A stretch of DNA of 64,000 nucleotides from Blattamonas nauphoetae (lineage: Eukaryota; Preaxostyla; Oxymonadida): NCBI GenBank assembly GCA_033064195.1, contig JARBJD010000192.1:62001-126000 (forward strand), given 5' to 3'. The notes under the pieces are model-generated. The model was given only the letters and a program-made list of their open reading frames with translations. It was not told where the DNA came from and ran no database searches. Position 1 is the first letter of the stretch, and each line of letters starts with the position of its first letter. Shown piece by piece: positions 1-64,000 of this stretch. Position numbers and translations under genes: made by a program.

Positions 1-2
1 AT

Positions 3-239
3 GCCAAGCCTGCCACTCTCTCTCAAACAACCGACAAGATTACGTTCAACATCACTGATGGGCAGTGTGTTGTGTCGTACGTGTTCAACGACGCCAAGAT
101 CGAGAAGGGCACAGTCGGGAAGGCTCAGCTCACTCTCGGAGAGACATCCTTCCTGGAGGGTGCTCTGACCTTCGACGGATCGAAATCGGTTGCCTCGATC
201 GTCGCTGCCCTCCTCGCTGTCCTCGCCCTCGTCTTCTGA
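3..239 (+). CDS. C-terminal end of a surface-type protein (cut by window edge)
   Basis: An open frame runs from base 3 to a TGA at 237-239 (78 residues visible). It ends in a short polar linker followed by the hydrophobic tail SIVAALLAVLALVF directly before the stop, with no cytoplasmic tail. That architecture fits a membrane-anchored or GPI-anchored extracellular protein; the upstream part (ITFNITDGQCVVSYVF) looks like beta-strand-rich ectodomain. The large adhesin-like surface proteins of oxymonads commonly end this way (family knowledge). The N-terminal bulk lies outside the window, so the fold cannot be assigned. GPI anchoring is an inference; a single transmembrane tail is equally possible. 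Confidence 0.6.
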   Translation, partial: AKPATLSQTTDKITFNITDGQCVVSYVFNDAKIEKGTVGKAQLTLGETSFLEGALTFDGSKSVASIVAALLAVLALVF

Positions 240-1550
240 GAAAGAGAAGGAGATGAGAACGGATGGACAATTATTGATCGATGCTACTTGGAGTTCACTT
301 CAAGTTCAAGGATTGCATTTCATCAGCTTTTAAAGCAATTTGGAAATTGTTGTGACAGAATTCCAGAAGATTGATTGATGGGACGAAAATAAAGAGGGGT
401 ATTCCAGAAGATAGATTCTATCCAAGTGTCTGAAAAATGAACGAAGAAACATCATGCAGGCAAGATGGTGCAGTTCTTGATGCAGAAACACAAAAACCGA
501 TTCGATCGTGATGTTCGACGACTGAAAACAAACTCGCATTCTCCCGTTCTGTGTTTGTCCGATTCCACGTCAGGTCGATGGTTGAGCAAGCACTGTCTGC
601 ATCAAGCATCCCCAACTCCACATCAGTGGCGGCGATGGTTCTTGGAGAGGCATCGCATGGCGGAGAAGAAAGATTAGCTGTCATCGAAAGGCGTTGGGAG
701 AGAGCAAAGAATCGTGTTTGGAGAGGGGTGAGGTCAGGGTTCGAAACCTGCCTCGTGCGGTCTTTTTCGGACAGGTCTTCCGATAAACCGCACGAGGCCG
801 CGATCCCCGCACGATGTTCTCACGATGATCCACTCCGTTCGTATACACAGAGGATCCTAGTGGTGCTACAACACTCCTCAGAGTAGTAGTGTCATTTTTT
901 CATTTCACTGTTATACATTTCTAATTTCACAAGTGTCAATTTCGAGGTGAAAACGACTAATAATGGGCAGAGTTCACAATCGTAATGGGGAATGATGATA
1001 TGAATCAGATGAGGAAACAACTCATTACAATATCATGAAAGACTTTTCTACTTCGGAAATTCCGGCAGACAGCGTCCTCTCGTAAAATTCAGACGATCTC
1101 AAGGATGGTCTCTCTTGTATGTTTTCATCAAAGAATCTGATGGTCGAACAAACTAATTGTTCTTTTTTTCTCCTTTTTATGCAGTTTTGAAGGGATCTGG
1201 ACCAATCTCTCCCTCAGAACAGGCTCATTTTTCAATAACGTTTTTCTTGTCGTACAAACAAACATATTCTTCCAACACTGCAAAATCAAGCATAAAAGGA
1301 GTTCAGTAGGTTGTTTCTTTTCACAGTTTTATGATCTACTGGAAGACCATGACAAAGCAAGCAACTCAAAAAGATCGGTCCTTCCGCTTCACAATTCAAA
1401 ATGTTTGAGACTTCTTAACTAGTTCTTCCACTTGGAAACCGCTGTTTACCTGGAATAATAAAATTCAAACGAGAATATTGAAATGATCTGGGCACGATGG
1501 ACATTTTGAACCCTGGGTGAGGTTGTGAGACATGAAGTGACGAGAGGAGT
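240..1550. other. intergenic stretch with one strong hairpin
   Basis: No convincing gene is visible on either strand; open frames are short and lack recognisable sequence. The notable feature is the inverted repeat at 751-797. The rest is AT-rich spacer typical of this window. Confidence 0.5.
751..797. repeat. 47-nt perfect-stem hairpin, possible structured RNA or cruciform
   Basis: Bases 751-761 (CCTCGTGCGGT) are the exact reverse complement of 787-797. Between them a second stem, TCGGA at 767-771 with TCCGA at 779-783, closes a 7-nt loop. Immediately upstream, 741-747 reads TTCGAAA inside a short stem, which resembles a tRNA T-arm, but no D-arm, anticodon arm or matching acceptor strand was found. 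It may be a tRNA-derived fragment, a transcribed hairpin, or an element terminus. Confidence 0.55.
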
Positions 1551-1757
1551 GTGTGTCGAGGATGGCAGAGTGTGGGAGTGAGTCGCAGATCAGCTGGAGA
1601 ATCCTTCGTGTTCAATCACTTCAGAATCAAGAGAGCGAGAGAGTGGTAATAAGAGTGCGTGAAAACGCTGGAGAGGGGCAGGAGATGGTTGAGTGTGGAG
1701 AGCGAAGTGTTTTGCTCGGTTCGAGTCTTCGCTGGTGTTTGTATGTTTCTATTCATG
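1551..1757. repeat. 3' flank shared by the two tandem paralogs (copy 1)
   Basis: This stretch downstream of the first helical-repeat gene is similar to 3264-3437 downstream of the second. Shared words include CAGAATCCTTCGTG-type and GGGGCGGGAGATGG-type blocks in the same order. The duplication that made the two genes therefore included their 3' flanks. Confidence 0.6.
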
Positions 1758-2822
1758 TCATGGAAGGTTCATGCCCTGGAAATTGTTCCATTCAATCAAC
1801 ATGCCAACAAGTTCTTCTCCGTAGAATGATTCTTGATCACTTTGCAGCTTTTCCTCAATCACATCTTCGATGCCCTCCATTCTCAACATCCGATGCACTG
1901 TCTTCTCCATCTCTCGCACTTCTCTGCCTTGGCCGTTCCATTCCAACTGGGCATTGTTCATATCGATCAGAAATAACCATTTTGTGTCTTCATTTCCGAC
2001 GATTGTGAGATAGCTTGTGATCGTGAGAACTACTGGCATATGAAGAACAAAATCCATTGTTGGTTGATGATATGGACATATTTGGAGGAGACGGGCGATG
2101 AGTACCAGAAAATTTTCGGATTGCTTCCCATCGACGATCGAAAAGCGGTTCACGCATAAATGGCAAATATACTTTTCCAGAGGGGCGAGAACTTGCTTCA
2201 AAACTGTCTCGTGAACAGTTTGTTGCTCAGAGGGATCTTCAGCTTCGAATTCTGTGAGACCGTCAGGAGTTATAAGCCAGAGAGAACGAGTGATGATGTT
2301 CATGAGATTAGTGTGGATGGATTCACAATCTGGCAACGAAATTGTGTGTGGATTGATGGTGTTGATGAGTTGAGAGATTAGGTCAGCTGTAACAAGTGCA
2401 AGTTTGACAATCGTTGAACATTCGCCGATCAGATCCTCCAACAACACAATTGCTGCTGCAACGATGACCTGACTGGCTGACGAAAGGAGCACCCCAATGG
2501 ATTGTATGAAATTCCTCGAAGAAGCTTCAGTGTTTCGCCCAAAGGTGTTGAGAAAATCATCTGCTGATGATCGAGTCCATGGATACATATATTCCAGAAA
2601 TTTCACTGCCTTAGTTTCCAAAGAGACATCAACGGTAGTCTGGAACTGCACAGTGGCAACCAGAGATCGAAAGACAACGGCCTTTTCCTGCTCAGTTTCA
2701 GGTTGTTCTTCATTCCAACTCAGGAACGGTGAGCAATCCATTGGAAATGGAAAATGAGATGATGGCAAATCAGAGTGTGCTGCACTCGAGGAAGTGGTAG
2801 TTGTCTCGTCAATCGCAGTCAT
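1758..2822 (-). CDS. lineage-specific helical-repeat protein, paralog 1
   Basis: A complete 354-residue frame starts at an ATG at 2822 and ends in TGA. The sequence is predominantly alpha-helical in character, with repeated Leu-rich helices (IVLLEDLIGECSTIVKLALV, VLIARLLQICPY), and recalls ARM/HEAT-like scaffolds. A block near residues 28-50 (MDCSPFLSWNEE, VFRSLVATVQFQ) is shared with the neighbouring paralog at 3438-4584, and similarity continues almost to the end. No catalytic motif is visible. From memory this belongs to a large expanded family in oxymonad genomes; function unknown. Unlike paralog 2 it has no intron at the junction before the DCSPFL block. It probably arose by tandem duplication, since the 3' flank is duplicated too. 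Confidence 0.75.
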   Translation of the reverse strand: MTAIDETTTTSSSAAHSDLPSSHFPFPMDCSPFLSWNEEQPETEQEKAVVFRSLVATVQFQTTVDVSLETKAVKFLEYMYPWTRSSADDFLNTFGRNTEASSRNFIQSIGVLLSSASQVIVAAAIVLLEDLIGECSTIVKLALVTADLISQLINTINPHTISLPDCESIHTNLMNIITRSLWLITPDGLTEFEAEDPSEQQTVHETVLKQVLAPLEKYICHLCVNRFSIVDGKQSENFLVLIARLLQICPYHQPTMDFVLHMPVVLTITSYLTIVGNEDTKWLFLIDMNNAQLEWNGQGREVREMEKTVHRMLRMEGIEDVIEEKLQSDQESFYGEELVGMLIEWNNFQGMNLP

Positions 2823-3263
2823 TCTGACAGATTCAGTCGAAACAATCTCTCGTTATGGGTCACTTTTTATTGAGAAACAGTCATTAAAATGATAGACTCG
2901 TCGAAAAGGAAGAGAAAAACCGAACCAACGAAAAGCGAGACAATCCACAAATGAAGCGGAAACGTGTGAACGGGACGAAGCGGAAGTTGGGATCACAAAG
3001 GTGATGAACGATGAATGAACGAAAGTGAAAGTGAATATCGTGCTCAGAATCTCGAAATGGTCGAGTGAGTCGATCAGAGTTCACGCAAACGTTATCCAGG
3101 TGATATGGGAGTGTTGAGCAGCGATGAGGCAGATGCAGATGAGAATGCGATTGTCGATGGAGCTGGTGTCGTTCAATCGGACCAAAATTCGCACTGGCAA
3201 CCGCCAGACGGACCATCAACACACAAATCAAATCCACAATCCAACTCAGACAAAGATGGACAG
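2823..3263. other. intergenic spacer between tandem paralogs
   Basis: An open frame on the minus strand is present but has a composition (His/Arg/Ser-rich) and no similarity that would support coding. It probably contains the promoter of paralog 1; no motif can be assigned. Confidence 0.4.
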
Positions 3264-3437
3264 GGTGTGTGTCGAGTGTGGTGGAGAGTGTTGGGATTAG
3301 TCGCACATCAGCTCCAGAATCCTTCGTGATGGGTCAATCACTCTTCAAATCAAGAGAGTGTGAGAGCGGCATTGAAATCGGGAGAAACGAGGAAGAGGGG
3401 CGGGAGATGGCTGAGTTTGGAGAGCGGTGTCGAGTGA
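3264..3437. repeat. 3' flank shared by the two tandem paralogs (copy 2)
   Basis: Counterpart of 1551-1757, in the same orientation relative to its gene. Confidence 0.6.
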
Positions 3438-4584
3438 TCAGTTGGGACGAAAGTGGGTGACAGGGAAACGGAGAAAGTTGGGTTTGATTCTTCGTCTTCG
3501 AGAGCTCTCGGAATTTTGTTCTGTGATGTTCATGCCCAGCTTGTTGTTCCATCTGATCGAGCTGTCAACAACCCATTCTCCTGGAGGTGACTTTTTGTCG
3601 CTGTGCAGCTTTTTCTCTGTCACATCTTCGATGCCTTCCATTCTCAAAGATCGAATGATTGTTGTCCCTGAACGACCAACATATCTCCCTTGTTCGTTCC
3701 ATTGTTCGAGGGAACACCGCAGAACCTCAAAGAGCTGAAAGATTGTGTAATCAACGTCGTAGAATGTCACATAACTTGGGATCGTGAGAACGACCGGCAT
3801 GTGGTGAATAAATTCCATTGTGGGTTGATAATAGGGACATATTCGGAGGAGTCTGGCGAGGAAGACCAAAAAAAGATGTGATAGGACTTTTTCGATGATC
3901 GAATATCGGTTCACGCACAAATGCCGAATATATTGCTCGGAAGGGGCGAGAACTTGCTTCAAAACAGTCTCGTGAACAGCTTGTTGTTCATCGTCATCTT
4001 TAATTTCGAGTTGTTTGAGAAAATGCGGATTTGCGAGCCCAACAGTTTCGCTGATGCTTTTGACGAGGTCAGCGTGGATATCGACTGCTTCTGTGAATGA
4101 AAGAGACAGTGGATTGAGTATGATGATGAGTTGAGGGAAAAGATCAGCTTTGACGAGGGGATAGAGAACTCGAGTTGAACATTCGCCGATCAGACTGCTG
4201 AGCATCTTCATCGTTGTCGTGTTAATGACATGGCTGGCAGTGGAAATGAGCACCACAATGGAGTGGACGAAGTTTTTCGAAGAATCATCAGTTGTGCGCC
4301 CAAACATGCCGAGAAAAGAATCTGCAAATGATCTAGCACTTGTAGACACAGATTCGAGTAATTTCACCGCTTTAGCTTCCAGAGAGTCATCAAGTGCAGG
4401 CTGGAACTTCACAGTGGCAACGAGAGATCGAAAGACTCTTGCCATTTCGTCTTCAGATTCAAGTTCTTCTTCGGTCCAATTTAGGAAAGGAGAGCAATCT
4501 ATACACAGTCAAAAAGGAGGGAGATCACGTACCGGTGCATGTATCATCAAGTGAGGGGTTTGTATTTGCGTCTGAAGCAGCCAT
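3438..4584 (-). CDS. lineage-specific helical-repeat protein, paralog 2, with a 34-nt intron
   Basis: Exon 1 is 4533-4584, from an ATG reading MAASDANTNPSLDDTCT. The intron is 4499-4532 (34 nt, begins GTACGT and ends TGTATAG on the coding strand). Exon 2 is 3438-4498. The spliced protein is 370 residues and gains the conserved DCSPFLNW block shared with paralog 1, which supports the splice. Most of the protein aligns with paralog 1 (VFRSLVATVKFQP, IGECSTRV, HETVLKQVLAPSEQYI, HLCVNRYSI). It ends with a basic tail that paralog 1 lacks. Helical-repeat scaffold is an inference from composition; function unknown. Confidence 0.75.
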
Positions 4585-4904
4585 TCTTTTGGCTTGTATC
4601 GATTGATTTGTAGAAAACCGCACCGAATGATTCATCGAAGACAATTTCAGTCAAGAAAATGTTTCAAATGACGAGATTGTGATCAGTTACGGTTATGGGG
4701 GGTATGTGATGAGAACGTTTTGGTGTGGAGAGTCTGTATAATTTGTTGTGGTTGGATCAAGATATCTCGCAATGTTTGCTGAATCTCTACATGTTTGATA
4801 CATCCCCATTCCATCACATCTTTTCTTTTCTTTTCTCTCCGTTCCTTTCATCCTGGTTTTCTTCAGAATCACCCAACAATCGAGTCAGTGTTGGAATGGC
4901 TGAG
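4585..4904. other. short intergenic region
   Basis: No gene seen. It probably holds the promoter of paralog 2. It ends at the target-site duplication of the adjoining TIR element. Confidence 0.35.
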
Positions 4905-4907
4905 TGA

Positions 4908-5606
4908 CAGTGCTCCGAAAAACCCGATAATAGACCCTCCACAAAACCGGTTTTATTTATGAAACCGGCTAAAATCAAAATAAGACGTTTCATCCACAAT
5001 TTCGCCAAAATCTCTGAACACGTCACGTAATACACCATTTCAAGAAGAACTAGAGATTTTTCAAAAACCAAGAAGTGACGAAAAGAAGGCATTTTCCCCA
5101 TTATTTGGAAACTTTCTCATGTTTTTTTGCGATTTTGATGATATTCTCTCTTATCAAACTACTGTTACCATGTTTCTAAGAGTTATTAAAGTACAATTCT
5201 TGCATTATATTATGAAAAATGACCTTATAATGAATAAAACCGGTTTTGTATATTTTAGCCGGTTTTGTGGAAGCACTATAAGCACTCAAAACCCGTTTTT
5301 ATTCGATTACATTCTGATTTTCAACTATAGTGCTAAAAATTTGTTTTCTAATCTCTTAAAAACATGTTTTCAATCGTTCATTGAGAGAGAGAATTACCAT
5401 AAATCACTCTAAACAATGACGCAGTTGATGAAGAATGGGGAACAATACTTACTCTCCGACGCTTCTTGATTGATAAAACCAGGCTAGATCATGGTGTTTA
5501 TGTCCATAAAGTCAAATTTCAAAAGGTAGCTTAAAATGAAATGATAATAGAGTACATTTCCAATTATTTCGGGTTTTTCTGCAGAAACGGGTTTTTCAGA
5601 GCACTG
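4908..5606. mobile_element. 699-bp non-autonomous DNA transposon (MITE) with TIRs and 3-bp TSD
   Basis: The left end reads CAGTGCTCCGAAAAACCCG and the right end is its inverse with one mismatch (right terminus GAGCACTG at 5599-5606). The flanking triplets are TGA at 4905-4907 and TGA at 5607-5609, a plausible 3-bp target duplication. Subterminal inverted copies of CCACAAAACCGG-type sequence lie near 4938-4975 and 5228-5275. There is no transposase-like frame. CAGTG-type ends with 3-bp TSDs would fit CACTA or PIF/Harbinger relatives, but assignment is uncertain. The element sits directly upstream of the SPRY-like gene. Confidence 0.7.
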
Positions 5607-5772
5607 TGATTCGTCTGTCCATCCAAGAAACAAAGTCAACTCTTTCCAATGGTTCCACATTCCTACTCTCCTCACAACCCACATCCAACCACAACAAGAT
5701 CAAAAAGATGAACAGCAACAGCAACCAACGGAATACAACAATGAACTGCTCTCGCAGCTGCTTCAAAGAATA

Positions 5773-6629
5773 ATGACGATCCTGGACGAGTGCTTCGATT
5801 GTCAGACTCCAATCGCAAACAAACGACTCCTCCACTCTTCTCTCTCCCAACTCTCCCAATCGCCCTTTCTTTCTCCATCCACCAAACGTCAAGCAAAACA
5901 CTGCTGTGTTTCTCTTGAAGATCATGAAGAAGGCTCTTTCATTGTTGTGTCGAAAGAGCAATTTGATTTGATGGAAGCAACACAAACATCTTTCTCCAAT
6001 CTCCAACAGCAGCACGCCCAACTTCAAACCAAATTCGAGGAAGCAGAAATACAGAATGCCCAGCTGCGAAGTGAGCTGGCCAACAAGACACAGATCATCC
6101 AACAGATGAAGGCTGAAGTGGTCAGGAATGAAGAGTTCGTTGTCTCGTCCAACATCATCGTCACATTCAGTCCAGAGCACTTCAGAGTGAATGGATCAAC
6201 TGTCACACGAATCAATTCAACTGGTTGGGTTGGGTGTTTCACAAAACCTGTCTCGAAAGGCATTCATCGAATGTCCATCAGAAATCCTGGAACAGATGGG
6301 ATCAGTCTGCCACTCCTCCGTTCATCATCTTCCCTCTCTCAGTGTTCGGTGTGCTTAACGCTGCTAAAACTTCGAAGTATCTCACATTCGGAGCCAACAA
6401 GTCTTCAGAAGCAGCGATGATGAACAATGCCGATGGATATCTCTACTCGGCTGGAAAATATCCAGCACGGAACATTTGGCCTCGAGAAGGGCAGGAGTGG
6501 TCGGCGGAGGCTGATTTGGAGAAGAGGACACTCCACTTCTTCATCGACGGTATCCAACAGCAGCACCACTTCATGAGCATACCTGTGCCTCTCGTCTTCG
6601 CCATCGATGCCTTCTACCAAGATGTATAA
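5773..6629 (+). CDS. coiled-coil plus SPRY-like protein with a 38-nt intron
   Basis: Exon 1 (5773-6304) encodes a Gln/Glu-rich coiled coil at residues about 60-115 (SNLQQQHAQLQTKFEEAEIQ), then a beta-rich segment (TGWVGCFTKPVSKGIHR). The intron is 6305-6342 (38 nt, GTCTGCC...CTCTCTCAG). Exon 2 (6343-6629) continues with FGVLNAAKTSKY and GQEWSAEADLEKRTLHFFID, ending IPVPLVFAIDAFYQDV. Splicing gives 272 residues in one frame; without it the gene looks frameshifted. The GIHR...FGV...DLEKRTLHFFIDG...PL.FAI order matches SPRY/B30.2-type beta-sandwiches, usually protein-interaction modules. The frame is open upstream to about 5590, next to a MITE end, so the true N-terminus could be elsewhere. Confidence 0.65.
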
Positions 6630-6964
6630 ATTGAGGTCAGTTTTTGGGGAGAGATAAAGCAGTCAAATGTGACATTTCAAGGAACGGGACACAATTTATC
6701 ATAAATCTTGTTCGCTTGTCTCTTCGTTTTTCTTTCGTCATCAGTCATTTCACAATCACAGTCATTGATTGTTGATCACTCTCCAGTGATCCACGATGTA
6801 TGGCTTCTTCATTCAGAGATGAAGATAGATTGAGTAAATTTCCCGTGAATTGTGTCAAATAAACTAAATTATTGCTGTTATTCTCCTTTTTGTTTCTCAT
6901 TTCGCCCTGTGAAGTGATCTTCACCTCTGTTACTCCTTGAATTTGTCAAATAACTCTTTCGCAG

Positions 6965-8188
6965 ATGTCAGGCGCGACACATACTATACCATGGCCACCA
7001 TCGGTCGAATTACTAACACCTTGCATGCAACAAGCGTTTAATATGAGGACTGAATGGGCACTGGCCCTCAAAGCTGTTAACGATAAAGACGAAGCCAAGC
7101 TGCAGGTCTATGAGAATATGCGGATTCCAGATGGCTCGGAACGCATTCTTGGCCCTCTTTTTCACATTTGCAGAGGCTTAGTGGATCAAGTTGACCGGAT
7201 AGTCCAACTCAACTCACAAGAATGGTTGACTCTTGCTCCGTCGGAGAACACATGGCCACTTGCAGGGGACTTAATTTATAAGGAGCGTTCCCCAACATCC
7301 TTTGCCAAATACAAACGGAGTCAATCCCCGGCTCCACAACAACGAAATCGCAGAGTGACTCCGCCTACGTTCCGTGATCTCAAACATCACGCGAAGATAG
7401 AATGGCCAACTGCGGCAGCTGACCAACCTCCCAGCATTCTACGTCCACCAACGACAAACACGGAAAGAGAGTTGGATCCCGAAACGGAGCTTGATGTGAC
7501 AGATGAGGATGCTCGGGTGTGGGAGATGGTGGATGCACTTCCAGAGTTCATCTGGGATGAAGAAGATGAAGATGAAGTTAAGGAGAGGGTCACTCAGGCA
7601 AAGGTTCTCTACAACGGATATCCAGACGTGATCGAAGACGAGGTGTTCGATGAGCGATTAGCGCCATTGAACACAACTCTATTGAAGATCGAAACGGAAA
7701 TCTCGCACCTAATTACAATGGGAATTGGAACGGTAGCACAACCAGAGGCCGAAACCAACAATAGGAGAGTCGTCCAGCTCATGACGTTGAAGGCGGGAGA
7801 GCTGGCCCATCGCGTAAATCGAGCCCGACTTTCACACATACTCAAAGTTCGGGCTCGACCTCTGCAAGATCGGAGGAAGATCGATTCGTTAGCTCAGCAG
7901 AAGGCTGTTCTCAGAGATCTCCAAGAGGAATCAAAACGGCGAAACGAGGCAAGGAAACGTTCATTTTTTCGGCCGGGCCCCGCTCAGGGGCGATCAACTT
8001 TCTTTCAGAATCAGTACCAGACCCGTTTCCCCAAACCATTTTCAAAACCATCAGCTCAAACAGGTGGTCGCCCTCGCACGTCCTACTCGCAGAACAGGAC
8101 AGCATACCGAGGTCCTGGCAACCAAACACGACCAAACTCGTCATACCCCAAGCAAGAGCAGAGATATCCACGTCGGTCCAATCTGTAA
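6965..8188 (+). CDS. gag-like protein of the DIRS element
   Basis: A 407-residue frame begins just inside the left inverted repeat. It has an alpha-helical N-terminal half, an acidic central stretch around residues 160-215, and a basic, Arg/Gln/Pro-rich C-terminal tail that could bind nucleic acid. No zinc knuckle is seen. Its position between the left end and the reverse transcriptase is what identifies it as gag-like; the sequence itself is not recognisable. Confidence 0.65.
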   Translation: MSGATHTIPWPPSVELLTPCMQQAFNMRTEWALALKAVNDKDEAKLQVYENMRIPDGSERILGPLFHICRGLVDQVDRIVQLNSQEWLTLAPSENTWPLAGDLIYKERSPTSFAKYKRSQSPAPQQRNRRVTPPTFRDLKHHAKIEWPTAAADQPPSILRPPTTNTERELDPETELDVTDEDARVWEMVDALPEFIWDEEDEDEVKERVTQAKVLYNGYPDVIEDEVFDERLAPLNTTLLKIETEISHLITMGIGTVAQPEAETNNRRVVQLMTLKAGELAHRVNRARLSHILKVRARPLQDRRKIDSLAQQKAVLRDLQEESKRRNEARKRSFFRPGPAQGRSTFFQNQYQTRFPKPFSKPSAQTGGRPRTSYSQNRTAYRGPGNQTRPNSSYPKQEQRYPRRSNL

Positions 8189-8307
8189 TTCCAGATGCAC
8201 GGACCGCGAAGGTCGAACGTCGAACCTTCAAAGTCGATACACAAGACAGGGAAAATGGAATTGGGGGAAAATTAGGACGACATTGGAGGGCGTGGGAGGA
8301 GTTCGGC

Positions 8308-9504
8308 ATGGAGGGATTGATGAGGGACGGGGTGCGAGTTCAGTGGAATCAGTTGGGGCCTCCCACAACTACTGGGCACCCCTTCGACTTGAAACTATCG
8401 ACAGCGGAGAAAATAGGATTAAAGGAAACAATCGAGATGGAGCTGAAGGAAGGGATTGTGCGGGAAGTAAAAATAGAAGAAGTAAAATGTTGGAATGCCA
8501 CGTTCGTGGTAAAGAAGAAAGACGGCACCTGGCGCCGCATCTTCGACTGCCGTCGAGTCAACGATCATGTGATTCACCAACATTTCAAAATGGATAACAT
8601 CGCAACGGTGAGTCATCTTTTGTTTCAAGGTGCCTGGCTGACCAGCATCGATCTCACTCAGGCATATACTCATGTTCCTCTCCACGAAGGAGATCAGCCC
8701 TACTTCGGATTTATGGTGGACGGGAGATTCTTCATCCAAAGAACACTCTGTTTCGGGTTAACCTCTGCTCCGCACATTTTTACAAAGATTCTTCGCCCGG
8801 TGGTGGCGCGATTTCGTCCAACCTTCCCTCTCGTCGCATACCTCGACGACTTCCTCCTTATCCACAGATCCGAGAGCGAAGGGGAAGCAAACACATCAAA
8901 CGTTGTCCGTCTTCTTGTCAACCTAGGCTTTACGATCAACGAAGAGAAGTCTCACATCATTCCCACAAAACGGATCGAATATCTCGGTTTCTGGTGGGAC
9001 ACAACATCCAACACCGTCAGTGTAGGGAGAGACAAAGCGACGAATATGAAAGAGGCGGTGAGAGAGAGGCTGAGGCAGGCTCGGAGGGGAGGCACGTGCA
9101 GAGTCAGGACAATTGCTTCGATGGTAGGGAAGCTGCAGTCGATCGGGTTCGTCGACCCCCTCGCCTATTTTTACACAAGGCATCTGACTCAATGGAAAGA
9201 CAAAGTGGTCATGGAGGGAGGATGGTGTCACGGAGGATTACTCACACAGTCAGCAATTCAAGAGCTGGACTGGTGGCTGACAAGACTGGTGCAACCAATG
9301 GAGCGCTCCCTCGAGGTGTTCACTCCGTCCATCACGATCACCACCGACGCAAGCGAGTGGGGAGTCGGGGTGGTCTGGAAGAGGACAGGAGAGAAGAGAC
9401 ATGGCAGGTGCGCTTCAACAAGGAAGAAAGCGGGTGGAGCAGCAACAGAAGGGAAGCGATGGCGATTGTACGAGGGGTGCAGGAGGGAATCAACAGACAA
9501 CTAA
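8308..9504 (+). CDS. reverse transcriptase region of the DIRS element
   Basis: Polymerase motifs are clear: WRRIFDCRRVND (finger region), LTSIDLTQAYTHVPL (motif A with catalytic Asp), LCFGLTSAPHIFTKI (motif B) and VAYLDDFLLIH (motif C, YLDD box). This is the RT type shared by DIRS and LTR retroelements. It is part of the element at 6774-11414. Confidence 0.85.
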   Translation: MEGLMRDGVRVQWNQLGPPTTTGHPFDLKLSTAEKIGLKETIEMELKEGIVREVKIEEVKCWNATFVVKKKDGTWRRIFDCRRVNDHVIHQHFKMDNIATVSHLLFQGAWLTSIDLTQAYTHVPLHEGDQPYFGFMVDGRFFIQRTLCFGLTSAPHIFTKILRPVVARFRPTFPLVAYLDDFLLIHRSESEGEANTSNVVRLLVNLGFTINEEKSHIIPTKRIEYLGFWWDTTSNTVSVGRDKATNMKEAVRERLRQARRGGTCRVRTIASMVGKLQSIGFVDPLAYFYTRHLTQWKDKVVMEGGWCHGGLLTQSAIQELDWWLTRLVQPMERSLEVFTPSITITTDASEWGVGVVWKRTGEKRHGRCASTRKKAGGAATEGKRWRLYEGCRRESTDN

Positions 9505-10172
9505 TCGAGGAGGGAGACGATATCTTAATTCTTTCCGACAATCAGGTGGCTGTCGCCAACATCAACAGGCGCTCCTCCGCAGTAACACTCGTGGATCTCT
9601 TCCGATCCCTGTTCGAGACGGCAGACAGAACAAGATGCCGTCTCTGGGCAGAATATATTCCTGGTACCGAAAACACTGTCGCGGACAGACTGTCAAGAAT
9701 TCAAGATTCGACGGATTATTCCTTAAAACCACACATTTTCCAGACCATCAGACATTTCTTCGGGATTCAGCCAACAATCGACGCGTTTGCGACGGTGGCA
9801 AACAGGCAGGTGGAGAGATATTGGAGCTTGACTTGGGAGAGGGAGTCTGTAGGAACGAACGGTCTACTCCAGGATTGGGGGAACGAGAGTTGTGTGTATG
9901 CTTTCCCACCTGTCCCTCTGATTCCAAGAATCATCCAAAAGCTGAGGGATCAACCGACAACGACAATAATGATTGTCCCCGACTGGTCAACCCTTTTGGG
10001 GAAGGAGGAGTTGGAGAAATGGGCATCGAAGAGCATGGTGTTGGGGAGGACGGAGGAAGTGACAGTAGAAGGAAAAGGAATGCTGGCAGCGGGGAGCAGA
10101 AGGCCCCCGGGAATGCTGAGAGCATTCTTGCTGGTGAAATATGGGAAGGGTTGGCTGAGGATCAAGGAATAG
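9500..10172 (+). CDS. RNase H and methyltransferase-like region of the DIRS element
   Basis: The first part has RNase H features (ILILSDNQVAVANI; YIPGTENTVADRLSR). The following part (PTIDAFATVANRQVERYWS; YAFPPVPLIPRIIQKL; IMIVPDWSTLL) matches the methyltransferase-like segment characteristic of DIRS elements between RNase H and the recombinase. Confidence 0.75.
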
Positions 10173-10179
10173 ATGATAG

Positions 10180-11329
10180 AACAATGATTCGAATGTTGGC
10201 GGGATTCAGCGAGTCAACCGTCAGGCAATACGCGGGTGCAATTCGTAAATGGATAGAAGATTCGGTCGAGAAGGGAAGAGACTGGAGAGATGTGAACCAA
10301 GTCGACGTAGCCAATTTCATTTCAGCCTGGGTCGATCGGACACATTCGGCGGGTTCGGCAGGAGGAGCACGGAGTGCTCTATCCTTTTTATCACGAGTAC
10401 TGGACAAAGAGCCGGTGGGAGACGCAGTGGTGGTGAAGCAGACCATGAAAGGGATCAAGAAAATATTCCCAACGAAAAGCCGGTATCAAGAGATCTTCGA
10501 TTCGGAGAAGATTGAGAAGGAGATACAGAATCGGTGGGAGATGTGGGAGACCCTTGAAGAGACAGATGTGATTGCAACAATCGTGGTGATTCTCATTATG
10601 CACCACGCAGTTCGATTCACTGAGATGGTACAGATCAGGAGAGAAGAACTGATGATCGATCGGAAGACAGAGACAGTGGTGGTGAGGATGAAACTTAAGA
10701 CGGAACAGGATGCAAAGGAATATAGATTGGGCGAAGAAAGACTCGGAGAAGGTCAGAGACTCATTAATTGGGTCGGGTGTTTGGATCAGATGAAAGGAGG
10801 GAGCTGGACTGGTCAGTTGCTAGGCGGCTATGAGCGAAGAGGTGAAAAAGAGGTGAGGGAGCTGGCAGCGATAGTCATGAGGAAGGCAGGGATAGAGACC
10901 AATAAGTACACGCCATACTCTCTGAAGCATGCTGGCCTCTCAGGACGGAAGCGACGCGGATGGACAGAAGAGGAGTTGACCACAGGAGCGAGACTCTCTC
11001 TAAAATCGTCAGTAATGGGCAAGCATTACTTAAAGCCCCTAATCACTCCCAACACACTCAATCTATCTTCATCTCTGAATGAAGAAGCCATACATCGTGG
11101 ATCACTGGAGAGTGATCTCGATTATGGTTCTGAAAGAAGAGATGAAGATAGAGATATACCACCACCCACCCCCACAACTAGGCGTTTCAAAAAGAAAAAA
11201 GGTGGAAAGGGGAAAAAGGCAAAAGCTAAGTCACATAGAAACTCATCTCTTCTTTCAGAACGCTCCCAACAGAGTAACAGAGGGGAAGATCACTTCACAG
11301 GGCGAAATGAGAAACAAAAAGGAGAATAA
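10180..11329 (+). CDS. tyrosine recombinase region of the DIRS element
   Basis: An N-terminal SAM-like helical part (STVRQYAGAIRKWIED, ANFISAWVDRTHSAGS) precedes a catalytic-type core (HHAVRFTEMVQIRREEL; TPYSLKHAGLS), as in phage-integrase-like recombinases of DIRS elements, which replace the DDE integrase of LTR elements. The reading frame runs through the internal complementary region near its 3' end. Confidence 0.75.
11057..11153. repeat. internal complementary region of the DIRS element
   Basis: 11057-11117 is the inverse of the outer left terminus (6774-6832). 11116-11153 is the inverse of the outer right terminus (11384-11414). The two blocks abut, as if copying a circle junction of the element. 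Confidence 0.85.
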
Positions 11330-11414
11330 CAGCAATAATTTAGTTTATTTGACACAATTCACGGGAAATTTACTCAATCTATCTTCATCTCTTCTTTCAG
11401 AACCATAATCGAGA

Positions 11415-13253
11415 GCAATGGTATTCATTCGATGAGACATATCGGGGTGGCACTATAAATTGAAACCGATCGTGCAGGTCGGTCCATTAACGATGAAACA
11501 TTCATTTTTAAGACCTATCTCCCAATTTTTGCCACACCTGGTCGAATTTTGTGTAAAAATTGCAATTAAACAGATAGAAGGTGTCGAAAGAAGTGATGAG
11601 TGGAATCAGTTTATGTTGAGGAAGTGAGTCGAGAACAACCTGGAAAACTCACCAAGAATGCCCTTCCAACAAGCTGGGCGTGGAATGCCAATTGGATAAT
11701 ACCAGCAAGTTTCAGCAGGCCAGATTCACGGAGCATCTCAATGACACACTGCATCATCCGGACACACCCCATCCCGGGTTAAGTATAGGCGCAGATCCGA
11801 TTTTCGCTACGCGCAGATCTAAAAAATAGGATACGCGCAGATCCAAATGGATACACGCAGATCTAAACTTTTGTTATTTGGGCGATTCTCTTTGAAAGGT
11901 CGCAAAACACTAATGTGCGTCCCAAAAATTCATTTTTTGCCCAATTACCGTTCTTTATTTCAGTAGACAAGAAATAGGGAAATTATTGAATTTTAAGTTC
12001 GATCGCGTTCGATATCGTCCTTTTTTGTTGAAGACAATAGTGCACACTTTTTGTCACAGAATCTGTTCGAAAACAGAGAAACGATGGAAAACTACATAAA
12101 ACGCTCATTCTGTGTGAGAGAACCAACACAAAGACATCTATTGTAGAAAAAGACACGAAAAGTTCTGAATGGCAAAATCAACAATCATGATGAATTTAGT
12201 CTTCAAGATTGGCGGAACATGTCTAACAGAGGTGCTTTGAGGTATCTCTTGATTCAAAACGGTATTTGATGGGAATTAGAGGAAGAGTAGGGCGAACAAA
12301 GAGTCAGTGCCCGTTTGTGATCTATAAGACGAGAAATTTGTGAAAAAAGTTCCGATCGCGAGTGAAAACTGGAGAAAATATCACACAGTGCAAGTGTACA
12401 GATTGTCTTCTGGCTGTGAGAAACAATCTGTCTCGCCTCAAAAAAGTGCTGAGTGTCTGTCAGTGTGAACGAAATATATGACACAAACCAGGAGAATCAC
12501 ATGTAATGCACGGTATTAGGTCGGTTCAATCACGAATCTGACAAATGAATACCGTGTGATGAAGAAGGAGTCACCTGAACTTGGAATCTGGAAAAAAGTG
12601 AGTGAAAATGGGAAAATCTGGTAATTCAAACCTTAAACGGGGAGAGAGAGGATGTTTATGTGAACTCTGCTGTTTTCTTTACGATATATAGAGTGGGGAT
12701 GGAGATAAAACGGAGGCGACCTTTCATTTAGAATCGCCCATTTATGTTTGAATTTATGGCTGATAGTTGTCTCAGAAAACTTCAATATGGACTGATTTAC
12801 TCTCAAACATCTTTCAGAATAACAAATCGATCGAAAAAAGTTGATTAATTATGCAAGGTGATTCCAAAAAAGTGACTGTCGTGAATTGCTGTTTAAAGAT
12901 ACTGCACTGGATGAAATCTTGAAAATTCTGGTTGTGATCCATGATAATGCTAATATACCCGACTACGGTGACAAAGACCAAGGGTTATGGAGTGTGTTGG
13001 CCTTCGGCATTGGAGGCGTTCAATTTGACAACATAGCGGCTTCTATGGTATTAAAATGATCAAAAAGAATGTAGTAGTGGATTGAATTGTTGCTGGGTTA
13101 ATTTGGAGGGGAGAAAGGGGGTTGAGCGACGAGGTGGTTGTGTTTGCATTGTTTGAGAAAGAATCCGTAGATCGAAAGGACGCCTGTCATGATTGATTGA
13201 ACATAGATGAACCAAAATAGCCATTATCTGGTCGTTTACAGTTGGATGAGTTA
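11415..13253. other. largely non-coding stretch with short direct repeats
   Basis: No gene with a recognisable product is seen over about 1.8 kb. Four or so imperfect copies of ACGCGCAGATCC/T lie between about 11790 and 11870. An inverted pair CACGGTATT / AATACCGTG occurs near 12511 and 12550. A possible exon at 12871-13059 is listed separately. Confidence 0.4.
12871..13059 (+). CDS. possible 3' exon of an unrecognised gene
   Basis: An open frame of 62 residues ends in TGA at 13059 and has a balanced, protein-like composition (LDEILKILVVIHDNANIPD; LWSVLAFGIGGVQFDNIAA). It lacks an ATG, so it would need an upstream exon. No family is recognised and no splice acceptor can be fixed. It may be chance. 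Confidence 0.2.
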   Translation, partial: SDCRELLFKDTALDEILKILVVIHDNANIPDYGDKDQGLWSVLAFGIGGVQFDNIAASMVLK

Positions 13254-15020
13254 TCACCCTCCTCGCTCCACATTGGCGAACGGCGACGACGTATGCACGT
13301 CTTCGCTCCGTTTCTCTTTCTCCCGCTCGACCTTCCCTTTCGACGACCCAATTTTCGGAGGCGTGTGTGTTGCTTGTGGGCTGCCCTCCTTCGAAGCAGC
13401 TGCGGCCTTCTTTGGAGTAGCCTGAGCGGGCTGAAGATGAACGAGCTGGTGCTTTCTAGGCTGAGGATGGGCGTTGTGGCGATTTGGATGAGACGAGAAT
13501 CACAACATCTTCCTCGTCGCCGACCGAGTGACTCCGATTCTGTTTCTTCTTCTTCGCAATCAGCTTTTGGAACGCCTTCCTCTCCGCGTCTCGCTTCTCC
13601 CTCTCCTTCATCTGCGCCTCCTTCACCACCTTCCGCTGCTCGGCCTCCTCATCGTCCTTCATCTCTTGCTCGATCCTCCGCTTCTCTTCTTCCAACGCTT
13701 TCTCCTCTTTCGACTTCCCTCTCTTCAGCCACGGTTTGTCGCCTGTCTGTGCCTTCTTCTCCAACTCGAGCTGTTGCAGTTTCTCTTCGTATTCCCGCTG
13801 TTTCTTGTCGTCCACTTTATTTTTGTTGTGCAGCTGCTTGATTCGATTCATTCCTTCCCCTTTTCGTACAATCTTCACTCCGCACGGACCTTCATCCAAA
13901 TCCTTCTGCTCGTCCTCTCCCAACAACAACCTCCGAACGTGGTCTGCACCGTTCTTCACGTCGTTGGCCTTTGCTTCCATCATCGCGTGATCTTCTAAGT
14001 ACTTTGAGCTCTTCCGCTGACACTTCTTCGCGTTGGCGTTCACTTTGAGTTTATTCATCTTCCGTCCGAGCTGGCTGAGACGGAGCTGGCGAGGCTGCTC
14101 GTTGAAGCATTCCCTGCAGCTCCCCAAATTGGTCTTCCAATTTCTGCATTTTCTGTTTGTCGGTGCTTTTGGGGCGATCTGACAGAGGCGAGCCGGTTTT
14201 TGGTCGATCGGCGACTTTGGGAGTGACACGCTTGGCTGAGAGTGGCCTTCTCTCTGCACTCTTCGGTGGAGCCTGTTTGGGCGCAGGGGCTGCTGAACTT
14301 GGTCAAGGGGCGGACGATGGGCGAGGAGCTGATGTTGGGCGTGGAGAGGCTGATTTTTTTCGAACTGCCTTTGCAACAGCCTTTTTAGGTTTTGCAGGTG
14401 AAGCAGCTTGCTTTGGTTTGATGAAATAGTCTTCGAGGGGAGGGAAGGACGATGGACTCTTCTTCTTCTGGACTGAGATGGGTTCGTACGAACGAGGGTC
14501 GGGCTGAGAATATTGTGACGGGCGAAGCGAAGGGGGAGCATTGCTTCCATATATTTGGGCATCAATTGCCCTTTTGTTCCGTCGGGCCTGTTCCTGTTGA
14601 TTAAAACAGTTGCGACGAGCTTCTTCCTTCATCTTTTGCTCTCTCGCTTCAGCAGCTCGAGATTCAGCTTCTCTTCGCCTTTGCTCCATCTCCACTGCCT
14701 GTCGCCTGCGTTCGGCCTCCTTGTCCGCTTCTTGCCTTCTTAATTGCTCCATACGCTGTCCTTGAGCCTCTACAGCGGCAGCATACGCGGCTTGCTGCTT
14801 CTTTACCAACTCTTCCGCCCTCTGCCGTTCCTTTTCGAGTGCTTGTTGACTTAAGATCTCTCTTTGTCTGGCTTTGGCTTCTTCCACTCTGCGTTCGGCC
14901 TCCATTCGCTCTTTTGACTGAACATTGTTCTGTGCTTGAGGAGTGGATGCTCGTGGAACTGGGGAAGGGGCTCGATTTGGTGGTTGGGTCGGTTTCACAG
15001 CCTGTTGTTGTGGAGGCGGA
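13254..15020 (-). pseudogene. eroded Glu/Arg-rich coiled-coil protein gene
   Basis: Reading 5' to 3' on the minus strand: a Pro-rich start near 15000, then a long charged coiled coil of MEAERRVEEAKARQREIL and KEAERRRQAVEMEQRRREAE type, a Pro/Ser/Ala tract (SAPRPSSAP), a second charged coil (EEEKRRIEQEMKDDEEAEQR), and a basic C-terminus reaching TGA at 13254-13256. Continuity is broken by an in-frame TGA at about 14303, which fits CGA to TGA in an RPSSAP repeat, and by frame changes near 14060 and 13460. No short intron with GT-AG ends restores these. Coiled coils of this kind occur in cytoskeletal and kinase-tail proteins, but no family can be assigned. Assembly error is an alternative to true decay. 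Confidence 0.55.
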
Positions 15021-15157
15021 TAATTAAGCGAAAATATCGTTCATACAAACAGTCTCCGGTACTGGTATTTCGTTTTCACGGAAATGACTCACCAAACGCC
15101 AACATCAGAACGAAATTTTGACGAGTGGCATCAGAAGAAGCATGATCGCGAGTTGAT

Positions 15158-16231
15158 TTAGAATTTTAACACTACATTAAATGGTGTATTCCCACCAAGT
15201 TGCTGAATGATCCGTGCTCCCACTAAGAGATACCCGTATTTCATGTTATCATAAGCGATGGATCGGAAGTGGAGTTCGATCTCGTCGGAGACCCCTTCTT
15301 CTTGTAGTTTGGCAAAAATCTGCTTTCCTCGCTTCTGCACAGCTGGAAGATCATTCTGCCATCGTCTGATTCCTTTCTGAATTTCTGGAAGGAGGGCGTC
15401 GGCGAAGTCAGATGTTTTGAAGAACACGACATTATCGGTGAATGCCACAGCAAAAGACGAAGAAGACAGCACAAACTGGGTCATATCTTCCAGGAATGGT
15501 GAGCATTCGACAATGGTTCCAAAAATCTCCGAGAAACCCCGAGAATGAAAGGATTCTGTGACTTGTCGTCTGTTTTTGCAGATAAACTCGAGAAAAGGTT
15601 GGATAGGATGGAAAAAATTGTCGAGGAAGGTCTGTAGGAAGGTTTTCACCGAAAGGCTTCGTTCATTACAGATTTTTCGAGAAGAGTTGGGACTGACAAA
15701 GAACATGAACCAATTCACAATATTGATGAGATATTGATTGGGGACAGATGATGGATGAAGCTCCTGTTTGTAGAATGCTTGTGGGAGGAGTTTGAAGAAT
15801 CCAGTTTGGAGAAAGTCGAATCGGGTAGGCTCAAAGGCGCGATCTAAAACTGAATGCAGAAATATGAGTGTGGACTGGACAAGCTTCTCGTTGGTCGATT
15901 TCAAGAGCAGCAAAATCGACTCGGTGAAACCAGAACAAGACCCATTGGGTCTGTAAACAAGTTGGAAGAGAACATCCTGAGCTTCAAAATAATTGCCGTT
16001 TCCAGACGTGAGATTTCTCAGAAGAGCGCATGCTTGTTTAGTAGCGAACTCATCCAGCTGGTTTCCTTCTTTTACGAAGTTGACAAGTGATTTGAACTTC
16101 GACGAGATATGTTGGACTCTCATGGAATGATAGGGCTGAAAGGTCAGAAATAAGGGAGGCGGATCACAGCGTGCAGATCGGGTGAAGGGACTCGTGGAAT
16201 GTTGACTTTTTGAGTCAGAAGAATCTTCCAT
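15158..16231 (-). CDS. lineage-specific helical-repeat protein, third member
   Basis: A complete 357-residue frame starts at an ATG at 16231. Leu-rich helices (QACALLRNLTSGNG; SILLLLKSTNEKLVQSTLIF) suggest an ARM/HEAT-like fold. It is clearly separate in sequence from the two paralogs at 1.7-4.6 kb but has the same general organisation and length. The C-terminus (FRSIAYDNMKYGYLLVGARI) carries no recognisable motif. Function unknown; a scaffold role is a guess from the fold type. Confidence 0.7.
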   Translation of the reverse strand: MEDSSDSKSQHSTSPFTRSARCDPPPLFLTFQPYHSMRVQHISSKFKSLVNFVKEGNQLDEFATKQACALLRNLTSGNGNYFEAQDVLFQLVYRPNGSCSGFTESILLLLKSTNEKLVQSTLIFLHSVLDRAFEPTRFDFLQTGFFKLLPQAFYKQELHPSSVPNQYLINIVNWFMFFVSPNSSRKICNERSLSVKTFLQTFLDNFFHPIQPFLEFICKNRRQVTESFHSRGFSEIFGTIVECSPFLEDMTQFVLSSSSFAVAFTDNVVFFKTSDFADALLPEIQKGIRRWQNDLPAVQKRGKQIFAKLQEEGVSDEIELHFRSIAYDNMKYGYLLVGARIIQQLGGNTPFNVVLKF

Positions 16232-16607
16232 GTCCGAATTTGAAGTGTCTTTCAGGTCTGAGTTTGATCGAGACCAAAATATATAGTTTGTTGTTGGTCT
16301 GTGTTCTGATTCACTCTTTCACTCCAAAACTCCCTGCTCTCCCGAATAAAGTTGAACTCCACACTCGGGGAGGGTGCAGCGGTTGGTCCGACTGCTGAGC
16401 GGCTGACCAAAGTCATTTCGGAACGATTATCCCTACGCCTCACAACATGCAGCGCGCCAATGTCAGTCGGAGAGGAGCGGATGGAGGACGGACCTCGCAT
16501 GTGATCGGGTTCACTCACAGAGAAAGGCGCGGAAGACACAATGCTGACAGCGAAGCGTGTTCTGAAAAGAGTTTAAGATGATCCAACTGCGACATGAAAT
16601 GTGAAAT
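16232..16607. other. intergenic region
   Basis: No supported gene. It lies between the start of the 15158-16231 gene and the 3' end of the split gene. Confidence 0.35.
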
Positions 16608-17075
16608 CTATCTCCAAGAATCAGTATATCTCCATTCTTTCCATCTTCCGTTGTTCATCCCACCCTCCTCATTCACATGTTTAAGGTAGTCCGTAATCGC
16701 CGATCGTGTTCTGCTGTCATTACTCATCAGCCATCCTTCCACTGCATCTTCGTATCCTGCTTCCCGTTGTCTCTCTACTCTCTTCTTCCATCTCTCTGTC
16801 TCATTCTTCTTCATTTTCTCATTGCCGATTCTGATTCTATACAATCTCGGTGCCAATTCCACCTCATCTGTCTTCTCCACCAACCACCCCACTTCCCACT
16901 CCTCTCTTCCTGTCTCCACAATCTCACCTTCTGTTGTCAGTTCTTCCTCGAGCCCCATGACACTGCCTAAAAGAATAGTGATGGAACCTAGGCGACCGTA
17001 AGGGTCTGGAGCATCTTTCGGGATGAACTGTTCTCGCAGAAAAATGAACTTCAGATACGGCTTCGCTGGCTTAAG
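16608..17075 (-). pseudogene. 3' part of a host gene split by the 17076-20176 insertion
   Basis: On the minus strand the frame reads PAKPYLKFIFLREQF directly after the inserted element and runs to a stop at 16608 with a charged helical C-terminus (WKKRVERQREAGYEDAVEGW). Its reading frame is continuous with the 5' part at 20177-21685: the codons for Leu-Lys fall within the duplicated GCTTAAG on both sides, giving ERVLK followed by PAKPYLKF. The gene is therefore interrupted rather than ended here. See the 5' part for family notes. Confidence 0.7.
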
Positions 17076-17120
17076 CGGGACCACCTAAATCTCATCAGAC
17101 ATTTCACCTAAATCTCATCA
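17076..17120 (+). repeat. left terminal inverted repeat
   Basis: 45 bp, identical in inverse to 20132-20176. Confidence 0.85.
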
Positions 17121-18176
17121 ACGCCTAATTAGGAGGTCGCCTTCGTAACTTTCGTCAAAGGGCACAGTCATGGACAAAAGTGGTCGGCAGGAAAAATGAC
17201 AAACTCTGGTCTGACGATTTGGGAAAGGAGTTCGATGCTGAAACTACACATGTGTGGAGGTGACATGACATCAACACGCATCGAGGTTAGTAGACTGGTC
17301 TACAGTTAGTGGGTGAGAAATACGAACCATTCCACTGTAGACGTTTTTTTACGAATGTTTGCATTTTCTTGCGGAGGAGGCTGAGGATCTCGCTAATTTC
17401 GGTATCAATGATCTCATCTCATCACCACCTCTCACTGTGTGAAAAATGGTCGATTGTGGTTGAGCACATATTTTTGTCACTTTTTTTCAGACTTTTCATT
17501 CTTCCGTATCTCCATCATGAAACAACTGCTCGCTCTGATTTTCTCGCCACAATGGTCTTTTTTGATGATGAAGTGTCTGACAAAATAAAAACCAAATTTC
17601 ACCGCTCAGTGTTTCTGGACCGGAAAACCGAGAACTTTTGTCCATGACTGGCAGGATCGAATGAAAAAGTCGAAACTATCATGAAATGATCTGTGAGTCT
17701 ATCATTTCCTCTTCATGGTTCTTCTCGCTATTGTTAACGACTGAAAAGGAGTGATTTCTCTGATCGTTGGTAGGTTAACCTTCAGTTTTCTCACTTCCAT
17801 CACCTCAGCGGCTGGTGTCGCTTTTTGTTTCGTTTCTCTTCAATTTTATCTTTGGGTACCTTATTTGTGAAAGATCCTTCTAAAAATGCTTTCTCTCCTC
17901 CTCCTCAGAATGTTTTCTCTTTCTTCTTCGTTTCCCTCCTCTTCTGCTGTTTATCTTTCAGTCTCTGGCTTCCATTCCCCTTCGGCCTTCCTCCTCCGCT
18001 CTTTGGTCTGATCCTCTTCCAACACCACTCTCTTTCGTCCTCCTGCCCTTGTTTGTTATGTGGAGTGAGAGATGCGCTCTTGTCTTCGCGTGTTCAACAC
18101 CAGTCATCCTCCCCCTGACGCACTGCATTCTTCGCTTTCTCTTTCTCACTCCGAGCCAGCCGTCACCCAGCCACAC
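17121..18176. other. non-coding interior of the TIR element
   Basis: About 1.05 kb with pyrimidine-rich tracts and no supported gene on either strand. Confidence 0.4.
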
Positions 18177-19584
18177 TCAACGTGTCGCCAGCTCCGACTC
18201 TCTCGACCGACTTGTGCTGTCGGGATCGTCCATCGAGCGTGTTCGGTCAAATCGCCGATTGTTCTTCCCTTCTTGCTCGTTCAGCAGGTTCTCACTCACA
18301 GCGTCTCGTCGCTTCTCAGGCTGCGAGCTGTGGAGCACTGAGTTAAGATAGATTAGTAATTTGTGTTGATGCTCGCTCGACATTCGGAAGACTGCTCGGT
18401 TGAGGATGTGTTGGGACGGCAGCGGCTCACTCGATTCGTTTCCGAAGAGCGAGATGTGCGATGCGGTTTGTGTTGGGTCAGTCTCGGTTGGCTTCGTCTT
18501 CTTGCTTCGGAAAGTGTCTAGAGTGTGTTTTTCCGCTCCAAATGTCCGAGGAGGCGAGAGAGGAGATGGTTGTGGGAGATCAGAGATCTTCACACGCGCT
18601 GTCAGTTGATGTGTCCAAGAATCCAGTCATGATTTCAATCCGAACCTCCTCGTTCTCCCAATTCTGCGTCCACAGCGAGAACAACTGGAAGGTCGCTTGC
18701 ACATTACACCCTTCCCCGTTCACCAAAGTCTCGACGAGAGCATGAACAGTCGTGGAGAGCGTCCGTTCGATGTCTGCCGTGAGCTCCTTCTGCTCCTCTC
18801 TGAATTGATGAACCATCAGATCCATCGTCCGATACTTGTTGTCCGCACGTGCTCGTTTCTCCCTCCAATCTCTCCATCAAGATATCTTCTTCCTTTCGTC
18901 ATCAGCCACAAGAAGCGTCCTCCACGCTGTGTTCTCGTCATCAACCATGTTTTCCTCAGCCGCTGTGTAATCCGCACTTTGCAGTCGTTCCATCCGATGT
19001 CCGAACAGCTCGGATAAATACTTGGTCAGCTTGAACCACATTCGGCAGGCGAGTGCGGTCTGCTTCGGAGCATGCCCTGCGGCTGGAACGTAGCAAGCCT
19101 TCAGAATCTCCATGGGTCGAGCCATCCGAGAATCGGTCAGAGAGCGCCCAACATGAGTGAGGGTGCGGACTGACAGACTTGCGAGCTCGAATAGGATGGC
19201 GTGATTCGGGTCGTTCGCATCGAGTGGTTGGGGCGGCTGGAAGTCGTGGGAGTCGTCGGCCAGTGTGTGTGTCCTCCACAACGACGATGACCTCACGAAC
19301 TGTGTTTTCTCCCATCCACCACTCTTTCCTCCATTCCCACCTCCGCCAGCGATCAGCCCAACATTGAGATGGGGAAGAGACCACGTTCGATCGATTGACA
19401 TGGTTCCTTCACTCGATGTGGCGAAAGATGAAGAGCCTGTTCGTTGTGACACGACGAGATCTTGAAATCCCGAAAGTTGGTTCTGGTTGAGGATCACTCG
19501 TTGCGAGACGTTGGTATTTGCCGCTCGGAAGGGATTTGTGTTCGAGATGGATTTTTTGTGGTCCCGCTTTTCATCAATGAAAGG
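18177..19584 (-). pseudogene. decayed host-like gene inside the TIR element
   Basis: On the minus strand a frame opens after a possible splice acceptor near 19585 (PFIDEKRDHKKSISNTNPFR), continues with helical sequence (ACRMWFKLTKYLSELFGHRM), meets an in-frame TGA at 18877-18879, and continues in the same frame (WRDWREKRARADNKYRTMDL; FQLFSLWTQNWENEEVRIEI). A frame change follows near 18590, after which a charged frame runs to 18177. The TGA fits a CGA to TGA change. No family is recognised; it does not resemble any transposase known to me. It looks like captured host coding sequence, which is why the element is of interest. Confidence 0.45.
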
Positions 19585-19778
19585 CTGTGTGTTTCACTCG
19601 GAACTATCTCGTCTTGATTGACTCTAATGATGAATGCATGAACATTAATAGAAAGAGATTGAATAGAAGGAAAATCTCAGGTAGAAAAAAGTAAATGGAG
19701 CGGAACGAGCACAATTCTGAACACACACCCTAAAGGACAAACACACATGAGATCGATATACTGGGTTCGAAAAAATGA

Positions 19779-20023
19779 TTAGAATTGGTTGTAGTAGAAG
19801 ATATTGTTCATGATCAGCATGTACAGCAGCAGGATGATGAGGGATTTTAAGAAGACGGAGATCCTTGTTTCCAACTGGGCCAAAAGGGTTGTAGTGCTGG
19901 GAAGAGTGAGAGAAATGAGAGAAGACGCAACAAAATTACGATAATTAAGTCGATAATTCATCCAAACTTATCTTCCTGGGGAGGATCCCCAAAAAATGGC
20001 TTGATCTCCTTATCTCTCGCCAT
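19779..20023 (-). CDS. small tail-anchored-type membrane protein with a 71-nt intron
   Basis: Exon 1 (19968-20023) reads MARDKEIKPFFGDPPQED from an ATG. The intron (19897-19967) starts GTTTGG and ends CTCTTCCCAG with a strong pyrimidine tract. Exon 2 (19779-19896) reads TTTLLAQLETRISVFLKS followed by a hydrophobic segment (LIILLLYMLI) close to the C-terminus. The spliced product is 57 residues with a cytosolic N-terminus and a C-terminal membrane anchor. No family recognised. It lies inside the TIR element, so it may be captured cargo. Small size makes coding status uncertain. Confidence 0.4.
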
Positions 20024-20131
20024 TGTGGTCCAATGATCACTAAAATCCAGTTCTATGTCCTATTTCTGCAACCGTTTTCAAAAATCGACAATAGACAAAA
20101 TATCCCAAAAAAGATTCAATTCATGGGCCTC

Positions 20132-20176
20132 TGATGAGATTTAGGTGAAATGTCTGATGAGATTTAGGTGGTCCCG
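20132..20176 (-). repeat. right terminal inverted repeat
   Basis: 45 bp, identical in inverse to 17076-17120, followed by the second copy of GCTTAAG. Confidence 0.85.
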
Positions 20177-21685
20177 GCTTAAGCACTCGTTCGAACTGCA
20201 ACTTTCGGATTTGTTTCCACTTGTATCCTTCAAAGAGGGAGAGTCTTGGTTTTTTGAAGAACTCGAGCAGAGAATCGATGAGATTGTAGTGGTATTTCCT
20301 ATGTGCGGTCGGCACTTTCATCGGTTGGGACTTGTCCAGCATTCGTTCCACAAGATTCTCTTCCAGCAAGCGAGGGACACAATCCACGAAATAGAAAACG
20401 TACTTACTGAGCAACTTGAAATGGCGGGAGTGTGGCGCTTGTGCGGAGTGATGGCATGTTCGTTCCAGAAGAGAGCACAGGTCTGTGACATTGAAGAACG
20501 CACGCTCAAAGATACGAGGGAGTATTGTCTCGGTGTCCCAGATCCAGACAATTGCACAGTTCCACGAACGATCGAGAACTCTGTAAAGCATGTCAGTTTG
20601 GTCGGAAGGGGAAGAATTCGATCCATTTTTCGTCTGCTCAATCAGATCGAGGCAGGTGACGATGGTGGATTTGAGATGATAAATCATTCCACTCTTATTC
20701 AGATCCTGGGCAAGATGAGAAGAGACGAAGGCAGACTGTTTCAATGCTGTCTTCGCTGTGAAGGGCGAGACTGTAGATGAGCGAGAGTCCTTCACAAATC
20801 ATTTCCAACACAGCGTTTCCGATGTGAAGTGGTGATTTTGTGAGGAGCGACTTGAGTTGTGAAACATGTGTGGTGAGTGTTGAACACAACCTGCTTGCGA
20901 ACGGGACAAGCTCTGATGATTGTTCAGTCGAGCCAGACGGCATTTCGTGCGTTTGGAGGAATGAAGGGACAATTGAATTCGAATCCCTTGGTTTGTAGAG
21001 CACTTTGAGAGCTCGCGTTGACAGATCAAGTTGTGGTGAGAAGCACAGGTGGGCGAGGATCATTCCATGTGGGATGGACGGCTCATGACTCGCAAAATGA
21101 TCCAGAAAGGCGAGAACTTTGGGTCTGTGGTGGGCGAGGAAGGCGGAATACGATCGAGGAGTCGATGTCCACAACAACAGGCAGTTCGCAATCTGAAACA
21201 AAATGATGGAAATTTGGAGGAAGAAAAACTTTTTTGAGTATTGTTTGATCCCAACATGATATCATCCAGTCAAGAAAATAGGAGGGAATCAACGATTCGC
21301 AGATACGAAGACATTCTGCTTCTGAAGATTTTGCTAATCAAGAAAATCATGAAAAAAACGATAGAAGGTGAAGACCAAGGTCAGACCAATCAGAGACAAC
21401 AATTCCGTGAGAGAAGTCTGAGAAATAACGAGGAAACAAGAATCAAACGGGAACATCAGAAGGCGATGTCGTCTGACAATATAGTTCAATGATTCGTATG
21501 AACCCCGCATCCAGGATGGCTGAAAGGGTCCAATCATATTCTGTGAGAATCATCAGCAGCAGTGAAACACAATCAAGTTTAGACAAACCTTTCGCAAGAA
21601 CAATGAGACCATTCAATACCACTGCACGGAGTGGCTTGCACTCTCCACATATCTGACTTAGAAACACTTTGATCAAGTTCTGCAA
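20177..21685 (-). pseudogene. 5' part of a multi-exon helical-repeat-type gene split by insertion
   Basis: Exons on the minus strand: about 21449-21685 (NLIKVFLSQICGECKPLRAV; DWTLSAILDAGFIRIIELYC), then 20737-21192 (IANCLLLWTSTPRSYSAFLA; HLCFSPQLDLSTRALKVLY) and 20177-20705 (DLNKSGMIYHLKSTIVTCLD). The 31-nt intron at 20706-20736 (GTCTGCC...TTGCCCAG) accounts for an apparent frame change. An acceptor with a strong pyrimidine tract precedes 21192, and a 31-nt intron is also possible at 21418-21448. The exon or exons between 21193 and 21448 are unresolved. Leu-rich helices suggest an ARM-like repeat protein of the lineage-specific kind seen elsewhere in the window. The frame passes into the GCTTAAG duplication, after which the inserted element supplies unrelated codons. 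Confidence 0.6.
20706..20736 (-). other. 31-nt GT-AG intron
   Basis: It joins ...HSEDSIET to DLNKSGMIY in frame, and without it the gene appears frameshifted. The length equals that of an intron in the TTLL gene. Confidence 0.65.
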
Positions 21686-22121
21686 ACAATTGGGAATGGC
21701 ATCCAGATAAAGTCGTCAAACTGTTTGTGTTGCTCTAGTGTGGTCAACTTGAGAATCTGAAGATGGATTGTCAACAATCATGGGACGGAAGTGCGATGAA
21801 CAGTTGGATATTTGTCGTGAATATCGGCAAAACGTCTGGATGAACGTGTGGTGACCCAGAAGAGTTTCTTTTGGTTTGATCAGAAAGGACCACCTTTCAT
21901 GTGTGTGCTGAGTCTCTTAGTGGCTTGAAAAAGTGTAATGTGTTCATAATAATTCGGTCCCTCTGTACAATTATGGCTGTTCGTCTGTTCCATGACGGAA
22001 ACAAGAATGCAGACAGAGCAAGACAAACTGATGTTCAGAAACCAAAAAAGAACACTGTGGGAAATGAAGACGAACTAGGGGTTCAAATCAAAGAAAGATC
22101 AATCAAAGAAAGAAACGAAGA
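21686..22121. other. intergenic or 5' region of the split gene
   Basis: No supported gene. Upstream exons of the split gene may lie here; an acceptor-like TTCCCAATTGTTTGCAG precedes 21685 on the minus strand. Confidence 0.35.
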
Positions 22122-25100
22122 TTAGGGAGGCTCTATTTCGCTCTGAAAAGACGTTGCGCTGTGAACGGACGGCGGGGAGAGTGACTGCTGACTGGCCTCC
22201 AATCGGGACTCAGCTCGGATTCGGATCGGCTTCGAGAACTGGTTTGCATTCGGCCGTTTCATCATTTTTGGAGCAACGTGCATCTCCGATCGATTCTGCA
22301 TCAGCCACTGTGGAACTGGCCCAGCTGTGGCGAGAGAAGGCGTCAGCGACGAGTTTGGTCTGTCTGGAGGGACGAGCGGCGCTTGCTGCCCGACGAGCCG
22401 TGTTCGATTGACGTGATGGACGCTGTTCCTCGTTTCCGTCCCGACTGCCCTCCCCACTCGGCTCACACTGCCCCCACTCCCTTTCTGTGCGTCCCGCTCC
22501 TTCCGTCCCCCTCCCACAGCGTCGTCGGTGAGAGGAGGAGGTGGTGTGTTGTGGATGCTGAGTGGCGTGTCCAGAACCATCGACGGAGATTCAGCCTGAA
22601 TCGGGCGAGAGAATGCTTCCTCGAATTTGACGGTGTGTGTCGTCCGCGATCCTCCAACTTTCTTAGTTCCAGCTGCCACGGCTGCCTCCTCCCGACGAAG
22701 ATCCAACATCCGACGTTCCAGACTTGCCTTCTCTCGCTCCCCACGCAGCCTCTCCCGCTCAGACATGAGTCCAATTCCGGTGATCGACAGCGATTCCATC
22801 GGACCCAACGGGGCAGCGTGGGGTTTTGCCAGATCGTCCACTGTTGGCGTTGGAGATACACTCAGCGGAAGGTGGAAGCGTGCAGTCGCTGTGTTCTTTG
22901 AGTGCGAGGAGAGAATCGAGAGAGCCTGCATTTGGGGTGGCTGGGTGTTTTGTGCTTTTCGTGTTGGCGGAGAGGGATCGCGTGCGAGCTGTGTTGTTGT
23001 GAAGGCAGGTGCGATTCGTTTCATTGCTCGAGACGACGCTGCATCCACTTCCACTTTCGTCCTCTCGTGATGTCCTCCCTCCCCGTCTCTGTCCCCACGC
23101 CACTGATCCATCGAAGGATCTGGAAATGTAAGAAGTTGGGTCTGCGGAACTTGCGCAATCTTTTTCGAGTCGTAGGACGCGGCTGGGTGGGAGTGTTGGT
23201 CTCGCTTCATCCTCTCGAAATCAGCCATCAGCGACGAGATTCGCAGCAATGCTGAGCGTTTTTGGAGAACGGCTTGTCTCTGCTCGATGAATGACGGCGA
23301 CACACACTCAGACATGTCCAGCAGGGGTTGTGAATGGTTGGTGATCACATCGGCTGGCTCCTCGCCGTTCTTCTGCTCGTCTCTCCCACTTCCAAACGAC
23401 GATGTGACTGGCAGAGGAAGCGATCCAACAAACACGAACGATGTCTGGTTCCACAGTGTCGGAGGAAGCGTGTGCGATGACGTGAAGCGCTCCGTGTCTG
23501 CCCCTTTCAGTGTCGTCGTGGGGAGAGACGAGGACAAGCTTGTGGAGGCGAGGGAGGGGTTCGATTGGGTGTGTGTGAGAGAGGTGGTTGGGGATGGGTC
23601 GAGTGGGTTCAGACTCATCAGCGACGAGTCTATCTGAAGAGGACCTGAGATGTGTGATGGCTTCAGGCAGAGTGGCTGTGTCGGCGGGGGAGGGTGCATG
23701 CGGCGTGGTGAGTGGTGAAGAGCGGGCAGGGGTGTCGACTGTGTCGGGGAGATCGACTTCAATTTCTGAGTCGAGCTTGGACGCGAGAGGGGTTGTGGGT
23801 GGGATTGGGACGATGCAGGCTGGGCGATTGTGGGTGGTGTGGGGGTGTCGGAGATTGTCAGCACTTGATTGGTCCGAACGAGCTGGTCGGTGTTCGGTTT
23901 GTCTCTGTTCAGAGTGTACACTGCGTTTTTCTCGCCCACCTTCTCCTTGTTCTCTTTGACACGATTGTCACGTTTGAACATCAACGCTCGGATTCGTCCT
24001 CGCTCTCTTTCCTTCTCTGCCTGCGTCTTCAACACGAGCTCCTTCCGTGTTTTGGAGGAGACTGTCTCAGCTGCGAAGAAGTGCTCGGGTGAGAGAACAA
24101 ATCGCTGGAAATCCAAAAATTCTGGGATTGGGTAGATTTGATAGAACCCACCGAGGTTTTCGCTCGTCCACTTGTCGAAATTGGTGAAGTCTGGTGTTGA
24201 GTCTGTCGGCGGCGTTTTCCGGTCGCTTGGCGAAGGTAACTGTTGTTTAGCTTTCGAAGAAGGAGCCATTCCTTTCTGTTGAGACGGGAGTGGCTGCCGA
24301 TTGTACGATGTGCGATACAAACGACTCATCATTTTCTGTTTCTCTTCTTTGAGGCTTTCTGTGCGGTCTTTGGAGTTTATGTTCATGATAGTCATCGTAT
24401 CCTTCACAACATTGAACTTCACATCATAATCTAAGGGAGTGTCGCACGTGAACGATGGTGAGTGATTCACTTCGATGAGGTGAGGCTCCAGCTTGTGGTC
24501 CAGCATCACATCAAATCCAAGAACTTCAAAACACATACTCACACGCTGAGATACTTTGTCTTGGGGCGTGCACAGTCGATAAGTATGCCTTAGAATCCCA
24601 GAAATCGCTGTGACTGTTTTCACACACACAGCGCAGATCTTATGCCAAACAGCCTCGTCGTCGACTCCCTCCTTCTCTCGCAAGTATTTCCTGTAATCTT
24701 GATGACTCCATTTGCTTCCAGATGGCTCAGATCCATCGTCTTTCGAGTCTCCAGATTTTGAATTGGACTGGGCCTGAATGTAAGAGGTATTCCGCTTATT
24801 CACCGCGTAGTTCGTAAGATGCATGAATGTGTTTTCCAGATTTTCATCTGTGGGTTTGGTATACTCGACAGTTGCAAAGCGGATGATGCCTTTTCTGTGC
24901 ATGAACATCCGCAGCGGATTGCAGGAGGCCACCAGCACGTACAGCCGTAAATCATACTTAAGTCCATTGATGAGGTGAGGCTTGGAAATGTACTGCTGGA
25001 CTACACAATCATCTGTGGAATTTAGGTCTTCGATGTGGCGTGTTAAGAAAATTCCTCGTCCCTGGCACGAAGCATCGGGTTTGACAATAATGGTTTTGGA

Positions 25101-25736
25101 TTTACGGGCACTATTGAAGTATTGTGCAAGTGCATTGTAACTATTGGATATTGAAAGAGTATTGGGCGAAGAATGACGAATGTGAGAAACGAACTCATGT
25201 GGAAGGATCCATGTTGTTGGGACGAATTTATAATCTTCAGGGAACTGGTTTTTCAGTTTATTCATGTTCCTAGCCAGATTGTCTTTTCGGGTGATCTCAC
25301 TCATCCCAGGGAAGTGATTTATTTTCTGAGATCGTTGAAATCAAAAGAAAGGAAACCTGAAAACTTCTAAGTCGCTTTAATCGATCTGTACCAACGGATG
25401 TATCTGTCCAAAACAGATTCCAATCATCTTCGTCTTCAGTTTCCTTCCAATTCATCGCTTTTAGAACATCACGATGAACGTCGTACTTACAACCTATTTT
25501 GAGCAGAAATACGATTGAAGACGAATAGAAATCACACAGGTCAGATTCACATAGATTTTCTTGCGGATTTTGATGAGTGGGAATGCAGTTCTGATCTGTT
25601 CTGGCGTTTTAGCTCGATACTTCTTTGTCTGGGGCTTCTCTTCATCATCCTCGCTCTCACCTGAATTATTAGCTTCAGCATCAACCTTAGAAAGATATGC
25701 AGATTCGAGTGAGCTCCCCTTGAGGAGCTGGCTCAT
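22122..25736 (-). CDS. tubulin-tyrosine-ligase-like protein (probable polyglutamylase), three exons
   Basis: Exons: 25538-25736, 25357-25493 and 22122-25325, with introns of 44 nt (25494-25537) and 31 nt (25326-25356). Splicing restores TTLL sequence across both joins (IYVNLT-CCKYDVHRDVLKAM; RLRSFQ-KINHFPGMSEITRKD). About 1,179 residues. The ATP-grasp ligase core shows IIVKPDASCQGRGIFL near residue 190, YDLRLYVLVAS, MHLTNYAVNK and FDVMLDHKLEPHLIEVNHSPSF. This set is typical of TTLL enzymes that add glutamate chains to tubulin tails on axonemes. The C-terminal 650 residues are Ser/Pro/Thr-rich and disordered. An earlier in-frame ATG at 25784 is an alternative start. A role in flagellar microtubules is inferred from the family. 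Confidence 0.88.
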
Positions 25737-25836
25737 CAAGAAGACGAACAACAATGGGTCAAAAGATGAAGTGGTGAAATGCATCTCGACAGCCAAAAGT
25801 CATAGAATCACGAAAAAAGCACAAAAATCTGGACTG

Positions 25837-26900
25837 CTAATCAAAATAAGCTTCAGTAAAACCAGTGAATTCAGCAGGATCGTTCTTCGATTCCACTGTG
25901 GATTCAGGTTCCATGGACTGTGTGAGTGTTTCGCCACTGCTGTTGATGCTGTTCCCAGACTGGTAACCGTCATATTCGTGACGAGTGGTTTCGGAGGGGG
26001 TGATTGTCTTCTGTTTGGTTGTGCACATGTTTGGGGTGACGAAGAATTCCATCATTATTGTGATTACGAGCTCGATCACAGTTTGGATCATGCCAAAGAC
26101 AGGGCGTCCTCTCTTGGAGAGGAAAGACATGATAAACAGGAACGCGGACCGCGCTATTGAGGCGATGGAGATTGTGATCATTTGAAGGAGCAGCGAACGG
26201 CGCACGCTTCCGACCTTTTTGATGCCAGAGAAGAGGCGGGTCTTGTACAGGATGATAAAGCCAAAGATAATAATGGCAATTGCAACGATTGAATTCAGAA
26301 TCATTTTGTATATCACTTCCACTTGATGGGCCCTCTGACAGAAGCCCTCGCACACGTTGTGGTGATAGTCAAATTCGACGAAGACAAGAAGTATGATGAA
26401 GAACGGAACAACACCCACCGTGAAGGAGATGACTCCAAGAAGAAGGATAGCGATATTTTCGGGAGCTTCCCTTCCAAGAGCGCTTGTACCCCATGAGACG
26501 ATGCAGGCGATGAATGCACCAGCAAACATGTTATCTGCCATCGATGAGAGAAGAAAATCAGCTGGGATCTGAGAGAGGAGATCTGTGCATGTCGTTTTGA
26601 AGGCAGAGAGAGCAATTGTGCTGGATTTTTGATGAAATTTATGAAGAAAGTTTCAGACCGGCAAAGGTAACAGATGGGCATTAGAATTCTAAATAACAAT
26701 CGAAAGGACACAGTGAATTTTTTCCGTTTGATGATTGTTGTGCATTCATTGTAGATGAGGGATGAGGTGCAGAAAACGAAGAAGATTGCGAAAAAAACGC
26801 TGGATACGAGGTGAAAGAGATTTAATCCTTTCAAAAATAAAAAGGAATACATTTGAATCAAGTTCATGGTATACTCCGGAGAGCCAGGTGCGCATGTCAT
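25837..26900 (-). CDS. multi-pass (about seven-helix) membrane protein with a 38-nt intron
   Basis: Exon 1 is 26659-26900 from an ATG at 26900; the intron is 26621-26658 (38 nt, GTCTGAA...AAATCCAG); exon 2 is 25837-26620. The join gives ...ICYLCR-TIALSAFKTTC in frame, 341 residues. Hydrophobic helices are seen at about residues 12-30, 32-50, 68-90, 110-128, 133-155, 170-195, 215-235 and 245-262 (for example IAILLLGVISFTVGVVPFFI and VAIAIIIFGFIILY), followed by a polar Ser/Thr/Glu tail of about 65 residues. The layout recalls seven-helix receptors or TOM1/THH1-like proteins, but no diagnostic motif is visible. Plasma-membrane or endomembrane location is an inference. Confidence 0.7.
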
Positions 26901-26944
26901 GAAACTAGCGTGGCCACATTGATCAAAGTGTAATCGGTTTTTCT
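26901..26944. promoter_or_regulatory. 44-bp divergent start region
   Basis: The ATGs of the membrane-protein gene (26900, minus) and of the alpha-glucosidase gene (26945, plus) are only 44 bp apart. Both promoters must overlap each other or the opposite gene. No recognisable motif is visible in the gap. Confidence 0.6.
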
Positions 26945-29407
26945 ATGTTCATCCTGTTAATTGTGAGTCTCTTTCACGGTGATCCGGTCTATGAACTCTC
27001 CTATGAAGACAGTGCATATGGTTACAAGGGCAAGTACACACTGACTGAAGGAGAGGGTCCATATGGAGAAGATGCAAAAGAACTCGATGTTGAAATCTAC
27101 TTCCAGACTGAAGATCGTCTTCATGTGAAAATATATGACAAAACAGCTACATATGCCGATATTCCAGATGTTATTCAAGTTCCAGAGGTCACTAAGAAGT
27201 GTGACAACCCCAACTACGATGTCTCTCTCATTGACAATAACATCAAAGTCACACGGAAATCTGATCAACACGTCGTCTTTCACATAAATCTTGCGGACTC
27301 AAAGTTGATCTATGAAAGACAATTCATTGAGGTTACAACGACAACAGCCAAGAAACCAATCATCCATGGATGGGGAGAACGCCGTTCAAGATACTCCCTA
27401 CCATACCCTTTTAACTATACTCTCATGAACCATGGCAGAAATATGCCAGATGATGGCCAAGAATTGTACGGTTCCCACCCGTTCCACGTCGAAGTCCTCA
27501 ACAGCGGGAATGCGCACGGGATCCTCTTCTTCAACTCGTTCCCCATGCTCATCAGCCTCGATGATGGGAGCATCAAGTATCAAGCGATGGGAGGAATGCT
27601 GGATTTCTACATCTTCCTCGGCCCGTCCCAAAAGGATGTTGTCAAACAGTACACAGACCTTGTCGGCAAGCCCTGCCTGGTTCCACAATGGGCATTTGGC
27701 TTCCACAATTGTCGTTGGGGATTTAACAACATTCGCGAGGTCATGCTTGAGACGCAGACGTACCGCAACAATGGCATGCCTCTGGACGTCATCTGGTATG
27801 ATATTGACTATCTCGACAAGAAGAAGATCTTCACCACAGACCCAGTTAATTTCCCAAAAGCTTCGATGAAGCGATATATGCAGGATCAGAGACAGAAATA
27901 CGGAACAAGAACGATCGGGATCATCGACCCAGGAATCGGAACGTTTGACGATTATCCTGCCTACAAAGAACTCATCAACACGGGAATGTACTTGAAGAAC
28001 CCCCACACAAACAAAGCATACATTGGAAATGTCTGGCCAGGCGACGTGATCTTCCCAGACTTTAGCAACCCCAACATCGAAGAGTATTGGGTCAATCAAT
28101 ATCAACCATTCCTTAGAGACGTTCCTTTTGATGGAATTTGGAACGACATGAACGAAATCTCGTCTTTCTGCAAGGGATATTGTGACGACACCCCACCTCC
28201 CCAATACCCCTGGGTTCCCCGCGATTACGAGGAAATCCGCACGGATCAAGTTCCATTTGATCTCATCACACACCGTGGCACTTATTTGGAGACTCAGCAG
28301 TTCTACGCCAATCAAGAGAACATCTTCACTGCCGCTGCCCTCCGAAAGGCGTATCCGGGCCGTCGCCCGTTCATTGTGACCCGAGCACACTGGTTGGGAG
28401 CAGGAAGAACGAATGTCATGTGGACGGGAGACAACCACGCCAATTTCACAGACATGCACGACTCGATCGCTCTGACGATGACAGCCGGTCTTTATGGGAT
28501 GCCCTATTCGGGATCCGACATCGGAGGGCATTTCGATGAAGTGACGGCAGAGATATTGACGAGATGGGTGCAGATGTCGTCGTTCTTGTATCCATTCTAC
28601 CGCAATCATGTCACAAGAGACCCAACCCCCCATCCCTGGTACAGGTTTGGCGAGCCGTGGGTGACTATCAACCGAAAGTTCATGTTTGAACGACAATCCA
28701 TTCAGTCGCTCTTCTACACTCTGATGCACGAGGCACACATCTCTGGTATCCCCATCATTCGGTCGCTGTCGATGGAGTTCCCGACAGATGTGAAGACACA
28801 GACAATCGACCGACAAGCGATGCTCGGCGACTGTCTGCTTGTGACGCCCGTGCTGACAGAAGGGGCGACCAGCGTGAGTGGGTACTTCCCAGCTGAGCGT
28901 TGGTATGATTATTATTTGATGAAGGAAGACATGAAAGTGACGATGAAGGGAGCCGATGTGGTCGTCGACGCTGACATGACACACTGTCCTGTGCACATCA
29001 GAGGAGGGTCTGTGCTGACTAAGCAGTACACGCGGGCAGACTCGATTGAGAGGATGAAGGACACACCGCTCACACTCGTCGCTGCACTCAGTCAGAAGAT
29101 GGACGCAAAGGGACAGCTCATCATCGACGATGGAGAGTGCGATTCAGACGAGCTCAAGAGCATCGTGGAGTACACAGCCACTGCGTCCACCTTCACCGCA
29201 AAAGTGACGATGAACAAATACGGCACTGAGCAGGTTGTCAAGACGGTCCGCATTTTGGGACTGAAGGTTCCTTCGATTACATCTGTTTCTGTCTCTCGCG
29301 CGGCTGGCTCTTTCTCATTCAGCTATACTCCAACTTTTGGTGTTCTGGAGATCAATTGGGCGCAAGGATGGCCAGTTGTTCAGGATTTCCAAGTCTCATG
29401 GAAGTAG
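26945..29407 (+). CDS. GH31 alpha-glucosidase
   Basis: An uninterrupted 820-residue frame starts with a signal-peptide-like MFILLIVSLFHG. Family GH31 signatures: GWGERRSRYSLPY (substrate-binding N-domain), PLDVIWYDIDYLD, GIWNDMNEIS with the catalytic nucleophile Asp near residue 399, WTGDNHANF with the acid/base Asp near 496, and YGMPYSGSDIGGHFDE. The C-terminal beta domain (CPVHIRGGSVL) is present. The length fits lysosomal or secreted acid alpha-glucosidases that release glucose from starch, glycogen or maltose; ER glucosidase II alpha is the alternative, but no ER-retention signal is visible at the end. A gut-dwelling protist could use it to digest host or bacterial polysaccharide (inference). 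Confidence 0.93.
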   Translation: MFILLIVSLFHGDPVYELSYEDSAYGYKGKYTLTEGEGPYGEDAKELDVEIYFQTEDRLHVKIYDKTATYADIPDVIQVPEVTKKCDNPNYDVSLIDNNIKVTRKSDQHVVFHINLADSKLIYERQFIEVTTTTAKKPIIHGWGERRSRYSLPYPFNYTLMNHGRNMPDDGQELYGSHPFHVEVLNSGNAHGILFFNSFPMLISLDDGSIKYQAMGGMLDFYIFLGPSQKDVVKQYTDLVGKPCLVPQWAFGFHNCRWGFNNIREVMLETQTYRNNGMPLDVIWYDIDYLDKKKIFTTDPVNFPKASMKRYMQDQRQKYGTRTIGIIDPGIGTFDDYPAYKELINTGMYLKNPHTNKAYIGNVWPGDVIFPDFSNPNIEEYWVNQYQPFLRDVPFDGIWNDMNEISSFCKGYCDDTPPPQYPWVPRDYEEIRTDQVPFDLITHRGTYLETQQFYANQENIFTAAALRKAYPGRRPFIVTRAHWLGAGRTNVMWTGDNHANFTDMHDSIALTMTAGLYGMPYSGSDIGGHFDEVTAEILTRWVQMSSFLYPFYRNHVTRDPTPHPWYRFGEPWVTINRKFMFERQSIQSLFYTLMHEAHISGIPIIRSLSMEFPTDVKTQTIDRQAMLGDCLLVTPVLTEGATSVSGYFPAERWYDYYLMKEDMKVTMKGADVVVDADMTHCPVHIRGGSVLTKQYTRADSIERMKDTPLTLVAALSQKMDAKGQLIIDDGECDSDELKSIVEYTATASTFTAKVTMNKYGTEQVVKTVRILGLKVPSITSVSVSRAAGSFSFSYTPTFGVLEINWAQGWPVVQDFQVSWK

Positions 29408-29591
29408 AGGCCAGTATTTCTCAACTATAACTTCAATACGCTCTGTATAGATTCACTATAATTTTGTTCTTCATCTCACGTCCCTGTTGATGCTTATCTG
29501 TCAAGAAGTTCCAGTCAACTCAAGGATCAAATTTTGGTTGGATCTAACAACTGACTCACTCTTCGCCAAGCTTACGAAAGCACAAAACACT

Positions 29592-30137
29592 ATGCAAAAT
29601 ATTTCGCAGCCGTCCGAACCTTTTGCCCGCAAGAAGAGATGGATGCCAACCGCGCAGCAAAAGAATACCATGACGGAAGAATACATCAAACGCCAAGGCA
29701 ATATCACAACCTTTGACATCCATGCCATTGCCCTCAAAGTTGTGACCACGGAGGAACGTGTGAAGAATTGGTTTTCCAACCATCGGACAAAGCTGCAGGC
29801 GCGTCTTCGTGATGCCCAGACATCACAGAACTTTAATTCAACTCCGGATTCTGTTCAAGTTTTCGCTATTCCAATCTCGCAAAACCCAAAACACCCTATT
29901 CAGCATTTCGTGGAGATAGATCGCCATTCGCCTCCATTGCGTCTTTACCAGCAGACCAACCCGTGGAAAGAAGATCTGCAACTGCTCTTCACTCCAAAGC
30001 AACAACAGTTTGATACGCCAGATCTCCTCGAGATGTTCCATTCTGAAACTCCTTCTGTTTTTGAACCATTGCCACAGCCGACGTGGTCGCCATTTACTCA
30101 GCCAATGTGGTCGCCTTCAACTTCACTCCTTTATTAA
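29592..30137 (+). CDS. homeodomain transcription factor
   Basis: The frame from ATG 29592 gives 181 residues. Residues about 11-70 form a homeodomain: basic start ARKKRWMP, helix 1/2 region (TEEYIKRQGNITTFDIHAIA) and recognition helix VKNWFSNHRTK, with the invariant Trp, Phe, Asn and Arg (WFxNxR). The C-terminal 110 residues are Pro/Gln/Ser-rich and end in repeated TWSPFTQP/MWSPSTS motifs, which could be an activation region. The frame is open a little further upstream (to 29487), but the chosen ATG leaves a compact protein. DNA-binding nuclear regulator by family; targets unknown. Confidence 0.85.
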   Translation: MQNISQPSEPFARKKRWMPTAQQKNTMTEEYIKRQGNITTFDIHAIALKVVTTEERVKNWFSNHRTKLQARLRDAQTSQNFNSTPDSVQVFAIPISQNPKHPIQHFVEIDRHSPPLRLYQQTNPWKEDLQLLFTPKQQQFDTPDLLEMFHSETPSVFEPLPQPTWSPFTQPMWSPSTSLLY

Positions 30138-30490
30138 CGACGATATTTGGATTGTTCTTCGTGAGGATTCAAAGCATTTTCTGCTATTTCTTCCGATACG
30201 AAGTAATATTATTTTATTGGATTAATTATTGTTTTTTCTCCTCTTTCCTGTTCCATCCAGAATCATGCTTCTGTTCCAACTTCTCACTTGTTTGTTTTCC
30301 TTGCACCTTTTTGATGTGTTTTTTATCTCAAAACGCCAATTCCGACGGAGAAAGTTTTCTGGGACAGTGCGATCTGCGTCCTGGACAAATTGAGTGACGT
30401 TTTTCTCGTCAATGATCATCTCAAAAACGTCAAGATGGTGAATAATCATCGTTGAAATCAAAACAATTAAGAAATGAGTGAAATGAAGAT
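30138..30490. other. convergent intergenic spacer
   Basis: AT-rich 3' flanks of the homeodomain and kelch-FYVE genes; no gene or strong hairpin is seen. Confidence 0.4.
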
Positions 30491-31927
30491 TCATTGACCG
30501 TATTTGGCCTTGAGAATATCAAAACAATTGTTACACACTCTCTCGTTGAAAATGTTATATTCTGGGATATCTGCTTTTTTGTAACAACATTTTCCGCAGA
30601 ATACATACCCACAATAACGACAGTGATGACGCCTGTTGACGACAGTGAACCGCGACTTGCAGAGACGACATGATTGAGACGCCTCGTCTGGCACCCACTT
30701 TGGTGCTTGTTTTTCGGTTGTAGTTTGCCGTGCTATGGTCACCTCTGAGAATAATTCGATTTCATCGGCAAAATAACCAAGTTCATCGAGTTTTGTTTCC
30801 GTACCTTTCAATTCTTGATATGTGATGACTTCAGGATCGGAAAAAGGACCATCAGCTGAACCAGGCATATACAACGTGTGGGAGGTCGTGTTGAGATCAG
30901 TAGGCATTCCTCCTTTGGTTAGGGAGGATTGAGGGATTGGCAGTGAAAGTGTAAATATCTGTTGGTTCATTGATTCGTATCCTTCTCCTCCTGCTACTAA
31001 CACCCTCAGTTTCTTGGATTCAAGCAAAGACATCCCAATTGTTTGTGGGGTCGGTGAGTTCTGCGGGTCGTCCGGCTCCTCGTGATGCTTCACTCCCACG
31101 AGACAAAGAGCTGAGTGAAATGTGACAGGAGGCGGGTCGACCAAATCTGTGTGAAAGTGAAGTTGTGTCCAGCTGAGTGAGTCCAAATCAAAACGGAGGA
31201 GAGAGTTTTGAATTGTTTGGCGTTCATCCACTCCACCATACACAAATAGACAATTTCGGACAACAATACTTGAGTGGCTGCGTCGGAAGAATCCGTAAAG
31301 CGTTCCTTGGGACTGAATCTGAGTCCAAGTACCCAGATCACTGTTGAAGATGTGGATATCGTTCATCACATCACCGCTCTCACCGATTCCGCCATAAAGA
31401 ACGGCTCTTGTGTTCCCCCATGCTGTCAGACTATGTTCGGTGCGAGCTGGAGGCGAGGCACTGAATAATTCTGGAATTCCCCATTCGAAGGTGAGACAAT
31501 CGAAACAGAGGGTGTGATTTGTTGGGAGATTACTAACTTGATCAACAACACCCCCAAAGCACATACCAAGTTGTCCATATCGAAGTGTACACAGTGCATG
31601 CCCATAGAAGGGGAGAAATGGCTTTGACTTCAGATGGAGCGAACAATACAAAGGAACTTCAGAAAATTGTTCGGTTTCTGCAAAAAAGAGAAAGAAATGC
31701 TAAGAGGTGAGATGAGGAAGGATCATACCTGTGCAATACAACCAAAGGCCAGGATCGGTTTTCTGTGAGTTCATCCCGCCAACAAAAAGGACAAAATTCC
31801 ATCCAATTCTGACAGAGGGGATAAATCTGTAATCTTCTGTGAAAGGTGGATCGATTTGGGTTGTTTTTGCTTCAAGTTGTTTGTTGTTGGTTGAGAACCA
31901 AGTTGAATGAGCCTGTTTCCCAGACAT
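30491..31927 (-). CDS. kelch-repeat protein with C-terminal FYVE zinc finger, one 51-nt intron
   Basis: Exon 1 is 31729-31927 (ATG, MSGKQAHSTW), the intron 31678-31728 (51 nt, GTATGATCC...TTTTTTGCAG), exon 2 30491-31677; 461 residues. Kelch-type beta-propeller repeats are seen (WNFVLFVGGMNSQK; RAVLYGGIGESGDVMNDIHI; CLFVYGGVDERQT; RVLVAGGEGYESMNQQIF). The last 75 residues are a FYVE finger: WVPDEASQSC, the basic patch RRHHCRYCG, FCGKCC and VCNNC, giving the expected paired zinc-binding cysteines. FYVE domains bind phosphatidylinositol 3-phosphate on endosomes, so the propeller probably recruits a partner there. It shares a divergent 200-bp upstream region with the next gene. Confidence 0.88.
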
Positions 31928-32127
31928 TTTCTCGGTTGGAATGAGATGATATTTGTGCTGTGTGTACAATGAAATTACATTGGATCTGAAGGATGATCAA
32001 GTTAAAAACGAGGTGAAACAGACTCAAGTTTGATTGGGGTGGCGTCAGAAGAGAGAACTTCATATTCTGATTCCATAAAGTTGGTAATCGCCTATCACTC
32101 GATTCGATACACACCAAGCCCGGACAA

Positions 32128-32641
32128 ATGTGTAATTTCTGTAAATCTACTTGGCAATTTCGATCAAACCACAACAACGTCGCTTCCCACGCTAATTCAG
32201 ATGTCGATTATCTGCGCAGAATTGTCGAAGAGCAGCGTGACTTGTTCCTTGTTGCTGATCAGTGATCACACTCGTACCATCTTCGTCGCTATCGAGGATG
32301 GCTCTTTTCCTTCGTCAACAGGAGGCAGAGCAAACCTCCGAAATCTCTTCCATCGAAACTTCTCGACTCTTAAAAACCGAAATTTGTGGTTTTCGATTGG
32401 TCTGGATGGCTTGAACGAACCTTTCCAAAGACATCGTGAGACATTGACGCAATTTTATGGACATAACACAACAAATCGCTTTCTACCGACCATCATTGAA
32501 CTGGAATATCAACGATGGAATACCACCGATCAGACAGCAGAAAAGATTATCAAAGACTTCCAAAAAGCTCGTCAGAAGGAAGCTCAGAAGAAATCGAAGG
32601 GAGGCGAACAAGTCCACAGTGATCTGACTGTTTATGATTGA
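32128..32641 (+). CDS. small charged coiled-coil protein, intron-containing, model partly resolved
   Basis: Exon 1 (32128-32261) reads MCNFCKSTWQFRSNHNN and DYLRRIVEEQRDLFLVADQ. A 35-nt GT-AG intron (32262-32296) joins it in frame to MALFLRQQEAEQTSEISS, which continues the same heptad-like coil. At least one more intron between about 32380 and 32440 would be needed to reach the last frame (YQRWNTTDQTAEKIIKDFQK and a Lys-rich end, stop at 32641). The second junction is not certain. A different single frame is also open across 32030-32641 but has no ATG near its start. No family recognised. Coiled coil suggests a structural or adaptor role. Confidence 0.4.
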
Positions 32642-32728
32642 ACAACGCTGAGCACAACGCACGGTGTGATGCCTGATCAAATTACAGCTGTCACAGCATA
32701 CTCCATCCCCGACAATTCCCGTCATGAG

Positions 32729-33990
32729 CTAACAGCGATGAAAGAAAAAACGACGAAGCCACTCCTCGAAGGACAGAACTTGTATGCTGTTCAATGCAAG
32801 AATATTCCTCAAACAGTTGAACTGACCTATTCGCAGCGTTTTGAATGCAGTGTGGGTCCATGTTCGAAGAGAATACGTCGCGCTGGGAAGGACTCCATTC
32901 GGTCCTGACGACATGCCAGCGGATCCGATGGTCGATGTGGCCGTGTCACTTCCAAACACGACATGGACGAGTCGAGGAACATTCGATCCATTCAACAGCA
33001 ATCCAATCGTTCCACTGCTTGCTTGATTTGTCTCCAGTGTCACTGTCGCTTCGTCCCCAGTGAATGTGACCGAGAAAGACGTGTTGGTTATTGTGATTGA
33101 TATCCGCGAGATGAGACTGCTGTCATCGAATGCATCGTCCTTGAAATGCACATTTGGTGAGGCAGACGTGGTGTCCCACAAGTTGATCATGTCAGCCGTG
33201 ATTTCGGACGACGGGTTTGTGAAAGAAATATCATTCCCAGACGGTTCTTTGAATGATGTACAGTTCCTGAACTGGCAGAATGAGATGGACAGCGTCGTCG
33301 CTCGGTCAATGAGCACGGCCCCAGCTCGAGCATCTGTCGCTGAGCAGTTGACGAAAGCGCTGTTCGCGATGACGACGATTTCCGAGTTAATAAACTAAGC
33401 ACCATCCCGACCTGCCTTTGACTTTCGCAAAAACAGCGGGTGATCGTCGTGATTGATGGGTTAGAAACAATAAAACTTCCCCCACAATCCTGCGCATAAC
33501 CTTCCGTGAAAGACGACTCAGTGATGGCGAACGGTCGTTTGTTGGTCGAAGAACACCTGAAGGTGACAGCTCCCCATCCGTTCCATACGACGTGCAGTTG
33601 CAGACGTGGAAGAATGATTTCCTGACGGTGAGTGAGGATGATGTCTCGTGGAGGAAGATAGCTCCACTGCCAGCAACCCACACGGCACCGTTGAACGACA
33701 GCTCGTGGAATGTGCAGAAGGTGAATGATCCGGATGTGATGTCTGAGGGAAGGGTGTCCAGACGACCGGGAGTGGATGTGTTGGTTCGATTTTCGATGGA
33801 AAACTCCATCACAGCGTTTCGTTCGTGGATGCAAGATGAGAAGGAGGTGTTCAGGCACATCATGTTCCTTCCTAAATTCGGCGACACACTTCACTCCCAT
33901 AGAGTTGCTTGCTGGGGGAGAAGGCAGACAACGATGAAACGTTCACAAGACTGCTTTCGAGCTGACTCGTATCCACATTCATCGCACAAT
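32729..33990 (-). pseudogene. decayed adhesin-like surface-protein fragment
   Basis: Pieces of beta-helix-type repeats occur in different frames on the minus strand: SISFCQFRNCTSFKEPSG, SGAIFLHETSSSLTVRKSFF followed by HVCNCTSYG, and ESSFTEGYAQDCGGSFIV. The recurring S-x-F-x-x-C-x-S pattern is typical of pectin-lyase-fold surface proteins expanded in this lineage. Frame changes are several and no start or C-terminal anchor is present, so this is a fragment of a once longer gene. Confidence 0.65.
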
Positions 33991-34171
33991 CGAAGGTACG
34001 ACATTAGTTGAACGTGAAAAGTGAACCTGTCCCAAGGGGAAAGTGCTGGTTGTCCATCGAAAGTCCAACTCCATCTTGCATCATTTTCATTCCTGAATCA
34101 ATCCCACGCGGGTTTTGAGACGTGTCCACGAGATGAGGGGAGGAGAAGATGGAAAGAGGAGAGGGAAGGAA

Positions 34172-34549
34172 GAAGTGAAGGGATGGACAGGGAAGAGGGA
34201 AGGAAGAAGTGAAGGGATGGACAGGGAAGAGGAAAGGAAGAAGTGATGGGATGGACAGGGAAGAGGAAAGGAAGAAGTGAAGGGATGGACAGGGAAGAGG
34301 ACAGGAAGAAGTGAAGGGATGGACAGGGAAGAGGAAAGGAAGAAGTGAAGGGATGGACAGGGAAGAGGAAAGGAAGAAGTGAAGGGATGGACAGGGAAGA
34401 GGGAAGGAAGAAGTGAAGGGATGGACAGGGAAGAGGGAAGGAAGAAGTGAAGGGATGGACAGGGAAGAGGACAGGAAGAAGTGAAGGGATGGACAGGGAA
34501 GAGGGAAGGAAGATGTGAAGGGATGAACAGGGAGGAGGGAAGGAAAAAG
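34172..34549 (+). repeat. 33-bp minisatellite, about 11 copies
   Basis: The unit is close to GAAGTGAAGGGATGGACAGG plus GAAGAGGAAAGGA (33 bp), purine-rich on the plus strand, with few differences between copies and more divergence in the last two. Confidence 0.9.
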
Positions 34550-35089
34550 TGATAGAGATGAAGTGAAAGCGAGAAGGAGAACGAAAGCGCTGAGATTAAT
34601 CAGAACAAGAAGGACAGGGAGAATGAAATGGAAAGACTTTGGAAGAGATTAGAATCACCAATGTTTTAATCTGTTGATCAAATTGTAAATTAGACTATTT
34701 CACATGATTATTTCTCTTTCTATCTTGTTAAGGATCCATCCATCAATTAAGGTCAACTTTCGAATCAGAGTCAAAACCAATAAAATTAAGGGTTTGATCT
34801 CACGATCAACTCAGAAATGATAAATTATCGAGAAAAGAAGTCGAAATAAGCTTCAAAATCAGTGAAATTGTTCAGTCAACAGCAATTTGAAAGGATTTAC
34901 TTCCTGAACCCGTTTCGTCGCCTCATTTCCATTCTTTTTGCGATGTTCAGGAGGATCCCTGATTGACCCATTTAGAAAATAGTGTGACAAGCATGGTGAG
35001 TTCTGGTCGAAAAAGTGGTGGGAAAAACACTAATTTTGTTTGATCAACCCATTTCATTTTTTTATGAATCATCAACATTCACAAATCAG
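34550..35089. other. intergenic stretch, no gene seen
   Basis: AT-rich sequence without supported coding; it ends at the TA duplication of the adjacent MITE. Confidence 0.4.
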
Positions 35090-35091
35090 TA

Positions 35092-35957
35092 CTACAGGGT
35101 GGCCAACGAAAACTTGGTATGGGCACATCTCGGCATGATCCGACCCCGTGCCCCCCTCCAATATTTTAAGAGGAGCTTTGTTTAATATCATTTCACGATG
35201 TTTTAGTATTTATTTTTGGATTTGAGACCGGGTTTTGGAGATATAAATTCATCTACACTTCACCCGATCCTTTTTCCAGACACTTTTTCATGATGTCGGA
35301 TAGTCTTCACAGCCCCCCGCTCAAGAGCAGGGGGGGCTGTGAAGACTATTGGTGAATTCTCAAAAGTACCATAGAAAAAAGGATCTTTGTGAAGTGTTGA
35401 AACAAATAATGGGCTGGATCGGGCCAAAATGGGCAACTTTTTTTCGCCCTCAAAATCACGAAATTTCATCAAAAGTGTGTTTAATAATAAAATCCAGACA
35501 TATTTGAAAATTTTGGTGAGGGGGCACGGGGTATGATTAAGCCCACATCTCGGCCAATTTGAAGAGTTGAGAGCTGTGGTTTGGAAAAGGCGCCTATCTT
35601 ACGGAAAGCTCGAAAAAAGTCCAAATTGTGGGTTTGGCCAAATTGAAGGATCAACACCGACATCCTTAATGAAGTCAACTGTTCATCACGATTCGACAAG
35701 TTTCTAGACACTGGGATTTTTCCTTTCAATAAAAAACTTTATTTGAAATGAGGTTATAGAGAAAATAAGTCCTTATCATCCACTGTGTTCATCGATTCCA
35801 CATCACAGAATTCGACAGATCCTCAAAGTTGACATACCTCGATTTTTGACTTTTTGTGAAGTTTTCCGTACAATAGGGGCTGTGTTAAAGCCACAGGTGA
35901 CAACTCTTTAAACTGACCGAACACTGCCTATACCAAGTTTTCGTTGACCTCCCTGTA
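35092..35957. mobile_element. 866-bp mariner/Tc1-like non-autonomous element
   Basis: The ends are inverted: left CTACAGGGTGGCCAACGAAA, right its inverse with two or three changes, over about 29 bp. The CAGGGTG-x-CCA start is typical of mariner-family ITRs. Both sides carry TA (35090-35091 and 35958-35959), the expected target duplication. A further inverted pair (ACCCCGTGCCCCC type) lies near 35140 and 35520. No transposase frame remains. Confidence 0.75.
35300..35349. repeat. 50-nt near-perfect hairpin inside the MITE
   Basis: The arms are 19 bp and perfect (ATAGTCTTCACAGCCCCCC and its inverse), with a further GCTC/GAGC pair and a 2-nt loop. It is GC-rich against an AT-rich background, so it stands out as a separate insertion or a stable RNA stem. 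Confidence 0.8.
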
Positions 35958-35959
35958 GT

Positions 35960-36410
35960 ACAGACACTCCTCATGCAGGTGTCACGATTCCAAGAAAAAG
36001 CACTCATCAGTTAGTGGAGGATTTCAATGTTTCCCATGTGAATTTCATCAACAGATACTTGATAGAACATTTCAGGAAGATTTGTTGGAGACTCACTTAC
36101 ATCCCACTCTCATTGCAGTTAGATCTGTGTCGTAACTGGAACGGCATGAGAAGCCAAAGTCCAGACACTGGAAACGCTCGGAAGAGAATTCAAATAGTGT
36201 CAGACGTTTTCGAGAAATACACTTCACGTCAAAAGAATGACTGTCACTCACATTTATTCCTCATCTATTGGTCCTTCTCAAAACAATTTTCCCTTCAAAC
36301 CCCCTCCAGACCTTTCCGTATATGTGAACACAAGTCAGAACTCGATGAGACGAAATGTAGCTGACCTCTATCGAAAAAAAACTTTCTGATGCGATCCAAT
36401 CCACTCCATT
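35960..36410. other. flank of the hAT relic
   Basis: Possibly the eroded 5' part of the following transposase; no motif is clear enough to claim. Confidence 0.3.
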
Positions 36411-37254
36411 TTGTACGGAATCCTTCTCGACGAGAGCACTGACTCTGGGAACCATTCTATACTCATGATCGGAGTTTCCTTTCTCTCCAATTTTGTGAAA
36501 ACACATTCATATCTTGGAATTCGAGAGATGGGAGCAGATGGATGCACTGGGGAGAATATCAGAACGAAAGTTCTTGATCTCCTCACATCTTTCCGTCTGG
36601 ATCTTCTGATACCGAAAAAGAGACACTCCTCACTATCTTTCCCAGTACAGAAAATATTGTGGCAAGTATCGCAAGTCTCTTTCATCATTCTCCCCTTCTT
36701 TCCGCAAAGTTCTTACTCCAATCAAAGAGTCCAATGCAACGGCAAATGGAATTCTGCATCGCATGGGAACAAAAGATTCTGTATTCTGTTTGTTTATTCA
36801 AGGTTTCATCCTGAAACCTCAAAACATGATGCAAAAGTCGATTCAAACTCATTCACTTACAATTGATTCGTTGGTGAATGCTTTAGACACTGCCAGGTCG
36901 GCAATCAGTAATGACGAGAACGCCACCTTGATCAGACGAGACATCGATCAATGCGCCTTTTTCCGAAGCATCCACATCCGCACCAACTTTGGGGACTTTT
37001 CGAGAATCCAAAGTTTGATACAAAAGTATGTTTCAGTTCTCCTCACCAATCTTTCGAATCGATTCCCTGGCCAAGAAATCATGCGACTCATCACAATTTT
37101 TTTGCCGGATGCGATCTTTAAAGGAAAAAGGAACGAACATTTCGGGCTCCCGACTCGGTTCTCCAACATATTCTCCAAAGGCCAGAGTATCCACAGTTCG
37201 CGAGGATTGCTGCCATTGCACTCTGTCTCCCTATCGATGACCACCTCGTCATAA
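36411..37254 (+). pseudogene. hAT-type transposase relic
   Basis: The first frame has YGILLDESTDSGNHSILMIG, the DESTD motif of hAT transposases, followed by a TGENI-type segment. A second frame has ATLIRRDIDQCAFFRSIHIR and SVLLTNLSNRFPGQEIMRL, resembling the C-terminal part of the same family. Frames change at least twice and the central catalytic region is not visible. It is dead as it stands. Confidence 0.55.
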
Positions 37255-37792
37255 AACTTCTCTCCCCAACAACTCTTCCAGAGGATGATGTTCAGTATCT
37301 TGTTGCAGATTGGACTCGTACACCTCGTCAGATTCGGCATCGAGAATCTGACAACGACGATCATGTCCTCAGTTCAATCCCTCAGGAAGACCACGCGTTC
37401 CTCTTTCCAACTGATGTCTCCTTCACGTATTCATCTGATGAAGAAATTAATGGACTTCATTTCACTTTCTGAGTTCAAACAATGATGTGATCATGTTCTC
37501 CTGTTTTTTGGTGACTACCGAACTTTATGGAGATACAATTGCAAAAAGAAGAGTTTCAATGAAATTTATGTGGTGTATTTTCATGAAAAAGAGTATAAAA
37601 GGATATTCGTGATGAAATTAATATTTAGAATCAAAGGTGTCAAAAACACCGCTTTTTTAACTGTCGCACCAGAACACCACTCGCACACGACATAACTCAC
37701 CCTGGTGACAAGCTCAACGGAGGGGAGATGAAAATATACGGATAGAGTACTGATGATTGAAAGGAGTGAATAGAACGCATTGAGGTGATTAT
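37255..37792. other. spacer between hAT relic and foldback element
   Basis: A short eroded open frame at 37285-37485 may be more of the hAT C-terminus; nothing else is seen. Confidence 0.3.
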
Positions 37793-38285
37793 AGTGGTGT
37801 CACCAAAACGTCCGGTGTCACCAATCCGGTCTTTTTTCTGTGAGGGACCATTTTGGTGAAACTAAGAAAGCAATAAAATTTTAGAATTATACTCCCACAC
37901 GATCCCGAGAAAATCTCAAAATACGTTTAACGTTACGAATGCACACATTTTTTTCAACTTTTTCACCTCATTTCTCCACAATTAGCCACCCGTTTTAAAT
38001 CAAATAAAATGCATTATAGTCGGATAGATCTCGACAAAAGATGTTCAAAAAGAAACCAATTTTTTTCAAACAACAAGGCTCGTCTCCCAGTCTGTGTGAG
38101 ATGATCTGACCGACCCGAATAAGAATAATGATGGGTGGTCTGTGAACAAACGTTACGAAAAATTGATGAAGTATTCAATCAAAGAACAATTTTACGAGCA
38201 CCAATCGCTCCTTCTCTATCTGTCTCCGGGCTTTCGCACTCTGAGACGTTTGTCGCTCCGCCGAAGTGTGGCAGCAGCGCTGGCG

Positions 38286-38370
38286 ACTGGGAGACGAGCC
38301 TTGTTGTTTGAAAGGCGTTCCCTTTGGTCAAGCCAAACACAACTGGGCTCGTCTCCCAGTCTGTGTGAGA
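38286..38370. repeat. internal complementary region of the second DIRS element
   Basis: Contains the inverse of the left outer end (CAAACAACAAGGCTCGTCTC) next to a copy of the right outer end in inverse (TTTGGTCAAGCCAAACACAA). Confidence 0.8.
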
Positions 38371-39311
38371 CTTCAAAAGACCCAGTTGTGAACGGCTGAT
38401 GTCGAAGAGCAGTGCGTTGGCTCCAGCCGTAGCGAGCCGCGCAACCCACTCTCCTCTCTACTCCTCATCTTCCTCTCCTTCTTCACTCTCATCCGACTCC
38501 TGATCTGATTCGCTTCCTTCACTAGAACCTCCTCCCACCTCTCTCTGTCCCTGCTCGAGCATCCTCTTCTTCTGAATCATGTCCAGGATATCCTGAAATT
38601 GCTCTTCGGCGATCGCTCTCCTCAGCCGTTCATCTCCTTCTCCCACCTGACCGTGATTCGCTCTAGCACTAGTTCTGAGCGACTGCCACCACCTCTTCGC
38701 GTGGTCTTCCACCTCTCCTCCATGCACGATTGGTTGCGAGTACCCGCTGGACCTCCATGGCTACTTGAGCTTGTGTTAGCCTTCTTCCTGTTGTGAAAGA
38801 GAGCCATACAGCTGACTGATCAACGTTCCGTATGAAGCTGTTGGACTCCCTCCACCTCTTGGAGAACTCCCAGTGGTTTCTCAACGCCACGAACGGAGAG
38901 ATTGCGCTGCCACCCTCATCCCTCACGTACCTCGCCCGCATCGCAGTCTTATCGGTCTTAACAAGCACTCTGATCTCCTGCAATGTCTCTCGCTCTATTC
39001 CCTCGCTCCCCACAGAACTCTGCAAACCACCCCCAAGCTCTTCTCCACAAGTTCACATTCTTGTACGTTCTCTCGATGATCGCTGTCACTCTCCCATCGA
39101 CTTTCAAATGGTGGTGGATGGACCTGAAGAAGAGGAGACCCGCCTCTCGACGCACTCGTGCTTCTTCAATTGAGTCACGTCGATGAACGAGACCCTGACT
39201 TCCACCGGAGGTAGTTGGTGTAACGAGGGGCTCGCTACTGGCTCCATCACTTCCTCGTATGTCCCCACAACCTTGTGCTTCATCTCGAGTCCTCTCAATC
39301 CCATCTCCCAT

Positions 39312-39840
39312 GATCAGGGTTTATAGTTGTCAGACAGATTTAGTGTAAACGTGAGGTCGAAAGACCTCACCTCCCCATTTTGGAGGTGAGGTCTCTCGAT
39401 GTCCGAAATAGGCAACTGAAAATCCAAAAAAGTGAGATCATCGACCACAACACGACTCTCCGACACCATTTCGCACCTTAAATTTCTTTCCACTTCACTG
39501 GAATCAGTTGAATTTCTCTTTTTTTCGCAAAAATCACTGAAATTGTCACTTGATCCAGATGACAAACAAGTTGGTGGGTTGGATCATTTTTCAGTATTTC
39601 CATAGAGTGATCCAATGTGACTTTCAATTTGATTTTCGGTGTTAAATGATCTTCTCGAATCCATTTCATGAAAAAAAAGAGGAAATTTCTCCTTGATTGA
39701 GCTTATTGAGACAATAAAAGCGAAAAACAGCACCACCTTTTTTTCCACTATCCATCTCACATTTAGAAATTTTGCTCAAACTATAATCAATTTTTCATGA
39801 AATGAGAATCCTCGTGAAAATTAAACCAAAAACATAAATT
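39312..39840. other. non-coding block inside the second DIRS element
   Basis: About 530 bp of AT-rich sequence between the RNase H and recombinase parts. It contains a GTGAGGTC...GACCTCAC hairpin near 39350-39375 and a GGTGAGGTCT word near 39380 and 39847. It may be a secondary insertion; no clear TIRs were found. Confidence 0.35.
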
Positions 39841-40396
39841 AGAAAAGAGGTGAGGTCTTTTGAGGGTGAGTCAGGTGAGGACCCGATCCAAACCCTGCCC
39901 ATGATTGACCCTTCCAATTCGGTGACACCAGCACCCCTCTCGCCCCATCGATCTCCAGCTTCTTCACTACTCGACCTACAAGTCGGATCGGCGGATGGAG
40001 GAACAGAGTCATCGTCGAAGACCAATTCCTTTCGAACGCGTCTCTCGCTTCTGCTTCTTCCTCCCACTCCTTTGACCAACAACGTTCGCACTTCCTGTTG
40101 GTTCTCGCTGCGAACGCATCCACGTCGATCTCAACCTCCCATTCCTCCAGCACTGCGCCGAGCACATATGACCTCATAGCGAAGTCCCCGTGCGGAGACA
40201 TTCGGCTCAACTTATCCGCCGTCGTGTTCTCTGTCCCTTTGATGTGTTCGACTTGGACAATCCTCAACCCCATCTTCTCCTGTCTTCTGAAGACTGACCT
40301 CGTCACTCCAACAAGTCTCTTCCCTGCTTTCCCTTTCCTGATATTGAACATTGCCGATGTATTGTCCGTCTTCAGGCTGACGAACTTGATCTTCCT

Positions 40397-41545
40397 CTAT
40401 TCCCACAACCACCTGGCTTTCTTCAGTACCCTCTCTACAGCCGCCGTCTCTTTCGCATTGATCGACGTCACCTTCATTCTCCCTCTCCACGTCCCGAAGA
40501 AATTGAAACTTTCGTCCGAGATTCTCACGCACGCTCCCCATCCAAGATCGCATGCGTCCGTTTCGATGGCTGCCTGGGCTGGGGGGTTGTGAAGGGGGTG
40601 AGGCTTGTTCCTCTTCACTATCGCTTCCCAGAACGGCAACTCCCCCAACTCCTTCTTCGACATCCGCAGTTCTCCTAACCATCCCCCTTTCCTCACTCCT
40701 CTGTCCTTTATCTCCATGAGCCTGCTCAGATACAATCCTCCCTGTGGACACATGATTCTTACGAAGTTCAGTTCTCCAATCAAACGTGCCAGATGTCTCG
40801 TCCTCACCTTTTTGCACTTCAGCGCAAGTCCCTTGAACTGCCTCAGTTCCTTCCCCAACTTCTCCCTTCTGTCTGGTGTCAGTTGAATCGAGAGACTGTT
40901 GGAGTCTATCCTCCACCCGAGGAACGTGATCGTTTGCTTCGGCTCCATCTCGCACTTCTCCTCCGCCAGCTCGAAGCCCAGTCTCTCCAAAAACTCTGCC
41001 GCTTGTCTCGTCTTCCTCTCGCTCTCTTCTCGCTTGCTCTCGAAGAGCAAGATATCGTCCAAGTAGTGGACCACCCTCATCCCAAGCTCCCTCCTCAACT
41101 GTACTACCGCTGTCCTCATCACCCTGGTGAACGTCCTTGGAGCCGTCGCAAGACCGAACGGCATCCCTGTATACCGAAAGAACAGATCTCGGTATTGAAA
41201 GCACAAATACTTTCCCTGCCTCTCGTCCACATGGATGTGGCTGTAGGCCGATGTGACATCCAGGCTTGTTAACCAATCGCCTCGCCTCATGACCTCCCCA
41301 ACCGTCTGAATCCCTTCCATCTGGAAATGTTTGACGATGATGTGCTCGTTGAGAACGGTGGCGTCGAGAATCTTCCGGAACGACCCGTTCTTCTTGGGAA
41401 TAACGAACGTCGGTAGACACAGTGCCACCTCCTCCTTCCTCACCGCCTTCACGCATCCTATCTCCAGCTCTTCCCTCAGTTGCTCCTCGTAGTCCTCTCT
41501 CTTCCTTCCTTCCCCTCGAAATGGGGGTGCCCATGTCGCTTCCAC
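40397..41545 (-). CDS. reverse transcriptase region of the second DIRS element
   Basis: RT motifs: FRKILDATVLNEHIIV, LTSLDVTSAYSHIHV (motif A), MPFGLATAPRTFTRVM (motif B) and VHYLDDILLFES (motif C, YLDD). Only distantly similar to the RT of the first DIRS element, and the gag-like parts are unrelated in sequence, so the two elements are different families. Confidence 0.8.
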   Translation of the reverse strand: MEATWAPPFRGEGRKREDYEEQLREELEIGCVKAVRKEEVALCLPTFVIPKKNGSFRKILDATVLNEHIIVKHFQMEGIQTVGEVMRRGDWLTSLDVTSAYSHIHVDERQGKYLCFQYRDLFFRYTGMPFGLATAPRTFTRVMRTAVVQLRRELGMRVVHYLDDILLFESKREESERKTRQAAEFLERLGFELAEEKCEMEPKQTITFLGWRIDSNSLSIQLTPDRREKLGKELRQFKGLALKCKKVRTRHLARLIGELNFVRIMCPQGGLYLSRLMEIKDRGVRKGGWLGELRMSKKELGELPFWEAIVKRNKPHPLHNPPAQAAIETDACDLGWGACVRISDESFNFFGTWRGRMKVTSINAKETAAVERVLKKARWLWE

Positions 41546-43548
41546 GATTCTCCTCTTCGCCTCCTCGTCTATCCAGCGGAATTGAACCCCGTCTCGAATC
41601 AGCTGTCCCGCTCCGAACTTCTCCCACTCTCTCCAACAGTCTCCCGGTGATGTGATCTGGTGGTTTCGGTTGATGTGTGATGTGTGTGTCTGGTTGATTG
41701 TGGTGAAGTGAAGACGTGCTCTGATGCGAGATGCGATTGTCTTGAAGTGTCTCCTCGTTGCCTAGCCTGCCTGCTACTGTTGGATCCTTTTCCATTCCTG
41801 TCCGCTCTCTCCATCTCTCGTCGGAGTGAATTGCTTGAGTGGTTGCCCCTGTTGCGGTCTGGTGTCGAGCCTCCGCCATGAGCTGCTTTCTTTCCCGGGG
41901 GTGCTGCTCCTCCCCCCTCTCCCGAAAAAGCTGCTGCTCGACTGTTGTGAAGTGTTTCGAACTTGGGGCAGGCCCCGCTGATTGGGCGTGGCGAGCTTCG
42001 CCAACTGGGTCTCGCCTTGCAGTTGTCGCTGAACTTGTGGAACGAACGGTTCCGGGAGACCCAACGATCTTGAATACAGGCCTTCAGACGTCGCGTTTAT
42101 GTACTTGGACGAATCTGCCCTTGTTGCAGCGTCAATCATCAGAGCCAAGCTCTGCCCCAGCTCTTCCTTCCTCTCACAATCCTCTGGTGAATTGCCTAGC
42201 GACTTCAACACGTCCGCGGTGATTGCCATCGAGGCTAGCATCAACTGGACGGCTCCGCTCAATGCTCTCTCTCGCGTCCTCCTCCACCCTTCACTTTCCG
42301 TCAACTGGAACTCCATCTGCGTTGGAATTCCGACTGCTTTCTTCATTTCCGCCGTCCCAGCGATCAGCGTGTCTCTTAGCCGCGGTTCCAATACGTCATC
42401 CGTGAAGGATCCATTCCAACTCCTCAGGCTCTTCCTAACATACTGACCCACCTCGTTCCGAAAATGCTCATTCTCTTCGAACACACTCAGTGCACTCGTA
42501 CGACGGGTGGTTGGTGATTGGTAGCGCTGAGTCAGCCATGCGAGCTCGGGAGGTCAGTTGGAGGAGGGCTCATATTGGATGGGCGGGGATCGTAAAAGAG
42601 ACCTAGTAGGAGGAAAGACTTGCCCTTCCGTTGAGCTGTCTTCCCTTTTTGGTCTCTTTCTTTTACTTGCCCTCTCGTTCCCTTTCCTGGTTCTCCGGGT
42701 CTTTCGTGTGGGTTATGCCTTTCGAATAGGAGCTTCATCTGCGGATGATGAACTGGATTCCTCCTGAAATGGAACATCTGAAAGTGCACATTCCGACACA
42801 AGCGATGATGACGAGCTTGACCTCGTCGGTGCCTGCCGTTTCCCCGTCAGTAACTTTTCAATCTTTCCTTCAATGTATCGATCTAACTCTGCTTCGGTGA
42901 AATGTTGTGTTAAATCTTGGCTCATTTCACCATCGTTACGTCCATCTTGAGCACCTTATGCAAAATCCATCAATGTCACGTTTTGATCAGACCACCCATC
43001 ATTATTCTAATTCGGGTCGGTCAGATCATCTCACACAGACTGGGAGACGAGCCCAGTTGTGTTTGGCTTGACCAAAGTGAAAGCCTGTCCTAAGCATTTT
43101 TTGTCGAGAAAAATATGGTTTGTTATCGATTTTCGCAAATACCCAGACTTTTTTCTCCAAATTAATGTCACAATGTTCGTTTCACAAAAAAACGTTTCTG
43201 TGCAAAATTTTATCCAAATCGATCCATTGGCTGTTGAGATATGGCCGAAATGTTTTTTCATCGGGCAAAAGGTGGTATTTTGAGGTTTTCTCCCGACACA
43301 GGCGTTTCGGCGCGGAACCCAATAATATTGTACTGAGTTTGACCATTATTGATTTTTCCAGAAAAAAAACCCCCACCAATTTATCGTAATGTGAAGACAG
43401 CCGAACACAGACCATTCTTCATTTCATTATGAACTCAAATTCATCTCGATTTGAAGAAAACAGAAGGACAGACGTGAGAATAAGGTAAGGGGAAGAATTT
43501 GAAAGAGTAAAAAGGTTACGTTGAGTCCTCATCCGGAATGACAATGAG

Positions 43549-43915
43549 TTACATCTTTGGTTTCTTGCTCTTTTTAGCTTGCTTTTTCTCGTCGCCGGTT
43601 TGTTGGCAGCGAAGTTTCTCGGCTTGGGCGTACTTGGAGCTCAGGTTCAGCCGGCTGGTTTTCTTATGTCGGTTGACTGAAGAATCTGCTGATAGTCTTG
43701 TGGCAGAAGCTACAGCGCCTTTCCCGGCCTTGGTTGGCCGCTGTCTGTTGCGGCTGCGGCACTTGAGGTTGAGGCTGGAAGACATCCTCAACTGTTAAAC
43801 CTGAGCTTTGAGAGCTCTCTTGGCTGGCCTCGACTTGAGAGGCCTCCTTGTCTTCCGGACTACTTTCTTGCCTGGTCAGCTATGGTGGCACCTGTGGTGC
43901 TGGAATGAGAAGAGA
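43549..43915 (-). pseudogene. eroded coding remnant, unrecognised
   Basis: After a strong acceptor-like tract (TTCTCTCTTCTCATTCCAG) the minus strand has frames reading RQESSPEDKEASQVEASQES, then VFQPQPQVPQPQQTAA and CSFCHKTISRFFSQPT, and in another frame a Lys-rich end KKQAKKSKKPKM. It could be the acidic tail of a transposase or a host gene fragment. No family can be assigned. Confidence 0.3.
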
Positions 43916-43954
43916 GAAAAAGGATCCTTCTTCTGGATAATTGATAATAAATTG

Positions 43955-44160
43955 GTTCCATGTCAACAATTTGTGTTTTTTTCTGGAAAAATCACTTTTG
44001 GTCAAACAAAGATCAATAAGACAATGTTTGTCTTTTCCTCCCACGTGATCCCGAGTAAACCTGAAAACACGTTATACAGCGAAGCTCCACACATTTTCCA
44101 CACTTTTGACGATCATTGTTCCATGACCAGACATCCGTTTGAGACTATACATGCCTGACC
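43955..44160. repeat. foldback family fragment, copy B (degenerate)
   Basis: Contains the family words CACTTTTGGTCAAACAAAG and CCCACGTGATCCCGAGTAAA in the expected order. Only one arm is evident and it is diverged. Confidence 0.5.
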
Positions 44161-44385
44161 TGACCAAAAATCTAGAAAATCATAAAATATGACTGAATGT
44201 GAGACAGACTGATCTCACAACAATCTTTATGTCGACAGGACAAGGAGCCCCAGGAAAGTTGTCCTGGCCACCACGACAAAGACGATTCCATTTTATCTCT
44301 CTTTTTCTGAAACAACATTTATGGAGACCTCAGTGTGTCTAGGGTCGAAGTGGACAACGTAAAAAACTTCTCATCTGAAGACAAC

Positions 44386-44690
44386 TTATTTCCCACCAAT
44401 CATGAGTACCCCAGCAAACTCCTCACCATTCCTGTGGAAAGCCTCCTCATCATCATCATTCGGATTTCCGGAGTCGGACGATGTGTCGTCGGCTGGATCA
44501 ACGCCAGGATGGTTACGGGGGCTGACGGTATCGTCGCATATGGTATCGAACGGTGCGAATTTCACCAGGATGTCCAAGTTGGAACCTATCGGGAGGAGAA
44601 TCAGGACTTGCTTGGGAGAATCTGCGATTTGATCACTGTTGGGGCACGAGTTCATTTCTGCCATGTCCTCCAGCCCGTTCCACAACAGTG
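44386..44690 (-). pseudogene. acidic C-terminal remnant, possibly of the pogo-like transposase
   Basis: The minus-strand frame reads LLWNGLEDMAEMNSCPNSD, then DPADDTSSDSGNPNDDDEE. Acidic C-terminal tails are common in pogo/Tigger transposases. It lies downstream, on the same strand, of the DDE-like fragment at 45434-45639, with foldback copies C and D between them. The link is an inference from order and strand. Confidence 0.35.
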
Positions 44691-44841
44691 GAATATGATA
44701 ACTTCGAAAAACAAATTGTGGTTCCGCGCCGAAACCCCTGTCAGAAGAAAATTTCAAGATATGGTTTTCTATAAGAATGTATTCATTGTTTTGTTTTTTG
44801 TACCCTTTTTTCTCCAGAACCAGCCATCCGTTTCGATTCAT
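44690..44841. repeat. foldback family fragment, copy C
   Basis: Carries the arm words GGTTCCGCGCCGAAACCCCT and CTCCAGAACCAGCCATCCGT, shared with copy F at 47907-48505. Confidence 0.5.
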
Positions 44842-45433
44842 TGATATGTTATTAACCCGGTCCGTGTCAACAACCCGAAACCTGGGGCTGAAACAAACCA
44901 TTTTGGTCAAACCAAAAAAAACTAAAATTATAGATTTTTCTATCTTGGTGAATCGGAGAAAACCTCAAAATACAGTATACAGCAGGAATACACCCATTGT
45001 TTCAAACTTTTTCAGCTCGAATCTCCACAACCAGATATCCGTTTTAAACCAAGTAAAAAGCATTTTTATCGTGAATAGATCGAAAAAAGACTCACAAAAA
45101 AAAGAATTTTTTTCACAAACAACTTTTTTGTCGAGAAAAATAACGTTTTTTTGCAACTTTCTAAATACCCAACTTTTTTTCAAAATTTTGGCCAAAAAAT
45201 TCTTTTAACGAAAAAAAACGTTTCCGCGGAAAAGTTCATCACAATTGGTCCACAGGATGTGGAGATATGATTTGGACACACTACCAAAAGAGCCTAAAAC
45301 GAGGTTTTTAGAGGTTTTCTCCGATTCGCCAAGATAGAAAATTTAAAAATTTTAGTTTTTTTTGTTTGACAAAAATGGTTTGTTTCAACCCCAGGTTCCG
45401 GGTTGCTGACAGAACCGGGTTAATGACACATCA
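44842..45433. mobile_element. palindromic foldback element, copy D
   Basis: The outer ends are TGATATGTTATTAACCCGG and, inverted, TGATGTGTCATTAACCCGG. Both arms continue with inverted similarity (AACCATTTT; TCTTGGTGAATCGGAGAAAA and its inverse) toward a central spacer. About 590 bp; no transposase. Confidence 0.75.
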
Positions 45434-45639
45434 ATTATATCCCCTTCAAAATCCTCTTTTCCGTGCCCAAAGGTCGTCACTGACACATAAAAGCATAATT
45501 GTGTCAAGTTTGCGTTGACATAGGCATCGAGAGGTTGGAGAACAGAGGTAGTGTGGGAGGGAGGATGCATCGCATCAGCAAGGTTGTCCATTGTAACTGT
45601 CATTACTTTTTCAGAAACGAGGGCAGCGAGCATCTCCAT
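45434..45639 (-). pseudogene. pogo/Tigger-like DDE transposase fragment
   Basis: The minus strand reads VTMDNLADAMHPPSHTTSVL followed by QPLDAYVNANL, matching the PPxTTxxLQPLD block around the third catalytic region of DDE_1 (pogo, Tigger) transposases. It is cut at its 3' side by foldback copy D. Only this fragment is recognisable. Confidence 0.5.
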
Positions 45640-45736
45640 CTGGAGGAGGCAGTGGGCGAATCACACAATTATCTGTTTTTATCAAGTTTCGGAACAACAG
45701 CAACCAAAAAAATCTATATCTCGTCGCAATCCTTCA

Positions 45737-45960
45737 GAAAACGACTTCAACTTGGCCAACTGTGTGTCACTTTGTACCGATGGCTACGCTGCGATGATGA
45801 GCCCAGGATTTGGCCTCCGAAACTTCGTTCAGAAAGCCGACCCACAAATGTTATTCATCCACTCCGGAGATCATTGCTCTCAATTGGGAATTGCGCATAT
45901 ATTCGAAGATCAACGCGTCTACGACTTTCAGTTTGGAATCGAAGTGTGCAACTCTTGTGT
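45737..45960 (+). pseudogene. second hAT/ZBED-like transposase fragment
   Basis: NLANCVSLCTDGYAAMMSPG, then LRNFVQKADPQMLFIHSGD, fits the CTDGA...P.M.FIHC.HR block of ZBED5-like hAT transposases. It is not evidently the missing centre of the 36.4-37.3 kb relic; it could be, if foldbacks and DIRS elements accumulated between them. Confidence 0.45.
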
Positions 45961-46203
45961 TTATTTTCATCTCCCTCTTTGTGACTTCATTCTTCTCCTT
46001 CAGAGCGAATTCAACCCCGATCATCCATGTCACGACTTTCGTGAAGCATTTTTCTCCGATAAACAACGTTTTCTCCATTCTATTTTTTTGATTTCGCTAA
46101 GGCCAGACTCCAGTCCCAAAGGATCTCCAATTTTGGAGCCATAAAGTGTCAAAAAATGGGGGAGGGTAGAAATCCAACCCGGAAATGGTGGGACCCAATT
46201 ATC

Positions 46204-46796
46204 GTTGTGTCACCAATATGTCCCATGTCAACAATCCGGCCCTTTTTCTGGGAAAATCAATATTGGTCAAACTAAGAAAAAACCAAATTCTAGAATTAGA
46301 CTCCCACGCGATCCCGAGAAAACCTCAAAATACCCCCTTTTGCCCGTTCAAAACTAATCGTTTTGGCACTATCTCAACAACCAGTGACTCGATTTGGATA
46401 AAATTTTGCACAGAAACGTTTTTTTGTGAAACGAACATTGTGACATTAATTTGGAGAAAAAAGTCTGGGTATTTGCGAAAATCGAAAACAAACCATATTT
46501 TTCTCGTCAAAAAATGCTTAGGACAAAAATCGGTTTCTTTTTGAACATCTTTTGTCGAGATCTATCCGACTATAATACATTTTATTTGATTTAAAACGGG
46601 TGGCTAATTGTGGAGAAATGAGGTGAAAAAGTTGAAAAAAATGTGTGCATTCGTAACGTTAAACGTATTTTGAGATTTTCTCGGGATCGTGTGGGAGTAT
46701 AATTCTAAAATTTTATTGCTTTCTTAGTTTCACCAAAATGGTCCCTCACAGAAAAAAGACCGGATTAGTGAGACTGGACGGTTTGGTGACGCCTCT
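46204..46796. mobile_element. palindromic foldback element, copy E
   Basis: About 593 bp. The outer ends are GTTGTGTCACCAATATGTCC and, inverted, GAGGCGTCACCAAACCGTCC. Inner arm words: GTCAAACTAAGAAAA, ATCCCGAGAAAACCTCAAAATAC and inverses. The copy A halves match it closely, which defines the insertion point of the second DIRS element. Confidence 0.8.
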
Positions 46797-46833
46797 ATGA
46801 TTTCAGAAAACAGCACGTATTATTGACATGGAA

Positions 46834-47383
46834 CTATGTGGCGACGCCTGGATTTGGGCTTCTCCTGAAGGGAGGGTGGCACTTCAGGCAGGATGAAAAA
46901 TTCTTCGTTTTGAACGGAATTGCATGGCATTTCCGATTGCATCCTTTTTCGAAGGCTGTTGGAGTTGGCGTCCACCATTTCGTCATTATCGTCACCTCGT
47001 GTGTAAACAGCGAGTGGGGTTGGGATGTCGACATCAATGTATCCTTCAACCGGAAAATGATGAATATACGACCCCCACTTGTTCCGTTCCGTTTCTGAAG
47101 AGAGAATGCTTTGTCCAAATGGAAAGCCTGCTTTTCACTCATCAGCAAGGTCTTCCAGAGTTCAGGCTGAATTCAGCTCTCCCGATCCTATCAGCGATTC
47201 AATCTGGATCGTTTCACACACGGTCTCTTGCAGACCTGGATTGTGAGATTGCATGTGCTTTGAAACTCGTTTCTCAAAGATGTCTAACATACATTCGCAG
47301 ATCAGGCCGCTATCAATTCTTGACATTCCACTTCCCATAGTCAACCCAAAATATTGCATCTGAATCAGAACCCAAATCACCAA
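46834..47383 (-). pseudogene. eroded coding remnant, unrecognised
   Basis: Frames on the minus strand read GLICECMLDIFEKRVSKHMQ, then QSHNPGLQETVCETIQIESL, and further on, in another frame, SSETERNKWGSYIHHFPVEG and VDIPTPLAVYTRGDDNDEMV. Protein-like composition with clear decay. It may be the N-terminal side of the pogo-like gene on the same strand, but that cannot be shown. Confidence 0.35.
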
Positions 47384-47906
47384 ATCTCACGTGTGTTTTC
47401 TCCGTTTTGATCCGGTCCATATTATTCTTTCTGCAACTTGGAGCGCCAGTAGTATAGATGGCGAAAATCGATACCTATCTAGATCGCCAAAAACACGGAA
47501 TAAATCAATTTAGACCTCAAAAACACACATTTCCTGACCCTTCGATTTTGATGACTTTTGGACCTGATTCTTACTTTATTTTGATAAAATGAGCTCCAAA
47601 AATTGATTTCAGTCGAGCCAGGGTCAAATCAATCGGCACGATCATTTGGTAGTCATCCATCAATCCAATTGACTGGCCCAGGTGGCCTAGGTGGATCGCG
47701 AAATCAAATTGGTTTTTATTTTTGGAGGTCCACATCGGCTCTAAAGAGCCTAAGCTTCGCGAAGGTCCACAAGTCCACAAAGTCCACAGTGCAGTGGCAC
47801 GCTCAGAATGCACCAGAATGACGTGCACTACCTCCCCATACAGCCAGACCATCCGTGGATTGTTTTGGTCGATTTTGGTTTTTTCACTTTTTTCATCACT
47901 ATATAA
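47384..47906. other. spacer with no supported gene
   Basis: AT-rich, with a GTCCACAAGTCCACAAAGTCCAC tandem-like block near 47764-47790. Confidence 0.35.
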
Positions 47907-48505
47907 TAGTAGTGTCAATAATCCGTACATATTCAAAAATCCGTACATTGGGGATTGAAAAATTTTGATGGGTCAAACTAAGAAAAATAAAATTTGGTTC
48001 CGCGCCGAAACCCCTGTGTCGGGAGAAAACCTCAAAATACTGTTTCCTTTAGGAATCCACACACTTTTTTCAACTTTTTGCCCTCATTTCTCCACAACCA
48101 GCCATCCGTTTTGAATCAAATAAAATGCATTGTGATCATAAAGATCTCGACAAAAGCTGCTCAAAAAATAAACGATTTTTTTGTCTAAGAATTTTTTGTC
48201 GAGAAAAATATGGGTTTTTTTCCATTATCCCAAATATCCAGAATTTTTTCTCCAATTTTTGTTCAAAATGTTCATTTCGCCAAAAAAACGTTTTTGTGAA
48301 AAACTTCATCAAAATCGGTTCCCTGGTTGTTGAGATATTGCCGAAACAATTTTTTGTTATCGGGCAAAAGGGGGTATTTTGAGGTTTTCTCCCGACACAG
48401 GGGTTTCGGCGCGGAACCAAATTTTATTTTTCTTAGTTTGACCAATATATCTTTTTCAAGCCCCATGTTACGGATTTATGAAAAGTTCGGTTTATTGAAA
48501 CATCT
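47907..48505. mobile_element. palindromic foldback element, copy F (well-preserved arms)
   Basis: About 600 bp. Roughly 73 bp of each arm (about 47971-48043 and 48371-48443) are perfect inverse copies, including GGTTCCGCGCCGAAACCCCT and GTGTCGGGAGAAAACCTC. Toward the centre the arms are homologous but diverged (TCTCCACAACCAGCCATCCG against TCTCAACAACCAGGGAACCG). No open frame of note. Confidence 0.8.
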
Positions 48506-49265
48506 ATAAGGTAATAAAAAAATTGATTTTTAAAAACTAACCTTAATTTTTGCGATCATCCAAAATTGTTCTTACAAGCCTAATATCGGTCTGACGAGTT
48601 TATATACGACGTGTTTCGTGTGATCTGAGAAGTATTTCGGGGGTTCTGGGTGATCTCAAAATTAACGCTGATTTATTTTTTATCAATTTTTTTAATTTGT
48701 ATATGAAGAGGAGATCCAGACAAAGTTTGAAAAATCCAATTTTGAGCTTCGACCACACAAACCTCTTCCAAGGTCAATCCCGATCTGCTGAGTTCATTTC
48801 TGATGTTTTCAGAGTGATCTGAGCAGTAGTTCCTGAGATATGGGTGATCCAAAAATAAACGTTAAACTTTTTTAACTTTCTGATTTTTTAATTTGTATAT
48901 GAAGAGGAGTTACAGAACAAGTTCAAGTACCGAGCCCTCGACGTAATGTTCCAAGATACTCAGGCAAAATGGTGCCCTGGTGACTGATGCGCAGAACGAT
49001 TTGGAGGTTGGATTGGAGACGGATGATCGAAAGATTGTCCCCGGGGTTCATGTTGGCAGCACTTTGATGTGCCCGTGAATCATGCCCACCCAAGACTTAA
49101 CCCTTCAAGGACTTCGCCAGCAGCAGTCATTTAGAAGGATCGCGATAGAACGATCCCCAAAGGAGTATCGGGGTGTCTATAGGAAGCTTGTACGAACGTG
49201 GGAAGGAACTTCTCTTCGGTTATTTTTGCCATCTTCATTGAACAATCATAAAAATATTCTGACAC
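48506..49265. other. spacer with a direct duplication
   Basis: Two direct copies, about 195 bp apart (around 48617-48720 and 48812-48912), share GTGATCTGAG-AGTA and TTTAATTTGTATATGAAGAG. No supported gene. Confidence 0.45.
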
Positions 49266-49268
49266 TTT

Positions 49269-49565
49269 TTAGTATTCCAACATGAGATCAACCAGAAATT
49301 CATAATACTCCTTGATTATTTTTCCATTGATTGTCTCCGTTGTTTCCATCTCAATTGATTCACCAGAACTGTCTTTGAACCAGATCTTCACCGTTGATTG
49401 TCGAGTACTTAGTTCCCACTTCTTTCGCTTCGCAATCTGTTCGTTACAGAAAGCAACATACGAATCATTGTGAGCATCAGTCTGAATCCAATCAGCATGG
49501 ATCGAGAAATTTTGAGGAATATCTTTGGATATCACTGTCGATGCATCACCGATCTCCTCCTTCAC
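49269..49565 (-). CDS. small structural-type protein of the virus-like element (edge, damaged)
   Basis: At least 98 residues, with sequence of the DIPQNFSIHADWI and YVAFCNEQIAKRKKWELS kind, a beta-rich pattern of the sort seen in minor capsid (penton-like) proteins of small eukaryotic DNA viruses. The assignment rests on pattern and position beside the capsid genes; it is tentative. An AT-rich motif like those before the other genes lies upstream (49688-49706). Confidence 0.4.
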   Translation of the reverse strand: MKEEIGDASTVISKDIPQNFSIHADWIQTDAHNDSYVAFCNEQIAKRKKWELSTRQSTVKIWFKDSSGESIEMETTETINGKIIKEYYEFLVDLMLEY

Positions 49566-49687
49566 ATGAATGAGTTTGCAGTCAAGAAAGTAGATATATT
49601 TTTGTTTTCGGGAATTGGTAAAATCATGAGGGAATTGAGCAGTGTGAGAATTCTGAATTGAGAAATAACGTTAGACCATTCTTGTTT

Positions 49688-49706
49688 TTAGCAAAAATAA
49701 AAAATC
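49688..49706 (-). promoter_or_regulatory. AT-rich motif upstream of the small structural-type gene
   Basis: On the minus strand it reads TTTTTTATTTTTGC, the same core as the motifs before the other genes. Confidence 0.5.
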
Positions 49707-49721
49707 AAAAGTGTTTAATCA

Positions 49722-51413
49722 TTAATATCCTCTCTTCACTTCTTCATACGCTTCTTGGAGACGACGATCAATAACATATCTAACTCGTGGTTGTCCATTC
49801 TCTATCCAGAACAACCAGTATGTAGCCTGATGTAATGCTAGAATAGGTGGAGGAGGACCTTCTAGAGTTGATGTGAAATATGGATCCAGTTCACCCTGAT
49901 TGATTGGTGTTCCTCTATAGACAATATTGACAGATTCTGCTGTCGAAATACCTTCTTCACCACCAGCGATTTCACTTCGATCTGTTGGAACCATGAATGT
50001 GAAAGAAGTTGCATCCGTTACTGGTCTTTTTCGTTTATATTCATTTTCTGTTTCTTTGTAGAAATAAGTGCGAGGTAAACAAATGGAGTTTTCGAACTCT
50101 TCTGTGGCAGAACATCCAATGAAATCACCGTTCACCATCATCATTTGATAGAACTCTGGTGAGATTGTTGACATTGGGAAATTGGGGAAGTTGGATCCAA
50201 GCATTTCGAATTGACCAACATATTGAGGATTTCTGAAGACTGTACATTCAGTAGGTCTTTCAGGGAATAAGCACATGAGATTCATGAGATTGTTGAGTTT
50301 GATACTGATGTTTGATCTCACTCCCATGGCATTTGCTTTTGATTGAAATGATTGGGTGTCAATTCTTTCTGCTTTCAGGACATAGACAGTCTTTGAGTAC
50401 GTGTTGATCAGTGATTGTTTTGTTGCATCTGTGATTTGATATCCGTAGCAGATCGAAGTGACTTTATCCACCGATGAGGAAAGGACATTGATTGTTGCTT
50501 CCATTGTCGAAATCTCTGAAACTCCTGAGGAGGATGGACTGTTACGTGAATTATATTGTTGAACCGGATTTCCGATTTGTGTAAATTCCTGAGTCATATT
50601 TGATAATTCTCCCTCACGCAGAAGGTCCATTTCAGCTGGGTCTGAAAGAGACATCAATGCCTTATCTGGATATTGTTCACGACTGTTTTCCAATGTTTTT
50701 CGGATGACAGTAGATGTTCGAATTGGACAGTAAACAAGTGATTCGGTTGTCAAATGAAATCTTAATCGGAGATTGCCAAAGATGGAGTTCGGATACTGAT
50801 CAAATGTACTCAGTGGAAGCAAATTCACAAATGGAATGACAAGTGGAATTGTTCTCGTGATTGTTTGAAATGCTGTGTTTAACGGAGCAAAGTAGAATCC
50901 ACACACACTTGGATCCATTCTCTGAACATTTTCCCAAAGACTGTAGCAATGCTTCATGTTGTTTTTCTCTTCATGTGACTTGAATGTGTGATACAGAAAT
51001 GATTCATGGATGTGATTATTCTGTAGTGAATTGTCAATAATGTTACCTTGACTGTCGACGAGTCTCATATCTCGAATTGCATCCGAGGATGATTTGTAAC
51101 CAAAGAACATTCCATTTTCATCAACATACGGACCCAAACTGGATGATGTTGGTTTAACATATGGAATGGTGATCGTTAGATCTATTCGTAAATGACTCTT
51201 CGAAAACTCAGTCACATCATGACCGTCATAGCACAATGGAACTTCAATTTCATCTGTGATTCTGCACGGCATTGGAGGATTTGTTGGATGCACTTCCTGA
51301 ATCGAATACACGTGAGGCTCTGAATCCCACTGTTTTGGCATATACGATTGGACTTCAATTTGTTCAATTAATGTCGATGTTGGTTTGGATTGATTTGCTC
51401 TGATACTTCTCAT
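49722..51413 (-). CDS. capsid-type protein 2 of the virus-like element
   Basis: 563 residues from ATG 51413. Beta-rich throughout. It contains STFDQYPNSIFGNLRLRFHL followed by ESLVYCPI near residues 200-240, and a C-terminal PINQGELDPYF...PPPPILALHQATYWLFW. Both blocks have counterparts at the same places in the neighbouring 620-residue protein, so the two are paralogs. Length, beta character and genome position fit a major capsid protein of the jelly-roll type, but the fold is inferred, not shown. Confidence 0.6.
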   Translation of the reverse strand: MRSIRANQSKPTSTLIEQIEVQSYMPKQWDSEPHVYSIQEVHPTNPPMPCRITDEIEVPLCYDGHDVTEFSKSHLRIDLTITIPYVKPTSSSLGPYVDENGMFFGYKSSSDAIRDMRLVDSQGNIIDNSLQNNHIHESFLYHTFKSHEEKNNMKHCYSLWENVQRMDPSVCGFYFAPLNTAFQTITRTIPLVIPFVNLLPLSTFDQYPNSIFGNLRLRFHLTTESLVYCPIRTSTVIRKTLENSREQYPDKALMSLSDPAEMDLLREGELSNMTQEFTQIGNPVQQYNSRNSPSSSGVSEISTMEATINVLSSSVDKVTSICYGYQITDATKQSLINTYSKTVYVLKAERIDTQSFQSKANAMGVRSNISIKLNNLMNLMCLFPERPTECTVFRNPQYVGQFEMLGSNFPNFPMSTISPEFYQMMMVNGDFIGCSATEEFENSICLPRTYFYKETENEYKRKRPVTDATSFTFMVPTDRSEIAGGEEGISTAESVNIVYRGTPINQGELDPYFTSTLEGPPPPILALHQATYWLFWIENGQPRVRYVIDRRLQEAYEEVKRGY

Positions 51414-51432
51414 TTATAGAAAAATAAAAAAT
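51414..51432 (-). promoter_or_regulatory. AT-rich start-site motif
   Basis: Minus strand TTTTTTATTTTTCTATAA immediately before the ATG. Confidence 0.6.
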
Positions 51433-51460
51433 ACAATATCATGATTTTCTTTTCCTGTTT

Positions 51461-53323
51461 TTATGATTTCGGGATTCCGAGTTCCTTGTGCAATGCTTTC
51501 AGTGTGTGATTTGGATAATACTCAACTTTAGGTTCGTCAATAACGAATCGTAAGACCCACCATGTTGTGGCAGTTGTGGCTAAAATCGGTGCTGGAGGAT
51601 GAGTAAATGTTGTCATATCACTACTCTTTTGACTTGGATCGAGAACATTGTAGTACGTATCAATCAGACCTTGGTAAATCGGACTTGACCTCAAAGTGAC
51701 GGGAACATTCTGACCTCTTGAACTGATTGAATCATTGCAGTTTGTTGGACATCCACTTCGTTGAGTTGAAAAGCATAAGAGGAAGTCAGTATTGTCATGA
51801 ATCGGACGTACTCTTGCCATTGTTTCATTTGGGTAAGTTCTACCACCTTCAAGATGTTCTTCAACGAGAGAATCCGTCAATGAACGCTCCAAATCATCTG
51901 GAACAGTGAGGTATGAATCAAGATTGAGTGTCGAAAATGCGAACTGATAAAAGCGAGCTCCAATGGTTGATGTCCAGTTTTCTGGATAGTATTTGTTGAG
52001 TAGATGCACACGAAGATCTTTCTGCATTGGATTGTGGAAACAAGTGACTTCATTATCGTAGTGACGAAAGAGGAGCATAATGTCCTTGGCATTAACGAGA
52101 ACCATCTGTTGAGTACAATCAATACCTGTTGCTGTTGGTGTCTTCTGAAATGGATAGAACGATATCTTTTCTGCTGGAATTGTTCCTGGACGATCCTGAT
52201 ACATCTTTTTCAGACTCTCTTTCGCAATTTCTTTCATTTTGTATCCAGCACTCATGCAGTATACGTCATCAATTTGATAATCAATAATGTTCAATGAGAT
52301 GTACTGATCCACAAATTCTGGTTCTTTTGTAACTGTTCCTGCTGAATTATAGTAAATGTCTTGAGTCACTGCTGATATCCTAAATGATTGACCAATCTGA
52401 ACAAAATTCTTGGTGCAGTTCGCAAGAAGAGAGTGGAAAAACCATGGACGATGTTGTTGACAATCGGCAATTGCATGATGAATTGGTGGTTTTGTTGAGC
52501 CAATGAAGGTCGACAATGTATTCTTCAAAGTGAGTTCAGGATTAACAGGACAACAAACAAATGCATCCTCATTGATGTATACACTGAGTTTCAGATCTCC
52601 GAAGAGACATTTTGGATGGTCAGTCATTCCTGAGAAAATGAGCAGATCTTCAAGGTTTATTGACACACGAATCGGTACCTTAATTGTGTCAGTGAAATGG
52701 CCAGCTTGAGACACTGTGGTGAAGTCTGACAATGGAATCTCGACACCTGCAACAGATTCGTCATGATTCCAAGCATTCTGCCATGGCGTGTGTGCGTGCT
52801 TCCGATTCTCCAATTGACTCTTTGGTTTGATCATATTGTAAATGTGAGACTCCATTGAAACGTCATTGTTTGCTGGACTTATGATTCTTTGATTGTTGTG
52901 AAGAACAGTAAATCTACTAAAGATTGATGCTGAATGCTTGAGTCCGACGAACATAAATATCCTCTCATTTGAGTAAGATCCAACTTTGTCTGGGGTAATG
53001 TCCCAATTGTTGACTTTCAGAGTCGTTGTTATTGTGAACGTAATGAATGAATCATCGATTTGACAAATGTCTTGATTACCAGTCAGTGGGATGATTATCT
53101 CTTGTCCTTTGTAGAAACGTGAATTCTCTGATGGTTTCAATTCTTGAATAGAAGTACTGTGTGCTCCATCATTCAAGAGGAAATTAACGTGATGTTCGGA
53201 CATCAGTTGCTGTTGTATTTGACCGATGTCATCTCTGGTGTACTTTATTGATCCTGTGGTGTTTCCAGTCAAAGTTGAGGCTCCATGTCTTTTGTTTGTC
53301 AGATGTGTAATGTGTGAGTTCAT
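51461..53323 (-). CDS. capsid-type protein 1 of the virus-like element
   Basis: 620 residues from ATG 53323. Blocks shared with capsid-type protein 2: DHPKCLFGDLKLSVYINED plus AFVCCPVNPELTLKNTL near residues 235-270, and SPIYQGLIDTYYNVL...PPAPILATTATTWWVLRF near the end. Its N-terminal part includes FYKGQEIIIPLTGNQDICQI, typical of a beta-sandwich start. Two tandem full-length capsid-like paralogs suggest a capsid built from both, as hetero-oligomers or as hexon and minor component (inference). Confidence 0.6.
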   Translation of the reverse strand: MNSHITHLTNKRHGASTLTGNTTGSIKYTRDDIGQIQQQLMSEHHVNFLLNDGAHSTSIQELKPSENSRFYKGQEIIIPLTGNQDICQIDDSFITFTITTTLKVNNWDITPDKVGSYSNERIFMFVGLKHSASIFSRFTVLHNNQRIISPANNDVSMESHIYNMIKPKSQLENRKHAHTPWQNAWNHDESVAGVEIPLSDFTTVSQAGHFTDTIKVPIRVSINLEDLLIFSGMTDHPKCLFGDLKLSVYINEDAFVCCPVNPELTLKNTLSTFIGSTKPPIHHAIADCQQHRPWFFHSLLANCTKNFVQIGQSFRISAVTQDIYYNSAGTVTKEPEFVDQYISLNIIDYQIDDVYCMSAGYKMKEIAKESLKKMYQDRPGTIPAEKISFYPFQKTPTATGIDCTQQMVLVNAKDIMLLFRHYDNEVTCFHNPMQKDLRVHLLNKYYPENWTSTIGARFYQFAFSTLNLDSYLTVPDDLERSLTDSLVEEHLEGGRTYPNETMARVRPIHDNTDFLLCFSTQRSGCPTNCNDSISSRGQNVPVTLRSSPIYQGLIDTYYNVLDPSQKSSDMTTFTHPPAPILATTATTWWVLRFVIDEPKVEYYPNHTLKALHKELGIPKS

Positions 53324-53341
53324 TTTATCAAAAATAAAAAA
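53324..53341 (-). promoter_or_regulatory. AT-rich start-site motif
   Basis: Minus strand TTTTTTATTTTTGATAAA just before the ATG. Confidence 0.6.
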
Positions 53342-53351
53342 ACATAATTGA

Positions 53352-53654
53352 TTATTTCTTTTTCACTTTCTTTAACTTTGGTTTTGGCTTCAGCTTTTCT
53401 TCCAGTCTCAGTATTTCTCCTCTGAGCTGATTTGCAACTGCTGTGTTTCCTTCATTGATTGCTTGCTCATACTGTGCCATCTTTTCTGCATGGATTTGCT
53501 GATCCGATTTCACGTCTGGAATCATCTCAACACCTGTCTGTGCAATCTTAGAAATCACTGGTCCAACAAAGGGAATGAGATTCAAAAATGGTGCTCCAAT
53601 TCTGAGAATGGTTTTGCCGACTCCTGCTAATTTTGAAAACCAACCTGGTGCCAT
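53352..53654 (-). CDS. small hydrophobic virion-type protein A
   Basis: 100 residues. N-terminus MAPGWFSKLAGVGKTILRIG, then the hydrophobic stretch APFLNLIPFVGPVISKI, then a charged coil and the basic tail KPKPKLKKVKKK. An amphipathic or hydrophobic N-terminal half with a basic tail resembles small adenovirus-type core or membrane-active proteins. Its first residues match those of protein B next door (MAPG-x-F-x-K-L). Confidence 0.55.
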   Translation of the reverse strand: MAPGWFSKLAGVGKTILRIGAPFLNLIPFVGPVISKIAQTGVEMIPDVKSDQQIHAEKMAQYEQAINEGNTAVANQLRGEILRLEEKLKPKPKLKKVKKK

Positions 53655-53673
53655 TTATGTAAAAATAAAAAAC
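53655..53673 (-). promoter_or_regulatory. AT-rich start-site motif
   Basis: Minus strand TTTTTTATTTTTACATAA directly before ATGGCACCAGG; nearly identical to the motif at 54031-54049. Confidence 0.65.
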
Positions 53674-53688
53674 TGGATTCACTTATTT

Positions 53689-54030
53689 TTATAAACCTTT
53701 GAATTGAATCTTTGAATTTGACGATTGTGCCATGTCATCATTGGAGTATCGAGCATTTCGTGGCGGTTCATAATCAATCATTTGAGATCTTTGATCTGAG
53801 AAGTCCTGTCGTTGTGGCTTTTGTGACTGATTCATTGCTTTATTTTGTTGATATACATCCATCATTCCACCTAATCCACTTAGTATTCCTCCTGCTGTTT
53901 GTCCAAACTTGTTGTTCGTTTGTGAGAGCAAGCCACCACCGACTTGAAGCAGTGTTGGAGCGAATGGTTTGATGAATTGAAAGAATTGTTTGCCGATATT
54001 TTTGAGTTTGTTGAAACTTCCTGGTGCCAT
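53689..54030 (-). CDS. small hydrophobic virion-type protein B
   Basis: 113 residues beginning MAPGSFNKLKNIGKQFFQFI, then a Gly-rich hydrophobic segment (TAGGILSGLGGMM) and a polar Gln/Ser/Asn-rich C-terminus. The shared MAPG-type start and spacing make it a probable paralog of protein A. A membrane-lytic or core role is a guess from pattern. Confidence 0.55.
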   Translation of the reverse strand: MAPGSFNKLKNIGKQFFQFIKPFAPTLLQVGGGLLSQTNNKFGQTAGGILSGLGGMMDVYQQNKAMNQSQKPQRQDFSDQRSQMIDYEPPRNARYSNDDMAQSSNSKIQFKGL

Positions 54031-54049
54031 TTATGTAAAAATAAAAAAT
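54031..54049 (-). promoter_or_regulatory. AT-rich start-site motif
   Basis: Minus strand TTTTTTATTTTTACATAA directly before ATGGCACCAGG. Confidence 0.65.
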
Positions 54050-54065
54050 ACAATTCATGAAATAT

Positions 54066-54653
54066 TTATCTCGGTATTGCTTTCGTCAGTGAAATGCCAT
54101 AATTGAGAATAGTATTGTAAGCTTCATTGTAGGCAATACTCATATCTTTTCCACCAACGAGAATCTTGAAAATCGTTCGAAATACAGGTAGTTTATTCAG
54201 ACATAGGCACTTGTCAGACAAATCATCCAATTCGATCACCACATCATTGATTCCAGTCAATGTAGCAATCAGAGCACATAAATCACTTTGGTTTGTGATA
54301 AGTTTCTTTGACGGTTCTATGAGATTATTCAGGAGTTTCTTTTCACATGCAAAAGCATTTTTGTACACTACTAGCAGTTGATCTTTGAATGCTGCGATAT
54401 TCGAAGTATATTCTCGAAGTGGAATTGAACGACTCTGGATCGGTGCTGATGGATAGATCTCTAGTGGTGGTGGATCGTAAATACCTGATTCATTGTTCAT
54501 TTCAACATTTGCTCCTTGTTCATTTCGATCTTCGAGCTTTTGTCTTCCAGAAGATGCTCCTTTACTATCGATGATGACATTGTTGGTGATTGACGTTGGA
54601 ACAGAAGAAGAACTTGTGTGTTTTGTAAATTGACAACTTAGAATTGGCTGCAT
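54066..54653 (-). CDS. virus-like element protein, unrecognised (195 residues)
   Basis: ATG at 54653 chosen (MQPILSCQFTKHTSSSS); a GTG three bases upstream is not needed. The N-terminal 75 residues are polar and contain PPPLEIYPSAP, a late-domain-like Pro-rich motif; the C-terminal part is helical (LCALIATLTGINDVVIELDD). No family recognised. It belongs to the structural block by position and by its upstream AT motif. Confidence 0.5.
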   Translation of the reverse strand: MQPILSCQFTKHTSSSSVPTSITNNVIIDSKGASSGRQKLEDRNEQGANVEMNNESGIYDPPPLEIYPSAPIQSRSIPLREYTSNIAAFKDQLLVVYKNAFACEKKLLNNLIEPSKKLITNQSDLCALIATLTGINDVVIELDDLSDKCLCLNKLPVFRTIFKILVGGKDMSIAYNEAYNTILNYGISLTKAIPR

Positions 54654-54675
54654 CACTTTCTATAACAATAAAAAA
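54654..54675 (-). promoter_or_regulatory. AT-rich start-site motif (weaker)
   Basis: Minus strand TTTTTTATTGTTATAGAAAG before the ATG at 54653. Confidence 0.5.
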
Positions 54676-54689
54676 TTGATTTTAATGTT

Positions 54690-55643
54690 TTATGATTCCA
54701 TTTCTTTCTCCAAGTGTGCGAATCGAGCATATTCAGGCATATACACTTGTTGGTATTGACCTACGTCTCTTGTTCGATATGCTTCAGTTGTCAATTGATT
54801 CAGAACTGTTGTTATATCAGCAGTGTATTGACCAAGGAATTCACCCAAATATGTTGGATTTTTAGTCGTTATTTCAAGAAATTGAGGATTCACCAGTTCT
54901 TTGAAATCTTTTCTGTTCTTGACTCTCTGACATTCTTCATTTGTGCTTGCGAAGTTTTGAACATTATCTTCAAGCCATTTATCCCACATCTTTGATGCTA
55001 TTTTAGACTGAATTGAATTGAAAACCATATTGTCCAATACTCCATTGCTTATATCAACTGGATGATCTTTACTGGCACGATACACCTTCAAAACATTCGT
55101 CATGTAGTCACCAACTGCTTTCTTCATTATTGCATAAGGTTGTTGTGATCGTTGCTTTTGCATATCTCCATAGCTCACTTCATGATAGTTTCCAGGCAAA
55201 TCGTATGTTCCAGTCTTGAGGAAATTGGTATGTGCAGCTTTGATTCTTCTTCCGTGATCTTGACGAAATGATGAATAGGGTTGTTGTCTACGCATATCTG
55301 GTGTTGGATTCATTGAATAGTATGTCTCGACGACAGGTCTACTATTGTATGGTGCCAACATGAACCCATTCGCTGCAATCAGATCACCACTTTCTTTGTC
55401 ATAAATCATCACATCTGGAACTTTTCCATGTTTTTCCATCTGAACAGTCCAATTTTGTCCAGTCCTTTCAATGTACTCCAAAGCAGATGGAACACTACTG
55501 AGTGCAGAATTGAATTTTGTTCTTATGTCATCGTCAGCATAGATTCGTTTCATTGCTGCTTGAGTATCTTGTGAATAACTCATTTTTGGTTTCTTTGGTT
55601 GTGCTTTTCTTGCTGTTTTTTGGTACACAATCTTTTGCGACAT
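54690..55643 (-). CDS. virus-like element protein, unrecognised (317 residues)
   Basis: Starts MSQKIVYQKTARKAQPKKPK, a basic N-terminus, followed by mixed alpha/beta sequence (LSSVPSALEYIERTGQNWTV; DVMIYDKESGDLIAANGFML) and a helical C-terminal half (LGEFLGQYTADITTVLNQLT). No family recognised; it could be a core or connector protein. It faces the ATPase gene across a 61-bp divergent region. Confidence 0.5.
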   Translation of the reverse strand: MSQKIVYQKTARKAQPKKPKMSYSQDTQAAMKRIYADDDIRTKFNSALSSVPSALEYIERTGQNWTVQMEKHGKVPDVMIYDKESGDLIAANGFMLAPYNSRPVVETYYSMNPTPDMRRQQPYSSFRQDHGRRIKAAHTNFLKTGTYDLPGNYHEVSYGDMQKQRSQQPYAIMKKAVGDYMTNVLKVYRASKDHPVDISNGVLDNMVFNSIQSKIASKMWDKWLEDNVQNFASTNEECQRVKNRKDFKELVNPQFLEITTKNPTYLGEFLGQYTADITTVLNQLTTEAYRTRDVGQYQQVYMPEYARFAHLEKEMES

Positions 55644-55704
55644 CTGTGTATTTCATACAAAATAAAAAACCCAAAACTATATTTTAATTCGTGATAAATC
55701 ATAA
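55644..55704. promoter_or_regulatory. divergent promoter between the 317-residue protein and the ATPase
   Basis: On the minus-strand side the usual TTTTTTATTTTG core occurs at about 55659-55670. On the plus-strand side the ATPase start is preceded by TATATTTTAATTC and CATAAATG. The ATPase lacks a clear copy of the core motif, so it may be expressed at a different stage (inference). Confidence 0.5.
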
Positions 55705-56550
55705 ATGCAAAGAACAAAAATGTCATTAACAGCGTATGTGAATGCAAAAATAAGTGAAGCATCGAATCGAAATGTTTCTCATGAAGTGCAAACACAAATA
55801 CATCCAGACCTAAATTTCAATCGCAATAGTGTTAATGTCCTGGTTGGAATCAGAGGAAGTGGAAAGACATTCAATGCTCTTCGAGAAGTTGCCAAACTCC
55901 AAAATGTTCAAGTTAGGAATGAACTCTTTCACCTTTTTGTCTTCGTCACTGATAAGAACATTGATCCAACCTTCGACAAATTCAAACCAACACTGAACGT
56001 TCCTTACGTGAAAGTGAAATATGATGAAGCACTACCATTTCTGTTGGAATTGTCTCAATCAAAGGCAGCTTATGAAGAAATTATTGACAATCAGTGGCAA
56101 GATAGAATTACTGATGAATGCAGGGATGACCTCTTTGATGCTCTTTACATTGAGGACTTCTCAGTGAAAAATCTCCAAACGATTATACTCCTTGATGACT
56201 GTCGCCGGATCCTCGGTGAACGTAGAACATCCAAAAATAGAATGACAATGATGGACTTGTTACTGGAGAATCGACAACCAAAGTTCACATTCTTTCTGAC
56301 GATGCATGAACTCTTCAGTTTGTCAGCAGATATGAAGTCAAACATTGATTCAATGTGGATTTTTGGAGGATTCAACAAAGAACGAATCAGTCGAGTCTAT
56401 CCTCAACTGAATGCACCAATTGACATTCGACAGTTCTGGAACATCTATCAACGAAAACAGAAATGTGAAGCAATCATTCTTCGATACAATACTGATGGAG
56501 TTGCACTGACTGAGATCAACAAAGATGGACTAATTCGTGGTGTCAGATAA
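55705..56550 (+). CDS. packaging-type ATPase (FtsK/HerA-like, A32 type) of the virus-like element
   Basis: 281 residues from ATG 55705. Walker A loop VLVGIRGSGKTFNALRE near residue 50, Walker B IILLDDCRRILG near residue 160, and a downstream sensor-like Asn/Gln block (RQPKFTFFLTMHE). This arrangement matches the genome-packaging ATPases of Polintons, virophages, adenovirus-like and NCLDV viruses. It is the hallmark that links the neighbouring beta-rich proteins to a virion. Confidence 0.75.
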   Translation: MQRTKMSLTAYVNAKISEASNRNVSHEVQTQIHPDLNFNRNSVNVLVGIRGSGKTFNALREVAKLQNVQVRNELFHLFVFVTDKNIDPTFDKFKPTLNVPYVKVKYDEALPFLLELSQSKAAYEEIIDNQWQDRITDECRDDLFDALYIEDFSVKNLQTIILLDDCRRILGERRTSKNRMTMMDLLLENRQPKFTFFLTMHELFSLSADMKSNIDSMWIFGGFNKERISRVYPQLNAPIDIRQFWNIYQRKQKCEAIILRYNTDGVALTEINKDGLIRGVR

Positions 56551-56840
56551 TTCTTGGATGAGACTGCCAATCGTGTCTGTCAACGTACGAATTGATTCTT
56601 CAATGTCTGATAATCTTTGATCAATCGATAATGAGTTGGATTCACCAATGTTGTCATTGTTTATTTTTCGAAGTGCAATCTCCCCTCTGATTTTTGTGAT
56701 TTTGTATCCATCAATTCTGATCAACCGATTCAGTTTCTGAGTGGTGTATTCGTTCAGTTCTTTTCTGTTCTTTTCCAAAAACTTCTGAAAATCATAGACA
56801 GGCTTCTGATAAGGATCCGACTGATCCTACGGTTTTTGAT
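56541..56840 (-). CDS. coiled-coil remnant at the right edge of the virus-like element
   Basis: The minus-strand frame reads KPVYDFQKFLEKNRKELNEY and ends LSDIEESIRTLTDTIGSLIQ. No ATG is visible at its start, so it is partial. It overlaps the 3' end of the ATPase by about 10 bp. Function unknown. Confidence 0.35.
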
Positions 56841-57216
56841 CCGACCGTCCATATAATGCTTATTTCTTATTATTTTGTGGAATTTGAGTCTTTATTCGAA
56901 CAAAAAAGTGATATTGAAGTGAAAATAGAAAATTGTAATTCATAGTTTTGAACATGAGGGTTTGAGTTGATTTGAAGATAATGGTGCTGAAAACAAGAAT
57001 GAAGACAAATAACAACGAGGAGGAGCATTTCGTGATCGAGATTCATGCGAATGAACACCGGATGATCGTCGGAATCGATGATTTCAACATTCATGAAACC
57101 ATGACAAAGGGACAGATCCATCCACTTCACCCAAAGTGGAGTTAATTCGAACACAAACACCTTTCTTTTGTATTCTGAAGACAGAAAAGTGAATTTTAAT
57201 CAATACAGCTAAACTT
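56841..57216. other. right flank of the virus-like element
   Basis: A minus-strand open frame (56870-57160; VFELTPLWVKWMDLSLCHGF) has protein-like composition but no start or family. No terminal repeat was identified here. Confidence 0.3.
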
Positions 57217-57358
57217 GTTCTGAAATGAAGAGGAATAATTCAGAAATGAAAATGATTGTTCAGAAATGAAGAAGAATTGTTCAGAAATGAAAAATGATTG
57301 TTCAGAAATGAACATGAATAATTCAGAAATGAAAACTAATAATTCTGAAATGAAAAAC
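57217..57358 (+). repeat. left arm of an inverted satellite pair
   Basis: About seven copies of a 19-24-bp unit around TTCAGAAATGAAAATGATTG. The order of variants matches 62505-62728 in inverse, including GAAGAGGAATAATTCAGAAA at the outer end. Confidence 0.8.
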
Positions 57359-58889
57359 AACAGCTACAGGTATTCAAGACAACATATTTATGATGTTAAG
57401 CGGACGGACAGAGCACCAGATCTTGAGGACAGAGGACAGAGGTCTTGTCCGATTCGGAAATCCAGCTTGATATGCATTTGTTTCGTCTAAATTCACCTTC
57501 TTCCTGCTCGTAAAACACGCTTTGTCTTCATTTTGCTCGGTATTATGCCTGAGAATGTCTCGAAAAGACGATTCCAAAACAATAATTTTGCATTGCCTTT
57601 TTCTGACACTATAGTGAACTTTATCATTCAAGATTTGTTCATCCCCATCTAAAATTGTTGAAAATGGCGTTAAAGTGCGTGAAAACCGATTTGGTGGCTA
57701 ATCACGAGCTGGAGGGGTACTGTCCTACAAACTCCTAATTAGGAGTTCAGAGGACGATCGGCCCAAGAGAGGACAGAGTAGGACAAAATCGGACAAGCAC
57801 CTTATATTCATACTGGAACTTTCTCTCAATTAGTTCATCCAACTTCTGTCGTTATCTCAAAACAGGACAAATCGGACATGTCCTGTCCTGTCCTGTCCTG
57901 TCCTTTGATCTGATCCTCTCACCCATGTCAAGTTGTTCTTGTCTTCTCGCTTCTTTCAGATCCTCTCATCTCGCGAATTGATGTCAATACTCCATTCAAC
58001 ACTTCTTTTGTCCGGTTTTGATTCATTTTTGTCTCCATCGTAACCAAATTTGTGGAGATCTGCTCGACTATTTGTACACTCTCCTTTTCTCTGTCCATGA
58101 CTACAACCTTCTTTGATAAATGCCAATCTCACAATATTAGTTTGCCCTTCCGTCGTTTTTTCCATTTGATTCGTGTTTTTCTCTTCATTAGTCTGGAATT
58201 GGCGTCTGGTTCAAATCCAGATATGATCTAGACCGAAAGAAATGAGATATTGAACATTCATCATATCAGTATACTTCTCCATTGTTTTAACACTCGTATT
58301 TTTCTATTTCTCTCACTTGGTTCGGAGTAGATATCTTGATCACGCTCAAGTCAGAAATGGAGGTCATGAGGATGTGCTACGAAGTCGCTCACACAACAAC
58401 TCCATCGAAAAAGCCTGCTGTTCGGATTGATTGTCTTCTTATCATCTCCTATCTCCAACCTCTTAACATCCTAATCATCAAAATGAAACCCAAATGTCAC
58501 GTATCAGATCCACTTCACTAAGTGATATTCACACGTTTGTTCTTCGTTCTCGATCATTCTCTCATTCCATAACAGACAGCCATCATCGTTTCTCTTCTTC
58601 AACATCTTCCGATGCCACAAATCCAGAACAGAAACTTCAGAACGGAAGTGTACCAGTTTTGTAACATATCTGCCATTTCTGCGGCCTTTCTCGCCCTCAA
58701 CAGATTCACTTCATCATTGTTTTTCGATCAATGCAGAGGATGTTCATGTACTGTTCATGTTCTCGATCTCTCACTCGACATCCCATTTCAGCGCAATATC
58801 ACAATCATCTTTCATATCTCTTTCATTTCCCGAGGATATTACTATCAATTCGCGCACACGGCTCTCCATTCATTCTCATTTCGACCAAT
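57359..58889. other. simple-repeat-rich spacer
   Basis: GGACA-rich words near 57400-57460 and 57740-57850 and a CCTGT pentanucleotide run at about 57877-57902. No supported gene. Confidence 0.4.
57877..57902 (+). repeat. CCTGT microsatellite, about five units
   Basis: Five consecutive TGTCC units within the larger GGACA/TGTCC-rich stretch. Confidence 0.85.
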
Positions 58890-58892
58890 CTC

Positions 58893-59779
58893 ATGACATC
58901 AACTTCCAAATCGAACCTGACACCCAGTGAATTACCCAGGTCCGTTCTTCTTCCTTCGGTGGCATGGCAGGATCCAAAGTCTGGAGCCGAACTCGACGCC
59001 GAGTATGCTCACCTCATCGTCTCTGCCGATCGAAAACAACAACGACGACTGACGAGCCCCATCGCCCGACGAACATCGCTTCTCGATTGTCCCTGTCCCG
59101 CAGATGCACCAAACAAACCAGCTCTCACATGTCGCCCGTTCGGGCGGGACATAAAGTCCCGTTCTCTCTCTCCTGCAGGGGCGGAGTGATGTAGTGGTCG
59201 AGGATCTCCTAACACAAGCTTCGTTTGATCTCCAACGTACCTCACCATCCACAGCAGCTATCCGCTGCACCGCTTTATCCGCCTCGTCTGGCCAGCTCGT
59301 CAGCATCTCTCTTTCTCCGTCACTCCGCTCCAACTTTCCTGCAACTTTCGCTCTCCTTCATCCTTCGTCTCCCATTCTCCAACAAAAACGCTCACCTCCG
59401 CCACCTCAACCCGACACAAGAAAGGACATCAACCAGTGGCTCTCGTCTCACTCGCACTAAACCACATCAACAACGTCATCGCAGTTGGAAGGCGTGGATG
59501 AGCGAATTGAAGAGCAGAAGGCAGCCGACGAGCAGTTCATGTCGTGCTGCTCCACATGTTGCAGATAAACTCTCCACTGTGTATGTCCAGACATCACTTC
59601 GCCTATCAACAAAAGACCATCCATCCCCTCTCCACTGTCAGGTGACACACTCGACATTGGCCTCCCCTGTCACATCACCATCCTTCTGCCCCGCCAACGG
59701 AGAAGACGAATCGGTTCAGGAGACCGAGGTCGACTCAGTCAGACTGCTTGTTCTCGTCTTCGAACATCACAACCACTAA
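58893..59779 (+). pseudogene. unrecognised eroded coding stretch
   Basis: Begins with an ATG reading MTSTSKSNLTPSELPRSVLL and continues with AWQDPKSGAELDAEYAHLIV. Further frames (FDLQRTSPSTAAIRCTALSA; ENGEDE-type acidic end) follow out of phase. Composition is protein-like, but the frame changes and no family is recognised. Short introns might explain one of the changes. Confidence 0.3.
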
Positions 59780-59929
59780 CTCCCTCTTCACACCACCTTC
59801 CCTCCTCTCGACCACGTCACTTCCGACCAGACTGAATTCGCTCATCCACAACTTTATGCCTTCACAAAACTGATGATGAGTGCTCTGGGAAAGCCACATA
59901 CGAACTTGACAGCCCTTTCATCATCACCA

Positions 59930-61034
59930 CCACAATCTCAACACTCGATCTTCTCGTTCCATGAACCAGACTCACCAGCTCTATATCTTCCGCAGAACTT
60001 CTCCACATCGAAAGCGAGCTGTCGGAAAGAAACACAAGAAATTTTCACAATCCATCAGACGATGCAAGCTCGGTCATTCTTTTCTCCAGTACCTTCACAA
60101 CACTATATCTTCGGCTCCTCGTTCTCGTCGTGCACATCGAGCGAGGATGGAAGAGTGATTTCTGTGTCCTGCTCAGCCAACCCGTTCTCTTCGCTTTCCT
60201 GATCACGCTCTTGTACTTCCTCCTTCCGTTCAGCTCTGATGTGCTTTATTCCCCAACGACAGCCCAAGTGTTTGTTTCTGGAGCCAGCTGCTTCTTGGAT
60301 GGAGATTTCAAAGTGGACTACAAACTGTCGGACATGGACTGGAAATTTGATCTGAACTCGGCGATGTCTCCCGTGCCATTCTCGTCCGGCGTGGGTGATA
60401 TGCTCCTGAAATCATGCAAATTCGAACGCACTTGTATTCTGAACTCAATACTCGTCTGTGACGTCTCTGAAACTGTTGCTCTCGAGTCATCGTCGTTCTC
60501 AACCACACTCGCACCCAGCCACTTATCGTCCTCGACACGATCCAAACGGTGACATTCCAGAATGTACAATTTGATGATTGTGTCTCATCGACACTAAACG
60601 AAGGATTGTGTGAATACGAAACAACCACCACGTTGACTGTGTTCATTGCCATCGCTGAATGCATCGCTGTGCAATGCGGCGGGTCTCTCAACTTGAAAAG
60701 TGTGTCGATGTCTGGAAACGGCGATACCAAAGGCAATTTTGCTCCAGCACGGAAGTGCTTTCGATGTGTTTCAGAAGGAACAGCGAACATAGCCTCGGCA
60801 AGCGGAGATGGAGCAGATGCTCCACTGCACTGGATCTCGGGCTCCGAATCCACAATCAAGAAAGATGACAAAATACACGCGTCTCCTCTATTCGTCGCTG
60901 AACTTAAGAACAACGAGAGCACCAGCACACTCACCAAGAACGGGACGATCAACATCGAGCTCTCTTGGAAATGGCGACTCATCTTCGATAACGGAATGCA
61001 CAGCACGGAAACAATCAACATTCGCTCCTCCTAG
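59930..61034 (+). pseudogene. decayed adhesin-like surface-protein fragment
   Basis: Segments in changing frames show the surface-protein pattern: SSFSSCTSSEDGRVISVSCS, DMLLKSCKFERTCILNSILV and VTFQNVQFDDCVSSTLNEGL, then AIAECIAVQCGGSLNLKSVS. These S/N-x-x-F-x-x-C units are beta-helix-like repeats of the same kind as at 32729-33990. No intact start or membrane anchor remains. Several frame changes indicate decay. Confidence 0.55.
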
Positions 61035-61199
61035 TCCATTTCATCATCTTCATCCTCCTCTTCTGCCATCCCAAGAATCAACAGAAGCCAACTCTTGCAT
61101 CTCAGCAAAAACCAGACAACATCCAGCAAGACATCAAGTTTGAAGACGAGATCATGGTCGTGGATCCAACAACAGCATATTTCGGCAAGCACAACAGCG

Positions 61200-61410
61200 A
61201 TTCACACGCTGGACTCGAGAGGGGGAAAAGGGAGGGGACGGGACAAGGGAGGAGTGAGAGATGTTGTGAAGGAAGTGGAGGGAGAGAAAGGAGGAGGAGA
61301 GAATAGGAGAGGAGGCAGGCAGAGGAGGAACAGAAGAGACGAGAAGAAGATGACAGATGACGTCGGGAGGAGGAAGAGTGACGACAGAGGGAGGAAGAGA
61401 GGAGGCGAAT
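61200..61410 (+). repeat. purine-rich low-complexity tract
   Basis: Mostly GGGA/GGAGAGA-type sequence; the apparent Arg/Gly/Glu-rich and Ser-rich frames here are composition artefacts. Confidence 0.7.
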
Positions 61411-62504
61411 GATGGAGAACAAAACCTCAGCAACCTCTGATTTGTTCCCACGGATGACAACGACACGCTATTTGCCGTTTTCGCACCTCACACGAAAAGT
61501 GAGACTCTGAGAATCCACAACCGACGAAGCAGGATGAACGTGGAAGAAAGACATGATGAGGAAGGGCTGAGATAGCTGAAAAGATGAGATCTCCCTCAAC
61601 CTCGTTCAATCTCTTTTTCAAAAGACTATCATTCCATTCACCTCTCGTTTGAACAACAAAAAACTGTGAATTGAGATTTGGATTTGATCGGACCCATAAT
61701 AATAGTTTTGCTCCCAAACTCGCTCATTCTGACTTCATTCGCCACGAGGAGCCAAAAACAGCTTTAAAATTCATTATTATCACCGAAAACGCCCAAAAAT
61801 CGCAATTATCCTTCTATTTCAGAATCGGACACGAAAAAGTGGAGGGAGGACAAAAAGAGAGGAGGACAGGACAACTTAACATCATAACAACATATATTCG
61901 AATGTCCACTCTCATTGATTGAATGAACGGTTGATCAAACACTCAATGTCAAAATAAACAGTTCTCGTTGTGTCAGAAATAGGTTGCGTGTCACATCAAA
62001 ACAGGGTCGTTTGCGTTTATTGTGGAATAAAAAAAGATGGTTTGTGATAGTGACCTACGAAACACGCTTTTCTACCGGATCAGAGAACAGATCTTCACTA
62101 ACTTTTGAATGACTCACATCAGAACAATTGGAAATCAAGACAATTAATGAACGTGAATTACCTCACAAACTGTTCTCGGATGGATTTAGGTGAAGATTGG
62201 TCAACTCGCTGAAACACAATCGACTTTTTGCTGGTTTTGGGATCATACGCAGGTTTAACATGGTCCAATAACTTCACAAATCCCCATGATTGTATCAAAA
62301 TTGACAAACAATGGCTATTTTACCAGAAACCCAGCTGTCTGTATGGATGAACCCGATGAGGACTGTTTTCTCATTCTTTTATCTTTGACATTCTCATTTG
62401 AGATATTTCATCTTGTTCAGTTCAATTATTTGTTTTTGGTGGAATGGTGGAGCAACGTGAAGACATCCTGTACCTTTTTTCAGTGGTATCAATGAAATAC
62501 CAGA
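61411..62504. other. spacer, no gene seen
   Basis: AT-rich sequence without supported coding on either strand. Confidence 0.4.
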
Positions 62505-62728
62505 CTTGTTTTCATTTCTGAATTATTCATGTTCATTTCTGAACAATCATTTTTCATTTCTGAACAATTCTTCTTCATTTCTGAACAATCATTTTCATTT
62601 CTGAATTATTCGTGTTCATTTCTGAACAATCATTTTCAATTCTGAACAATTCCTCTTCATTTCTGAACAATCATTTTCATTTCTGAATTATTCCTCTTCA
62701 TTTCAGAACTATTCTTCTTCATTTTTGG
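62505..62728 (-). repeat. right arm of an inverted satellite pair
   Basis: About ten units of CATTTCTGAACAATCATTTT type, inverse to 57217-57358. This arm holds an extra block of units relative to the left arm. Confidence 0.8.
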
Positions 62729-63638
62729 CATGTTAATTGGATTGGACGGTGCCAGCGTTGGACTGGACAATTGACTTCGGTTGGATATTCAATTTTCATC
62801 CTGTTCATTTTACTCTCATTCCATATATTTGTTTCCTTTCACTTGAAAATGAGAATAGTCTGTTGAAAATCAGCGAAATGGTGAGAATCCGATGATACTC
62901 TTCTTCAAGTGACGAGTTGCTTGATCCACCCACCATTGGACGTCATTGGATGTCATTGGACATTTCGCTGATACTTTTGTTCTGATGTCTTCTCAATTAG
63001 TGCATACCGTTTTTGAAGTTTTCAAAGAGTCGGCAAAATTGGACTGTCCGATTGGACATCCAGTCCTGGACGTCCAATCGACATCTAGAAAGGGTCACAG
63101 TTGCTTCTCCATTTCGATGTTGGTGTGATATTACCACCCATCTCTCACTTTTTTGATTAGTCTTAGACCTCATCACTTTGTTTGAGCGAGGTAGTGCCTT
63201 CATCTCTGCATTTTGCTGCCCCTGGATGTGACCAAACTCAGAACAGTTTGAGTCGCCGTTGATAGTGTTTTCTCTCTTTATTTTCAATTTCTAGCCACTT
63301 CCTTCACTTCTTCTCTCCATCTCTTGCAGGAACAGGGTGCTCATTCATCCACAAGCGAAAAGTCAACACGATCGAACTGTCGGACGTATTCTCCTCTGAG
63401 AAGAAATGAACAACTGTCATCGAATTGGTAGAAAATGGACTCAGAGTATTTTCAAAGGGAACCTCCAAGACGACGGGCATATTGTTCCCCAATATGCACT
63501 AGGATGGGAGATCTGTTGCCATCGGTTTGCATCTCTTGCTTATTCATTTTTGACATTTTTCATCGTATTGGACCCTCCTCATTCATATCTTCACATTCGA
63601 CATATAGATCGGGAGTTAAGGGAGATTTGAGCAGATCG
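62729..63638. other. spacer with TTGGAC-rich words
   Basis: Repeated ATTGGAC/GTCCAATC words between about 62740 and 63080. Around 63330-63500 a weak frame (ENGLRVFSKGTSKTTGILFP) faintly recalls the SPRY-like proteins of this lineage but is interrupted. Confidence 0.3.
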
Positions 63639-63676
63639 CGAAACAGGCCGAGGCGAAGAGGCAAGAATCAGAGGAG

Positions 63677-63970
63677 ATGGTAGCTAGGAATATGGAATCA
63701 GATGATGAGAAGAAAGATTCGAAGACAGTTGTGATTCCAAAGGAAGTGAAGTCTCCAGAACCCAGCCAGAACAAGATTGAACAAGAACACACTGTTGCAC
63801 TTGTTGTAACTCTAACTGATCAAACGATGGCCGAATCAATCGGTGAAGAAAGAAGGAATCAACAAAACAAGTCGAGAAGAAAGAAGAACCGAAAGTTCAG
63901 GACAATGAAATACTTTGCGAAAACAATGGAAGAGAAGAATTTATCATCGATACAAGGTTTGTCAGAATGA
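63677..63970 (+). CDS. small charged hypothetical protein
   Basis: 97 residues from ATG 63677 to TGA. It is Lys/Glu/Ser-rich with a coil-like C-terminal half (NQQNKSRRKKNRKFRTMKYF). The frame is open upstream for 15 more codons (FEQIAKQAEAKRQESEE), so an upstream exon may exist. No family recognised. Confidence 0.4.
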   Translation: MVARNMESDDEKKDSKTVVIPKEVKSPEPSQNKIEQEHTVALVVTLTDQTMAESIGEERRNQQNKSRRKKNRKFRTMKYFAKTMEEKNLSSIQGLSE

Positions 63971-64000
63971 ATTCCCAGAAATTTCATCTCATCTTCATTG

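Follow-up and report, generated by a model that had tools for sequence, protein, structure and literature searches.

Two tandem capsid-type genes in a Polinton-like element of the oxymonad Blattamonas nauphoetae, probably split by a hAT-like transposon

Polintons (Polintoviruses) are described, in the accessible part of Krupovic et al. 2014 (PMC4028283), as elements of 15-20 kb that encode an rve integrase, a DNA polymerase (PolB), a packaging ATPase and a capsid-type gene, a description that fits the element reported here, in which the packaging ATPase and the capsid-type genes are putative. Among metamonads, Maverick-Polinton capsid genes of a 'Metamonada group' are reported from Trichomonas vaginalis (DUF4106) and other parabasalids, with related genes in Streblomastix strix, an oxymonad (Bellas et al. 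2023, PMC10120064, as far as the available text goes). Since Maverick-Polinton-type capsid genes are thus known from Streblomastix, the statement in the initial annotation of this DNA that no oxymonad virus of this kind had been described was incorrect. One protein family is named in that source as the major capsid protein (MCP) of T. vaginalis. Its accessible text and that of PMC11071308 make no mention of duplicated, paralogous or second MCPs or of tandem paralogs, and the corresponding portions of PMC12721341 and PMC12220804 mention neither two MCPs nor paralogs. Likewise, among the papers listed on duplication or paralogy of major capsid genes, few of them from subscription journals, none describes a Polinton with tandem capsid paralogs, going by titles and the opening lines of abstracts.

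Outside the Polintons, shells made from two types of major capsid protein are described for the Sphaerolipoviridae and the Simuloviridae. The capsid proteins of the Sphaerolipoviridae are single jelly-rolls, and those of the Simuloviridae are described as single jelly-rolls as well. Both families comprise viruses of archaea and bacteria, whereas the two proteins considered here (A and B) have about 600 aa each and come from a protist. Two kinds of major capsid gene per integrated element are also found in cryptophytes and chrysophytes; however, the accessible text describes two hybrids, which join virophage-like and PLV capsids of different groups, rather than tandem paralogs present throughout a family (PMC12220804).

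The DNA analysed here (the window) is a stretch of 64,000 nucleotides of B. nauphoetae contig C104 (C104:62001-126000), and the genome searched comprises 88,311,006 bp in 837 contigs. With a probability that we place at about 0.86, the feature under study makes up one half, with the structural genes, of a complete Polinton/Maverick (an endogenous element of Polintovirus type) in an oxymonad genome, later split by a hAT-like transposon. Many copies of the element are present in this genome. Like the metamonad Maverick-Polintons, it has a metamonad (oxymonad) host, many integrated copies and the Polinton gene set, and B has a Streblomastix relative (P0003); unlike the T. vaginalis capsid gene, neither A nor B matches DUF4106 (PF13388). 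The element is an ordinary Polinton; what is unusual is its duplicated capsid-type gene. In comparison with Polintons generally, it has two full-size tandem capsid-type paralogs and an endonuclease VII/HNH-like stretch inside the PolB frame, and no penton or adenovirus-type protease is recognised among its scanned proteins.

Two capsid-type genes in tandem

The structural half contains the following genes, given in window coordinates:

49269..49565, minus strand: 98-aa gene remainder with a GTG start; in C538, C165 and C590 the gene is open for 149 codons (136 when counted from the first Met)
49722-51413, minus strand: capsid-type protein A, 563 aa, open frame, paralog of B
51461-53323, minus strand: capsid-type protein B, 620 aa, open frame, paralog of A
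53352..53654, minus strand: small hydrophobic/basic protein, 100 aa, open frame
53689..54030, minus strand: small hydrophobic protein, 113 aa, open frame, dN/dS 0.073
54066..54656, minus strand: conserved protein, 196 aa, open frame, dN/dS 0.077
54690..55643, minus strand: 317-aa protein, open frame, weak match to phrog_18144 (no function annotated), E = 0.0018
55705..56550, plus strand: putative packaging-type ATPase of 281 aa with the motifs GIRGSGKT (Walker A) and IILLDD (Walker B)
56530..56778, minus strand: C-terminal gene remainder, 82 aa, cut by a transposon; other copies have frames of 128-193 codons there

The 563- and 620-aa frames, the two small proteins (100 and 113 aa) and the ATPase-like protein with its Walker-type motifs all lie where the initial annotation had placed them. 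A and B are real tandem paralogs, with 26% identity over 510 residues (E = 2e-39), a similarity far beyond chance. At least 77 copies of A and at least 71 of B were scored in the genome, the window copy being included in each count, and several of the copies listed contain stop codons. The two genes stand in tandem on the same strand at each of 20 loci picked from the scored A copies (L009-L028) and also at L037 (21 of 21). Four of the 20 loci (L009, L018, L019 and L023) have B split into two pieces, and at L037 A and B are decayed. The alleles of A and B are uncoupled between copies: identity to the window copy is 85% for A and 98% for B in L017, and 98% for A and 84% for B in L010. This suggests recombination among co-resident elements.

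Selection was measured as pairwise dN/dS. An open frame entered the set if it covered at least 97% of the query with no less than 55% identity, and the coverage rule biases the set towards intact copies. Excluded as partial were 6 rows for A, 16 for B, 3 each for the ATPase and the 113-aa protein, 1 for the 196-aa protein and 13 for the 317-aa protein; slice ends account for some of these partial rows. The 100-aa protein, with two full sequences, stands outside the set. For A the median dN/dS is 0.144 (21 sequences; 208 of 210 pairs, since two with dS <=0.02 were dropped), and for B it is 0.135 (14 sequences, 91 pairs). The medians of the neighbouring genes are 0.063 for the ATPase (7 sequences, 21 pairs), 0.073 for the 113-aa protein (16 sequences, 120 pairs) and 0.077 for the 196-aa protein (19 sequences, 171 pairs). 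The 317-aa protein has the highest median of the six genes, 0.319 (8 sequences, 28 pairs). Every pair in all six genes lies below 0.5, the pairs not being independent of one another. Intact copies of A and B are under purifying selection, as are the intact ATPase and small genes. Sequence homology, the presence of the pair in copy after copy and purifying selection on both genes thus support the earlier proposal of a duplicated, full-size gene of putative capsid type.

A search of 5.8 billion proteins finds two relatives of A (P0001 and P0002) and one of B (P0003). An alignment search added no further relatives of A or B, scans of IMG/VR with the capsid-type and ATPase queries confirmed no relative, and phage records queried with A only gave none. 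P0003, a partial protein of Streblomastix strix, shares 34% identity with B across 230 residues and 30% with A across 208. A likeness of its N-terminus to the 100-aa protein was considered and was not borne out on comparison. In an unrooted tree of A, B and P0001-P0003, P0003 is nearest to B (SH-aLRT 89.4 and bootstrap 79 with the full alignment; 90.3 and 81 on the P0003 columns), and the places of P0001 and P0002 are weakly supported. This position of P0003, which has moderate support, would imply that the duplication predates the separation of the oxymonad genera Blattamonas and Streblomastix, but the tree is no more than suggestive. A genome search with DUF4106 gave no match, and the query matched nothing in controls either, so that absence of the family from the genome is not shown.

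Termini, a nested transposon and the replication genes

The initial annotation confined the feature to 49269..56840, which is too short, as the left terminus of the element is at 47448. The left end comprises:

47442..47447, no strand: left target-site duplication AGCGCC (6 bp); the identical six bases follow directly after the right terminus at C104:136416
47448..49188, no strand: left terminal inverted repeat, beginning AGTAGTATAG, interrupted by a small insert
47912..48504 (limits approximate), no strand: small MITE-like insert in the left repeat, with 109-bp inverted arms at 47932-48040 and 48374-48482

The first 453 bp of the left end are found inverted at C104:135964-136416 with 100% identity (rounded, at least one mismatch being visible near the end), and the right terminus lies at window coordinate 74416 (C104:136416). 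From one near-identical inverted terminus to the other, the element on C104 spans 26,969 bp. Subtraction of 8,358 bp (the large insert described below plus one target copy) and of about 593 bp for the small insert leaves an element of about 18.0 kb. The small insert is lacking in L011 and L015, where homology jumps from about 47903/47911 to 48505. Six other left ends begin alike, four with AGTAGTATAG and two with AGTAGTGTAT. The C165 copy has terminal inverted repeats at both ends, and the inner part of the left repeat recurs, inverted, at its right end.

Target-site duplications of 6 bp are typical of rve integrases, according to the accessible part of PMC12220804. A perfect 6-bp direct repeat, AGCGCC, flanks the C104 copy, one of four copies with visible flanks. 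Comparison of flanks finds no 6-bp duplication at the C25 and C646 copies; the C165 copy has the same flanking sequence, inverted, on both sides and no 6-bp duplication. Recombination between copies is a possible cause of the missing duplications. Several copies are arranged head-to-head or have inverted identical flanks (L015/L038 of C165; L016 with L034; L020 with L032), which reflects either rearrangement or assembly fold-back. The left flanks of L017 and L021 indicate copies apparently inserted in the PolB gene of other Polintons; thus, the elements appear to nest in one another.

Homology between the window and other copies stops at 56798, where the copies on C165, C232, C538, C590, C400 and C335 continue uninterrupted. 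Truncation of the element at this position was considered and is ruled out; here the element is interrupted by an insertion and continues at window coordinate 65149, 1.1 kb beyond the window end (stretch L039). The insertion is delimited as follows:

56791..56798, no strand: ATCATAGA, left copy of the 8-bp target duplication made by the transposon; the second copy follows the insert at window coordinate 65149 (L039)
56799..64000 and on to window coordinate 65148, no strand: hAT-like transposon within the Polinton, 8,350 bp, recognised by its ends and 8-bp duplication

The transposon ends are CAGGCTTCTG and CAGAACCCTG, and the 8-bp repeat ATCATAGA flanks them precisely. We take an 8-bp duplication together with CAGG-type ends to fit a hAT-like transposon; inspection of its frames by eye recognised no transposase. 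Its first 402 bases are present whole at five other places in the genome at 99-100% identity and at a sixth at 97%, and such near-identical copies suggest recent activity. Inside the transposon, tandem repeats with units of about 21 bp lie in inverted orientation at 57215-57336 and 62508-62629.

Since the transposon has split the element across the window end, the replication and integration genes appear to be missing. Beyond that end, the same copy contains:

65309-67225 (window coordinates), minus strand: integrase frame, open, 638 codons stop to stop, Pfam rve match
67382 to at least 70999 (window coordinates), minus strand: PolB frame, 1,205 codons or more, PHROG DNA polymerase match

When the C165 integrase is used as a genome query, it matches C104:127312-128826, on the same contig as the window and 1.3 kb beyond it. 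This copy therefore carries the retroviral-type (rve) integrase expected of a Polinton, with a Pfam rve score (E = 6.8e-4, 20.3 bits) below the Pfam cut-off of 32.6; the C165 and C590 integrase frames also score below it (E = 9.1e-4 and 8.1e-3). By eye, the stretches EIDL and GDGEAAW of the integrase resemble acidic motifs one and two, and a D stands at the third position.

The B-family DNA polymerase expected of a Polinton is found as well, by PHROG DNA polymerase matches in the C104 copy (E = 1.3e-7) and the C590 copy (E = 2.8e-8); neither frame has a Pfam match (for C104, none at E <= 0.1). The C165 copy is homologous to C590 across the continuation that bears PolB. In other frames of the genome PF03175 is above its cut-off, including one on C530, a contig that also carries decayed A and B. 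Within the PolB frame, the polymerase match is preceded by an endonuclease VII/HNH-like stretch (L039:3385-6999, minus strand, residues about 627-726), which is also present in C590; the endonuclease VII match of this inner stretch in the C104 frame has E = 3.4e-10. A separate 838-codon frame (L037:5237-7753, minus strand) lies beside the decayed B of that locus; its motif VVDIDI looks primase-like by eye, and it perhaps belongs to another inserted element.

The initial annotation had reported no recognisable polymerase or integrase, which is true only inside the window, and had read the locus as a hitherto undescribed lineage of viruses in which PolB and integrase have been lost and only capsid genes and an ATPase are kept. 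Such a lineage would fit the window itself, where no polymerase or integrase frame lies near the element. However, the same copy has both genes and a matching right terminus beyond the window, and other copies, free of the insert, carry both genes too. Copies of the same genes within an ordinary Polinton with PolB and integrase were the very finding that the annotation had named as decisive; a lineage without a replication set is thereby refuted, and we give it practically no credence. As this case illustrates, genes can seem to be lost when a nested transposon coincides with a window edge.

A possible shell of two paralogs

Several features suggest that A and B are capsid proteins: their size, a neighbourhood of small hydrophobic proteins and an ATPase with Walker motifs, the Polinton context and the constraint on both genes. 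The size is one that we presume to fit Polinton major capsid proteins, and the 281-aa Walker-motif protein is taken to belong to the packaging-type (A32/FtsK-like) ATPase family. The profile matches of this ATPase in Pfam and PHROG are marginal. Its best PDB sequence match is Cdc45 (E = 0.0039), which we take as chance. For A and B themselves, searches of Pfam, PHROG and PDB sequences gave no relevant match. Remote homology to solved capsids was considered and rejected, the weak PDB matches being two apolipophorins only (E of 0.43 and 0.61).

A and B could instead be other large, beta-rich, paired proteins of the element that have no part in a capsid. In favour of this, neither protein matches a known capsid family or a solved structure by sequence. 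However, the pair adjoins a packaging-type ATPase and small hydrophobic proteins, the element has Polinton termini, an integrase and PolB, and the size of both proteins suits Polinton major capsid proteins. In addition, B has the relative P0003 in Streblomastix, a genus with Maverick-Polinton capsid genes, although the connection is by genus only (PMC10120064, available text). We regard a non-capsid role as improbable.

The proteins scanned include no recognised adenovirus-type cysteine protease and no recognised single-jelly-roll penton, the stretch analysed in this copy ending before C104:133001-136389, the last 3.4 kb ahead of the right terminus. As such a protease is identifiable in only 74% of Polintons (PMC4028283, accessible part), an unrecognised protease does not exclude a Polinton. 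The unrecognised penton bears on a further reading, in which both proteins are capsid proteins and only one builds the facets, the other having taken on a different task in the shell, at the five-fold vertex or in the capsomers that surround it. This reading would explain why no penton is recognised among the other element proteins scanned, and it agrees with two proteins that are strongly diverged (26%) yet constrained alike. On the other hand, pentons diverge fast and are often missed by sequence, and the penton could be the 136-, 196- or 317-aa protein or the product of a gene near the right end. Such a division between facet and vertex seems rather unlikely to us.

A bolder reading, to which we give less than even odds, is a Polinton family whose shell is built from two co-evolving, co-essential, full-size double-jelly-roll paralogs. 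In this family the duplication would predate the Blattamonas/Streblomastix split, the second paralog may replace the penton, and the alleles of A and B would recombine between elements. In our main reading of the element, the integrase would insert its linear DNA and PolB would copy that DNA, probably by protein priming, as judged from its family only; the ATPase would package the DNA into a shell containing both A and B, either mixed in the same capsomers or at separate sites.

Should A and B both prove to be capsid proteins with a double jelly-roll, the family would show how an architecture with one capsid gene splits into a pair of specialised subunits, a step also seen in larger DNA viruses that have several capsid paralogs. 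In addition, the constraint on the capsid-type genes of B. nauphoetae agrees with the idea that Polintons of metamonads still are, or were until recently, viruses and not transposons only.
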